From an uncultured Actinomycetes bacterium (GTDB lineage: Bacteria > Actinomycetota > Actinomycetes > Actinomycetales > Microbacteriaceae): DNA of 46,121 nucleotides. Below, one piece after another: positions 1 to 46,121 of the stretch. The position numbers and the translations under genes were made by a program. The notes under the pieces were generated by a model. The model saw only the letters and a list, made by a program, of their open reading frames with translations, ran no database searches and had not been told where the DNA came from. Each line of letters begins with the position of its first letter. The first letter of the stretch is position 1. Location of the stretch: assembly GCA_903920435.1 (NCBI GenBank), contig CAIXMB010000039.1:1-46121 (forward strand), read 5' to 3'.

Positions 1-299
1 AGCACATCGTCGACGAGGACGACGGTCTTGCCGTCGATACCGCCGGGCGGGATATCCGTGGGGCTCGGGGCGCGCGTGGGGTTCTTGGCGAGGTCGTCGC
101 GGTACATCGTGACGTCGAGTGCGCCGACGGGCACATCCTCGAGGATTGCGCCCAGCCGGCGGGCGAGGAGCACGCCGCGCGTCGGTATACCGAGGAGGAC
201 GAGGCCTTCCGAACCGCGGTTGGACTCCAGGATCTCGTGGGAGATCCGAGTCAGCGCACGCGCGATGTCAGCCTGCTGCAGCACGGAGCGTGCAGTCAT
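1..299 (-). CDS. pyrR: PyrR bifunctional regulator / uracil phosphoribosyltransferase (5' part; runs off window)
   Basis: This gene encodes the pyrimidine-operon regulator, an RNA-binding protein with a uracil phosphoribosyltransferase fold. About 99 residues are visible, starting at the ATG at 299 and running out of the window at base 1. The translated end carries the PRPP-binding signature (VVLVDDVL), and [13 protein letters not shown] matches the conserved N-terminal part of PyrR. A very strong ribosome site (GGAAGGAGGT, 304-313) precedes the start. In related genomes pyrR heads the pyr operon, so pyrB, pyrC and carAB probably follow beyond the window edge. A PyrR-binding loop lies just upstream, so autoregulation at the RNA level is likely. 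Confidence 0.93.
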
Positions 300-313
300 C
301 CTGACCTCCTTCC

Positions 314-329
314 CCGCCTCACTGGACGG
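314..329 (-). promoter_or_regulatory. Putative PyrR-binding loop in the pyrR leader
   Basis: On the minus strand a short CCG/CGG stem (327-329 with 314-316) holds the loop TCCAGTGAGG (317-326). This fits the known PyrR RNA-binding consensus UCCNGNGAGG. It sits directly against the Shine-Dalgarno sequence at 304-313, so PyrR with UMP bound could block translation. This is the arrangement inferred for other actinobacteria, rather than the Bacillus terminator mechanism. No clear terminator stem is seen. Confidence 0.72.
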
Positions 330-358
330 AACTTAAAGGAAATCTGTTGGGAGCGAGT

Positions 359-1198
359 CTAGCTGCCCCAGCGCCGCAGCAGGTACCGCTCCAGCACTCC
401 GACGAGCGCGTCGGTGACCTTGCCGACGACGCCCAGCAGGATGATGACGAGGAACAGGCGGTCGATCCGGCCGTTCTGCTGCGAATCGACGAGCAGGTAG
501 CCGAGACCGAGGGATGCCCCGAGCAGCTCCGCTGCCACGAGGAAGAGCCAGGACTGGGCGAGAGCGAGTCTGAGCGCGGAGATCACCGACGGCACGACGG
601 CGGGCAGCTGGACGAGGCCGAGGAGGCGGGTCCCGGTGTAGCCATAGGCCCGGCCGGCTTCGACCAACTGCGCATCAACGTGCCGCAGCGCCCCGGAGAC
701 TGTCGTGAAGACCGGGAAGAAGGCACCGATCGCGATGAGCGTCACCTTCGAGTCCTCATTGATACCGAGGTAGAGGATGAGCAGCGGAACCCAGGCGAGC
801 GAGGGGACGGCGCGCAGAGCGCCGAGCGTGGGTGCCAGCAGCGCGCTCGCGACCCGCGAGAGCCCGACTGCCGACGCGACGACGAGGCCGACGAGCGACC
901 CCACCGCGAAGCCGATGAGAACTCGCTGCGTCGAGATGGCGACCGCCTGGTAGAGCAGGCCGCGGTTGAACAGATCGACACCGGCGACGACCACGCTCGC
1001 GGGCGACGGGAGGCGGTACGCCGGGACGAGCCCGAGCGTGACGATGAGCTGCCAAAGCCCCAGGATTGCAAGCGGGATGACCGCGCCCAGAATCAGTCGG
1101 AGCCAGCGCGGCCCGGGGAGGACCTGACGGCGCGCCGGAACGGCGGGCCCGGAGTACTCCGAGCCCGCCATGCCGGTTGCGATGACGTTGTCAGCCAA
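359..1198 (-). CDS. ABC transporter permease, SsuC/TauC/NrtB type
   Basis: This is the inner-membrane permease of a nitrate/sulfonate/taurine-type importer (279 residues, normal for the family). About six hydrophobic segments are visible, beginning at residues 35-55. The cytoplasmic loop contacting the ATPase (EAA region) is seen around AGRAYGYTGTRLLGLVQLPA. The ATG start lies inside the end of the binding-protein gene (8-nt overlap), so the two are translationally coupled. It is the last gene of a three-gene operon read ATPase, binding protein, permease. The true substrate (sulfonate, taurine, or a pyrimidine precursor as in Thi5-like systems) cannot be told from the sequence. Confidence 0.9.
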   Translation of the reverse strand: MADNVIATGMAGSEYSGPAVPARRQVLPGPRWLRLILGAVIPLAILGLWQLIVTLGLVPAYRLPSPASVVVAGVDLFNRGLLYQAVAISTQRVLIGFAVGSLVGLVVASAVGLSRVASALLAPTLGALRAVPSLAWVPLLILYLGINEDSKVTLIAIGAFFPVFTTVSGALRHVDAQLVEAGRAYGYTGTRLLGLVQLPAVVPSVISALRLALAQSWLFLVAAELLGASLGLGYLLVDSQQNGRIDRLFLVIILLGVVGKVTDALVGVLERYLLRRWGS

Positions 1199-2237
1199 TG
1201 AGCGACGTGTCCACGTTGTCGATGTACGTCGTGTCGTACAGGGAGTCGAGGGCGTCGTCGATCTGGTCCTGGCTCGCGACCGACCCGATCGTCACGAAGA
1301 TCGGGCCGATGACCGAGAGCACGGCCGTCTGCGCCTTGCCGGGCTTGGGGTCGACCTCCAGGTTCGTGCGGTCGATGAGCACTGACTCGGCGATCGCGAT
1401 GTCGATGCCCGCGACGTCCGCAAGGATCTGCGCCGCCCTGTCGGGGTTGGCCACGGCCCATTCGCGGGCCTTCTCGTAGGCGTCGACGACGACCTGCGCG
1501 ATGTCGGGAGACTTCGTGAGGAAGCTCTCGGTGGCGTTGAGGAAGCCGTACGAGTTGAAGTCGGGGTTGTCGTAGATGATCTTCGATCCGGCGTTGACGA
1601 CACTCGCGGAGAGTAGCGGGTCAAGACCCGCCCACGCGTCGACGGCGCCCGACTCGAGCGCGGTCTTGCCGTCGGCGTGCTGGAGCTGCGTGATCGTCAC
1701 GTCGCTCAGGCTGAGGCCCGCCTCATCCAGCGCTTGCACGAGGAAGAAGTAGGGGTCGGTGCCCGCGTTGGCCGCGATGTTCTTGCCCTTGAGGTCTTTC
1801 ACGGTCTTGATGTCGGAGTTCGGGCCGACGAGGATCGCCGCCCAGTTCGGCTGCGAGTAGACATCGATGGTCTTGATCGGCGAGCCGTTCGAGCTCGCGA
1901 GGAGCGCTGCCGATCCGGCGGTCGAGCCGACGTCGATCGACCCGGCCTTGAGCGCCTCGTTCGCCGCGGCGGAACCTGCCGACTGCACCCAGTTGACGGT
2001 CACCTTGTCTCCGAAGGTGTCCTCGAGCCAGCCCTGGTCCTTGATGATGAGGCTCAGGGGGTTGTAGGTGGCGAAGTCGATGTTGAGCACATCGCTGCTC
2101 CAGCTGCCGGGGAGCGTTGCCGCGGGCTCGGGGTCGGGAGCGAGGTTCGAGCCTTCGCCCTGAACGCATCCGGTGAGCGCGATCACGGCTGCTGTGGCGA
2201 TCGCGGCAAGGGAGATGAAACGCTTGCGGGGGGTCAT
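1191..2237 (-). CDS. Lipoprotein substrate-binding protein of Ssu/Tau-type ABC importer
   Basis: This is the extracytoplasmic receptor for the importer (348 residues, NMT1/THI5-like periplasmic binding fold). It begins with a lipoprotein signal peptide: a basic start (MTPRKR), a hydrophobic stretch and the lipobox LTGC at about residues 21-24, predicting lipid anchoring at Cys24. The body shows the family pattern KDLKGKNIAANAGTDPYFFL (ligand-binding loop) and ALESGAVDAWAGLDP. It lies 16 nt downstream of the ATPase gene and overlaps the permease gene. Substrate is not determinable; aliphatic sulfonate or taurine is the usual annotation. Confidence 0.88.
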   Translation of the reverse strand: MTPRKRFISLAAIATAAVIALTGCVQGEGSNLAPDPEPAATLPGSWSSDVLNIDFATYNPLSLIIKDQGWLEDTFGDKVTVNWVQSAGSAAANEALKAGSIDVGSTAGSAALLASSNGSPIKTIDVYSQPNWAAILVGPNSDIKTVKDLKGKNIAANAGTDPYFFLVQALDEAGLSLSDVTITQLQHADGKTALESGAVDAWAGLDPLLSASVVNAGSKIIYDNPDFNSYGFLNATESFLTKSPDIAQVVVDAYEKAREWAVANPDRAAQILADVAGIDIAIAESVLIDRTNLEVDPKPGKAQTAVLSVIGPIFVTIGSVASQDQIDDALDSLYDTTYIDNVDTSLIG

Positions 2238-2253
2238 GGTGTCCTAGTGGTCG

Positions 2254-3045
2254 TCAGAAGGTGTGGGCAGGGTGATGGGTGGAGACACCGAGGCCGTCGA
2301 GGAGCTGGGCCCGGAGGTGCGCCAGGGACGATGACCCGCGGTCGCGCGGTCGCTGTCCCGGGACGGTGATGACGGAACGCACGACGGCGCCCGAATTCGG
2401 TGCGTAGCCGGGCTCGGCGCCCAGCAGCACGACGCGGTCGGCGAGGTAGAGGGCCTCGTCGACGTCGTGGGTCACGAGCAGGATCGTCGCCGGCTCTGCC
2501 GCGTGGATGTCGAGCAGCAGATCCTGCATCGTCAGGCGCGTGAGGGCATCGAGCGCCCCGAACGGCTCATCGAGCACGAGCACTCCGGGTTCCCGGGCGA
2601 GGGCGCGAGCGAGCGAGGCGCGCTGCGCCATACCGCCGGAGATCTGCCGCGGACGCAGGTGCGCCGCGTCGGTGAGCTGCACGAGCTCGAGGAGCTGGGC
2701 GACACGCGCACGGCCGTCGGCGCGGGGCGTGGACCGGGGCAGGCCGACCTCGACGTTGCGCGCGACCGAGCGCCAGGGCAGCAGGCGCGGCTCCTGGAAG
2801 GCGATCGCGGTGCGCTGGTCGACCCCGCGCAGCGCGGTGCCGTCAATGGTCACCGTTCCGACGTCGGGCTGGTCGAGACCGCCGACCTGCCGCAGCAGGG
2901 TCGACTTGCCGCTGCCGGAGGCACCGATGATCGCGACGATCTCGCCGGCGGCGATCTCGAGCTCGATGTCGCGCAGCACGCGGCGGTCGCCGAATGTTCT
3001 GCCGACACCCTCGAGGGTCACGGAGAGCGCGGGACTGGAAGCCAT
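2254..3045 (-). CDS. ABC transporter ATP-binding protein, SsuB/TauB type
   Basis: This is the ATPase that powers the Ssu/Tau-type importer (263 residues). It has Walker A GASGSGKST (about residues 41-49), a Q-loop (AFQEPRLLPW), the signature ISGGMAQR, Walker B VLVLDEPFGALD and the switch His in LLVTHDVDEAL. All catalytic parts are intact. The ATG at 3045 follows a TAGTTT hexamer by 6 nt, so the operon message is probably leaderless. It is the first gene of the operon and is separated by 55 nt from the aldo/keto reductase upstream. Confidence 0.91.
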   Translation of the reverse strand: MASSPALSVTLEGVGRTFGDRRVLRDIELEIAAGEIVAIIGASGSGKSTLLRQVGGLDQPDVGTVTIDGTALRGVDQRTAIAFQEPRLLPWRSVARNVEVGLPRSTPRADGRARVAQLLELVQLTDAAHLRPRQISGGMAQRASLARALAREPGVLVLDEPFGALDALTRLTMQDLLLDIHAAEPATILLVTHDVDEALYLADRVVLLGAEPGYAPNSGAVVRSVITVPGQRPRDRGSSSLAHLRAQLLDGLGVSTHHPAHTF

Positions 3046-3051
3046 GCGTCG

Positions 3052-3057
3052 AAACTA
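3052..3057 (-). promoter_or_regulatory. -10 box of a likely leaderless promoter for the ABC importer operon
   Basis: TAGTTT on the minus strand lies 6 nt before the ATG at 3045, and no Shine-Dalgarno sequence is present. The TANNNT-to-start spacing predicts transcription beginning at or next to the start codon. Confidence 0.6.
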
Positions 3058-3100
3058 TGGCGAGGTGGTGACCCCCGCCGAATCGCGGTGTAACGCCGCG

Positions 3101-4039
3101 TCACACAGCCGACGCGGCGTCGAGCGCCGCCACCTCCTGGGGCGTCAGGTCGACGGATGCCGCGGCCACCAGCTCGGCAACCTGAGCCGGTGTCGTCGCG
3201 CTCGCGATCGGTGCGACGATACCGGGCTTCGCGCGCAGCCACGCCAGTGCCGTCGTCGGAACGGATACCCCGCGCGCTACCGCGATCGCGTCGAGGGCGT
3301 CGATCACCCGAAGCCCGCGCTCGTCGAGGTACTGGCCGGCGCCCTTGCCGCGGGCCTTGCCCGCGAGGTCGGCCGCGGTGCGGTACTTGCCCGAGAGGAA
3401 GCCGCTCGCCAGCGAGAAGTACGGCATGACGCCGAGGTCGTGCTCCGCGACCACCGGGGCGAGTTCGGTCTCGTACGGCTCGCGGCGCACGAGGTTGTAG
3501 TGCGGCTGCAGGGCGACGGGCAGTGCGTAGCCCTCGCGCTCGGCGATCGAGATCCACTCCTCGATGCGGTCTGCCGAGTAGTTGGAGACGCCGACGTAGC
3601 GCACCTTCCCGGCGACGACGAGATCGTTGAACGCGCCGACGGTCTCGGCGAGCGGCACGCTCGCGTCGTCGAAGTGCGCATAGTAGAGATCGATGTGATC
3701 GGTCGCGAGCCGGGCGAGCGACGCGTCCGCGGCCGCGGCCACGGTGGCGGCCGCGAGTCCCGGGAACTGCGGATGCTGGCTCACCTTGGTAGCCACGACG
3801 ATGTCGTCGCGATTGCCGCGGGCGGTCATCCACTCGCCGATGATCGTCTCGGACTCGCCGCCGGTGTTGCCGGGGACCCACGCCGAGTAGCCGTCGGCGG
3901 TGTCGACGAAGTTGCCGCCCCCGACGGCGAACGCGTCGAGAACGGCGAAGGACTCGTCTCGGGTGGAGGTCCACCCGAAGGTGTTGCCGCCGAGGTTGAG
4001 CGGGAAGACGTCGAGGTCAGAGTGTCCGATGCTGGTCAT
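3101..4039 (-). CDS. Aldo/keto reductase
   Basis: This is an NAD(P)H-dependent oxidoreductase with a TIM-barrel fold, 312 residues, close to the AKR norm. The catalytic tetrad can be placed: Asp and Tyr in FVDTADGYSAW, Lys in VVATKVSQH, and His in DLYYAHFDD. Cofactor-loop residues lie in the C-terminal part near [14 protein letters not shown]. The gene stands between nusB and the ABC importer operon on the same strand and is not closely coupled to either. The substrate is unknown. With the importer it forms a block absent from the usual nusB-pyrR neighbourhood. Confidence 0.9.
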   Translation of the reverse strand: MTSIGHSDLDVFPLNLGGNTFGWTSTRDESFAVLDAFAVGGGNFVDTADGYSAWVPGNTGGESETIIGEWMTARGNRDDIVVATKVSQHPQFPGLAAATVAAAADASLARLATDHIDLYYAHFDDASVPLAETVGAFNDLVVAGKVRYVGVSNYSADRIEEWISIAEREGYALPVALQPHYNLVRREPYETELAPVVAEHDLGVMPYFSLASGFLSGKYRTAADLAGKARGKGAGQYLDERGLRVIDALDAIAVARGVSVPTTALAWLRAKPGIVAPIASATTPAQVAELVAAASVDLTPQEVAALDAASAV

Positions 4040-4092
4040 ACAAGGGATAAGTCGAGCCAGCGCGGAGATGTTCCGCCGCGCGCGACATCGCC

Positions 4093-4506
4093 CTATGCGC
4101 GGCTGTCGGCGATCCTGGCAAGCAGTCCGTTGATGAAGCCGGCCGAGTCATCCGTGCTGTGGATCTTAGCCGACTCGACGGCCTCCGCGATCGCGACCCC
4201 GTTCGGGACATCGTCGTTGTAGAGGATCTCCCAGAGGCCGATGCGCACGAGGGCGCGGTCGACGGCGGGCATACGGGCTATCGGCCAGCCCTGCGAGTAC
4301 GTCTCGATAAGCTCATCGATCTCGTCGCCGTGCTCCGTGATGCCGATGACGATGTCGCGGGCGTACGGCCACGAGTTCGCGCGCTTGAGGTCGGCGTCGT
4401 TGCGCGCCTGCTCCGCCGCGAGAGCCTCGTTGATCGACTCCTCCCGAACATCGGCTCCGTAGAGGATGTCGAGGGCGCGCTTGCGTGACTTGGTGCGGGC
4501 GCCCAC
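4093..4506 (-). CDS. nusB: Transcription antitermination factor NusB
   Basis: NusB is an all-helical RNA-binding protein that works with NusE (S10) at boxA during rRNA antitermination. The 137 residues match the family: an Arg/Lys-rich start (MGARTKSRKRALDILYGADV), then MPAVDRALVRIGLWEIL and the conserved VAIAEAVESAK segment. Start is GTG at 4506, which shares one base with the efp stop codon (TAGTG), so translation is coupled to efp. The efp-nusB order is conserved in actinobacteria. Here the downstream neighbour pyrR has been displaced by about 3.7 kb of other genes. Confidence 0.94.
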   Translation of the reverse strand: MGARTKSRKRALDILYGADVREESINEALAAEQARNDADLKRANSWPYARDIVIGITEHGDEIDELIETYSQGWPIARMPAVDRALVRIGLWEILYNDDVPNGVAIAEAVESAKIHSTDDSAGFINGLLARIADSRA

Positions 4507-5069
4507 TAGTCGTTGACTCGACCCAAGTACGACCCGTCGCGCGTGTCGACCTTGACCTTGGTGCCCTGCTCGAGGAAGAGCGGCACCTGGATCTGGTAGC
4601 CGGTCTCGACAGTGGCGGGCTTGGTGCCGCCCGTGGAGCGGTCGCCCTGGAGGCCCGGCTCGGTGTAGGTGATCTCGAGGGTGACGGATGCCGGGAGCTC
4701 GACGTACAGCGGCTCGCCGTTGTGCAGGGCGATGGTGACGTCCTGGTTCTCGAGCATGAAGTTGGGGGCGTCGCCGACCTGGGCCGGGGTCAGCGTGATC
4801 TGGTCGTAGTTGCCCTTGTCCATGAAGACGTAGTTCTCGCCGTCCGCGTACAGGTACTGGTAGTCCGCACGGTCGACGGTCTCGGTCTCGATCTTGGCTC
4901 CGGCGTTGAACGTGCGGTCGACCACCTTGCCGCTCATGACGTTCTTGACCTTGGTGCGCACGAAGGCGCCGCCCTTGCCCGGCTTGACGTGCTGGAAGTC
5001 GATGACCGTCCAGAGCTGGCCGTCCATGTTGAGGACGACGCCGTTCCTGATGTCAGCGGTAGAGGCCAT
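4506..5069 (-). CDS. efp: Translation elongation factor P
   Basis: EF-P rescues ribosomes stalled at polyproline stretches. The 187 residues are full length, with a KOW-like N domain, an OB domain and a C domain ([31 protein letters not shown]). The loop [20 protein letters not shown] contains the lysine (in KPGKGGAF) that inserts next to the P-site tRNA. No lysyl-modification gene (epmA/epmB) is nearby; actinobacterial EF-P is generally reported to work unmodified. The gene heads the efp-nusB pair and starts with ATG at 5069. Confidence 0.96.
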
Positions 5070-5095
5070 GAGAGAGTTTTCCGTTCGTTAAGTCA

Positions 5096-5112
5096 GCAGG
5101 TATCGAAACCCA
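5096..5112. repeat. Partial family-type intergenic repeat (GTATCGAAACC half)
   Basis: GGTATCGAAACC here resembles one half of a short palindromic repeat that I recall as common between genes in Microbacteriaceae (GGTTGAGTAG ... TATCGAAACC). The other half type occurs on the opposite side of aroQ at 5586-5617. Identity rests on memory of the repeat, not on a search. Confidence 0.4.
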
Positions 5113-5122
5113 GCCGCCAAGC

Positions 5123-5560
5123 CTACCTGAGGCGGCGCTTGACCAGCTCTAGCGCGAGCACGTACGAGTCGAAGCCGAAGCCCGCGATGACTCCCGTGGC
5201 CACCGCCGAGATGACGCTCGTGTGCCGGAACTCCTCGCGCGCGTGCGGGTTCGAGATGTGCACCTCGACGAGTAGCAGTCCCGCCTTGGTGACGAGGGCC
5301 GCGGCATCCCTGAGCGCGTACGAGTAGTGCGTGAACGCGGCCGGGTTGAGGATCACGGGGCGCGACGTGTCGACGGCCTCGTACAGCCACGAGATGAGCT
5401 CGGCCTCGTCGTTGGTCTGCCGCAGGTCGATGGTGAGCCCGGATGCCTCGGCCTCGAGCTGCGCCCGCAGGTCGTCGAGCGTGCCGCTGCCGTACACGTC
5501 GGGCTCGCGGCTGCCGAGCCGCCCGAGGTTGGGGCCGTTGAGGACGAGGACTGTGGTCAC
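5123..5560 (-). CDS. aroQ: 3-dehydroquinate dehydratase, type II
   Basis: This enzyme converts 3-dehydroquinate to 3-dehydroshikimate (third step of the shikimate pathway) as a dodecamer. From the GTG at 5560 it has 145 residues, the usual size. It starts VTTVLVLNGPNLGRLG, the family N terminus. An open frame to 5611 exists but the extra 17 residues look non-coding. Visible active-site parts are Arg/Tyr in LGSREPDVYG, Asn in ILNPAAFTHYS and His in VEVHISNPHAREEFR. It lies close to aroB but is separated from it by a LysE-family gene. Confidence 0.93.
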   Translation of the reverse strand: MTTVLVLNGPNLGRLGSREPDVYGSGTLDDLRAQLEAEASGLTIDLRQTNDEAELISWLYEAVDTSRPVILNPAAFTHYSYALRDAAALVTKAGLLLVEVHISNPHAREEFRHTSVISAVATGVIAGFGFDSYVLALELVKRRLR

Positions 5561-5585
5561 GGGTTCGAGTGTATTCGTGCAGGCT

Positions 5586-5617
5586 GGTTGAGTAGGGCGC
5601 TCCAGCGCCACTCAACC
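5586..5617. repeat. Strong palindrome, repeat-like, between aroQ and the LysE-family gene
   Basis: Perfect 8-bp outer arms GGTTGAGT (5586-5593) and ACTCAACC (5610-5617) enclose a second pair GGCGCT/AGCGCC around a 2-nt loop. It contains no T-run, so it is not a standard terminator. The GGTTGAGTAG ... CTCAACC pattern matches a repeat family I associate with Microbacteriaceae intergenic regions. Confidence 0.6.
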
Positions 5618-5619
5618 GA

Positions 5620-6252
5620 CTAGCCGCGCGACTCGACAGCCAGGAAGGCCCCGAACGCGACGAGGATGCCGCCCGTCACCCGGTCGATCCACGCCGACAC
5701 CTTCGGCGACGACAGGAAGGCGCGCGCGACGTGGGCGGCGAGGATCAGGCCCGTGAACCACACGATCGACTCGACGACGTGCACGAGGGCCAGGAGCAGT
5801 CCCATGCCGATGGGCGGCACGCCCTCGGGGATGAACTGCGGGATGAGCGCGATGTAGAACACGCCGACCTTCGGATTCAGGAGGTTCGTGAGCGCACCAC
5901 GCCCGAACGCGGCCTTGAGCGAGCCGACGACGGCCGGGGCATCCGTGGCCGCTGCTTTTCGGCGGAACGACTTCACGATCATCGAGATGCCGAGGTAGGC
6001 GAGGTAGAGGGCGCCGACGACCTTGAGGATCGTGAAGGCCACCTCCGAGGCGGCGAGCAGTGCCGCGGCACCGACCGCGGCCGCCGCGCCCCACACGAAC
6101 GTGCCGCTCGCGATACCGAGCGCCGTGGCGTAAGCGTGCTTGCGGGTCTGCACGAGCGCGGAGCGCAGGATGAGCGCACTGTCGGGCCCGGGAATGATCG
6201 TGAGCACGCCCGCGAGCAGCGCGAACGACCACAGCGCGGAGGCGACGGTCAT
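5620..6252 (-). CDS. LysE/RhtB-family amino-acid exporter
   Basis: This is an inner-membrane exporter of the LysE superfamily (210 residues, typical). The N-terminal hallmark is FALLAGVLTIIPGPDSALILRS (seen here as IIPGPDSAL), followed by about six membrane segments. A conserved LNPKVGVFYIALIPQFI stretch lies mid-protein. The ATG at 6252 overlaps the aroB stop by ATGA (6249-6252), so it is coupled to the aro block. The cargo is unknown. An exporter placed among aromatic amino-acid genes could plausibly handle a pathway product, but this is a guess. Confidence 0.88.
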   Translation of the reverse strand: MTVASALWSFALLAGVLTIIPGPDSALILRSALVQTRKHAYATALGIASGTFVWGAAAAVGAAALLAASEVAFTILKVVGALYLAYLGISMIVKSFRRKAAATDAPAVVGSLKAAFGRGALTNLLNPKVGVFYIALIPQFIPEGVPPIGMGLLLALVHVVESIVWFTGLILAAHVARAFLSSPKVSAWIDRVTGGILVAFGAFLAVESRG

Positions 6253-7325
6253 ACACCGACCTCCTGGTAGGCGGTGAACAGTGTCGCCTCTTCCGGACCG
6301 GCGAGCACGCGCGGCTTGCCGACCTCGTCGAGCACGATGAACCGCATCATGCCCGCCCGGGCCTTCTTGTCGCGCTGCATGGTCGCGAGGAGCGTGTTCC
6401 AGCGGCCGAGCTGGTAGTCGATCGGCAGGGTGAGGGAGGAGAGGATGCTGCGGTGCCTGTCGACCACGGCATCCGGCAGGGTGCCGGCGATGCGGCCGAG
6501 CTCGGCAGCGAACACCATGCCGACGGAGACGGCCGCGCCGTGGCGCCAGCGGTAGCGCTCGGCGTGCTCGATCGCGTGCCCGAGCGTGTGCCCGTAGTTC
6601 AAGATCTCGCGCAGGCCCGACTCCTTGAAGTCCTCCCCCACTACGCGCGCCTTGAGCCCGATGGAGAGTTCGACGACCCGGCGGAACTCGGGGGTCGTCG
6701 GGTCGGTCACCCGATCCACGTCGGCCTCGATGATGTCGAGGATCTCGGGCTCGCCGATGAAGCCGCACTTCACGATCTCGGCGAAGCCCGCGAGGATCTC
6801 GTTGCGCGGCAGCGTGTCCAGCACGTCGAGGTCCGCGATGACTGCGGCGGGCGCGTAGAACGAGCCGACGAGGTTCTTGCCCTCCGACGTGTTGATCCCG
6901 GTCTTCCCGCCCACCGCCGCATCGACCATGCCTGCGACGCTCGTCGGAACCTGCACCAGGCGCACCCCGCGCAGCCACGTCGCGGCGACGAAGCCCGCGA
7001 GGTCGGTGGTCGCTCCCCCGCCGAAGCCGATGACGGCATCCGTGCGGGTGAAGTCGGTCTGGCCCATGATCTGCCAGCAGAACGCGGCGACCTCGACGCG
7101 CTTGGCGTCCTCGGCGTCCGGCACCTCGGCGAGCAGCACCTCGTAGCGCGACGAGAGCTGGTCGCGCAACTCGTTGGCCTTGGCCCCGAGCGTCGGCGGG
7201 TGCACGATGAGCACCTTGGCCACGCGCGGCCCGAGCTGAGCGGCGAGGTCGGCGAGGATGCCGCGGCCGACGAGCACCTCGTAGGGGTCGACGCCCTTGA
7301 CCTCGATGACCGTCGTGTTCGTCAC
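6249..7325 (-). CDS. aroB: 3-dehydroquinate synthase
   Basis: AroB forms 3-dehydroquinate from DAHP (second shikimate step), using NAD and a metal. The 358-residue protein starts at GTG 7325 ([11 protein letters not shown]), which overlaps the aroK stop (GTGA). A longer frame to 7448 runs inside aroK and is rejected as the start. Family motifs include GGGATTDLAGFVAATWLRG (NAD-binding), GGKTGIN, and the metal ligands Glu in AEIVKCG and His in NYGHTLGHAIEH. It is co-directional with aroK, aroC and aroE. Confidence 0.95.
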   Translation of the reverse strand: MTNTTVIEVKGVDPYEVLVGRGILADLAAQLGPRVAKVLIVHPPTLGAKANELRDQLSSRYEVLLAEVPDAEDAKRVEVAAFCWQIMGQTDFTRTDAVIGFGGGATTDLAGFVAATWLRGVRLVQVPTSVAGMVDAAVGGKTGINTSEGKNLVGSFYAPAAVIADLDVLDTLPRNEILAGFAEIVKCGFIGEPEILDIIEADVDRVTDPTTPEFRRVVELSIGLKARVVGEDFKESGLREILNYGHTLGHAIEHAERYRWRHGAAVSVGMVFAAELGRIAGTLPDAVVDRHRSILSSLTLPIDYQLGRWNTLLATMQRDKKARAGMMRFIVLDEVGKPRVLAGPEEATLFTAYQEVGV

Positions 7326-7822
7326 TGCGTCTCCAACCACTCTGCTATTTCCTGGGCGACCCCGTCGAGCGGGCGCCGGGACGTGTCGATCGTGAGCTGC
7401 GACAGCCGGTCGTAGATCGGCCGTCTGCCCTCGACGAGCGCGATCCACGCGCCGATGCCGTCTTTCACGAGGGGGCGCTTGCCGCCGCTGATGCGGGCCT
7501 CGACCGCCTCCGGCGAGACCGCCAGCTGCACCACCCGGTAGCCGGCCAGGTCGGCCTGCGTCTCCGGGTCGAGCACGGCGCCGCCACCCAGCGTGACGAC
7601 CGCGCTCTCGCCGAGAGCGCGCGCGACCTCCTCGCGCTCGAGGGCGCGGAAGTGCGGCTCGCCGTGGGCGGCGAAGATGTCGGCGATCGGCCCGTGCGCC
7701 GCGACGATGCGCTGGTCGGTGTCGACGAAGGGCACCCCGAGTAGGCGCGCGAGGCGCTTGCCGGTGCGGGTCTTCCCCGCACCGGGTGCGCCGATCAGGA
7801 CGACGAGGGCGCGGTCACTCAC
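7322..7822 (-). CDS. aroK: Shikimate kinase
   Basis: AroK phosphorylates shikimate. From GTG 7822 it has 166 residues. Walker A is [12 protein letters not shown] near the N terminus. The shikimate-binding DTD follows in [17 protein letters not shown] is the next conserved block, and GGGAV forms the substrate loop. The lid Arg is in SGGKRPLV. The GTG overlaps the aroC stop by 8 nt, and the end overlaps aroB. A frame opening at 7852 adds only a basic tail lying inside aroC. Confidence 0.94.
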
Positions 7823-9020
7823 CGGCGGAGGCCGACGCCGTGGTGAGGGCATCCGGAATCGCGGCGAGGTACGCGTCGAGGTTGCGCTTCGTCTCGCCGA
7901 GCGAGTCGCCGCCGAACTTCTCCAGCACCGAGTTGGCGAGCACGAGGGCGACCATCGCCTCAGCGACGACGCCCGCGGCCGGAACCGCGCACACGTCGGA
8001 TCGCTGGTGGTGCGCCTCCGCGGCGGCCCCCGTTGCGACGTCGACGGTGCGCAGGGCGTGCGGCACCGTGGAGATCGGCTTCATCGCGGCCCGCACGCGC
8101 AGGAGCGTGCCCGTGCTCATGCCGCCCTCGGTGCCGCCCGCGCGGTCGGAGAGGCGGGTGATGCCGTCGGCGCCCATGACGAGCTCGTCGTGCGCCTCGG
8201 AGCCGCGTCGGCGGGCGGTCTCGAAGCCGTCGCCGACCTCGACGCCCTTGATGGCCTGGATGCCCATGAGCGCGGCGGCGAGCTGCGAGTCGAGGCGGCG
8301 ATCCCAGTGGGTGTACGAGCCGAGGCCCGGCGGGAGCCCGTAGGCCAGCACCTCGACGACACCGCCGAGGGTGTCGCCGTCGTCGTGGGCGCGGTCCACC
8401 TCGGCGACCATGAGGGCGGAAGTGGCCGGGTCGAAGCACCGGAGCAGGTCGGCGTCGAGAGTGTCGACGTCTGCGGCGGTGGGGAGGGCAGAGCCATCCG
8501 GCACGCGAACGGTGCCGATCGACAGCACATGGCTCACGATCTCGATGCCGAGCTCGGAGAGGAACGAGCGCGCGATCGCCCCGAGCGCGACACGCGCGGC
8601 GGTCTCGCGGGCCGAGGCGCGCTCGAGCACGTTCCGCGCCTCGGGGAAGTCGTACTTCTGCATGCCGACGAGGTCGGCGTGGCCCGGGCGCGGGCGCGTG
8701 AGGGGCGCTCCGCGGCCCTTCGGGAAGGTCTCGGGGTCGACGGGCGTCGCGCTCATGACATCGACCCACCGGTGCCACTCGGTGTTGCCGATGCGCAGCG
8801 CGATCGGGCTGCCCATCGAGAAGCCGAGCCGGATGCCGCCGCTCAGGGTCAGCTCGTCCTGCTCGAACTTCATGCGCGCACCGCGGCCGTAGCCGAGCGA
8901 GCGCCGTTTCAGGTCGGCCTGGATCGCCTCGGGCGACACCGGGACGCCAGCGGGCAGGCCTTCAAGGATCGCCACGAGCTCGGGGCCGTGCGATTCACCG
9001 GCAGTCAACCAACGAAGCAT
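7815..9020 (-). CDS. aroC: Chorismate synthase
   Basis: AroC makes chorismate, the branch point for aromatic amino acids and folate, and needs reduced FMN. The 401 residues are standard for actinobacteria. The N terminus [21 protein letters not shown] holds the first family signature. [13 protein letters not shown] and [15 protein letters not shown] carry conserved phosphate- and flavin-contacting residues. [17 protein letters not shown] near the C terminus is the third signature. The ATG at 9020 lies 3 nt after aroE. No sign of damage. Confidence 0.96.
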
Positions 9021-9023
9021 GCG

Positions 9024-9845
9024 TCAATACTCCCAGACCGCCGCGCGCATGGCCGCCACGACGGCACCCTCGTCGTCGACGGGCAGGTCGGGGTCGCCCG
9101 CGACGAAGATTCGCACCTGCCCGAGCGCCTGATTGAGCAGCAGCTCGATGCCCGCGATCACCCGGCCGCCGGCTTGGGTCCATTGGTTCGCGAGCGCGCT
9201 CGGCCACGGGTCGTAAGCGACGTCGAAGAGCACGGATGCGCGCCGCACCGCCTCCGGAAACTCCAGGCCGTACTCCCCGCCGGGCAACGTGCTGACGACC
9301 GCGTCGGCCTCGGGGCGCGCCTCCCACCCCACGGTGGACACGGCCACGCCCAGCCGCTCACCCAGCGCCTCCAGTGGCCGCGCCTTCTCCGGCGTACGGG
9401 CGGCGACCGTCACGGTGTGCGCTCCCAGCCCCGCTACGCCCGCGATGACCGACGCCGCCGTCGCGCCCGCCCCGATCACGTGCACCGACTCGAGCGACAC
9501 GACCCCGGCCTCACGGAACGAGCGCTGCACGCCGTACACGTCGGTGTTGTACCCCCGCAGCCCGTCATCGGTGAGCAGTACCGTGTTCGCGCCGCCCACG
9601 AGGTCGACGAGGGGCGCGCGCCAGTCCAGTAACGGAATGACATCGCGCTTGAGCGGCATCGTCAGCGAGAGCCCGCGCCAGGTCGCGTCGCGCGACTCGA
9701 GGTAGGCCGGGAGCGTGGCGCCCGTGACATCCGTCGCCTCGTACGTCCAGTCGAGGCCGAGCGCCGCATAGGCCGCGCGATGGATCGCCGGTGACTTCGA
9801 GTGCGCGATCGGCGAGCCGAGAACGGCGAGTCGGGTGCGCGTCAT
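9024..9845 (-). CDS. aroE: Shikimate dehydrogenase
   Basis: AroE reduces 3-dehydroshikimate to shikimate with NADPH. The protein has 273 residues. The N terminus RLAVLGSPIAHSKSPAIHRAAY has the Ser-x-Ser that binds shikimate. SLTMPLKRDVIPL contains the catalytic Lys, and NTVLLTDDGLRGYNTD has the conserved Asp. HVIGAGATAASVIAG is the dinucleotide fold. The ATG overlaps the mltG stop by ATGA, so mltG and aroE are coupled. The gene order mltG-aroE-aroC-aroK-aroB is usual for this family. Confidence 0.94.
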   Translation of the reverse strand: MTRTRLAVLGSPIAHSKSPAIHRAAYAALGLDWTYEATDVTGATLPAYLESRDATWRGLSLTMPLKRDVIPLLDWRAPLVDLVGGANTVLLTDDGLRGYNTDVYGVQRSFREAGVVSLESVHVIGAGATAASVIAGVAGLGAHTVTVAARTPEKARPLEALGERLGVAVSTVGWEARPEADAVVSTLPGGEYGLEFPEAVRRASVLFDVAYDPWPSALANQWTQAGGRVIAGIELLLNQALGQVRIFVAGDPDLPVDDEGAVVAAMRAAVWEY

Positions 9846-11431
9846 TCGCAGTAGGTGGCGTTCTCGGCACTCTCATCGCACCAGGCGAGGAGCTGGTCGA
9901 CGGCGGCCTGGTGCTCGTCCGCGGTCTCGGAGAACACGGTCTCGCCCGTCGCGAGGTTGATGGGCACGAAGAACAGCCACGGTCCGTCAGTCGGGTGCAG
10001 GGCTGCGTTGATCGCGTCGTCGCCCGGCAGGCCGATCGGTCCGATGGGCAGCCCCGGGTTCGCGTACGTGTTGTAGAGGTTCGACGGATCCTCGCGCTCC
10101 TCGGGCTCGGTCCACACGCTGTCGAGGCGACCGGTGCCATAGGCGACCGTGGCGTCGGACTCGAGGTTGATGCCCTGGTCGATGCGGTTCTGGAAGACGC
10201 GCGCGATCTTGCCGAAGTCGTCGACATTGGGACCGGCCTCGCGCTGCACGATCGACGCGAGGATGATCGTCTTCCACCGGTCCTCGGGCGCGACGCCCGC
10301 AGCATCGAGGTGCTCGAACATCGTGTCGACCATCTTCTGCAGGATGGCCTGGGCCGTCTCGGTGCCGTCGAGCTCGTAGGTCGCCGGGAACAGGAACCCC
10401 TCGAGGCTCGTCGCCTCTGCGGGCAGGCCGTAGACGGTGACGTCAGCGGCGGCAGCCTGCACATCCTCGATGGGGATGCCCGTGGTGGCCGCGATCGTCT
10501 CGAGCGCGTTGGGCAGCACCGTGCCCTCGGTGATGAGCAGCCGGTCGGTCACCTTGTTGTCGGTGTCCTGGAGGGCGGCGACCGCGGAGGCCGCGCTCAT
10601 CTCCTTCTGGAGGCGCCAGTTGCCCGGCAGGAAGCTGATGTCGGGGTTGTCGACGAGGTAGTCGTAGACGGCCTTGTAGGTCATCGTGACGCCCGCCTCA
10701 TGCAGGGTCACCGCCACGTCGGAGCCGATATCGCCCGACTTGATCGAGACGATCGCCTCCTCGCCGTTGCCGGTGCCCTCGTAGTCGGTGGGCAGCGGGA
10801 TACCGAGGAGCGCGCGCACCTGCTCGTTGTAGTTGAACCAGCCGTAGGCGGCGACGCCACCCACGGCGGCGAGCACGATGACGATGGGCAGGGTGATCTT
10901 GAGCCACAGCAGGTTGCGCTTGCGCGGTGCGCCGCTGCCCCCCCTGCCCTGACCCGAACCCGAACCACGACCGGAGCCCGAACCGCCGCCGCGAGCCTCG
11001 CTCTCGCGTGCGGCCCGGCGGCTCACCGGCTGATCGGCCGCAACCGTCGGGTAGGCCTGGGTCGGCGGATAGGTCTCGGGCTGGGTGCCGAAGAGACCGG
11101 CGAAGGGGTCGTTCTCGCGGGCGGCAGCCGCAGCGGCGGCGGCCGGGACTCCTGCCGCAGGCGGCGTGGCGTTCGGGAACAGGTCGGCGAAGGGGTCGCT
11201 GGTCGGCACGGACGGCGCTGGCGCCGCTGGCCGGGGCTCGACGAGCGGCTCGGGCTGCGCGGCGGGCTGGAACTCTGCGGGCTGCGCGGTCTGCTGCGGC
11301 TGATCCGTCGCGAAGAGCGCCGCGAACGGATCGTCATCCGCGGGCGCGGGCTGCGGCGCCTGCTGCGGCGCGGGGTCACCGGAGGCTGGGGTGGGGTTGA
11401 ACAGGTCTTCCCAGCTCGGCTCGTTCGCCAT
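9842..11431 (-). CDS. mltG: Endolytic murein transglycosylase MltG
   Basis: MltG cuts nascent glycan strands at the outer face of the membrane. The protein is about 529 residues. It has a long acidic, Pro/Ala-rich cytoplasmic tail (to about 170), one membrane span (LLWLKITLPIVIVLAAVGG) and a YceG-like C-terminal domain. The catalytic Glu is in ASIVQREAG. Start ATG 11431 has AAGGA 8 nt upstream; GTG 11437 is an alternative. The tail contains three DPFAxLF copies plus a WEDLF, far longer than in E. coli MltG. It lies 19 nt after ruvX. Confidence 0.92.
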   Translation of the reverse strand: MANEPSWEDLFNPTPASGDPAPQQAPQPAPADDDPFAALFATDQPQQTAQPAEFQPAAQPEPLVEPRPAAPAPSVPTSDPFADLFPNATPPAAGVPAAAAAAAARENDPFAGLFGTQPETYPPTQAYPTVAADQPVSRRAARESEARGGGSGSGRGSGSGQGRGGSGAPRKRNLLWLKITLPIVIVLAAVGGVAAYGWFNYNEQVRALLGIPLPTDYEGTGNGEEAIVSIKSGDIGSDVAVTLHEAGVTMTYKAVYDYLVDNPDISFLPGNWRLQKEMSAASAVAALQDTDNKVTDRLLITEGTVLPNALETIAATTGIPIEDVQAAAADVTVYGLPAEATSLEGFLFPATYELDGTETAQAILQKMVDTMFEHLDAAGVAPEDRWKTIILASIVQREAGPNVDDFGKIARVFQNRIDQGINLESDATVAYGTGRLDSVWTEPEEREDPSNLYNTYANPGLPIGPIGLPGDDAINAALHPTDGPWLFFVPINLATGETVFSETADEHQAAVDQLLAWCDESAENATYCE

Positions 11432-11450
11432 ACTCACAGTCCTTACGGGA

Positions 11451-11912
11451 TTACAGGCCTTCGTGCGGATCGACGAGGGCCCCGGGCGGTGAATCTGCCG
11501 AGCGCTCGAAGTCGAGGGCGTGTTGCAGAATTATAACGGCGGCAACCTGGTCGACCACCGAACGCGAGTTCTTCGCGTTGCGACCGGATGCCCGCAGCGC
11601 CGAGTTCGCGGAGACCGTCGAGAGGCGCTCATCCACCATCCGCACCGGCGCCGGCTGCACGGCGGCGAGCTGCCGGGCGAACAGCCGGGCATCCGCCGTG
11701 GATGCGGTCTCGTTGCCCGAGAGCGCGAGCGGCAGGCCCACCACGAGCTCTACGGCGTCGTACTCGATGGCGAGCTCGGCGATGCGGGCGACATCGCCGG
11801 CGCCGCGTGCGACGGTCTCGAGGGGCGTCGCGAGCATGGCGTGGAGGTCGCTGCGCGCCACGCCGACGCGGGCTTTGCCCACGTCGATGCCGAGCCTCGC
11901 TCCCGGGCGCAC
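11451..11912 (-). CDS. ruvX: Putative Holliday junction resolvase RuvX / pre-16S rRNA nuclease YqgF
   Basis: This is an RNase H-fold nuclease acting in pre-16S rRNA 5' processing, and proposed as a resolvase. From GTG 11912 it has 153 residues. The first acidic motif is RLGIDVGKARVGVA, followed by VELVVGLPLALSGNE, then VRMVDERLSTVSA with the second acidic residue, and DQVAAVIILQHAL with the last Asp. The frame opens upstream to 12020, but that part overlaps alaS and is low-complexity. It sits 4 nt after alaS, the usual alaS-ruvX-mltG order. Confidence 0.92.
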   Translation of the reverse strand: MRPGARLGIDVGKARVGVARSDLHAMLATPLETVARGAGDVARIAELAIEYDAVELVVGLPLALSGNETASTADARLFARQLAAVQPAPVRMVDERLSTVSANSALRASGRNAKNSRSVVDQVAAVIILQHALDFERSADSPPGALVDPHEGL

Positions 11913-11916
11913 CGGG

Positions 11917-14571
11917 TCAGCCCGCGACCGCGGACGTGATCGCCTCGAGCGCCGTGGGGATGGCCGAGACATCCGAGCCACCGCCCTGGGCGAGGTCGTC
12001 CTTGCCGCCGCCACCGCCACCGAGGATGCCCGCGGCGGTCTTGGCGAGAGCGCCGGCCTTGAGGCCCGCGGCGCGAGAGGCGTCGTTGGTCGCGACGATG
12101 ACCGCGGGCTTGCCCGCGACCTCCGCGGCCAGAGCCACGACCGACGGGTCGGAGCCGAGCTGGCTGCGCACCGTCGTGACCAGGCTGCGCAGGTCGTCGG
12201 CGGACGCGAGCGAGCCCACGTGCTCGGCGACGAGCTTCACCGAACCGACTCGGCGCGCGTTCGCGACGATCGCGGGCACGCGCTGGCCGAGCTGGGCCGA
12301 CTCGAAGTCGGCGATCTTCTTCTCGGCGGCCTTGAGGTCGGCGACCAGGGAGGCGATGCGATCGGGCAGCTGCTCACGCGGAGTCTTGAGCGAACTCGTG
12401 AGCTCCGAGACGATCGCACGCTCGGCGGCGAGGTCGCGGAACGCCTCGATGCCGACCAACGACTCGATGCGGCGGTTCGAGGAGCCGACCGACGACTCCC
12501 CCACCAGGTTGATCAGGCCGACCTCCGAGGAGCGCGTGACATGGGTGCCTGCGCACAGCTCGAGCGACCACGGGCCGCCGATCTCCACGACGCGCACCGT
12601 GTCGCCGTACTTCTCGCTGAAGAGCGCCATGGCGCCGAGCGCCTTCGCCTCCTCGAGCGGGAGGATGCGCGTGGTGACCTCGAGGTTGTCGCGCACCGCG
12701 TTATTGGCGACCTCCTCGATCTCCGTCTTCGTCGCGTGCGAGAGCGCCGAGTTCCACGAGAAGTCGAGGCGCATGTAGCCGGCCTTGTTGTACGAGCCGG
12801 ACTGGTGGGCCTCCGGGCCGAGGATCTGGCGCAGCGCGGCGTGGATGAGGTGCGTCGCCGAATGGGCCTGGGTCGCGCCACGGCGCCACTCCGGGTCCAC
12901 GACGCTCGTCGCGGCATCGCCGACGCCGACCTCGCCCGAGGTCACCTGCACCTTGTGGCTCACGAGGCCCTTGACCGGGCGCTGCACGTCGAGCACCTCG
13001 AGCTCGAAGCCGGACCCCACGATCGTGCCCGCGTCGGCCTCCTGGCCGCCGGACTCGGGGTACAGCGACGTCTCGGCGAGGATGACCTCCGCGATCTGGC
13101 CCGCCGTCGCCTTGGTGACGGACTCACCGTCGACGATCAGACCGAGCACGCTCGTCTCGGTGGTCAGGTAGTCGTAGCCGGTGAAGACCGTCTCGCCCTG
13201 CGCGCGGAACGCGCTGTACACCGACAGGTCGGCGAGGTGCTGCTTCTTCGACTTCGCGTCCTCCTTGGCGCGCGTGCGCTGCTTCTGCATGAGGGCGTCG
13301 AACGCATCACGGTCGACGGCAAGGCCCGCCTCCTCGGCGATCTCGAGCGTGAGGTCGATCGGGAACCCGTAGGTGTCGTGCAGCAGGAACGTCGTGTCGC
13401 TCGGCAGTTCCTTCGCGCCCGCGTTCTGTGCCCGCGTGACAGCGAGGTCGAGGATGCTCGTGCCCGCCGCGAGGGTCTTGAGGAAGGTCTCCTCCTCGTT
13501 GGTCGCGAGGCGCGAGATGCGGTCGAAATCGGCGGCGACCTCGGGGTACTGGGCCTTCATCGCGTCGCGGGAGGCGGGGAAGAGCTCGGCGAACGTCGGA
13601 TCTTCCACGCCCAGGAGGCGCATCGAGCGGACCGTGCGGCGCAGCAGGCGGCGCAGGATGTAGCCGCGGCCGTCGTTCGCCGGGGTGACGCCGTCGGACA
13701 TGAGCATGAGGCTCGAGCGCACGTGATCGGCGATCACGCGCATCCGTACGTCGTCGTCGTGGTTGGCGCCGTACTTGCGCTTCGACAGCTCGGCGGCCTT
13801 GTCGAGGACAGGGCGCACCTGGTCGATCTCGTACATGTTCTCGACGCCCTGCTTGATGAAGGCGACGCGCTCCATGCCCATGCCGGTGTCGATGTTCTTC
13901 TTCGGCAGCTCGCCGAGGATCTCGAAGTTCTTACCGCTGCCTTCGCCACGCAGGTACTGCATGAAGACGAGGTTCCAGATCTCGACGTAGCGGTCGTCGT
14001 CGGTCGCGGGCCCGCCGTCGATGCCGTACGTGGGGCCACGGTCGTAGAAGATCTCCGAGCACGGGCCGGCCGGTCCGGGCTGGCCGGTCGACCAGTAGTT
14101 GGTGTCCATGTCGAGGCGCTGGATGCGCTCGTCGGGCAGCCCCGCGGTCTTCTTCCAGAAGTTGACCGCGTCGTCATCGTCTTTGTAGACGGTGACCCAC
14201 AGGTCCTTCTCGTCGAACCCGAGGCCGCCGGACTTCTCATCGCTCGTGAGCAACTCCCAGGCGTATTCGATCGCCTGCTCCTTGAAGTAGTCGCCGAACG
14301 AGAAGTTGCCGTTCATCTGGAAGAACGTGCCGTGGCGGGGCGTCTTGCCGACTTCCTCGATGTCGAGGGTGCGGATGCACTTCTGCACGCTCGTCGCACG
14401 CGGGAACGGCGCCGGCACGAGGCCGGTGAGGTACGGCACGAAGGGCACCATGCCGGCCACGGTGAAGAGCAGCGTGGGGTCGTCGCTCACGAGCGACGCC
14501 GAGGGCACGATCGTGTGCCCCCGATCGCCGAAGAAGTTGAGCCAGCGGTTCTGGATGTCAGCGGTCTGCAT
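11917..14571 (-). CDS. alaS: Alanyl-tRNA synthetase
   Basis: AlaS charges tRNA-Ala (884 residues, full length). The class II core is at the N terminus (motif 1 around FLNFFGDRGHTIVPSASLV-like sequence; motif 2 in TSVQKCIRTLDIEEVGKTPRH). The editing domain has the HxxxH zinc motif in AHSATHLIHAA and the CAGTH motif in LELCAGTHVTRS, so misacylated tRNA clearing is intact. The C-Ala domain near the end is glycine-rich (GGGGGKDD). Start ATG 14571. No T-box-like leader is seen in the 44 nt upstream. Confidence 0.96.
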   Translation of the reverse strand: MQTADIQNRWLNFFGDRGHTIVPSASLVSDDPTLLFTVAGMVPFVPYLTGLVPAPFPRATSVQKCIRTLDIEEVGKTPRHGTFFQMNGNFSFGDYFKEQAIEYAWELLTSDEKSGGLGFDEKDLWVTVYKDDDDAVNFWKKTAGLPDERIQRLDMDTNYWSTGQPGPAGPCSEIFYDRGPTYGIDGGPATDDDRYVEIWNLVFMQYLRGEGSGKNFEILGELPKKNIDTGMGMERVAFIKQGVENMYEIDQVRPVLDKAAELSKRKYGANHDDDVRMRVIADHVRSSLMLMSDGVTPANDGRGYILRRLLRRTVRSMRLLGVEDPTFAELFPASRDAMKAQYPEVAADFDRISRLATNEEETFLKTLAAGTSILDLAVTRAQNAGAKELPSDTTFLLHDTYGFPIDLTLEIAEEAGLAVDRDAFDALMQKQRTRAKEDAKSKKQHLADLSVYSAFRAQGETVFTGYDYLTTETSVLGLIVDGESVTKATAGQIAEVILAETSLYPESGGQEADAGTIVGSGFELEVLDVQRPVKGLVSHKVQVTSGEVGVGDAATSVVDPEWRRGATQAHSATHLIHAALRQILGPEAHQSGSYNKAGYMRLDFSWNSALSHATKTEIEEVANNAVRDNLEVTTRILPLEEAKALGAMALFSEKYGDTVRVVEIGGPWSLELCAGTHVTRSSEVGLINLVGESSVGSSNRRIESLVGIEAFRDLAAERAIVSELTSSLKTPREQLPDRIASLVADLKAAEKKIADFESAQLGQRVPAIVANARRVGSVKLVAEHVGSLASADDLRSLVTTVRSQLGSDPSVVALAAEVAGKPAVIVATNDASRAAGLKAGALAKTAAGILGGGGGGKDDLAQGGGSDVSAIPTALEAITSAVAG

Positions 14572-14594
14572 GTGTTGGGTCCTGGGTCTGGATT

Positions 14595-14609
14595 CAGGCC
14601 TAGGGCCTG
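14595..14609. other. Perfect palindrome CAGGCC-TAG-GGCCTG
   Basis: Six-bp arms CAGGCC (14595-14600) and GGCCTG (14604-14609) flank TAG between the 74-residue gene and alaS. No T-run follows on either strand, so a terminator is not supported. It could be an RNA hairpin ahead of alaS. Confidence 0.4.
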
Positions 14610-14615
14610 GGAGGG

Positions 14616-14840
14616 TTAGCGGCTGCGCTTGAGGTCGGCGATGACATCCTCGGCCTCGGCGACGGCGGCACGGAGCTCGGCCTCACGCGCCTTGTAGCCG
14701 TCGACGACGGCGCTGCCGAACTCGCGCGCCTTGCTGTCGACATCGTCGAAGAACTTCTTGCCCTCGGGAGTCTTGGAAACCTGGTGCGCGACGATGAATC
14801 CTGCGGCGACGCCGACGGCCAGCAGAAGAATGCCCTTCAT
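14616..14840 (-). CDS. Small YtxH-like membrane-anchored protein
   Basis: This is a 74-residue protein of unknown function. Residues 4-20 form one hydrophobic segment (ILLLAVGVAAGFIVAHQ). A charged, probably coiled-coil tail follows (KFFDDVDSKAREFGSAVVDGYKAREAELRAAVAEAEDVIADLK), as in YtxH-type stress proteins. GAGGAGC lies before the ATG, a good ribosome site. Together with the DUF948 gene upstream it forms a conserved pair between rpsD and alaS in actinobacteria. A joint envelope role is likely but unproven. Confidence 0.8.
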   Translation of the reverse strand: MKGILLLAVGVAAGFIVAHQVSKTPEGKKFFDDVDSKAREFGSAVVDGYKAREAELRAAVAEAEDVIADLKRSR

Positions 14841-14877
14841 TAGTGCTCCTCAGTCGTGGTGGAAATCTCGTTCCAGC

Positions 14878-15243
14878 TTAGTTCTTCGGTTTGCGCGGTC
14901 GCAGACCGAGGACCGCCGCGCGAACACCCGCGGAGAATCCGGCGATCTTGATGAGCGGACCGCCCACCGTCGCAGCGAACAGGGCGACGAGGGCCGACAC
15001 ATTGCCCGTGGTCTCCTCAACGCTGCTCGTGATCGAGTCGACGCGAGCGAGCTGCCGGTTCGTCTCGGTGATCGTCGTGGTCGCCTCCTCGAGGAGGGGA
15101 CCGACGCCGCTGCGAACGTCCTTGATCGTCTCGCTCGTCTCGTCGAACACGCGCCCGAGCTTCAGAAGGGGCACGGCGAGCAGCCCCACGAGCACGGCGA
15201 AGATCCCCGCCGCGATGAGTCCTGCGATGTCTCCACCAGTCAT
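14878..15243 (-). CDS. DUF948 domain protein
   Basis: This is a 121-residue membrane-anchored protein of unknown function. The N-terminal hydrophobic helix (IAGLIAAGIFAVLVGLLAVPLLKL) is followed by a long amphipathic helix (VFDETSETIKDVRSGVGPLLEEATTTITETNRQL) typical of DUF948. The C-terminal end is again hydrophobic then basic (LRPRKPKN). The start ATG 15243 follows TAGGCT by 6 nt, so a leaderless message is likely. It pairs with the small YtxH-like gene 37 nt downstream. Confidence 0.85.
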   Translation of the reverse strand: MTGGDIAGLIAAGIFAVLVGLLAVPLLKLGRVFDETSETIKDVRSGVGPLLEEATTTITETNRQLARVDSITSSVEETTGNVSALVALFAATVGGPLIKIAGFSAGVRAAVLGLRPRKPKN

Positions 15244-15249
15244 GAGTCG

Positions 15250-15255
15250 AGCCTA
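15250..15255 (-). promoter_or_regulatory. -10 box of a likely leaderless promoter for the DUF948 gene
   Basis: TAGGCT on the minus strand, 6 nt before the ATG at 15243, with no Shine-Dalgarno sequence in between. Confidence 0.55.
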
Positions 15256-15304
15256 CCGACTGCCTCGGCGACGAAAACACAGGACGTCAACGCGCGCGCC
15301 GGGA

Positions 15305-15340
15305 ACGCAAAAGGGGCCGCACCCGAAGGCGCGACCCCTT
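15305..15340 (-). terminator. Intrinsic terminator after rpsD
   Basis: On the minus strand AAGGGGTCGC (15340-15331) pairs with GCGGCCCCTT (15320-15311), with one G-U pair, and is followed by TTTTGCG. It lies 31 nt beyond the rpsD stop and ends that single-gene transcript. Confidence 0.85.
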
Positions 15341-15349
15341 GCGAAGACT

Positions 15350-15372
15350 CGGTGATCGAGCCTGTTGAGACT
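15350..15372. repeat. Fragment of a GATCGAGCCTGT(T/C)GAGAC-type repeat at the rpsD stop
   Basis: GGTGATCGAGCCTGTTGAGAC closely resembles a palindromic repeat (GATCGAGCCTGTCGAGAC) frequent in actinobacterial intergenic DNA. It touches the rpsD stop codon at 15371-15373, so the repeat may have moved in at the gene end. The assignment is from memory. Confidence 0.45.
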
Positions 15373-16000
15373 AGCGGGCTGCGTAGTACTCGACGACGAG
15401 CTGTACTTCACACGTGATCGGGACCTCTGCGCGCTTCGGGCGGCGCACGAGGCGGGCCTGGAGCTTGTCGATCTCGACCTCGAGGTAGGCCGGCGTCTTC
15501 GGGAGCACGTCGACGTGACCGCCGGCAGCGGCGACCTGGAAGATCTCCATGCCCTCGCTGCGGGCCTTGACGTGAACGAGCTGGCCCGGCTTCACACGGA
15601 ACGAGGGGCGGTCGACGAGCTGGCCGTCGACGAGGATGTGGCGGTGCACGACCATCTGGCGGGCCTGCGCCGTGGTGCGGGCGATCGCGGAGCGCACGAT
15701 GATCGCGTCGAGGCGCATCTCGAGCTGCTCGACCAGGTTCTCACCGGTCAGGCCGGCCGACTTGCGGGCTTCCTCGAACTGGATCTTGAGCTGGGCCTCG
15801 CGGATGCCGTACTGGGCGCGCAGGCGCTGCTTCTCGCGGAGGCGGACGGCGTAGTCGCTGTCCTGCTTGCGCTTGGTGCGGCCGTGCTCACCGGGAGCGT
15901 ACGGGCGCTTCTCGAGGTACTTGGCGGCCTTCGGGGTGAGGGCGATGCCGAGCGCGCGCGAGAGGCGGGTCTTGCTACGGGTACGTGACTTGGTAGACAC
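15371..16000 (-). CDS. rpsD: 30S ribosomal protein S4
   Basis: S4 is a primary 16S rRNA binder that starts assembly of the small subunit body. It has 209 residues and begins VSTKSRTRSKTRLSRALGIALT with a GTG at 16000. GGAAGGA 6 nt upstream is a good ribosome site. The S4 RNA-binding domain is seen at RLDAIIVRSAIARTTAQARQMVVHRHILVDGQ. The N-terminal domain lacks Cys, so this is the zinc-free form. It is transcribed alone and ends in an intrinsic terminator. Confidence 0.97.
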   Translation of the reverse strand: MSTKSRTRSKTRLSRALGIALTPKAAKYLEKRPYAPGEHGRTKRKQDSDYAVRLREKQRLRAQYGIREAQLKIQFEEARKSAGLTGENLVEQLEMRLDAIIVRSAIARTTAQARQMVVHRHILVDGQLVDRPSFRVKPGQLVHVKARSEGMEIFQVAAAGGHVDVLPKTPAYLEVEIDKLQARLVRRPKRAEVPITCEVQLVVEYYAAR

Positions 16001-16158
16001 AGGTTCCTTCCAACAACATGGCCGCGACTCTCGCAGCTCACAGACGTACTCTCACCAGTCCTGTCTGTAGAGACACAGCCGGAGGCACGTCGACGCCGCC
16101 GGGAACTTCCTGGGTGGGAGTGTTGGCAATGACCAACCTTGGGAGCTTACCAGAAAGG

Positions 16159-17487
16159 TCACTGCCCCCGGATGATCGCCCGCAACTTCTCCAGGCGCGC
16201 GGCCACATCCCGCTCGTTGCCGTTGTGGCCGGGCTTGTAGTACTCAGTGCCCTTGAGCTCGTCGGGCAGGTACTGCTGCTCCACGACGCCGAAGTCGGAG
16301 TCGTGGGAGTACTTGTAGCCCTTGCCGTGCCCGAGCCGCTTCGCGCCCGGGTAGTGCGCGTCACGAAGGGGCTTAGGCACGCGACCGATCTTGCCCGCGC
16401 GCACGTCGGCTATCGCGGCATCCAGCGCCATGTAGGCCGCGTTCGACTTGGGCGCGGTCGCGAGATAGACCACGGCCTCCGCCATGAGGATTCGCCCCTC
16501 GGGCATGCCGATGAGCTGCACGCCCTCCGCGGCCGCAACGGCGATCGCGAGCGCTTGGGGATCGGCCATGCCGATGTCCTCCGCGGCGCTGATCATGATG
16601 CGGCGGCAGATGAAGCGCGGGTCCTCCCCCGCCTCGATCATGCGCGCGAGGTAGTGCAGAGCCGCGTCGACATCCGACCCGCGCACCGACTTGATGAACG
16701 CGCTGATGACGTCGTAGTGCTCGTCGCCCTGGCGGTCGTAGCGCAGCAGCGCCCTGTCCACCGCCGACGAGACGATCTCGACGGTGACCACGGGCTTCTC
16801 GTCGCCGTGCTCGGATGCCGAGGCGACGAGCGCCGAGGCCTCCAGCGCCGTGAGGGCGCGCCGGGCATCCCCCGACGACAGCCGGATGATCGCCGCCCTC
16901 GCCTCGGGGTCGAGCACAACTGCGTCGGCGAGCCCCTGCGGGGCGGTAACCGCGCGGTCGATCACGTCGCCGAGGTCGTCTTCGCTCAGCTGCTCGAGGG
17001 TCAGCAGCAGCGACCGCGAGAGCAGCGGCGAGATCACCGAGAACGACGGGTTCTCGGTGGTGGCGGCGATGAGGATCACCCAGCCGTTCTCGACGCCGGG
17101 CAGCAGAGCGTCCTGCTGGGCCTTGGTGAAGCGGTGGATCTCGTCGAGGAAGAGCACCGTCGTGAGCCCGTACAGGTCGCGGCTGGAGAGCGCCTCCTCC
17201 ATCACCTGGCGCACGTCGCGCACGCCGGCCGTGACGGCGGAGAGCTCCACGAACTTGCGGCCGGAGCCCTGCGCTATCGCCTTGGCGATCGTCGTCTTGC
17301 CGGTACCGGGCGGCCCCCAGAGGATGATCGACACGGAGCCCTGCTCGCCGGAGCGGTCCGTCGCGAGGCTCACGAGCGGCGAGCCCGGAGTGAGCAGGTG
17401 CTTCTGGCCCGCGATGTCGTCGAGGCGCTGCGGCCTCATCCGTACCGCGAGGGGCGTGGCCCCACTGCGCAGTCCGGGCTGGTTCAT
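16159..17487 (-). CDS. rarA: Replication-associated recombination protein RarA (MgsA)
   Basis: RarA is an AAA+ ATPase that acts at stalled replication forks. The protein has 442 residues. Walker A is [11 protein letters not shown], Walker [11 protein letters not shown], sensor 1 lies in ATTENPS, and the C-terminal domain has the family pattern [22 protein letters not shown] and [18 protein letters not shown]. Start ATG 17487 is 6 nt after TAGCAT, consistent with a leaderless mRNA. It is divergent from the cyclophilin gene with a 74-nt gap. Confidence 0.94.
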
Positions 17488-17493
17488 GCCGCC

Positions 17494-17499
17494 ATGCTA
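17494..17499 (-). promoter_or_regulatory. -10 box of a likely leaderless promoter for rarA
   Basis: TAGCAT on the minus strand ends 6 nt before the ATG at 17487; there is no ribosome site between them. Confidence 0.6.
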
Positions 17500-17561
17500 A
17501 CCGGAGCGGCTGACCCCGCCGCGTATCGTAAAGTTCTCGTTGACCGTCAACTGGAGGAACC

Positions 17562-18356
17562 GTGGCCGCGAGCAAGAACACCGAGCGCGAAGCGCGTGAG
17601 GCACGCGAGCGCCTGCGCCGCTACAACGCCCGCCAGACCGTGCACCAGCAGCAGGTCACGCGACGCAGGCGCGACAACTGGTTCGCCCTCGGCGCCGTCA
17701 TCGTCGTCGCCGCGCTCGCGACCGTCGGTCAGCTCTTCTACTTCAATGGCGGGCCCGGCACGCCCACGCCCGCTCCGTCGGCGTCGGCAAGCGCCGAGGC
17801 CGAGACTCCGCAGACGAACATCGGCGATGTTCCCGACCCGTCGCTCGCCGAGGGCCGCGACTGGACGGGCGAGATGACCCTCAACGACGTGCAGCTCGGC
17901 GTGACGCTCAACGGCGCACTCGCACCGCAGGCAGTGGCGTCGTTCGTGGCATCCGTGCAGTCCGGCTACTACATCGGCAAGACCTGCCACCGCCTGGTGT
18001 CGAGCGACTCGGCGCGGCTGCTGCAGTGCGGCTCGCTCGATGGCACCGGCGCGACCGACCCGAGCTACAGCTTCGGGCCGATCGAGAACGCCGCGGTCGG
18101 CGGCATCTACCCGACCGCCTCGCTCGCGATGGCGCGCGCCGGTGGCGACGCGTACAGCAACGGCCGCCAGTTCTTCATCGTGCTCTCCGACTCCGCGATC
18201 CCGGATGACGCGGCCGGCGGTTACACCGTCTTCGGCACGATCACGAGCGGTCTCGACCAGCTCATCGCCCAGATCGCGGATGCCGGCGTCGAGGGCGGGG
18301 CCACGGACGGCGCGCCCGTCGTGCCCACGAGCATCACCGCGCTCACGATCCAGTAA
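17562..18356 (+). CDS. Membrane-anchored cyclophilin-type peptidyl-prolyl isomerase
   Basis: This is a proline isomerase expected outside the membrane. The 264 residues have a basic cytoplasmic start, one membrane span (ALGAVIVVAALATVGQLFYF), a Pro/Ala/Ser linker and a cyclophilin domain. The active-site Arg is in CHRLV, and GRQFFIV matches the GSQFFI motif. LLQCG stands where FMIQGGD is usual, so the site is divergent, as in many actinobacterial anchored cyclophilins. The GTG start at 17562 has GGAGG 5 nt upstream. TATCGT (17524) and TAAAGT (17529) are possible -10 boxes. Confidence 0.88.
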   Translation: MAASKNTEREAREARERLRRYNARQTVHQQQVTRRRRDNWFALGAVIVVAALATVGQLFYFNGGPGTPTPAPSASASAEAETPQTNIGDVPDPSLAEGRDWTGEMTLNDVQLGVTLNGALAPQAVASFVASVQSGYYIGKTCHRLVSSDSARLLQCGSLDGTGATDPSYSFGPIENAAVGGIYPTASLAMARAGGDAYSNGRQFFIVLSDSAIPDDAAGGYTVFGTITSGLDQLIAQIADAGVEGGATDGAPVVPTSITALTIQ

Positions 18357-18452
18357 CACCAACGCGGGCGTTTCGCGGCTTGCAATAGGCTTGAGTCCGC
18401 TCGGCGAGGAGCTGCCTCCCGAACAGGACTACACAAGCTAAGGGTGATTCAC

Positions 18453-19739
18453 GTGGCGACAGCCGATCAGGCGAGCACTGGCGATCAGGCGAGCACTGGA
18501 GACCAGGCGGGCACTGGCGAGCAGGCTCCATGGGGCCGGGTCGACGAGACCGGAACCGTCTACGTGCGTGAGGAGTCCGGCGAGCGGGCCGTCGGGCAGT
18601 ACCCGGACGGATCGCCCGAGGAGGCACTTGCCTACTTCGAGCGGAAGTTCACCGAGCTCGCCGGCCAGGTCACTCTGCTCGAGCAGCGCGCCAAGCGCGG
18701 TGCGCCCGCTGCTGACGTCGCCAAGACCGTGAAGACCCTCACCGCAGCGCTCGACGGAGCCAACGCGGTCGGAAACCTCGCAGCACTCAAGGCGCGCGTC
18801 GAGGCGCTCAGCGGAACGGTGACGGAACTCACCGAGAAGCAGTCCGAGGAGTCGAAGGCCGCCGTGGCGGAAGCGCTCGCCCAGCGCGAGGCGCTCGTCG
18901 TCGAGGCAGAGACTCTCGCCGCACAGGACCCGGCTAAGGCCCAGTGGAAGCAGGTCACGGCGACGATCGACGAGATCTTCGCGCGCTGGCAGAAGCACCA
19001 GGCCGACGGCCCGCGCTTGCCGAAGAACGAGGCCAACGAGCTGTGGAAGCGGTTCCGTGCCGCGCGGGCGACCATCGACGGGCACCGCAAGGCGTTCTTC
19101 GCCGAGCTCGACTCCGTGCACAAAGACGCGCGCGCCGCCAAGCAGGCGCTGGTGGAGAAGGCCGAGGCGCTCGTCGGCAAGGGCGCGGACGGAATCCCCG
19201 AGTACCGCACCCTGCTCGACCGCTGGAAGGCCGCGGGCCGCGCCGGCAAGAAGTTCGACGACGCGCTCTGGGCCGCCTTCAAGGAGGCCGGCGACGCCCT
19301 CTACGCCGCGAAGAGCGAGGTCGACGCCAAGGACAACGTCGAGTTCTCGGCCAACCTCGAGGCCAAGGAGGCGCTGCTCGCCGAGGCCGAGCCGATCCTC
19401 ACCGAGACCGACCGCACCAAGGCCAAGGAGGCCCTCGCGGGCATCCAGCGCCGCTGGGACAAGATCGGCAAGGTCCCGCGCGACAAGGTCAAGGTCGTCG
19501 AAGACCGCCTGCGCCGTATCGAGACCGCCGTGCGCAAGCTCGACGAGGACTTCTGGCAGAAGAACAACCCCGAGCGCCAGGAGCGCGAGTCGGGCTTCCT
19601 CGGCCAGCTCAACGACGCCATCGCCAAACTCGAGCGCGAGCTCGCCGACGCGAAGGCCTCGGGCGACAAGCGGAAGATCACGGAAGCACAGCAAGCGCTC
19701 GACGCCCGCAAGGCGTGGCTCGGCGCACTCGGCAAGTAG
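18453..19739 (+). CDS. DUF349 domain protein
   Basis: This is a 428-residue, highly charged, largely helical cytoplasmic protein with repeated DUF349 units (for example WKAAGRAGKKFDDALWAAFKEAGDALYA and RWDKIGKVPRDKVKVVEDRLRRIETAVRKLDEDFW). Function in actinobacteria is not established. GTG 18453 is preferred, since AAGGG lies 8 nt upstream; GTG 18444 in the same frame is possible. The N terminus carries an 18-bp tandem repeat (six-residue unit DQASTG). A possible -10 TAGGCT is at 18386-18391. In this family the gene normally sits near rel. Confidence 0.88.
   Translation: MATADQASTGDQASTGDQAGTGEQAPWGRVDETGTVYVREESGERAVGQYPDGSPEEALAYFERKFTELAGQVTLLEQRAKRGAPAADVAKTVKTLTAALDGANAVGNLAALKARVEALSGTVTELTEKQSEESKAAVAEALAQREALVVEAETLAAQDPAKAQWKQVTATIDEIFARWQKHQADGPRLPKNEANELWKRFRAARATIDGHRKAFFAELDSVHKDARAAKQALVEKAEALVGKGADGIPEYRTLLDRWKAAGRAGKKFDDALWAAFKEAGDALYAAKSEVDAKDNVEFSANLEAKEALLAEAEPILTETDRTKAKEALAGIQRRWDKIGKVPRDKVKVVEDRLRRIETAVRKLDEDFWQKNNPERQERESGFLGQLNDAIAKLERELADAKASGDKRKITEAQQALDARKAWLGALGK
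18465..18525 (+). repeat. 18-bp tandem repeat coding for DQASTG units
   Basis: Units begin at 18465, 18483, 18501 and (partial) 18519. The first two share GATCAGGCGAGCACTGG and later copies have drifted. It lies in frame at the N terminus of the DUF349 gene, so copy-number change would keep the reading frame. Confidence 0.85.
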
Positions 19740-19802
19740 GGGCTCTCCACCGATCCGCCGAGCGCGCCGCGGGGCGACCGCGGAACGGGTGACGATGGCC
19801 GG

Positions 19803-20453
19803 ATGCGACTGCCGCCCGTACTGACCCCCGACGACCTACCCGCACCGGAGCTGTACGCAGCGCGCCTCGACGGCGTGCTGTTCCGCGTCGGCGGCTGCTT
19901 CTCGCCTGTGGACGAGATCGAGCAACCGCGGCACCGCGCCGCCGCCGTGCACGCGGGGCGGTCGAGCAGGCTCATCGCCGAGCAGCTGTCGGCGGCGTGG
20001 GTGTGGGGCGCGCTCGACACTCCCCCGCAGCAGCACCAGTTCTGCGTCGCCACCGAGGCGCGCGTGAGCCACGACCCGGCACCGTGGGTGAGCCTGCGCG
20101 AAGTCGTCATCGCTGCGGACGAGATCGTCGACTTCGACGGCGCGCTCGTGACCAGCCCGACGCGCACGGTAGTGGACCTCGCGCGGTTCGGATCGCAATT
20201 CGATCCGCGGGTGGTTCTGCGCCTCGTCAGTGCGGGCGCCTCACTCGCTGATGCGAGAGCGGCCGTCGGGGGCCGGCGCAACCTGCCGAACAAGCACCTG
20301 GCCCTCGACCGTCTGGCTCAGGTCAGTGAGGAGCGCGCGGGCATGTTCTCATCCGACGAGTACGAGCCGCTCAGCGACAGCGCGCTGAAGGTGAATGGGC
20401 GATCGACGCGGACGAATCCCAGCGGACAGTGCCGCGTGCCTGCCGGGATGTAG
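19803..20453 (+). CDS. AbiEi-antitoxin-like hypothetical protein with abnormal 3' end
   Basis: The first about 175 residues resemble a widespread actinobacterial family often labelled type IV antitoxin AbiEi-like. Recognisable pieces are LIAEQLSAAWVWGAL, FCVATEARV, REVVIAADEIVDFDGALVTSPTRTVVDLARFG and RAAVGGRRNLPNKHLALDRLA. No toxin partner is adjacent. After the usual family end (about 20330) the frame runs on for some 40 residues antisense to the convergent cupin gene. That suggests loss of the native stop when the neighbouring island arrived. Function unknown. Start ATG 19803. Confidence 0.65.
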   Translation: MRLPPVLTPDDLPAPELYAARLDGVLFRVGGCFSPVDEIEQPRHRAAAVHAGRSSRLIAEQLSAAWVWGALDTPPQQHQFCVATEARVSHDPAPWVSLREVVIAADEIVDFDGALVTSPTRTVVDLARFGSQFDPRVVLRLVSAGASLADARAAVGGRRNLPNKHLALDRLAQVSEERAGMFSSDEYEPLSDSALKVNGRSTRTNPSGQCRVPAGM

Positions 20454-20794
20454 ACCGAGCCCGTAGTCGTGATGATGTGCCGCTCGCCCTCAATGTCGAG
20501 GTAGATCTCGGCGCCGAGGTCGTGGATGTCGTCGGGATTGCTGCCCCGCCAGATCAGCACCTCGTCGTAGTCGTGCTCGTGCTCATTCACCCACTGCACC
20601 GACTCGGAGGCCTCGGTAATCCAGCAGTAGGTCATGTGCACCTGGCTCTGCGCGACATCCTCCGCGCGCATGAGGGCGAAGGCGTCGCTCACGTTCGCGG
20701 GTTTGGGTACTCCCGCGGCCGCCCCCTCGTTGATCAGGTCGTCCTCGCACACCTTCATGTCGGTGACGAAGAGGTTGTCGTACTTGCCGGTCAT
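20318..20794 (-). CDS. Cupin-fold protein of unknown function
   Basis: This is a 158-residue single-domain cupin. Metal-ligand candidates are in VNEHEHDYDEVLIWRG (His, His, Glu-like set) and in the second strand pair VYIPAGTRHCPLGFVRVDRPFTF (His). The start ATG 20794 has AAGGAG 8 nt upstream and a possible TAGCGT -10 box at 20826-20831. It is divergent from an amino-acid-type ABC importer operon with AraC control, so it may process the imported compound. Enzyme or sensor roles are both possible. Its last 136 nt overlap the end of the AbiEi-like gene. Confidence 0.75.
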   Translation of the reverse strand: MTGKYDNLFVTDMKVCEDDLINEGAAAGVPKPANVSDAFALMRAEDVAQSQVHMTYCWITEASESVQWVNEHEHDYDEVLIWRGSNPDDIHDLGAEIYLDIEGERHIITTTGSVYIPAGTRHCPLGFVRVDRPFTFSALSLSGSYSSDENMPARSSLT

Positions 20795-20956
20795 CGTTGC
20801 TCCTTTTGTGGGTGGACCGTTCTCGACGCTACGAGCGGCCGCCCCGCGACATCGAGGCACGCAGCACGGGAGCGCTGTCACTTTCTGCTGCCGGCACTTG
20901 TCGGTGCGCGCGCTCAGGTTGACCGCCCGAGCAGGATCGCGCCCTGCCTGATCGAT

Positions 20957-20972
20957 GTCTGGGATACCAGAC
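20957..20972. promoter_or_regulatory. Perfect palindrome GTCTGG-GATA-CCAGAC, candidate operator
   Basis: Six-bp perfect arms around GATA lie in the 232-nt divergent region between the cupin gene and the ABC importer operon. The pattern TGG.ATACCA is like operators of FCD-type GntR repressors. The only local regulator is AraC type, so the binder may be encoded elsewhere. Confidence 0.5.
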
Positions 20973-21001
20973 TTGAAGCAATGCGGTTGCCTTGCGCCAC
21001 C

Positions 21002-21018
21002 CTCAGAACGGTTCTGAG
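21002..21018. promoter_or_regulatory. Perfect 17-bp palindrome overlapping the ribosome-site region of the importer operon
   Basis: CTCAGAAC-G-GTTCTGAG has 8-bp perfect arms and ends 8 nt before the ATG at 21027, where a Shine-Dalgarno sequence would be expected but is not obvious. It may be an operator or an RNA hairpin. Confidence 0.5.
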
Positions 21019-21026
21019 ATTGCCGC

Positions 21027-21914
21027 ATGACAAGCACTTCTCTCGAGCGGCTGGCGGCGTTGCCGGTCCGCAGGAAAACACGCGTTCTCAGCCGCTGGGT
21101 ACCGGCGGTCCTCATCGCCGCGATCGTCGTCGGCATCGGTTGGGCGTTCATCTCCGCGCCCGCGATGCGGTGGGACGTCGTCGGCGAGTACCTGTTCGCC
21201 CCGCGCATCGTGAGCGGCGTCGGCACGACGATCCTGTTCACCGTGCTGACCTTCGTGATCGGGCTGCTGCTCGGGCTGCTCGTGACGGTGATGCGGCAGT
21301 CGGGCAATCCCGTGCTCGCCGTCGCCTGCGGGGCCTACATCTGGCTGTTCCGCGGCACCCCGCTGCTCGTGCAGCTCGTGTTCTGGTTCAACCTCGCCCT
21401 CATCTTCCCTTACCTCGGTGTGCGCATCCCGGCGTGGGGCATCGCCATCGGAGGCGACGCCAACGACCTGATCTCGCCGTTCACCGCCGCTCTGGTGGGC
21501 CTCACCCTCCACTCGGCTGCCTACATGGCAGAGGTGGTGCGCGGCGGGTTCCTCGCCGTGCCGGGCGGGCAGGTCGATGCTGCCCTCGCGATCGGCATGA
21601 CCGAGCTCGAGGCCCAGCGGCACGTCGTCATCCCCCAAGCGATCCGCGTCATCCTGCCGCCGCTCGGCAACCAGTTCATCGACATCCTCAAGGCGACCTC
21701 GATCGTCTCCGTGATCGGCGGCGGCGACCTCATGACCCGTGCCCAGCAGATCTACGGCCAGAACTACCAGGTGATCGCCCTGCTCGTCGTCGCGTCGCTC
21801 TGGTACTTGGTGCTGGTTACCGTCGCGACACTCGGCCAATCCTGGCTCGAGCGCAGCCTCGATCGCGGTCGGCATCGCCGCCCCGCAGTGATCGCCACGG
21901 AGGTGACGGCATGA
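21027..21914 (+). CDS. Amino-acid-type ABC transporter permease (HisM/GlnP family)
   Basis: This is the inner-membrane permease of a polar amino-acid-type importer (295 residues). About five membrane segments are visible after a short cytoplasmic tail. YIWLFRGTPLLVQLVFW is a family hallmark, and the EAA loop is at DAALAIGMTELEAQRHVVIPQAIR. The stop overlaps the ATPase start (ATGA, 21911-21914). One permease gene is present, so it presumably forms a homodimer. The substrate is unknown. Confidence 0.92.
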   Translation: MTSTSLERLAALPVRRKTRVLSRWVPAVLIAAIVVGIGWAFISAPAMRWDVVGEYLFAPRIVSGVGTTILFTVLTFVIGLLLGLLVTVMRQSGNPVLAVACGAYIWLFRGTPLLVQLVFWFNLALIFPYLGVRIPAWGIAIGGDANDLISPFTAALVGLTLHSAAYMAEVVRGGFLAVPGGQVDAALAIGMTELEAQRHVVIPQAIRVILPPLGNQFIDILKATSIVSVIGGGDLMTRAQQIYGQNYQVIALLVVASLWYLVLVTVATLGQSWLERSLDRGRHRRPAVIATEVTA

Positions 21915-22702
21915 GCGGGTCGATCACGATGCGCGGCGTGCGCAAGTCGTTCCACGGCACCGAGGTGCTCAAGGGCGTCGACCTCGACATCGCCGCTCAC
22001 TCGGTCGTGTGCATCATCGGGCCATCGGGCAGCGGCAAGAGCACCCTGCTGCGCTGCATGAACCACCTCGAGCGCATGGACTCGGGCCTCATGCTCGTCG
22101 ACGGCGAGCTCGCGGGCTACACCGAGCACGCAGGCCACCTGCGCGAGGCTTCCGCTCGCTCGACGAGCCTGGTGCGCAGGGGCATGGGCATGGTGTTCCA
22201 GCAGTTCAACCTCTTCGCCCACCTCACGGCCCTGCAGAATGTGACGCTGGGCCCCCTTCGGGTACTCGGGATGCCGCGGGCCCAGGCCGAGGCGGAGGGC
22301 CGCGAGCTGCTCGCCTCGGTGGGACTCGCCGCTCACGCCGCCAAGTTTCCGTCTCAGCTGTCGGGAGGCCAGCAGCAGCGCGTGGCGATAGCCCGAGCGC
22401 TCGCCATGAAGCCTGCCATCATGCTGTTCGACGAGCCCACGAGCGCCCTCGACCCCGAGCTGATCGGCGAAGTGCTCGCGGTCATGAAGAAGCTCACCAC
22501 CGCGGGGATGACGATGGTCATCGTGACCCACGAAATCTCCTTCGCGCGCGACGTCGCCGACACCGTCGTGTTCATGGAGGACGGCGCCATCGTCGAGCAG
22601 GGGCAGGCCGAGCGGGTGCTGTCGGCACCCCGGTCGCCGCGCACCGCCGAGTTCCTCCGTCACGTGTCGCACGCCCCGCGCCTCGTCCAGGAGGAGCCGT
22701 GA
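21911..22702 (+). CDS. Amino-acid-type ABC transporter ATP-binding protein
   Basis: This ATPase (263 residues, GlnQ/HisP-like) drives the importer. Walker A is IIGPSGSGKST, the Q-loop is VFQQFNLFAHLT, the signature is LSGGQQQR, Walker B is IMLFDEPTSALDPE and the switch His is in VIVTHEISFARD. The start ATG 21911 overlaps the permease stop, and its stop overlaps the GTG of the AraC gene. A longer open frame running in from 20429 is not coding. Confidence 0.94.
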   Translation: MSGSITMRGVRKSFHGTEVLKGVDLDIAAHSVVCIIGPSGSGKSTLLRCMNHLERMDSGLMLVDGELAGYTEHAGHLREASARSTSLVRRGMGMVFQQFNLFAHLTALQNVTLGPLRVLGMPRAQAEAEGRELLASVGLAAHAAKFPSQLSGGQQQRVAIARALAMKPAIMLFDEPTSALDPELIGEVLAVMKKLTTAGMTMVIVTHEISFARDVADTVVFMEDGAIVEQGQAERVLSAPRSPRTAEFLRHVSHAPRLVQEEP

Positions 22703-23550
22703 GTTCGCGCCGCGCCGCCGCGCTGCCGGTTCACACCATCAGCGAGAACTCGTCGAGCGTCGCTCCGCGATTCCTCGTGGGCCCCATCGCCGAGTTCGGC
22801 CTGGGCGACGCGGAGGGCACGCCGCACCGCCACGAGTTCGTGGAGCTCGTGCTCGTGGCATCCGGCGCAGGCACGCACCACGTCGACCTGCACGCCCACG
22901 AGATCGTGCCGCCGCAGGTCTTCCTGGTCGCGCCCGGGCAGGTGCACCACTGGGAGGCGCGCGAGCAAATCGAGGGCACGCTCGTCCTGTTCCGCGAGGA
23001 CTTCCTCGCCGGCAGTGGCGGCCCGCCCGAGCACCTCGCGTCGATCCTCGACGGCGAGGTGATGACGCCGGATGCCCGCCAGCTCGGTCGCGTCGAGCGC
23101 CTGCTCGCGGCGATGCGCGACGAGTTCGCGAGTGCCGATCCGTCGCAGGAGTTCGCCCTGCGCAACCTGCTCAGCCTCCTACTGATCGAGTGCCGCCGGA
23201 TGGCGAGCACCGCCGAGCGGCCGTCGGGCCTCGCGCACGACTTCCTGCGCGCGATCGCGGCCCACGTCGACGCCTCGCGGACGGTGGCCGAGTTCGCGGC
23301 GCAGCTGTGCGTCACGCCCGGGCACCTCTACGACGTCGTCGTGGCCCACACCGGCCGGACTCCCGCCGAGCTCCTCCGGGAGGCGACGCTGCGCGAGGCC
23401 CAACGGCTTCTCGCGCGCACGAGCCTGTCGTGCGCCCAAGTCGCCAGCACGCTCGGCTTCGAGGACGCGTCGTACTTCTCGCGGTTCTTCCGGCGCGAGT
23501 CGGGCATCACTCCCACGGGGTTCCGCTCGGTGCACGACAGCGCCGCGTGA
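22699..23550 (+). CDS. AraC-family transcriptional regulator with N-terminal cupin domain
   Basis: This 283-residue regulator has an N-terminal cupin sensor (about 25-110; PHRHEFVELVLVASGAGTH, LVAPGQVHHWE) and a C-terminal double helix-turn-helix (about 185-280; TVAEFAAQLCVTPGHLYDVVVAHTGRTP and SCAQVASTLGFEDASYFSRFFRRESGITP). The GTG start 22699 overlaps the ATPase stop by GTGA, an unusually tight placement of a regulator inside a transporter operon. It most likely controls this operon and perhaps the divergent cupin gene. Confidence 0.92.
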   Translation: MSSRRAAALPVHTISENSSSVAPRFLVGPIAEFGLGDAEGTPHRHEFVELVLVASGAGTHHVDLHAHEIVPPQVFLVAPGQVHHWEAREQIEGTLVLFREDFLAGSGGPPEHLASILDGEVMTPDARQLGRVERLLAAMRDEFASADPSQEFALRNLLSLLLIECRRMASTAERPSGLAHDFLRAIAAHVDASRTVAEFAAQLCVTPGHLYDVVVAHTGRTPAELLREATLREAQRLLARTSLSCAQVASTLGFEDASYFSRFFRRESGITPTGFRSVHDSAA

Positions 23551-23669
23551 CGCGCGGAAAAGTGCCAGAGCGACCGTGCGCCGTGCATCGACCGTCGGCA
23601 TCCGCGATTCCTAGCGTGGAGTCGACGTGGGCAGTGTCGCCGCGTCGCACCCCGACCTGGAGGAATCAC

Positions 23670-24530
23670 ATGCGCAACATCACGACAACGGCGTCGCTCG
23701 CGGCCGCCCTGCTGCTACTCGCGGGCTGCGCGGCGCCCGCGGCGTCCGGCCCCGCCGCGACGGCCGATGCGGGCGCGCCGGCCACGCCCGGCCTCATCAC
23801 CAACGGCACGCTCACGGTGGGCATCGTGCTGCCGGATGCCCCGTACATGATCCCCGACGACGACAACGTCGTGCAGTCCGGCATCACCAAGGAGCTGCTC
23901 GACGCCGTCGCCGCGAAACTCGGCCTGAACATCACGTTCCTGAGCGTCGCGTGGGAGGGGGGCATCGCGGGCGTCGGCGCCGGCCGGTACGACGTCTTCG
24001 CCGGCAGCCTCTACGACACCCTCGAGCGCCAGCAGGTGGGCACGTTCGTCGACTTCATGCAGGAGCAGACCACCCTCGTCACCACGAAGGACAACGCGGC
24101 CAAGTACACCAAGCACTCCGACGCGTGTGGCCACACGATCGCGACCATCCGCGGGACGACGGATGTCACCTACGCCGAGCGCCTCTCGCAGGAGTGCCTC
24201 GACGCCGGGCTCGAGGCACTCGAGGTCACCGAGTACCCCACGCAGCAGGACTCGGAGCTCGCCATGCAGTCGGGCCGCACCGACTTCGGCCTGCAGAGTG
24301 TGCCTGCGGTGAAGTACGAGATCGCCAACGGCGCCAACAAGGCGACCGTTGACAAGCCCTTCGAGGGCGGCTTCTACGTGGGCGGCCTGATGAACTCCGA
24401 CAAGAAGGAGCTCATCGAGGCGGTCCTCTGGGCAGAGACCGAGCTCTACGAAGACGGCACGATGAAGAAGATCTTCGACAAGTACGGCGTGACCCCCGTG
24501 CAGCCCGGGGTCAACCTCTCCGACCAGTAG
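23670..24530 (+). CDS. Amino-acid-type ABC transporter substrate-binding lipoprotein
   Basis: This is the receptor of the importer (286 residues, PBP2 / SBP family 3 fold). The lipobox is LLAGC (near residue 20), predicting a lipid anchor. The mature part begins with an Ala-rich linker, then LTVGIVLPDAPYM. QSGITKELLDAVAAKLGLNITFLSV and GRYDVFAGSLYDT are family patterns. Start ATG 23670 has GGAGG upstream. It is separated from the AraC gene by 119 nt, enough for its own promoter. An intrinsic terminator follows. Confidence 0.92.
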   Translation: MRNITTTASLAAALLLLAGCAAPAASGPAATADAGAPATPGLITNGTLTVGIVLPDAPYMIPDDDNVVQSGITKELLDAVAAKLGLNITFLSVAWEGGIAGVGAGRYDVFAGSLYDTLERQQVGTFVDFMQEQTTLVTTKDNAAKYTKHSDACGHTIATIRGTTDVTYAERLSQECLDAGLEALEVTEYPTQQDSELAMQSGRTDFGLQSVPAVKYEIANGANKATVDKPFEGGFYVGGLMNSDKKELIEAVLWAETELYEDGTMKKIFDKYGVTPVQPGVNLSDQ

Positions 24531-24543
24531 GCCGGATGACCGG

Positions 24544-24576
24544 GAGGGAGTCGCGACTCGGCGCGGCTCCCTCTTT
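24544..24576 (+). terminator. Intrinsic terminator of the amino-acid-type importer operon
   Basis: GAGGGAGTCGC (24544-24554) pairs with GCGGCTCCCTC (24563-24573) with one G-U pair, loop 8 nt, followed by TTT. It marks the right end of the accessory island before the rel stop codon. Confidence 0.75.
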
Positions 24577-24594
24577 CGCGCGCAGCCGGTGTCT

Positions 24595-26850
24595 CTAGCC
24601 CGAGTTGACCCGGTAGACGTCGTACACGGCGTCGATGCGCCGCACCGCGTTGAGCACCCGGTCGAGATGGGTGGTGTCGCCCATCTCGAAGACGAACCTG
24701 CTGAGCGCGAGGCGCTCGCTCGAGGTCGAGACCGTCGCCGAGAGGATGTTGACGTGGTTCTCGCTGAGCACCCGGGTCACGTCGGAGAGCAGCCCGGCCC
24801 GGTCGAGTGCCTCGACCTGGATCTGCACCAGGAAGAGCGACTTCGAACTCGGCGCCCACTCCACGTCGATCATCCGCTCGGGCTCCTGCAGCAGGGCCGT
24901 GACGTTCTTGCAGTCCGACCGGTGCACCGACACGCCCGCGCCGCGCGTCACGAAGCCCACGATCTCGTCGCCGGGCACCGGGGTGCAGCACTTCGCGAGC
25001 TTGACCAGGATGTCGGGCGCGCCCCGCACGAGAACGCCAGAGTCGCTGTTCTTCAGGGCGCGGCTGCGGCCCTTGGGCGCGAACTCGATCTCCGCATCCT
25101 CGGTCTCGGCCTGCGAGTGGATGGTCGCGAGCACCTTCTCGATGACCGACTGGGTCGAGACGTGGCCCTCGCCCACGGCGGCGTACAGCGCCGTGACATC
25201 CTCGTAGCGCATCTGCGAGGCGACGTCGGCGAACGAGTCCTGGCTCATGAGCTTCTGGAGGGGCAGGTTCTGCTTGCGCATGGCGCGAGCAATCGCATCC
25301 TTGCCCTGCTCGATCGCCTCGTCGCGGCGCTCCTTGGTGAACCAGGCGCGGATCTTGTTGCGGGCCCTGGTCGACTTGACGAAGTTGAGCCAGTCCTGGC
25401 TGGGCGCGGCGTCAGGGTTCTTCGAGGTGAAGACCTCGACGGAGTCGCCGCTGTTGAGCGTGCTCTCGAGCGGTACGAGTCGTCCGTTGACCTTCGCGCC
25501 CATGGTGCGGTGGCCGACCTCGGTGTGCACCGCGTACGCGAAGTCGACCGGTGTCGCGCCCGCGGGCAGGCCGATGACCTTGCCCTGCGGCGTGAAGACG
25601 TAGACCTCCTTGGCACCGATCTCGAAGCGCAGGGAATCGAGGAACTCCCCCGGGTCCTCGGTCTCGGCCTGCCAGTCGGTGATGTGCGCGAGCCAGGCCA
25701 TATCGCCGTCGTCGTGGCCCGTGCTGCCGTCGTCGCCCTTGTTTCCGTTGACGCGCGCCTTGTACTTCCAGTGCGCGGCAACACCGAACTCGGCGCGCTG
25801 GTGCATCTCGTGGGTGCGGATCTGGATCTCCACGGCACGGCCACCGGGGCCGATCACCGTCGTGTGCAACGACTGGTAGAGATTGAACTTGGGGGTCGCG
25901 ATGTAGTCCTTGAAGCGACCGGGGATCGGGTTCCATCGCGCGTGGATCGACCCGAGGACGGCGTAGCAGTCGCGCACCGAGTTGACGAGCACCCGGATGC
26001 CCGTGAGGTCGTAGATCTCGTCGAACTCCCGACCGCGCACGATCATCTTCTGGTAGATCGAGTAGTACTGCTTGGGACGCCCCGCGACCGAGCCCTTGAT
26101 CTTGGCCGACTTGAGGTCGTCGCTCACGGCGTCGATGACCTGCTGCACGAACTCCTCGCGCTGCGGCGTGCGCTGCTTCACGAGGCTCTCGATCTCGACG
26201 TAGAGCTTGGGGTGCAGCACCGCGAACGAGAGGTCCTCGAGCTCGAGCTTGATCGCCTGGATGCCGAGACGGTGCGCGAGCGGCGCGTAGATCTCAAGGG
26301 TCTCCTGCGCCTTGCGCGACGCCGACGCCTCTTCGACGAACCCCCACGTGCGGGCGTTGTGCAGGCGGTCGGCGAGCTTGATGACGAGCACCCGGATGTC
26401 CTTGGACATCGCGACGATCATCTTGCGCACGGTCTCGGCCTGCGCGCTGTCGCCGTACTTGACCTTGTCGAGCTTGGTGACGCCGTCGACGAGCATCGCG
26501 ATCTCGTCACCGAAGTCGCGGCGCAGCATGTCGAGGTCGTAGTCGGTGTCTTCGACGGTGTCGTGCAGCAGTGCCGCGGCGAGCGTCTTCGCGCCGATGC
26601 CCAGGTCGGCGAGGATCTGCGCGACGGCAACCGGATGGGTGATGTAGGGCTCGCCGCTCTTGCGCTTCTGGCCGGAGTGCGCCTTCTCGGCCGCCGCGTA
26701 GGCGCGCTCGATGAGGGCGACGTCGACCTTGGGGTGGTGCGTGCGCACCGTCTTGATGAGCCGGTCGACGGCACCCGAAGGCTGCGCGCGCGAGAAGAGG
26801 CGGGGCAGGAGTGTGCGCAGCGAGGCAGTGCTCTGCGTGGTTTCCGTCAT
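24595..26850 (-). CDS. rel: Bifunctional (p)ppGpp synthetase/hydrolase Rel
   Basis: Rel makes and degrades (p)ppGpp, the stringent-response alarmone. The 751 residues comprise the HD hydrolase domain (HDTVEDTDYDLD), the synthetase domain (GRFKDYIATPKFNLYQSLHTTV), the TGS domain (VYVFTPQGKVIGLPAGATPVDFAY), a Cys-containing zinc-finger region (LAKCCTPVPGDEIVGF) and the C-terminal ACT domain (VQIQVEALDRAGLLSDVTRVL). The RxKD fingerprint (RFKD) and intact HD predict both activities. AGGAGG precedes the ATG and TAGACT (26873-26878) is a candidate -10 box. Confidence 0.96.
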   Translation of the reverse strand: MTETTQSTASLRTLLPRLFSRAQPSGAVDRLIKTVRTHHPKVDVALIERAYAAAEKAHSGQKRKSGEPYITHPVAVAQILADLGIGAKTLAAALLHDTVEDTDYDLDMLRRDFGDEIAMLVDGVTKLDKVKYGDSAQAETVRKMIVAMSKDIRVLVIKLADRLHNARTWGFVEEASASRKAQETLEIYAPLAHRLGIQAIKLELEDLSFAVLHPKLYVEIESLVKQRTPQREEFVQQVIDAVSDDLKSAKIKGSVAGRPKQYYSIYQKMIVRGREFDEIYDLTGIRVLVNSVRDCYAVLGSIHARWNPIPGRFKDYIATPKFNLYQSLHTTVIGPGGRAVEIQIRTHEMHQRAEFGVAAHWKYKARVNGNKGDDGSTGHDDGDMAWLAHITDWQAETEDPGEFLDSLRFEIGAKEVYVFTPQGKVIGLPAGATPVDFAYAVHTEVGHRTMGAKVNGRLVPLESTLNSGDSVEVFTSKNPDAAPSQDWLNFVKSTRARNKIRAWFTKERRDEAIEQGKDAIARAMRKQNLPLQKLMSQDSFADVASQMRYEDVTALYAAVGEGHVSTQSVIEKVLATIHSQAETEDAEIEFAPKGRSRALKNSDSGVLVRGAPDILVKLAKCCTPVPGDEIVGFVTRGAGVSVHRSDCKNVTALLQEPERMIDVEWAPSSKSLFLVQIQVEALDRAGLLSDVTRVLSENHVNILSATVSTSSERLALSRFVFEMGDTTHLDRVLNAVRRIDAVYDVYRVNSG

Positions 26851-26890
26851 GCGAGCACCTCCTCCTGGGCCAAGTCTAGGCTCGGCCTTC

Positions 26891-27223
26891 TCAGGCTTCG
26901 GTGCTGTTCGCCGTGAGCGGTCCGCCGACCTGGGCCCAGGCGGTCATACCGCCGACCACGTTGATCGCGTCGACGCCCTCGGCCCGCAGGAACGACGTCG
27001 CCCGCAGTGAGCGCCCGCCGCTGTGGCAGATGATGAGCACGGGCTGGTCGGTGGGGATCTCGTCCACGCGGGACTGGAGCTCGGAGAGCGGCACGAGCAG
27101 GGCATCCGGAGAATGGCCCGCGTCCCACTCGTCCTGCTCGCGCACGTCGATGAGCACGGTACCGGCTGCGGAGCGCTCGATGGCCTCGTCGACCGGGATC
27201 TCGGGCAGTTCGCCGTCGGTCAT
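26891..27223 (-). CDS. Rhodanese-like domain protein
   Basis: This is a single-domain sulfurtransferase-like protein (110 residues). The active-site loop has the Cys in VLIICHSGGRSLRA, matching the CxxGxR pattern, so it may be catalytic. IDVREQDEWDAGHSPDA and GGMTAWAQVGGPL are typical rhodanese blocks. The ATG at 27223 overlaps the secF stop by ATGA, so it is coupled to secDF. A role linked to protein export is not established. Confidence 0.9.
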   Translation of the reverse strand: MTDGELPEIPVDEAIERSAAGTVLIDVREQDEWDAGHSPDALLVPLSELQSRVDEIPTDQPVLIICHSGGRSLRATSFLRAEGVDAINVVGGMTAWAQVGGPLTANSTEA

Positions 27224-28227
27224 CGCACGGCGCCCGACGTGGCGCGCGTGACGGCCGCCGTCTTCTTCTTGTCGGAGTCGCGCACGATCGTCTCGCCCTG
27301 GCGGAACGTGGCGTACAGCGGAGCCGCGATGAAGATCGTCGAGTAGGTTCCCACGAGCACGCCGATGAAGAGCGCGAGCGAGATGTCGCGCAGCGTCCCG
27401 GCACCGAGCACGAACGCGCCGATGAAGAGGATCGATCCGATCGGCAGCAGCGCCACGACAGAGGTGTTGATCGAGCGCACGAGCGTCTGGTTCACCGCGA
27501 GGTTCACGGATTCGCCGAAGGTGCGCGAGGTGCCCTCGACGGTGTTCTCGCGGATCTTGTCGAACACCACGACAGTGTCGTACAGCGAGTAGCCGAGAAT
27601 CGTCAGGAAGCCGATCACCGCCGCGGGCGTGACCTCGAAGCCGAGGATGCCGTAGACGCCTGCGGTGATGACGAGGTCGTGGAAGAGCGCGATGAGTGCT
27701 GCCACCGACATCTTCCATGTCCGGAAGTACAGCGCCATGACGATCGCTGCCAGGAGGATGAACACCACGAGTGCGGTGAGCGCCTGGCGGGTGATGTCGG
27801 CGCCCCACGTCGCGCCGATGAACGAGGTGGTGACCTCGTCGGCGCTCACGTCGTACGCCTTCGCGAGCGCATCGCGGATCTCGGTGAGCTCGCTGTTCTG
27901 GAGCAGGTCGGTCTGCACCCGCACCGCGCTGCCGCTGTTCACTATCGAGATCTTCGGGGTTGCGGTGGGCAGCACGCTTGTGACCGCGTCGCTCGCGAGC
28001 GACTGGTCGATGGTGCCGTCGGCCTGGGTCGCGGGCCCGGACACCGTGAACTCGGAACCGCCGCTGAACTCGATGCCGAACACGAATCCCCCGCGGAGGA
28101 ACGGCACGATGATCGCCGCGGCGACCATCACGATCGCGATGGTGAACCAGATCTTTCGACGACCGACGAAGTCGATCGAGCGCTTACCGGTGTAGAGGTC
28201 ATTGCCGAACTGGGAGAAGCTCGCCAT
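27220..28227 (-). CDS. secF: Protein translocase subunit SecF
   Basis: SecF is the second half of the SecDF proton-driven complex that helps preproteins leave SecYEG. It has 335 residues with six membrane segments. The first is after DFVGRRKIWF, followed by an external P4-like domain, then the conserved GFLTILGYSLYDTVVVFDKIREN with the proton-path Asp. The ATG shares one base with the secD stop (TGATG). It lies in the order secD-secF-rhodanese-rel. Confidence 0.95.
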   Translation of the reverse strand: MASFSQFGNDLYTGKRSIDFVGRRKIWFTIAIVMVAAAIIVPFLRGGFVFGIEFSGGSEFTVSGPATQADGTIDQSLASDAVTSVLPTATPKISIVNSGSAVRVQTDLLQNSELTEIRDALAKAYDVSADEVTTSFIGATWGADITRQALTALVVFILLAAIVMALYFRTWKMSVAALIALFHDLVITAGVYGILGFEVTPAAVIGFLTILGYSLYDTVVVFDKIRENTVEGTSRTFGESVNLAVNQTLVRSINTSVVALLPIGSILFIGAFVLGAGTLRDISLALFIGVLVGTYSTIFIAAPLYATFRQGETIVRDSDKKKTAAVTRATSGAVR

Positions 28228-29951
28228 CAGGAATCCTTCCCCTTGGTGCGCGCGGCCTCTGCCTCGGCAGCCTTCCGCTCAGCGATCGTCTGGCGCTTGG
28301 CCGCCTCGCGGCTGCTCGTCGCCTGCTTGGTCGCGGGCACATTGACGGGCGCGCGGAACTGGGCGCGACCGCGGTACACGGCGCCGAGCGCCTTGGCGTC
28401 GAGTCCGCTCAACGGATGCCCCTCGCCGAAGAACTTCGTGCGAGCGAGCAGCTGCAGGATCGGGTGGGTGAAGAGCGCCACCACGATGATGTCGACCACT
28501 GTCGTGACACCGAGCGTGAGCGCGAAGCCCTTGACGTTGCCGACCGCGAGGGCGAACAGGATGCCCGCCGCGAGGAAGTTGATCGCGTCTGACGCGAGGA
28601 TGGTGCGGATCGCCCGCTTCCACCCCGCCTCGACTGCCGACTCCAACCCGCGCCCGTCACGCAGCTCGTCACGGATGCGCTCGAAGTACACGATGAACGA
28701 GTCGGCCGTGATACCGATCGCCACGATGAGGCCCGCGACGCCGGCGAGTGAGAGACGGAACCCCATGAACAGCACGAGGAGGTAGGTGATGGCCGCCGCG
28801 ACGACGAGCGAGGCGATCGTCACGAACCCGAGTGTTCGGTATTGGAGGAGCGAGTAGATGACGACGAGGATGAGGCCGATGAGGCCCGCGAGCAGGCCGC
28901 TCACGAGCTGCGACGAGCCGAGGGTGGCCGAGATCGTGTCGTTGGACTGCACCTCGAAGCTCAGGGGCAGCGCGCCGAACTTCAGCTGGTCAGCGAGGGT
29001 CTTCGCCGAGTCCTGCGTGAACGAGCCGCTGATCTGCGGCTTGCCGTCGAGGATCGCCGCCTGGGTGGTCGGGGCCGAGATGACCTTGCCGTCAAGGACG
29101 ATGGCGAAGCGGTTGCGCGTGGGGTCGGTGGTCAGATACGCGAACAGGCGCTTGGTGACCTCGCCGAACTTGGTGGTGCCGTCACCGTCGAAGACGATGT
29201 TGACCGCCCACTGGCCGGTGCTCACGCCCTGGCTGTTGGTGACGGTGCCGCTCGTGGCATCGGCGATCTGCTCGCCCGAGATCTCGACGGGGCCGAGGAT
29301 GTACTTCTCGGTGCCCGCGTCGTTGCAAGTGATGAGCGGCTCGGCGGCCGGCGCGACGTTCGTCTGCAGCGTGTCGAGGCTCGAGCAGTCGAAATCGTTG
29401 TACTCGGCCTGCAGCGCCGGGGTCGCCCAGTTCAGGTCGCTCGCGTCGGTGGGCTTCGCGGTGGGGGTCGTGGACAGGCCGGGGTCGACGGTCGGGGTCG
29501 GCGTCGGCGTTGCGGACGAGCCATCCGTCGTGCCGTCGCCCACCGAGCTCGTTGCCGGTGCGCTCGCGTAGATCACCGGGCGGAACTCGAGCTTCGCCGA
29601 GGACTCGATGCGCTTGAGTGTCTCGTCGTCGGGGCGCCCCGGGATCGACACCACGATGTTCTGCGAGCCCTGGGTGTTGATCTCCGCCTCGGAGACACCG
29701 CTCGCGTCGATGCGCTGGCGGATGATCGCCACGGCCTGGTCGAGCTGGTCGGCCGTGACCGTCTCGCCGCTCTCGAGCTTCGGCGCGAGGATGATCTGCG
29801 TGCCACCCTCGAGATCGAGGGCGAGCTTGGGCACCCAGCTTCCGCCGTTGAACAGCACCTGGGCGAAGTTCGCACCGGCAAGCAGGAGTGCGATGACTCC
29901 GAGCCCGATGAGTGCGTTCACCGCCTTGCGTGCGGAGGTAGATCTGGCCAC
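28227..29951 (-). CDS. secD: Protein translocase subunit SecD
   Basis: SecD has 574 residues: a first membrane helix, a large external P1 domain and five more membrane helices. LALDLEGGTQIILAPK is the typical first external motif, and AIGITADSFIVYFERIRDELRDGR holds the conserved proton-relay Asp region. The external part carries a Thr/Pro/Ser-rich insertion (around SSATPTPTPTVDPG), an actinobacterial feature. The C-terminal tail is charged. yajC is the next gene upstream, separated by an attenuator-like hairpin. Confidence 0.95.
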   Translation of the reverse strand: MARSTSARKAVNALIGLGVIALLLAGANFAQVLFNGGSWVPKLALDLEGGTQIILAPKLESGETVTADQLDQAVAIIRQRIDASGVSEAEINTQGSQNIVVSIPGRPDDETLKRIESSAKLEFRPVIYASAPATSSVGDGTTDGSSATPTPTPTVDPGLSTTPTAKPTDASDLNWATPALQAEYNDFDCSSLDTLQTNVAPAAEPLITCNDAGTEKYILGPVEISGEQIADATSGTVTNSQGVSTGQWAVNIVFDGDGTTKFGEVTKRLFAYLTTDPTRNRFAIVLDGKVISAPTTQAAILDGKPQISGSFTQDSAKTLADQLKFGALPLSFEVQSNDTISATLGSSQLVSGLLAGLIGLILVVIYSLLQYRTLGFVTIASLVVAAAITYLLVLFMGFRLSLAGVAGLIVAIGITADSFIVYFERIRDELRDGRGLESAVEAGWKRAIRTILASDAINFLAAGILFALAVGNVKGFALTLGVTTVVDIIVVALFTHPILQLLARTKFFGEGHPLSGLDAKALGAVYRGRAQFRAPVNVPATKQATSSREAAKRQTIAERKAAEAEAARTKGKDS

Positions 29952-30004
29952 CAGTGGAACTCAGCTTTCTATGCGGGCCGGCGAGCGAAGCGCGCGGGCA
30001 CCCG

Positions 30005-30058
30005 AAAAAGTGCTAGCCATGCTGCAGGCGCGGCTGGCTAGCACTCAAGAGTAGTGCT
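30005..30058 (-). terminator. Terminator between yajC and secD, with an overlapping alternative hairpin
   Basis: On the minus strand AGTGCTAGCC (30045-30036) pairs perfectly with GGCTAGCACT (30018-30009), followed by TTTT. Just before it, AGCACT (30058-30053) can pair with AGTGCT (30045-30040), which is part of the terminator's left arm. The two hairpins exclude each other, as in an attenuator, and the first begins at the yajC stop codon. Confidence 0.7.
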
Positions 30059-30516
30059 TACTCCGCGGTCTTCTTGGTCGTGCGGCGCACGGGCTTCTTC
30101 GGCTCGGCGGTCGCGTCCTCGACGCGCTCACCGAACTGCGGCTCGGCGGCGTTCTTGGCAGCCTCGCGCTCCGCTTCCTCGCGGTTCGCGATGGCCATGG
30201 CCTCCTCGACCGAGCGGGGCTCGCCGTCGACGGTGCCGGCGACCGCGTCGACGACCTTGGCGATCGTCTGGCTGTGCACCTTGACGATCGTCTTGGGGGC
30301 GATCTCGAGCTCGGCGACCTTCGTCACCTCGTCGAGGGAGATGAGCTTGCCGAACAGGCCGAAGTTGGTCATGACGTCAGCACCGGGAACGATCTGCTTG
30401 CGCAGGTCCTCCTGCTGGGCCTTGCGCTTACGGCTGTTGCGGAACATGAAGAAGATCAGAACGGCCAGCACGGCCAGCATGACGAGGGTCAGCGGGTCCT
30501 GAAGCAGATTGGGCAT
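30058..30516 (-). CDS. yajC: Preprotein translocase subunit YajC
   Basis: YajC is a small membrane protein found with SecDF. The 152 residues have one N-terminal membrane segment (LTLVMLAVLAVLIFFMF), a basic stretch, then the YajC core (IVPGADVMTNFGLFGKLISLDEVTKVAELEIAPKTIVKVHSQTIAKVV). The acidic/basic C-terminal tail (ending KKPVRRTTKKTAE) is longer than in E. coli. TAGACT at 30552-30557 is a candidate -10 box upstream. The gene order ruvB-yajC-secD is typical for actinobacteria. Confidence 0.94.
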   Translation of the reverse strand: MPNLLQDPLTLVMLAVLAVLIFFMFRNSRKRKAQQEDLRKQIVPGADVMTNFGLFGKLISLDEVTKVAELEIAPKTIVKVHSQTIAKVVDAVAGTVDGEPRSVEEAMAIANREEAEREAAKNAAEPQFGERVEDATAEPKKPVRRTTKKTAE

Positions 30517-30586
30517 GAAACACCTTCCGGAAGGGAGTCAGTAGGCCGGCAAGTCTAGGCAGACAGCCTGAGGGGCCACCTGTGAA

Positions 30587-31648
30587 TTATAGGTCATCCC
30601 CGAAGAGGCCGACGGAGCCGTGGGCCGCGGCCGGGCTCAGGCCGAAGTGCTTCCACGCTTCCCGCGTAGCCACGCGCCCGCGCGGCGTGCGCGTGAGCAG
30701 CCCGATCCGTACCAGGAAGGGCTCGACCACCGACTCGATGGTGTCGGCCTCCTCCCCCACCGACACGGCGAGGGTGTTGAGGCCCACCGGTCCGCCGTCG
30801 AAGCGCGTGAGCACCGTCTGCATCACGGCGCGGTCGAGGCGGTCGAGGCCGAGCTCGTCAACGTCGTAGAGCTCGAGCGCGGCGTGCACGGCCTCGAGGG
30901 TCGCGCGGACGGGTGCCCCCTGCCCTGAGGCACTCGAAGGGTTGACGAGCGCGTAGTCGCGCACGCGTCGCAGCAGCCTGTTCGCGATGCGCGGGGTGCC
31001 GCGGCACCGGCCCGCGATCTCCGCCAACGCCGCGCGGTCGATGTCGAGGTCGAGGAGCGCCGCCGCCCGGGTGAGCACCTGCTCGAGCTCGGCCTCGTCG
31101 TAGAACTCGAGGTGCGCGGTGAAGCCGAAGCGATCCCGCAGCGGGTTCGGCAGCATCCCCGAGCGCGTCGTCGCGCCCACGAGCGTGAACGGCGCGAGGT
31201 CGAGCGGGATGGAGGTCGCCCCCGCCCCCTTGCCGACCATGATGTCGATGCGGAAGTCCTCCATCGCGAGGTAGAGCATCTCCTCCGCCGAGCGGGCCAT
31301 CCGGTGGATCTCGTCGATGAAGAGCACCTCGCCCGGCACGAGCGACGAGAGCACCGCCGCGAGGTCGCCGGCGTGCTGGATCGCGGGCCCGCTCGACATG
31401 CGCAGCGGCCGCGCTCCCTCGTGGGCGATGATCATCGCGAGGGTCGTCTTGCCGAGGCCGGGCGGCCCGGCGAGCAGGATGTGGTCGGGCGTGCGGTTCT
31501 GCATGGTCGCGGCCTGCAGGAGCAGCTGCAGCTGGCCGCGCACCTTCGCCTGCCCGACGAACTCGCCGAGCGACTTGGGGCGCAGCGCGCCCTCGAACGC
31601 GAGTTCGGCCTCCGACTCCGGTGTGGGGCTGATGATCGAGTCGCTCAC
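30587..31648 (-). CDS. ruvB: Holliday junction branch-migration ATPase RuvB
   Basis: RuvB is a hexameric AAA+ motor that moves Holliday junctions. From GTG 31648 it has 353 residues. Walker A is [11 protein letters not shown], Walker [10 protein letters not shown], sensor 1 VGATTRSG, and the C-terminal winged helix ends [21 protein letters not shown]. The GTG overlaps the ruvA stop by GTGA. The frame is open back to 31777, but that part lies in ruvA. ruvC, ruvA and ruvB form one coupled unit. Confidence 0.96.
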
Positions 31649-32256
31649 GAGCCCACCTGCTGAGGTCCGAGCTGCGCGAGCGCGAGGCGCAGCATGGTCG
31701 GCACGGATGCCCGATCGGCATCGCTCGCGTCGGCGAGGGCATCCTCGACCGCCTGTATCGCCACGCGCTCGGCCCACCCGAGCCCCACGAGCGCGACGGT
31801 GACGTTCTCGCCCACCGTCGAGCGCCGGGGGGATGCCGGGGCGCGTGTCGAGGCGACGACCGCGAGCTTGCCCGCGAGCGAGACGACGATGAGCTTGGCC
31901 GTCTTCGGGCCGATGCCGCTCACCTTGCGGAACGCGGAGTCGTCTTCGAGCGCGACCGCCTGCGCGATATCCGCGGGGCTGAGCGCGGCGAGCACGCCCA
32001 TGGCGCTCTTCGGGCCCACGCCGGTGACGCCGCGCAGCAGGTCGAACACGGTCAGCTCCTCGGCTTCGGAGAAGCCGTAGAGCGAGAGGTCGTCCTCACG
32101 CACGATGAGGGCCGTGCGCACCATCGCCTCCGACCCGACGCGCAGCGAGAGAGCGTGCTGGGGGGTGACCTGCACGGCGAGGCCGACCCCGCCGACCTCG
32201 ATGACGACGGTGGTGCCCGCGGCAGCGAGCACGGTGCCCCGCACCGACGAGATCAT
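31645..32256 (-). CDS. ruvA: Holliday junction DNA-binding protein RuvA
   Basis: RuvA binds the four-way junction and recruits RuvB. From ATG 32256 it has 203 residues. The order is an OB-fold N domain ([28 protein letters not shown]), two helix-hairpin-helix motifs ([38 protein letters not shown]) and a C-terminal RuvB-contact domain ([21 protein letters not shown]). The ATG overlaps the ruvC stop by ATGA. Confidence 0.96.
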
Positions 32257-32807
32257 GCTCGGGCTCGCTTCTCGGCGTCGTGCCAGGCCTGCTGGGCGGG
32301 GGTCAGAGCACCGCCGGCGACGACCAGAGCCGGGCCCTTCCACGCGTGGCACAGCGCGATGGCGAGCGCGTCGGCGGCGTCCGCCGGGCGCGGGATCTCG
32401 GCGAGGCCGAGCACCTTCGCCACCATGGTGCCCACCTGCCTCTTGTCCGCGGCGCCGTAGCCCGTGATTGCGGCCTTGACCTCACTCGGCGTGTGCAGGC
32501 CGACGGCGAGGCCGCGAGCGGCGGCGACCTGCAGGGCCACCCCGCTCGCCTGCGCCGTGCCCATCACGGTGCGCAGGTTGTGCTGGGCGAACATGCGCTC
32601 CAAGCCCACCGCCGCGGGCGAGAACCTGTCGAGCGCGTCGGTGATTCCGAGCGCGATAGCCAGGAGCCGCTGCTCGAGCGGGAGGTCGGGCGGTGTCGCG
32701 ATAACCCCGACATGCACGAGGGTCGCCGAGCGGTTCGCCGAGACATCCACGATGCCGATGCCACATCGGGTGAGGCCGGGGTCGATTCCCAATACCCGAA
32801 GTGACAT
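32253..32807 (-). CDS. ruvC: Holliday junction resolvase RuvC
   Basis: RuvC cuts Holliday junctions in the RuvABC complex. It has 184 residues with the RNase H-like fold. The first catalytic Asp is in [12 protein letters not shown], a Glu in AVGLERMF, and the last acidic cluster is in [28 protein letters not shown] is the family DNA-binding stretch. It starts 5 nt after yebC, so yebC-ruvC-ruvA-ruvB is probably one operon. Confidence 0.96.
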
Positions 32808-32812
32808 GAACC

Positions 32813-33571
32813 CTATTCTTCGTCCAACTCCGCCTGAACCTCGGGCGACACGTCGTAATTCGAATATATGTTCTGCACGTCGTCGGAATCCTCGAGCGCG
32901 TCGATGAGGCGCATGACCTTACGCGCGGTGTCGGCGTCGACCTCGACGGTGAGGTTGGGCACGAACTCGCTATCGGCCGAGTCGTAGTCGATGCCGGCGG
33001 CCTGGAGGGCCGTGCGCGCCTCGACGAGAGCCGAGGGGTCGGTGATGACCTCGAAGCCGCCGCCCTGGTCCTTGACCTCTTCGGCTCCCGCGTCGAGCAC
33101 CGCCTCGAGGATGCCGTCTTCGGTGATCGAGTCGGTCTTGGTGATCGAGATCACGCCCTTGCGGGTGAAGTTGTACGCGACGCTGCCGGGGTCGGCGAGG
33201 TTGCCGCCGTTGCGCGTCATGGCGGTGCGCACGTCAGCGGCCGCGCGGTTCTTGTTGTCGGTGAGGCACTCGATGAGCAGTGCGACGCCGTTGGGCCCGT
33301 AGCCCTCGTACATGATCGTCATGTAGTCGACCGCCTCGCCGAGCTGGCCGGAGCCGCGCTTGATGGCGTTGTCGATGTTCGAGTTGGGAACGGAAGTCTT
33401 CTTCGCCTTCTGAACCGCGTCGACGAGTGTCGGGTTGCCCGAGAGGTCCGCGCCGCCGATCTTGGCCGCGACTTCGATGTTCTTGATGAGCTTGGCGAAC
33501 GACTTGGCACGGCGCTGATCCTTGATCGCCTTCTGGTGCTTCGTGGTTGCCCATTTGGAGTGGCCTGACAT
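32813..33571 (-). CDS. YebC/TACO1-family protein
   Basis: This family was long annotated as transcriptional regulators; recent work links it to translation through proline-rich stretches. It has 252 residues and starts [25 protein letters not shown], the family N terminus. [11 protein letters not shown] and [29 protein letters not shown] are hallmarks. ATG 33571 is preferred over the in-frame ATG at 33580, since TAGAAT ends 7 nt before 33571, consistent with a leaderless mRNA. The long frame to 34396 is not coding. Confidence 0.94.
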
Positions 33572-33578
33572 GCTGAAC

Positions 33579-33584
33579 ATTCTA
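33579..33584 (-). promoter_or_regulatory. -10 box of a likely leaderless promoter for the yebC-ruvCAB operon
   Basis: TAGAAT on the minus strand, 7 nt before the ATG at 33571. The divergent plus-strand box TAACGT is only 2 nt away, so two promoters lie back to back. Confidence 0.6.
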
Positions 33585-33586
33585 GG

Positions 33587-33592
33587 TAACGT
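33587..33592 (+). promoter_or_regulatory. -10 box of a likely leaderless promoter for the 95-residue gene
   Basis: TAACGT on the plus strand, 6 nt before the GTG at 33599. Confidence 0.5.
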
Positions 33593-33598
33593 TGCGCT

Positions 33599-33886
33599 GT
33601 GCCTCTTCCACCCGAGCCGCGACACTGGTTCCGGATCGCCTATTCGCGCAACGCGTTCCTGCGCCATCTCGCCGCGCTCGGCCTCGAGCTCGAGACTCTG
33701 ACGCCCGAGGACGGCGCGAGCGCCATGCGGTCGTTCATGGAGCGCTACCGCCCGCAGCACGCCGAACTCGACGCCCTGACCGTGCGCGGCAGCACGTTCA
33801 CGCGGCGCATGCAGCGACACGATCATCCGGTGGCGACCCTGCGACTGTCGTTCCCGGGAGGCACCCCGACGCTCGTTCAGTCCTGA
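33599..33886 (+). CDS. Hypothetical 95-residue protein
   Basis: I do not recognise this protein. It is basic and Arg-rich, with no membrane segment or signal peptide. The first half is helical-looking ([34 protein letters not shown]). Support for coding comes from a TANNNT box 6 nt before its GTG and its placement between yebC and a convergent gene, which it overlaps by 10 nt. Codon usage looks like the neighbours. No function is assigned. Confidence 0.55.
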
Positions 33887-34482
33887 AGGCGCACCCCTGA
33901 GCTCTTGAGCTCGAGCTGGGCGAGGGACCGCATCACGCGCTCGTCGCCGCGCCGCCAGGCCGCCATCGCGTCCGGGTCGACAGCCGAGAGTGCCGAGATC
34001 TTCTGGGTCGCCAACGCGCGCAGGGCGAGCAGGTCGATGCCCGCCCCCGACTTCACGATCGCCGTGGCGCGACCCGCCTTGCGCACGAACCGGATGCGCG
34101 GCACCAGCCACAGCACCAGGATCATGACGATCGGCAGCGCCGCGATGCCGATGCCCAGGCCCGTGGCGAGCTGGTTGACGGCGATCTGCTGGCTCTGCCC
34201 CGCGGACTCGAGAGCGCCGCCCGCGCCGCTCGCCCCGTCGAAGGGTGCACGGATGCCCGGCCCGATGAGCGGCACGGAGCCGAGGGTGTCGCCCACCTCC
34301 GTCATCGTCTCCTTGAACCCGGCTCCCGCCTCCTCCATCTGCACGCCGAATGCCGCGAGGTTCTCGACGAGCTGGTAGACGGTGATGCCGAGCCACACCC
34401 AGGCCGCCACGGCCGCGAGGGCGAGCACGTCGCCGATGATCTGGCGGGTTCTGCGGGGGCCGAAGTCCGAATACAGTTTCAT
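33877..34482 (-). CDS. Hypothetical two-span membrane protein
   Basis: This is a 201-residue protein of unknown function. A membrane helix lies near the N terminus ([21 protein letters not shown]), an extracytoplasmic helical region follows ([38 protein letters not shown]), then a second helix ([21 protein letters not shown]) and a cytoplasmic domain. ATG 34482 follows TACGCT by 6 nt, suggesting a leaderless mRNA. It lies 13 nt after the DUF402 gene. Confidence 0.8.
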
Positions 34483-34488
34483 GCCCCG

Positions 34489-34494
34489 AGCGTA
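34489..34494 (-). promoter_or_regulatory. -10 box of a likely leaderless promoter for the membrane protein gene
   Basis: TACGCT on the minus strand, 6 nt before the ATG at 34482 and inside the 13-nt gap after the DUF402 stop. Confidence 0.5.
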
Positions 34495-34495
34495 C

Positions 34496-35104
34496 CTAGC
34501 GCGGGGCGTCCCAGCCCGGCTGGAGATGCGGCACGGGCAGTCCCACCGGCGGTAGCCAGCGACTCCAGTCAGCGTCGAAGGGCCACGCGCGCGCCTCGAG
34601 GGCACCGATCGCCGCGCGCGAGGCCGCCCAGATCCGTTCGATCTGACCGCCGTCGAACCGCCCGGCGGCTTCTGCCCACGCCAGCTCGTCCTCGTCCTTG
34701 TAGCGCCACGACAGGTCGTCGTCGACGAGGACGTCGAGAATCCAGTCCTCGGTGTCGAAGCCCGAGGTGGTGCGCAGCCAGTGCTCCTCGAGGTTGACGT
34801 ACCAGGTGCCCGACCACTCGCCGCGGGAGTCGAGCCACCGCCAGGTCGACCACTCCTGGCCCGGTCGGTGCAGCCGCACGACACCGGGTCCGGTCCAGAT
34901 CCCCGGCGCGAAACCGGTGTGGGGCGTGCCGGGCAGGAGGTTGCGGCCGCGCGGGCCGCCCTTGGAGCGTGTCGAGTGCATGGCCTCGGTGCCGCCCGGC
35001 TCGTACGTCGCGATGACGTCATCGTCGTCGGCAAGCAGGTAGACGGGATGCGCGGACTCGACGTGGGCCTCGTGCATCCAGCGGAGGTTCACGACCTCAA
35101 GCAC
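34496..35104 (-). CDS. DUF402 domain protein
   Basis: This is a cytoplasmic protein of the DUF402 family (some members are nucleoside phosphatases), about 202 residues. Family blocks include EWSGTWYVNLEEHWLRTTSGFDTEDWILDVLVDDDLSWRYKDEDEL, with the acidic metal-binding cluster. GTG 35104 overlaps the pdxT stop by 8 nt; GTG 35092 with GAGG upstream is an alternative. It is coupled to pdxT but no link to vitamin B6 is known. Confidence 0.82.
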   Translation of the reverse strand: MLEVVNLRWMHEAHVESAHPVYLLADDDDVIATYEPGGTEAMHSTRSKGGPRGRNLLPGTPHTGFAPGIWTGPGVVRLHRPGQEWSTWRWLDSRGEWSGTWYVNLEEHWLRTTSGFDTEDWILDVLVDDDLSWRYKDEDELAWAEAAGRFDGGQIERIWAASRAAIGALEARAWPFDADWSRWLPPVGLPVPHLQPGWDAPR

Positions 35105-35693
35105 TGCCGACCTTCGCGAGGAAGTACTCGTGGAACCGCGTGTCACCGGTCATCTCGGGGTGGAACGACGTGCCGAGGAGGTTTCCCTGCTCGACGGCGA
35201 CCACGCGCCCGTCGGGCAGCGACGCCAGCGCGCTCGCCCTCTCCCCCACCGACTCGACGATCGGCGCGCGAATGAAGACCGCGTGCACCGGATCGCCGCC
35301 GATCGCCGGCACCTCGAGGTCGGTCTCGAACGAGTCGAGCTGCGAGCCGAAGGCGTTCCGCCGCACGACCAGGTCGAAGCCGCCCAGGGTCTGCTGTCCG
35401 TCGATCGCATCGAGCACCGTATCTGCGAGCATGATGAGCCCCGCGCACGTGCCGTACACCGGCAGGCCGGAACGGATCGCGGCCTTCAGCGGGTCGGCGA
35501 GGCCGAACATCCGGCTCAGCTTGTCCATGACGCTCGACTCGCCGCCGGGGATCACGAGCCCCTGAATGCTCGCCAGTTCCTCAGGCCGCTTGACCGGAAT
35601 CGCCTCGGCGCCGAGACCGCCCAGCACCGCGAGGTGCTCGCGGAAATCGCCCTGAAGGGCGAGGACACCGACCCGCGGGCCGCTACCAGCCAC
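35097..35693 (-). CDS. pdxT: Pyridoxal 5'-phosphate synthase glutaminase subunit PdxT
   Basis: PdxT releases ammonia from glutamine and passes it to PdxS. From GTG 35693 it has 198 residues. The nucleophile Cys is in [11 protein letters not shown], and the His and Glu of the triad are in [26 protein letters not shown] and [13 protein letters not shown] are family blocks. The GTG overlaps the pdxS end by 11 nt, giving 1:1 coupling with its partner. Confidence 0.95.
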
Positions 35694-36570
35694 GCTCGGC
35701 GAGGCGGTGCGGCGCGGGGAGGTCGGACACGTTGATGCCGACCATCGCCTCACCCAGCCCGCGCGACGCCTCGGCGATGATCTGCGGGTCCTCGTAGAAG
35801 GTGGTCGCCTTCACGATGGCGGCAGCGCGCTGGGCGGGATTGCCCGACTTGAAGATTCCGGAACCGACGAAGACGCCGTCGGCGCCGAGCTGCATCATGA
35901 GCGCGGCATCGGCGGGCGTCGCGACGCCGCCCGCGGTGAACAGCACGACCGGGAGCTTGCCGGTCTCGGCGATCTCCTTCACGAGCTCGTACGGCGCCTG
36001 AAGCTCCTTGGCAGCGACGTAGAGCTCGTCTTTCGACTTCGACCGGAGCGCGTTGATCTCGCCCGTGATCGTGCGGATGTGCTTGGTGGCCTCGGAGACG
36101 TCGCCCGTGCCCGCCTCGCCCTTCGAGCGGATCATCGCCGCGCCCTCGGTAATGCGGCGCAGGGCCTCACCCAGGTTGGTGGCACCGCACACGAACGGCA
36201 CGGTGAAGTTCCACTTGTCGATGTGGTTCACGTAGTCGGCCGGGCTCAGCACCTCGGACTCGTCGATGTAGTCGACCTTGAGCGCCTGCAGCACCTGCGC
36301 CTCGACGAAGTGGCCGATTCGCGCCTTCGCCATGACCGGGATCGACACGGCGGCGATGATGCCGTCGATCAGATCCGGGTCGCTCATGCGCGCGACGCCG
36401 CCCTGGGAACGGATGTCGGCGGGCACGCGCTCGAGCGCCATGACCGCGACGGCTCCCGCATCCTCGGCGATCTTCGCCTGGTCGGCGGTGACGACGTCCA
36501 TGATGACGCCGCCCTTGAGCATTTCGGCGAGGCCGCGCTTGACGCGGGAGGTACCCAGTTCTTCAGTCAT
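35683..36570 (-). CDS. pdxS: Pyridoxal 5'-phosphate synthase subunit PdxS
   Basis: PdxS condenses a pentose and a triose phosphate with ammonia to make PLP as a dodecamer. It has 295 residues from ATG 36570 ([18 protein letters not shown]). The catalytic lysines are in [13 protein letters not shown]-like sequence and in [18 protein letters not shown] lies 8 nt before the ATG, suggesting a leaderless or nearly leaderless message. The upstream in-frame ATG at 36615 would leave an unlikely tail. Confidence 0.96.
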
Positions 36571-36578
36571 GTTCCTAG

Positions 36579-36584
36579 ATTCTA
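36579..36584 (-). promoter_or_regulatory. -10 box of a likely leaderless promoter for pdxST
   Basis: TAGAAT on the minus strand, 8 nt before the ATG at 36570. Confidence 0.55.
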
Positions 36585-36615
36585 CGTTGGTGAAATCGGT
36601 GGTCTCTGCGGCCAA

Positions 36616-37185
36616 TCAGGAGGCCGTGGCCCAGGCTGCGGCGACTTCCTCGCGGACATCGCCCAACAGCCTCGGTATCGCCTTGGTGCCGGCGATGATC
36701 GGGAAGAAGTTCGAGTCGGTCGCCCACCTCGGCACGACGTGCTGGTGCAGGTGCTCGGCGATTCCCGCGCCGGCGAGCCGACCCTGGTTCATGCCGATGT
36801 TGAAGCCCTGCACGCTGGCGGTCGCCGTCAGCACCCGCATCGCCGTCTGGGTCAGGCTACCGATCTCGGCGACCTCCTCGGCGGTCGCGAGGTCATACGT
36901 CGCAACATGGCGGTACGGGCAGACGAGGAGGTGGCCGCTGTTGTACGGGAAGAGGTTCAGCAGCACGTACGCGTGCTCGCCGCGCGCCACGATGAGTGCC
37001 TGCTCGTCGCTCAGCTTGGGCGCCTCGCAGAACGGGCACTCGTCGTCGGCCGGGGCCTGCGCGTGGTTGGACTCGATGTAGGCGAACCGGTACGGGGTCC
37101 AGAGTCGCTGAAAGGCGTCGGGAACTGCAGCGAAGCCGGATGCCGCCTCGCCGTCGCCGAGCTCGGCACCGTCGTAGTCACGCAT
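36616..37185 (-). CDS. HIT-family nucleotide hydrolase/phosphorylase
   Basis: This is a HIT-superfamily enzyme of the Ap4A phosphorylase-like group found in actinobacteria (189 residues). The triad motif HxHxHxx is at HLHQHVVPRW. A CxxC (ECPFCEAP) in the N-terminal part may bind a metal. LFPYNSGHLLVCPYRH is a conserved block. It lies 13 nt after thrS. Substrate (diadenosine polyphosphates or related) is family knowledge, not shown here. Confidence 0.92.
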   Translation of the reverse strand: MRDYDGAELGDGEAASGFAAVPDAFQRLWTPYRFAYIESNHAQAPADDECPFCEAPKLSDEQALIVARGEHAYVLLNLFPYNSGHLLVCPYRHVATYDLATAEEVAEIGSLTQTAMRVLTATASVQGFNIGMNQGRLAGAGIAEHLHQHVVPRWATDSNFFPIIAGTKAIPRLLGDVREEVAAAWATAS

Positions 37186-37198
37186 GGGTCAGCACAGC

Positions 37199-39160
37199 TC
37201 AGACCTGCGCGTGGTCCGCGATGGCCTTCGTGATCCGCGCGATCGCGTCGGGAATCGGCACACCGTTCTCCTGCGTGCCGTCACGGAACCGGAAGCTCAC
37301 CGAGCCGTTCGTCGCGTCCTCTTCTCCGGCGATGAGCTGGAACGGGACCTTCATCGTGGTGTGCGTGCGGATCTTCTTCTGCATGCGCTCACTCGATGCG
37401 TCGAGTTCGGCGCGGACGCCGGCATTCCTGAGCTGCTGGATGACGTCGCCCAGGTAGTCCTCCCAGGCCTCGGCCACGGGGATGCCCACGACTTGCACGG
37501 GCGCGAGCCAGACCGGGAACGCACCGGCGTAGTGCTCGAGCAGAATCGCGAAGAAGCGCTCGATCGAGCCGAAGAGCGCGCGGTGGATCATGATCGGGCG
37601 CTGCTTGGTGCCGTCCTTGTCGGTGAACTCGAGGTCGAAGCGCTCGGGCAGGTTCACGTCGACCTGCACGGTCGACAGCTGCCATACCCGACCGATCGCG
37701 TCGCGCGTCTTGAGGTCGATCTTGGGGCCGTAGAAGGCGGCCTCGCCGGGAACCTCGGTGAGCTTGAGCCCCGTGCGCTGGGCGACGTGGCGCAGTGCGT
37801 TCGTCGAGTAGTCCCAGAACTCGTCTGAGCCGATCCACTTCGACTTCTCGTCGTCCTTCATCGAGAGCTCGAGCTCGAAGTCGTCGAGGCCGAAGTCGCG
37901 CAGCATCGAGATGACGAACTCGATGACCTTGGTCGCCTCGTCCTCGAGCTGGTCGGGCGTGACGAACAGGTGCGAGTCGTCCTGGGTGAAACCGCGTACG
38001 CGGGTGAGCCCGTGCAGGGCGCCGGAGAGCTCGTTGCGGTAGACGGTGCCGTTCTCCGCGAGGCGCATCGGCAGGTCGCGGTAGCTGCGGCCGCGCTCCT
38101 TGTAGATGAGGATGTGCATCGGGCAGTTCATCGGCTTGAGGTAGTAGTCGACGCCCTGCTTGGTGATGTTGCCCTCGTCGTCGCGCTCCTCGTCCATGCG
38201 GATGGGCGGGAACATCCCCTCCTTGTAGGTCACGAGGTGGTTCGAGGTGACGAAGAGGTCGGCCTTAGTGATGTGCGGCGTGTACACGTAGGTGTACCCG
38301 GCCTCCTGGTGCCGCTTGCGCGCGTGCTGCTCGATCTCGCCGCGCACGATGCCGCCGCGCGGGTGCCAGACGGAGAGGCCGGAGCCGATCTCCTCCGGGA
38401 ACGAGAAGAGGTCGAGCTCCTTGCCGAGCTTGCGGTGGTCGCGCTTGGCGGCCTCCTCCTGGCGCTCGATGTACGCGCGCAGCTCGTCCTTGGTCGGCCA
38501 CGCGGTGCCGTAGATGCGCTGCAGCTGCTTGTTCTTCTCGCTGCCGCGCCAATACGCCGCGGCGTTGCGCTGCAGCTTCCAGCCGTTGCCGATCATGCGG
38601 GTGTTCGGCAGGTGCGGGCCACGGCACAGGTCTTTCCAGAAGACCTCACCCGTCTTGCCGTCCACGTTGTCGTAGATGGTGAGCTCGGCGCCGCCGACCT
38701 CCACCGACTCGTTGTCGTCGGTGTGGGAGTCCCCCGCGCCCTTGAGCCCGATGAGCTCGAGCTTGTACGGCTCGTCAGCCAGCTCGGCGCGGGCCTCGGC
38801 ATCCGTGACGACCCGGCGCTGGAAGCGCTGGCCCTGACGGATGATGCGGTCCATGGCCTTCTCGATGGCCTTGAGGTCTTCTGGCTGGAAGGCCTCGGCG
38901 ACATCGAAGTCGTAGTAGAAGCCGTCGGCGACGGGCGGGCCGATGCCGAGCTTCGCCTCCGGGTTTATCGACTGCACGGCCTGCGCCATCACGTGCGCCG
39001 CCGAGTGGCGCAGGATGTTCAATCCGTCGGGCGAGTCGATCGTGACGGGCTCGACGGTGTCGGTGTCCGTAGTCGTGGCGGCGAGGTCTTTCAGCTCGCC
39101 GTTGACGCGCATGGCGACGACGTTGCGGTCGGTAAACAGCTCGAATCCGGTCTTACTCAC
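37199..39160 (-). CDS. thrS: Threonyl-tRNA synthetase
   Basis: ThrS charges tRNA-Thr (653 residues). It has an N-terminal TGS domain, an editing domain with [10 protein letters not shown] (HxxxH) and CRGPHLPNT, a class II core (zinc Cys in [13 protein letters not shown]; motif 2 [13 protein letters not shown]; motif 3 [11 protein letters not shown]) and an anticodon domain. Start GTG 39160 (VSKTGFELF) is 6 nt after TAAAGT, consistent with leaderless translation. No T-box leader is present. Confidence 0.96.
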
Positions 39161-39166
39161 CCTGCA

Positions 39167-39172
39167 ACTTTA
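39167..39172 (-). promoter_or_regulatory. -10 box of a likely leaderless promoter for thrS
   Basis: TAAAGT on the minus strand, 6 nt before the GTG at 39160. Confidence 0.6.
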
Positions 39173-39244
39173 GTCGTGCGCGGCGGCTGGCCCGTGCCGC
39201 GGGAGCAGCGGCCGACATTGCTGCGCTGGCGCCGGGGTCAGCGT

Positions 39245-39277
39245 GTCACGCGGGGGTCACGCCCGCCGACTTAAGGT
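39245..39277 (+). promoter_or_regulatory. SARP-box-like direct repeats and -10 box ahead of the SGNH/GAF gene
   Basis: GTCACGC occurs at 39245-39251 (there reading GTCACGC) and again at 39256-39262, exactly 11 bp apart. Eight bp later comes TTAAGGT (39271-39277, with TAAGGT a TANNNT match). The same repeat at the same spacing lies before the surface-protein gene at 42778-42817. Confidence 0.55.
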
Positions 39278-39294
39278 GCTCGCGAGGGGGTCGG

Positions 39295-40503
39295 ATGCTG
39301 CAGGAACTCAGGTCGATCGCCATGCGGCCAGTGCTCATGGCGTGGTGGGCGCGAAGCCGTCTGGGGTGGACGTTCCAGCTACCGGCGGATTCTCACGCCC
39401 ACACCAGGGGTGTCGATCCGGATCGAATCCTGCTCATGGGCGACGGTGCGGCAGCGGGATTGGGGGTTCTCGCCCAGGATCTGGCGCTCGCCGGCCAGCT
39501 CGCGCGACGGGTCACCGCTCTGACCGGCCGCGCGATCGATGTCGACGTCGTTGCCGAACGGGACATGTCACCGAGCCGTGCACAGCAGCTCCTCCTCACC
39601 GCCCCGCTGGCGCGATATGACGTTCTCCTTCTCGTACTCGGCACCGGTGACGCGCTCACCATCACGCCCACCTCGAAGTGGCAGCGGGACCTCGAGCGGA
39701 TGTGCGACACCATCGAGAGTTCGGCTCCCGCATCCCTGCGCACCTTCATGGTCGGCATTCCCGACGTGGGCACGCTCGACGGCCTGCCCCGATTCTTCTC
39801 CCTCATGGCCGGAGGGCACGGGCGAAAGCTGAACGCGGCGACCCACACCGTGTGTGCTCGTCACCCCCGTATCACCTACCTCCCCTTCGACCCGGATCGG
39901 CTTGCCGACGGGCGCCGTGGGAGCAAGGAGACGTACGGGCACTGGGCAGAGCTCATCGCCCCAGCGGTCGCCCTCGGCCTTGGCCGGATGCCCGGGACCC
40001 GGTGTTTCGGGCCGCAGGACGAAGCCAGGCGCCAGAATGCGCTCCACGAGTTGAGCGTGACGGGAGCGGCATCCGATCCACGATTCACCGCAATCGTCTC
40101 CTCGGCGCGAAATCTCTTCGGAACCACGGCCGCGGCCATCACGTTCCTCGACGGCGATCGCGTCGCCTTCCTCGCGGTAAACGGAGCCTCGCCGGCGGCG
40201 ATCACGCGTGAAAGCTCCTTTTGCACCCTCACGATCGAGCGGGCCGAGGTGCACGTCGTTACTGACGCATCGAGGGATCGACGATTCGCGAACCATCCGC
40301 ACGTCGCGGGCTCCCCGCACATCAAGTTCTACGCGGGCTATCCGATAGAAGCACCCGACGGCACCCGGATCGGCGCACTCTGCATCTTCGACACCACGCC
40401 ACGCGCCTTCGGTGGGGCTGACGCCTCCCTGCTTCGAAGCCTTGCCCAGCAAGCGCAGGCCCTGCTCTGGCAGGCCGGGTGGGCCGCTCCAGCCCCGGTG
40501 TGA
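39295..40503 (+). CDS. SGNH-like / GAF two-domain protein, catalytic Ser and Asn missing
   Basis: This is a 402-residue cytosolic protein with no signal peptide. Residues about 44-235 look like an SGNH-hydrolase fold: RILLMGDGAAAGLGV stands where the GDS block should be, VLGTGDAL where GxND should be, and YGHWAELI near the end of the fold. Ser is Gly at position 51 and Asn is Gly at 118, so hydrolysis is unlikely. Residues about 245-395 form a GAF domain (AITFLDGDRVAFLAVNGA; FYAGYPIEAPDGTRIGALCIFD). It is convergent with the BTAD regulator (9-nt gap). A ligand-sensing role is inferred. GAGGGGG precedes the ATG. Confidence 0.8.
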   Translation: MLQELRSIAMRPVLMAWWARSRLGWTFQLPADSHAHTRGVDPDRILLMGDGAAAGLGVLAQDLALAGQLARRVTALTGRAIDVDVVAERDMSPSRAQQLLLTAPLARYDVLLLVLGTGDALTITPTSKWQRDLERMCDTIESSAPASLRTFMVGIPDVGTLDGLPRFFSLMAGGHGRKLNAATHTVCARHPRITYLPFDPDRLADGRRGSKETYGHWAELIAPAVALGLGRMPGTRCFGPQDEARRQNALHELSVTGAASDPRFTAIVSSARNLFGTTAAAITFLDGDRVAFLAVNGASPAAITRESSFCTLTIERAEVHVVTDASRDRRFANHPHVAGSPHIKFYAGYPIEAPDGTRIGALCIFDTTPRAFGGADASLLRSLAQQAQALLWQAGWAAPAPV

Positions 40504-40512
40504 GCCGCCGGG

Positions 40513-41628
40513 TCAGGCGTGTTGGATGCTCACGACGAGATCGTTGAGATGAGTCGTGGGCGTCAGTCCGAGTGCGGCCATTAAGAGCTCGCAGTAGTGG
40601 TTGTAGGCCCTCAGGGCTTCCGACTGGTTGCCTTTCGCGAGATGCACCCGGATCAGGATGGCGTGCGGACTCTCACGCAGGGGCTCGACCTTCATCGCCG
40701 CGCGCGCGGCCGCCGCAGCTTCCCCATACCGCGCAGCATCGAGGTGAATGAGGGCCAAAGCCTCCAGCGCGTTCATCCGTAGCTGTCGCCAGTCTTCCGC
40801 TTCGGCGACTACCCAGTCGTCGTACCAATCGGGTAGCAGCTCCAGAGACAGCACCGCGAGTGCTTCGACGTCGAGGTCGAACGAGCTGATCGTCGAATCC
40901 GCGACCAGGAGTCGGCGCGCAAGCTTCTGAGCGTCGTGCAAATCCACCCTGACACCACCGGCAAGGCCCAGCCCACCCGAGGCAACAAGGGTCGCTTCCC
41001 GCGATACCGGGTCCAGCCTCGAGAGAGCTGCGCGCAGGCTGATCCCGGCTCGTTCGTCCGACACATCAGGCCACATCGCGCCCGCCACGGCACCCCGCCT
41101 GATCGAACGATCGTGAAGCGCCAGGTAGACCAGCAGTCGTTGCGATCCGATGGAGAGACCGTAGACCTGCTCGCCGCCCACCCGGAGCGCGAAAGCACCG
41201 AGCATCGAGATTTCGATGTCCCCGGCCTGAGGCGATAGCGACTCATCGCCTTCCACAGTGAGAGTGGCGGGTGTTGGCACCGTGAGCGCCCACCGGCGGC
41301 TCCAAGCGTCCAGCGCGTCTATCACGTCCGAGAGGTCGCGCCCCTTCTCGGTGAGCCGGTAGCGGCGTTCTGAGCCGCCGGCATCGGCTACGGCCTCCAG
41401 CAACCGGGAGCTCGCGAGATCCTCCAGGTTCGTTTCGAGATCCGCAGGAGCAATGCCGAGATGTGCCGCGAACTCGCTCGCGCTGGTGGTCGGCCGGCTC
41501 AGAGCTTCACCGAGGATCAGAAGGCTCCACTGCACGAGCTCGTTCATGAGGCCGACCAGGGAGTGGGGCGCACGCCGCCCGCTTCTCGCTCGAAGATGTA
41601 TCGGCCGAACTTGATCATGGGTCTCCAC
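40513..41628 (-). CDS. HxlR-like + OmpR-type + BTAD regulator (SARP-like)
   Basis: This 371-residue regulator joins three parts. Residues about 28-113 look like an HxlR winged helix (WSLLILGEALSRPTTSASEFAAHLGIAP; RRYRLTEKGRDLSDVIDALDAWSRRW). Residues about 138-210 look like an OmpR-type DNA-binding domain (ISMLGAFALRVGG; QRLLVYLALHDRSIRRGAVAGAMWPD). Residues about 225-368 are a bacterial transcriptional activator domain (YGEAAAAARAAMKVEPLRESPHAILIRVHLAKGNQSEALRAYNHYCELL). GTG 41628 is used; ATG 41547 would still keep HxlR. TAGACT at 41645-41650 is a candidate -10 box. It most likely acts on the flanking genes. Confidence 0.82.
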   Translation of the reverse strand: METHDQVRPIHLRARSGRRAPHSLVGLMNELVQWSLLILGEALSRPTTSASEFAAHLGIAPADLETNLEDLASSRLLEAVADAGGSERRYRLTEKGRDLSDVIDALDAWSRRWALTVPTPATLTVEGDESLSPQAGDIEISMLGAFALRVGGEQVYGLSIGSQRLLVYLALHDRSIRRGAVAGAMWPDVSDERAGISLRAALSRLDPVSREATLVASGGLGLAGGVRVDLHDAQKLARRLLVADSTISSFDLDVEALAVLSLELLPDWYDDWVVAEAEDWRQLRMNALEALALIHLDAARYGEAAAAARAAMKVEPLRESPHAILIRVHLAKGNQSEALRAYNHYCELLMAALGLTPTTHLNDLVVSIQHA

Positions 41629-41671
41629 GCTCTCGTTCGAACCGAGTCTACGCGCCCATCAGCAAGAACTT

Positions 41672-41718
41672 GAGCCGGTTTCGAATTGCGCCCCTCTGTG
41701 GTGATGCGAAACCGGCTC
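41672..41718. terminator. 12-bp perfect inverted repeat between the surface-protein and regulator genes
   Basis: GAGCCGGTTTCG (41672-41683) and CGAAACCGGCTC (41707-41718) are perfect reverse complements around a 23-nt loop. It lies just after the surface-protein stop. No clean T-run follows on the minus strand (AAGTTCTT), so it may be a weak terminator or transcript-end stabiliser. Confidence 0.5.
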
Positions 41719-41726
41719 TGCGCCCC

Positions 41727-42740
41727 CTACTCCGCCCGGGCTGAACCCCGGCGACGACCTACCACGATCGAACCGGCCCCGAGCAGGATCAGACCGAGCG
41801 CCAGCGCTGTCATGGCCGGTCCGTTCGTGCTCGATCCGGTGTTGGGCAGGGTGGTATACCCCGTGCTGACCGGAGTGGCATCGACAGTCGTCTCGACCGC
41901 AGCCACTACCGGGGGCACCACCACGGGAACCGGCACCGGCACGAATCCGGTGACGACGGGACTCGTGGGCAGCACGGTGATGTCGACCGGCGGCGTGTAG
42001 GCGACCGTGTTGTCCGGCCGGTGGAAGTTACGGATGACCGTCCGGCAGATCACACTGCTGCCACCGCCGTTTGCGGAGTTGTTGCACTGGTTGACGGTCA
42101 CGGTCAGGGACTCGCTCGTCGTCGACCCCTCCGCGAGGGAGCAGTGGAGCACACTCCCGCCGCCATTGTCAGAATCGTTGCACTGCACGACTGTTGCCGT
42201 TGCCGGATCCGTGCTCAACGAGGGCAAGTAGGTATCGCACTCCACCACATCTCCTGTTGTCACCGAGTTGTTGCACTCGTTGACCGTCGGCTCCACAGGC
42301 GGAGGCCCGCCCGTAACGTAGTTCAGCACGTCCACCGTGCAGAGGAGCGTTGATCCACCGCCGTTCACCGCGTAGTTGCACTGGTCGACATTGGTGACCA
42401 GTTCGCTGTACCCGACCGCGCCCACACTCGTGCAGACACCGGCTAGTGCCGCGTCTGCAGCACCGAGGCAGGACGTCACCGTCACTGTGGACGAGGTCAC
42501 GGGAGCCGTCGGATCCGTGAGGTCGAGGTTGTTCACCACCTCGATGTGACACTCGAGCCCGTTTCCTCCGCCGTCGCCCACCGCGTCACACTGGCTGATG
42601 TCCTGCGCGAACGCGCCCAGCCCCGGCGCGAGGGCCACCATGGCAAAGGTCGCGAGTGCGACCGCTGTGACTATCCCCGCCGCTCGACGAACCCCGCGTC
42701 GCGCGCCCCTGGCGCCTCGCTCCAGCCGACCTGATCTCAT
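41727..42740 (-). CDS. LPXTG surface protein with six Cys-pair modules
   Basis: This is a 337-residue exported protein. The Arg-rich start and hydrophobic stretch (IVTAVALATFAMVALAPGLGAFA) form a signal peptide. Six modules each hold a Cys pair 12-13 apart (Cys 51/64, 91/103, 121/134, 156/168, 187/200, 219/232), several as QCNNSxNGGGSxxxC. A Pro/Val-rich stalk follows, then the sortase motif LPNTG (298-302), a membrane helix and a basic tail. AAAGGGGAAG precedes the ATG. No sortase gene is in the window. The function is unknown; adhesion or cell-wall structure are guesses. Confidence 0.87.
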   Translation of the reverse strand: MRSGRLERGARGARRGVRRAAGIVTAVALATFAMVALAPGLGAFAQDISQCDAVGDGGGNGLECHIEVVNNLDLTDPTAPVTSSTVTVTSCLGAADAALAGVCTSVGAVGYSELVTNVDQCNYAVNGGGSTLLCTVDVLNYVTGGPPPVEPTVNECNNSVTTGDVVECDTYLPSLSTDPATATVVQCNDSDNGGGSVLHCSLAEGSTTSESLTVTVNQCNNSANGGGSSVICRTVIRNFHRPDNTVAYTPPVDITVLPTSPVVTGFVPVPVPVVVPPVVAAVETTVDATPVSTGYTTLPNTGSSTNGPAMTALALGLILLGAGSIVVGRRRGSARAE

Positions 42741-42763
42741 GACTTCCCCTTTGGTTACTTCTC

Positions 42764-42817
42764 AGCATCCATGGGGGCCGTGACGACGCAGTCACGGCGG
42801 TGTGACGCGGCCGTGAC
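42764..42817 (-). promoter_or_regulatory. Four GTCAC-type repeats at 11-bp period and -10-like hexamer ahead of the surface-protein gene
   Basis: On the plus strand GTGAC, GTCAC, GTGAC and GTGAC begin at 42780, 42791, 42802 and 42813, exactly 11 bp apart. Read toward the gene (minus), the last copy is GTCACGG (42784-42778), followed by 8 bp and then GATGCT (42769-42764). This equals the layout at 39245-39277. GCCGTGAC/GTCACGGC at 42778-42799 also form an 8-bp inverted repeat. Confidence 0.6.
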
Positions 42818-42881
42818 AGCAAAGCCGGTAGGAGTGGCCGCGCCTAGCCGCGGTTGGCGGCCGGGACTGTCAGCGAGGCGC

Positions 42882-43052
42882 TCACGGGCGTGCGGTTCGG
42901 CGACGAGCGCCCAGCGCGTACCGGGCGGTGCGCTCCAGGTAGCGACGCTCCTCGCGGCGGGCGTACGCGTCGACAGAGCCGATGATCACCGAGGCGAGAA
43001 GGCCTGCGATCGCGACGAAGAGTGCGACGAAGCCGAAGACGATCAGTTCCAC
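42882..43052 (-). CDS. Small membrane protein, 56 residues
   Basis: A short frame starts at GTG 43052 and ends at TGA 42882. It reads VELIVFGFVALFVAIAGLLA, a membrane helix of about 23 residues, then VIIGSVDAYARREERRYLER and a basic tail ending in RTARP. AGGGGCAGGTA upstream is a fair ribosome site. Hydrophobic start, Tyr/Arg-rich tail and codon use support coding. I do not recognise the family. It lies between the tRNA-Val(GAC) terminator and the surface-protein promoter. Confidence 0.7.
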   Translation of the reverse strand: MELIVFGFVALFVAIAGLLASVIIGSVDAYARREERRYLERTARYALGARRRTARP

Positions 43053-43187
43053 TACCTGCCCCTTGCCGTGGGAAGAACGCGGCTCGGTCAGCCGCTACTG
43101 GCGCCACGGTAACGCGACCCGGCGTGCTGGCGCGCGCCGTTGCGGATTGCCGGGGAATGTGCAGCGCCGTGCCGCGACGCGGACGGG

Positions 43188-43216
43188 AAAAGAAAAAACC
43201 CCGGCTGACCGGGGTT
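43188..43216 (-). terminator. Intrinsic terminator of the tRNA operon
   Basis: On the minus strand AACCCCGG (43216-43209) pairs with CCGGGGTT (43204-43197) around TCAG and is followed by TTTTCTTTT. It is 8 nt beyond the 3' end of tRNA-Val(GAC). Confidence 0.92.
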
Positions 43217-43223
43217 CTTCTTG

Positions 43224-43295
43224 TGGGCGGTACTGGGATCGAACCAGCGACCTCTTCCGTGTCAGGGAAGCGCGCTACCGCTGCGCCAACCGCCC
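43224..43295 (-). tRNA. tRNA-Val (anticodon GAC)
   Basis: A 72-nt cloverleaf: acceptor GGGCGGT/ACCGCCC, D arm GCGC-AGCGGTA-GCGC, anticodon stem CTTCC/GGAAG with loop CTGACAC (anticodon GAC), T arm with GGTTCGATCCC, discriminator A. CCA is not encoded. It is the last of three tRNAs transcribed together on the minus strand. Confidence 0.96.
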
Positions 43296-43332
43296 ATAGT
43301 TATTGGTCGAACATCCGGTGGATGCTCTTCCG

Positions 43333-43403
43333 AGGTGACGACCGGATTTGAACCGGTGTACACGGCTTTGCAGGCCGTTGCCTCGCCTCTCGGCCACGCC
43401 ACC
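43333..43403 (-). tRNA. tRNA-Cys (anticodon GCA)
   Basis: A 71-nt cloverleaf: acceptor GGTGGCG/CGTCACC (one G-U pair), anticodon stem ACGGC/GCCGT with loop CTGCAAA (anticodon GCA), T arm with GGTTCAAATCC, discriminator T as expected for Cys. CCA is not encoded. Confidence 0.96.
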
Positions 43404-43441
43404 GCGTGCAGAAGCATCAGCAGAACTGACACTCCCACTCG

Positions 43442-43513
43442 AGCGGATGACGAGATTCGAACTCGCGACCCTCACCTTGGCAAGGTGATGCGCTACCACT
43501 GCGCCACATCCGC
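43442..43513 (-). tRNA. tRNA-Gly (anticodon GCC)
   Basis: A 72-nt cloverleaf: acceptor GCGGATG/CATCCGC, D arm GCGC-AGTGGTA-GCGC, anticodon stem TCACC/GGTGA with loop TTGCCAA (anticodon GCC), T arm with AGTTCGAATCT, discriminator T as usual for Gly. CCA is not encoded. First tRNA of the operon. Confidence 0.96.
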
Positions 43514-43539
43514 ATGCCCGCATTTCTGCGTGCTAGATG

Positions 43540-43569
43540 ACTGTAGCCGATGTTCGCGACGGGAGCCAA
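43540..43569 (-). promoter_or_regulatory. Promoter of the Gly-Cys-Val tRNA operon
   Basis: On the minus strand a -35 TTGGCT (43569-43564) is followed by an 18-nt spacer and the -10 TACAGT (43545-43540). The tRNA-Gly 5' end is 26 nt beyond the -10 box. Confidence 0.6.
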
Positions 43570-43614
43570 TCGTGTGACGGGCGGGTCGCATTCGTATGGC
43601 AAGATTGTGTTCGC

Positions 43615-43690
43615 GGGCGATTGGCGCAGTTGGTAGCGCGCTTCCTTCACACGGAAGAGGTCATCGGTTCGAGTCCGGTATCGCCCACCA
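43615..43690 (+). tRNA. tRNA-Val (anticodon CAC), CCA encoded
   Basis: A plus-strand cloverleaf: acceptor GGGCGAT/ATCGCCC, anticodon stem CTTCC/GGAAG with loop TTCACAC (anticodon CAC), T arm with GGTTCGAGTCC, discriminator A, then CCA at 43688-43690. It is very similar to the minus-strand tRNA-Val(GAC), giving an inverted pair. No convincing -35/-10 pair was found; CAAGAT at 43600-43605 is the best -10 candidate. Confidence 0.96.
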
Positions 43691-43691
43691 G

Positions 43692-44462
43692 ATGTCATCA
43701 GTCAAGGAGTTCTTCGCCGGAGTCGGCCTCCTGTTCCGCGGTTTCGCGACATGGCGCACCGCCCCCGGCCGCATGCTCCTCGGGCTCATCCCTGCGGTCA
43801 TCGTCGCGGCCGCGTTCACCGTCGGGCTCGTGTTCCTGGCGATCAACATCGAGACGCTCGCCGCCCTGGCCACGCCGTTCGCCGACGGCTGGGACCGCAT
43901 GTGGCGCGACATCACGCGCATCGCCGTCGCGCTCGCATTCCTCATCGCCGCGATCCTCATCATCTCGCTCACCTTCACGACTCTGACCCTGATCATCGGT
44001 CAGCCGTTCTACGAGCTCGTCTGGCGGCACGCCGAGTCGCGGTTCGGGCCGGTGCCCGACAATGCCCCGGGCTTCTGGCGCTCCGTCGGCCTCGGCATCA
44101 CGAGCGGCCTCCGGATGCTCGTGCCGACGATCCTCGTCGGTGTCGCGCTCTTCGCGCTCGGGCTCGTCCCCCTCGTGGGGGCGATCCTCGCCGCCGTGCT
44201 CGGCGCGTTCGTCGGCGGATGGTTCCTCGCCCGCGAGCTCACCGGCCTCGCGTTCGACGCGCGCGGAGTGGGCTACCGGGAGCGCCGCGCGGCGCTCCGC
44301 TCACGTCGACCGCTCGTGCTGGGCTACGGGGCGGCGACGTACCTGCTGTTCCTCGTGCCGCTCGGCGCGGTCGTGGTGATGCCGGCGGCGGTCGCGGCAT
44401 CCGTGCTCGTCACGCGGCGCGTGCTCGGCGAGACTACGACCGCGCTCGCCCGAACCAGGTAG
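43692..44462 (+). CDS. EI24 domain membrane protein
   Basis: This is a 256-residue integral membrane protein of the EI24/CysZ-like family. It begins MSSVKEFFAGVGLLFRGFATWRTAPGRMLLGLIPAVIVAA, the family N terminus, and has four to six membrane segments. GQPFYELVWRHAE is a conserved loop. In CysZ the family moves sulfate, but a role here is unknown. ATG 43692 is one base after the CCA of tRNA-Val, so no ribosome site exists outside the tRNA. The 3' end overlaps the convergent DUF2071 gene by 29 nt. Confidence 0.87.
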   Translation: MSSVKEFFAGVGLLFRGFATWRTAPGRMLLGLIPAVIVAAAFTVGLVFLAINIETLAALATPFADGWDRMWRDITRIAVALAFLIAAILIISLTFTTLTLIIGQPFYELVWRHAESRFGPVPDNAPGFWRSVGLGITSGLRMLVPTILVGVALFALGLVPLVGAILAAVLGAFVGGWFLARELTGLAFDARGVGYRERRAALRSRRPLVLGYGAATYLLFLVPLGAVVVMPAAVAASVLVTRRVLGETTTALARTR

Positions 44463-45153
44463 TAACGCCCGGGCTGAACAGCACGGAGTCGGGGGCCCGC
44501 GCGGAAAGCCCGGGGATGCCCGCCCGCTCCAGCAGCGTGTCGTCGAGAAACTCCACCGTGGCGGTCACGAGCGGCCAGGGCTCGTGCTCGTTGGGCAGAA
44601 AGATCGTCCGGCCGAACCGAGTGGTGAAGAGCCCCCAGCGCGCGGTGAGGAAGTCAGCGGTGGCCTCGCCCACGACCGGATCCGTGCCGACACGTGCCAC
44701 AAGGTGCGACCTGCCCGGGCCGACATGGCGTTGCGAGTGGTACTCGATGCGGCCCTCGCCCTCCGCCTGCGAGGTGCGCGACCAGAAGTACGGAATCGAG
44801 AAGGCCGCGCGCGCGGAGAGCACGGCGGCGAGGCGAGACGCCTCGAGTGACAGGAACACGACCCCGCGCCGACCACGCCCGTCGACCCCGTAGAGCCGCA
44901 CGTTCACCTCGGTGAACGCGCCGAAGAACGGCACGGGCGGGCTGCCGTAGAGCGTGGCGCGATCGAGGTAGAAGGCGATGAGGCCCACCCAGCTCGACCC
45001 GTCGTGCTCATCGGGTCGAACGCCCGCCGGCATGAGGGGCGCGAGCACGGATGCCTCCACCCGCCAGTGCACGAACGTCACGCTGCTCCACCGCTGGCTC
45101 GCGACGGCCCTGCCCTCGAGGGCGGGCGCGGACACGCTGATGGGCTCGATCAC
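44434..45153 (-). CDS. DUF2071 (YqjF-type) protein
   Basis: This is a 239-residue cytoplasmic protein of unknown function. It matches the YqjF/DUF2071 pattern: SQRWSSVTFVHWRVEASVLAPLMPAGVRPDEHDGSSWVGLIAF near the start, FTEVNVRLYGVDGRGRRGVVFLSLEASR in the middle and FLTARWGLFTTRFGRTIFLPNEHEPW late. The GTG 45153 overlaps the upstream membrane gene stop by GTGA. A lipid- or hydrophobic-ligand-related role has been suggested for some members, without proof. Confidence 0.82.
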   Translation of the reverse strand: MIEPISVSAPALEGRAVASQRWSSVTFVHWRVEASVLAPLMPAGVRPDEHDGSSWVGLIAFYLDRATLYGSPPVPFFGAFTEVNVRLYGVDGRGRRGVVFLSLEASRLAAVLSARAAFSIPYFWSRTSQAEGEGRIEYHSQRHVGPGRSHLVARVGTDPVVGEATADFLTARWGLFTTRFGRTIFLPNEHEPWPLVTATVEFLDDTLLERAGIPGLSARAPDSVLFSPGVTTWFGRARS

Positions 45154-46121
45154 GTCGCCTCCCCTCGCCGACCCACGATACGCGCGAGCCAGCGCAGCAG
45201 CAGCCACAGCACGAGCGAGACCGCGGTCGAGTAGGCGGCGACGAGCACGGTGCCGAGCACCTGGTTGATGATGAGGGCGAGCGACCCGGTGAAGAAGAAG
45301 CCCTTGTCGGTGGCGAGCAGCCCAAGCACCACGATGCCGACCGCCGCCGCGATGAGGTGCGAGCCCACCACGAACCACTGGAGTCGCCGGCTCGAACTGA
45401 CCCGCCGCACCGTGAAGATGCAGGCGGCACCGCCGGCGAGGATTCCGGCAGCCGCAGCGGAGCCCGGGGTGAAGAGTGGTGCACCGGCGGTGACCGCGAC
45501 CAGACCGCTCAGGAGTCCCGCTGCCGCCGCCGGCAGCGTCGTGGACTGGTGGCTGAGCCGCTGCACGATGAGCCATCCGATGGCACCGCCGAGCGCTCCG
45601 ACGATGCCGTTCCCGAGGATCACGGGGCTCACGTCGTCGATGGCGAGCTCGGCGCCCAGCAGCCAGGCCACCCAGCCCGCGCACAGGCACACCATGGCGA
45701 CAATGCCCGTACGCCGCGTGATGCTGGCCGTGCGCAACCGCGGGCCGCCCAGCAGGAGCACGCCCAGCGCTGCAGCGCCCGCGGAGACGTTGACCGCCAG
45801 GGCGCCGCCATGGTCGACGGGCTGGATGTCGATCGGCCACGACGCCGCGTAGGGGGCGAAGGTGAGCACGGCGGTGGGCACGAAGACGAGAGCGCTCCAG
45901 ACCGCGCCGAACACGACGGTCGTGATCGCTCCCCCGCCTGCCGCGCGCACGGCGATGGTGGCGACGTAGGCCGCGACACCCCCGAGCGCGGCGATGGGTG
46001 CGAACAGGGGGCCGAGCGCATCCGGGGCCGCGAGCGGCACGATGACGACCCACCCGACGGCGCCGGTGGCCGCGCACGCGAGGGAGGTCAGCACAGACCG
46101 GCGCCAGGGGGCGGCGGGGAG
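45150..46121 (-). CDS. Amt-like (ammonium transporter fold) membrane protein, 5' end beyond window
   Basis: At least 314 residues and about ten membrane segments are visible. The frame is still open at the window edge; GTG 46094 is only the first in-window start. QPVDHGGALAVNVSAGAAALGVLLL matches the Amt block DFAGGxVVHINAGxAAL, and GLLSGLVAVTAGAPLFTPGSAAAAGILAGG matches GxLAGLVAITPAAG. The Amt position of the first pore His (PxAH) reads VPTAV, while a His is present in VVGSHLIAAAVG. The GWFGFNAG block is degenerate (AGWVAWLLGAELA). A divergent, perhaps non-ammonium, member is likely. Confidence 0.6.
   Translation of the reverse strand, partial: LPAAPWRRSVLTSLACAATGAVGWVVIVPLAAPDALGPLFAPIAALGGVAAYVATIAVRAAGGGAITTVVFGAVWSALVFVPTAVLTFAPYAASWPIDIQPVDHGGALAVNVSAGAAALGVLLLGGPRLRTASITRRTGIVAMVCLCAGWVAWLLGAELAIDDVSPVILGNGIVGALGGAIGWLIVQRLSHQSTTLPAAAAGLLSGLVAVTAGAPLFTPGSAAAAGILAGGAACIFTVRRVSSSRRLQWFVVGSHLIAAAVGIVVLGLLATDKGFFFTGSLALIINQVLGTVLVAAYSTAVSLVLWLLLRWLARIVGRRGEAT

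Follow-up and report, generated by a model that had tools for sequence, protein, structure and literature searches.

The window, that is the whole 46,121-nt (46 kb) stretch of contig CAIXMB010000039.1 analysed here, belongs to a 3.16-Mb Microbacteriaceae draft genome (GCA_903920435.1). It carries a surface protein gene and a regulator gene, both on the minus strand with the surface gene first, and a GAF protein gene on the plus strand that is convergent with the regulator gene. In the scripted analyses, genes were called by a GC3 heuristic. The features are, by position:

39245..39260, plus strand: predicted operator of two units before the GAF gene, GTCACGCGGGGGTCAC, 11-bp period
39272..39277, plus strand: putative -10 element of the GAF gene, TAAGGT (A and T at offsets 18 and 22, counted from the last unit's first base)
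39295..40503, plus strand: GAF protein gene with a degenerate SGNH-like N-terminal part (GAF, E 1e-12)
40513..41547, minus strand: regulator gene, taking the likelier ATG start; a possible GTG start would extend it to 41628 (domain matches, profile, model)
41672..41718, minus strand: inverted repeat with a 12-bp stem between the surface and regulator genes (sequence and fold, stem present in the centroid)
41727..42740, minus strand: surface protein gene (ORF, domain matches, alignment, AlphaFold)
42764..42769, minus strand: putative -10 element of the surface gene, GATGCT (A and T at offsets 17 and 21, counted from the last unit's first base)
42780..42817, minus strand: predicted operator array of four GTNAC units spaced exactly 11 bp apart, starting at 42817, 42806, 42795 and 42784

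The regulator displays an HxlR-type winged helix, an AfsR-type DNA-binding domain and a BTAD, in that order. The outer two are matched in Pfam (HxlR, E 1.3e-7; BTAD, PF03704, E 1.8e-16), while the middle domain has no Pfam match and is assigned by profile comparison to AfsR (E 2.3e-13) and EmbR (8e-8). The structural model aligns with AfsR with a Z of 16.4 and an rmsd of 3.8 over 234 aligned residues. An earlier note on this DNA had described an OmpR-type domain plus BTAD, and the profile and fold match to AfsR together with PF03704 bears this out. An AfsR-type DNA-binding domain followed by a BTAD is the domain set of SARPs, placed here second behind HxlR and not at the N terminus. The regulator is the sole BTAD protein found in the source draft genome.

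The surface protein has a signal-peptide-like N terminus, six C-x11/12-C modules, a Thr/Val/Pro-rich spacer, an LPNTG motif, a membrane helix and an RRR tail. Signal-peptide likeness was judged by inspection from a basic stretch and a predicted helix at residues 15-35. The LPNTG at residue 298, the helix at 308-329 and the positive tail make up an LPXTG sortase anchor, with a Gram_pos_anchor match (E 2.7e-4) and both PF00746 and TIGR01167 over cut-off, so that the LPXTG Cys-module surface protein proposed earlier is recovered; the source genome encodes two PF04203 sortases. All 12 Cys are invariant in a 13-row alignment (A2) made without L015 and L016, whose short matches in long frames are weak (E 3.8e-4 and 6.3e-4); matches of this kind lie beyond the E-value limit of the 398-genome search for the surface gene described below. 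AlphaFold predicts a beta-rich core at about residues 51-240 with pLDDT block means of 70-96. Compared with known folds, this core gave a best E of 2.5 with Foldseek and a best Z of 3.3 with VIA-align, and a sequence search of the PDB returned nothing better than E 2.9.

As for the GAF protein, no GDS (GDG at 49) and no DxxH was found among the SGNH catalytic motifs, and GTGD at 116 replaces GxND. The degenerate motifs thus agree with the earlier label 'pseudo-SGNH', but the SGNH assignment itself is weak, with 2hsj as the only match of the N-terminal part (E 0.015). For the window as a whole, Rfam returned only tRNAs at the gathering threshold. The inverted repeat between the surface and regulator genes was considered as a terminator and rejected: the stem is present, yet no T tract follows it and z is only -1.14. 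It may possibly be an attenuator or a processing stem.

The two predicted operators confirm the GTCAC repeats at an 11-bp period that had been noticed at both promoters. The units of the surface promoter read GTCAC, GTCAC, GTGAC and GTCAC, and GTNAC pairs at 11 bp occur in the 46-kb window only at the surface and GAF promoters. Across the 3.16-Mb genome, the surface promoter is the only place with three GTNAC units at 11 bp. Two GTCAC units at 11 bp are found at six places, against two for the reversed-pattern control; the surface and GAF promoters are two of the six, and at least one of the remaining four pairs, whose -10 status was judged by eye, lies within a likely coding frame. The window has two GTNAC pairs with an ANNNT downstream at offset 17 or 18, against a mean of 0.05 in 200 order-1 Markov windows, none of which reached two. 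Chance as the origin of the repeats was rejected on these simulated windows, the single three-unit place in the genome, the specificity for period 11 and the linkage to the regulator.

Conservation of the surface gene, the regulator and their arrays

The surface gene and the regulator are a conserved unit. Among 398 family genomes the surface gene was found in 38, and in 30 of these 38, many of them related (nine of the 30 are from the Clavibacter-like g35), the next gene downstream is the regulator, on the same strand and with no more than about 1 kb separating the two matches, linkage being assigned by hand from match coordinates. The array depends on this linkage: at least two GTNAC units at 11 bp precede the gene at 29 of 30 promoters with a linked regulator and at 0 of 9 surface matches (8 genomes) without one, in a comparison of 39 rows, where each of the 38 genomes has one row except G370, which has two, and G329 is represented by one of its two pieces. 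Other periods (7-10 and 12-15) were seen at 0 or 1 of the 30 and at 0-2 of the 9. The same is observed inside a single genus, g77, where G237 and G312 have both regulator and array and G139 and G277 have neither. With a linked regulator, G109 has a degenerate array only; G141 and G370, which have no linked regulator, carry a clade member that is more distant and lies on a different contig. A further surface set of 26 loci includes at least 11 contigs already in the family set.

The earlier note had also cited the distance of about 8 bp to the -10 known for SARPs. Of 22 non-redundant promoters (G109, which has no run, left out, and one of the eight remaining g35 rows kept), 20 show ANNNT at one of the offsets 17 and 18, counted from the last unit, compared to at most 3 at any two-base offsets excluding both. 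The heptamer end thus lies 8-9 bp from the putative -10 hexamer, which, read from the sequence, is the repeat and spacing pattern of SARP sites. The 11-bp repeat alone is not diagnostic of the clade regulator: among the family genomes, GTCAC x3 was found in 12 of the 49 with a clade regulator (E <= 1e-30) but also in 16 of the 349 that lack one, the reversed-pattern control giving 8 of 398. Likewise, GTCA x4 occurs in 16 of 150 genomes (control one), only three of which are surface-regulator genomes, where it lies at the surface promoter.

We also followed the arrays at 80 related regulator loci (756,056 bp). GTNAC trios at period 11 form 30 runs in 27 loci. Among the other periods from 6 to 33, only the multiples of 11 gave any trios, with 7 runs at 22 and 4 runs at 33. 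Of 54 loci that lack the surface gene, 32 contain arrays, 47 in total, counting only arrays with more GTCAC than GTGAC units and only that strand; 17 of the 47 have ANNNT at offset 17 and 14 have it at 18, while no other offset between 8 and 39 has more than 6. At 8 of the 80 loci, some cut by contig ends, no exact GTNAC pair at 11 bp was found. Arrays range from two to nine units, and 127 units, picked by GTNAC likeness and biased to that extent, give the consensus GTCACG; position 2 is T in 126 of them. Other actinobacterial families and Chloroflexota MAGs likewise have arrays of this spacing next to related regulators. The Cys-module LPXTG protein itself is present in the source genome, Clavibacter, Agreia, Subtercola and Chloroflexota MAGs, and the HxlR-type N-terminal part of the regulator is matched in 11 of the 80 loci. 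A reading of 26 loci used an upstream reach of 1 kb for L123, L127 and L136, and its reach stopped short of a four-unit array at L141. As a single case, G198 has two clade regulators, with no surface gene and no exact 11-bp pairs in two 8-kb stretches.

Candidate regulators of the arrays and the position of the GAF gene

The best reading of the locus is that the regulator is a non-antibiotic small SARP that activates the gene of a sortase-anchored Cys-module surface protein. We put at about 0.82 the probability that this HxlR-bearing, SARP-type activator binds the arrays and drives the surface gene, with feedback on itself and the GAF gene as a second target. The regulator would bind the head-to-tail GTCACGN-N4 units on one face of the DNA, the last unit being placed 8-9 bp before the -10 element, and would then recruit RNA polymerase to the surface-protein promoter. 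Because no array was found in front of the regulator gene, read-through from the surface gene just upstream would provide positive feedback. The HxlR domain or the BTAD might read a signal.

PhoP (GTTCACC) and GlnR (GTNAC-n6-GAAAC) are winged-helix regulators that also use 11-bp direct repeats. Judged by these consensus sequences, the arrays have similar letters and the same period, and the presence of GTCAC x3 in genomes without the clade regulator means that other factors may use such sites. Such a regulator could then bind the arrays, the SARP gene being a mere neighbour. However, the arrays follow the linked SARP gene, also within g77, and recur beside the same SARP clade at loci without the surface gene. 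Moreover, since the 127 units give GTCACG with T almost invariably at position 2, they show no GTTCACC and no alternating GAAAC, within the bias of their selection. We consider this alternative very improbable.

In the earlier note the three genes were one candidate system. In its full form, the GAF/pseudo-SGNH protein would respond to a ligand and pass the signal to the regulator, and the regulator would drive the genes on both sides of it. The code at both flanking promoters speaks for it, as GTCAC x2 occurs at only six places in the source genome, these two included, but none of the 80 related regulator loci has a GAF relative in its flanks, taken up to 5 kb, and the three-gene system was rejected as a conserved unit. 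Co-occurrence in relatives, which had been suggested as a check, therefore stands for the surface gene and regulator and falls for the GAF gene; the same division applies to the upstream repeats, since GTCAC x2 was found in the 350 bp before the match in 0 of 29 other GAF members. GAF relatives are moreover present in many genomes without the regulator, the GAF query matching 86 of 150 genomes, often several times, with many matches covering the GAF part only. A ligand-sensing three-gene circuit is thus unlikely. Among the 29 GAF members, a single one, L048, shows two GTNAC units at a spacing of 11 or 22 bp.

The repeat before the GAF gene could instead be a chance match, leaving the surface gene as sole target. 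It has two units only, is not conserved before other GAF/SGNH homologues, and shares the genome with the four other GTCAC pairs, at least one of them likely coding. Against this, the array lies 34 bp before the ATG, followed by TAAGGT (TANNNT) at the offset seen in other promoters, which is the commoner one in the clade, and no more than 2.5 kb from the one BTAD gene found in the genome, and pairs with a -10 number two in the window for 0.05 expected. We regard a chance match as a serious but less favoured explanation. Since the GAF promoter fits the promoter code, the GAF gene is probably a local second target outside the conserved unit, and its activation by the regulator in the source genome is plausible.

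Comparison with known SARPs and a wider reading

ActII-ORF4 and RedD are SARPs, and to our knowledge SARPs are known almost only as antibiotic activators in Streptomyces; control of an antibiotic cluster is typical of the family but does not define it. PMC10936776 and PMC5930380 give their rule as direct repeats at 11 or 22 bp, the last about 8 bp from the -10. AfsR/PimR-type SARPs share with the present regulator the AfsR-type DNA-binding domain and BTAD, the 11-bp direct repeats and the distance of about 8 bp to the -10. They differ in that the regulator here has an extra N-terminal HxlR domain and its arrayed neighbour is a sortase-anchored surface protein. PimR sites have three and two units, against two to nine in the clade, and the heptamer of known SARPs in the PimR comparison is CGGCAAG, against GTCACGN here.

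The EmbR pathway of Mycobacterium concerns the cell envelope, and EmbR ends in an FHA domain. EmbR resembles our regulator in its DNA-binding domain and BTAD (Z 14.9), but the latter has HxlR in front and no FHA match. Within the HxlR family, the model scores Z 12.4 against both HxlR and HypR, with other winged helices scoring alike; here, unlike in that family, the domain is fused to a SARP. Our search of open-access papers returned none with both HxlR and BTAD and no description of the surface-regulator unit.

We give even odds to a broader reading, in which this cross-phylum clade of small SARPs would consist of self-contained switch modules, each a regulator with a promoter code that is conserved, (GTCACGN-N4) x2-9, 8-9 bp, NANNNT; various exported effectors would have been swapped into these modules, perhaps including injection-system genes elsewhere. 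If so, SARPs, in origin or at large, would switch exported or surface effectors, with antibiotic clusters as one outcome, and the code would allow targets to be predicted. The clade appears to offer a readable operator and promoter code with surface or secreted proteins among its indicated targets. As the code holds across distant bacteria, regulons should be predictable from sequence and testable with one protein and one short DNA, and unit numbers of two to nine are a natural series for cooperative-binding tests. Given the ice-binding and Cys-module proteins, one may ask what surface signal is common to these bacteria.

In two genomes the surface-gene slot is held by PF11999 ice-binding proteins; RTX-repeat proteins (Saccharothrix-type genomes) and an amidase (Streptomyces) are other candidate effectors of such modules. 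Passages of PMC8213781 report a BTAD domain near extracellular contractile injection system (eCIS) loci. These are likewise BTAD genes beside non-antibiotic effector loci, but the passages describe no operator for them, and the surface-regulator unit here has no eCIS genes. Clade locus L176 is similar to them: GTNAC pairs precede an eCIS-core gene and a sheath gene, reading GTGAC towards both.

The gene block and its 11-bp repeats

The block comprises the genes of a SARP-like regulator, a Cys-module LPXTG surface protein and a GAF protein with an N-terminal pseudo-SGNH part, together with two runs of repeats:

39245-39260, + strand: GAF-promoter repeat, two GTCAC units 11 bp apart
39295-40503, + strand: GAF protein gene
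40513 to 41547 or 41628, - strand: regulator gene, downstream of the surface protein gene
41727-42740, - strand: surface protein gene
42817 down to 42780, - strand: surface-promoter array, four GTNAC units at exact 11-bp steps

Pfam assigns the regulator a winged helix of HxlR type (E 1.3e-7) together with a BTAD (E 1.8e-16), while the DNA-binding domain between them has no Pfam match and was recognised by a profile match to AfsR (E 2.3e-13). Superposition of the regulator model on AfsR gave a Z of 16.4 and an rmsd of 3.8 with 234 aligned positions, and the 96%-complete draft genome yielded no other BTAD gene. The surface protein displays a signal-peptide-like N terminus, an LPNTG motif, a membrane helix and an RRR tail; its 12 cysteines are all invariant in a 13-row alignment, and two sortases are encoded in the genome. 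The SGNH-like part of the GAF protein has neither GDS nor DxxH, and a single weak match stands behind its assignment.

An earlier note had proposed the three genes as one candidate system under shared 11-bp GTCAC repeats. The repeats at both promoters are real: the four units before the surface gene and the two before the GAF gene form the only GTNAC pairs at 11 bp in the whole window. Three GTNAC units at this period occur at a single place in the 3.16-Mb genome, and two GTCAC units at six places versus two for the reversed control. GTNAC pairs followed by the -10-like element ANNNT at offset 17 or 18, counted from the first base of the last unit, number two in the window against a Markov mean of 0.05, and none of 200 Markov windows used as chance control reached two. 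Among the remaining four genomic GTCAC pairs, three have no ANNNT at 17 or 18, and one (L190) has it at 17, inside a likely coding frame. A four-tRNA cluster (Val-GAC, Cys, Gly, Val-CAC; 43223-43690) lies close upstream of the surface gene; also upstream, at 45150-46094 (-) and 44434-46077 (-), are an ammonium-transporter-like membrane protein frame (PF00909) and an overlapping frame ending in DUF2071.

Regulator, surface gene and array in the Microbacteriaceae

Of the 398 family genomes scanned, 38 contain the surface protein (E <= 1e-15) and 49 a member of the regulator clade (E <= 1e-30). By coordinates, the regulator is the next gene 3' of the surface gene, on the same strand and with about 1 kb at most between the matches, in 30 of the 38 surface-positive genomes; this pair is conserved among relatives. 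We scored exact GTNAC units at 11-bp steps in the 330 bp upstream of each surface match. At least two units precede the surface gene in 29/30 promoters with a linked regulator, many of these rows being related (nine of the 30 come from the Clavibacter-like genus g35), versus 0/9 surface matches without one (from eight genomes). Three or more units were present in 19/30, and the longest arrays reach seven exact units, or nine counting degenerate ones. Control periods of 7-10 and 12-15 gave arrays in 0 or 1 of the 30 linked and 0-2 of the nine unlinked promoters.

Within genus g77, G237 and G312 have both regulator and array while G139 and G277 have neither. The surface homologues of the latter two, the only ones of the genus without regulator, both carry stops, as if the gene were decaying after regulator loss. 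G141 and G370, which belong to the eight genomes without linkage, each have a more distantly related clade member on a separate contig. Strict coupling of regulator, surface gene and array is spoken against by G198, which has two clade regulators, but neither a surface gene nor exact 11-bp pairs in the stretches examined.

The consensus of 127 units is GTCACGN-N4. With offsets measured from the start of the last unit, A stands at 18 in 19/22 and T at 22 in 18/22 non-redundant promoters, and ANNNT is found at 17 or 18 in 20/22; the gap between heptamer and hexamer is therefore 8-9 bp, in agreement with the 8 bp between repeat and -10 given as the SARP rule in PMC10936776. In the window, the surface promoter shows the shorter spacing, with GATGCT, and the GAF promoter the commoner one, with TAAGGT.

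Three GTCAC units were found in 12/49 clade-positive versus 16/349 clade-negative genomes (reversed control, 8/398), and four GTCA units in 16/150 genomes, three of them surface-regulator genomes where every such place is the surface promoter. The repeat is accordingly enriched, though not exclusive. A three-unit GTCAC site starting GTCACAGAATTGTCACGG is common to G073, G188, G274 and G365 of genus g74, which have no clade regulator at E <= 1e-30; it is perhaps the operator of a different regulator.

Regulator loci beyond the family

Searching with the regulator alignment yielded 80 loci (756,056 bp), including Saccharothrix, Streptomyces, Crossiella, Acidimicrobiales and five loci from Chloroflexota MAGs (L123, L127, L160, L161, L183), whose bin identity is uncertain. 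GTNAC trios at period 11 form 30 runs in 27 of the loci, and at other periods from 6 to 33 none was seen bar the multiples 22 and 33; eight loci have no exact 11-bp pair. A surface homologue lies in the flanks of 26 loci, and in 24 of these at least two units stand in the stretch examined before it, 20 also with ANNNT at 17 or 18. In L123 and L136 the array lies at a distance of about 0.9 and 1.1 kb, respectively, and L127 has none in that stretch. Because the family set already includes the contigs of at least 11 of the 26, the 54 other loci are the more independent part: they hold 47 arrays in 32 loci (no array of the kind counted in the other 22), with ANNNT at 17 in 17, at 18 in 14 and at any other offset in at most six.

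Some clade arrays do not precede a clear gene start, and others precede different genes. In L107, a Rhodoglobus MAG and the closest relative, and in L264 (G275), a PF11999 ice-binding surface protein occupies the slot of the Cys-module protein, in the order array, PF11999 gene, regulator, MFS transporter (L107:3805-7464, L264:3347-6610); the L264 regulator frame is interrupted by a stop. An RTX-repeat protein follows the array in L131 (Saccharothrix) and an amidase in L178 (Streptomyces). We also observed, in eight Pseudonocardiaceae loci (L120, L130, L131, L133, L139, L143, L145, L146; near 4030-4800), a few hundred bp 5' of the regulator, a two-unit array in front of a small RTX-type repeat protein that looks secreted (Pfam analysis covered L131). 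Beside the clade regulator of Amycolatopsis jejuensis (L176:3424-7646), GTNAC pairs at 11 bp, reading GTGAC in the direction of the genes, precede an eCIS-core and a phage-sheath-type gene; BTAD genes close to eCIS loci are already known (PMC8213781). Six loci (L140, L148, L149, L162, L173, L180) share a GTNAC pair near the regulator stop and, right after it, a conserved 70-80 aa ORF (LLIIRAW...PLR...), whose L140 copy has no Pfam match. In two genomes containing a more distant clade regulator, GTNAC-type arrays precede a ~740-aa protein without Pfam match (L265:12651-14946, L266:4404-6681). In L268 (4465-5395), a gene with a caspase domain (PF00656), divergent from a distant clade regulator, lies behind a degenerate three-unit array whose -10 has the usual offset.

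Proposed activation and the place of the GAF gene

Judged from its sequence, the regulator is a SARP by its testable features. It differs from AfsR and other SARPs in its HxlR fusion (the HxlR part is matched in 11/80 clade loci) and in having a predicted surface protein as target, a combination for which searches of an open-access library showed no description. Most likely its protomers would line up along the array, each on one unit, by analogy with PimR, for which PMC5930380 gives one protomer per heptamer and a requirement for at least two, and the regulator would draw RNA polymerase in at the last unit. Because the regulator gene has no GTNAC 11-bp array of its own in the window scan and sits 3' of the surface gene, read-through from the latter would provide positive feedback; an inverted repeat with a 12-bp stem lies between the two genes.

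The GAF gene did not keep its place in the system claimed earlier: its profile matches none of the 80 regulator loci, and 0/29 other relatives have two GTCAC units within 350 bp upstream of the match, so it stands outside the conserved unit. In one of these relatives, L048, two GTNAC units lie 11 or 22 bp from each other. The promoter of the window's GAF gene fits the code in unit spacing and -10, which makes the gene a likely second target of the regulator in its own genome. Relatives of the GAF gene gave matches in 86/150 genomes and at six places in its own, many to the GAF part only. Some genomes (G016, G097 and others) have up to 13 pseudo-SGNH/GAF matches, a share of which cover just the GAF part, and in several genomes copies lie next to each other.
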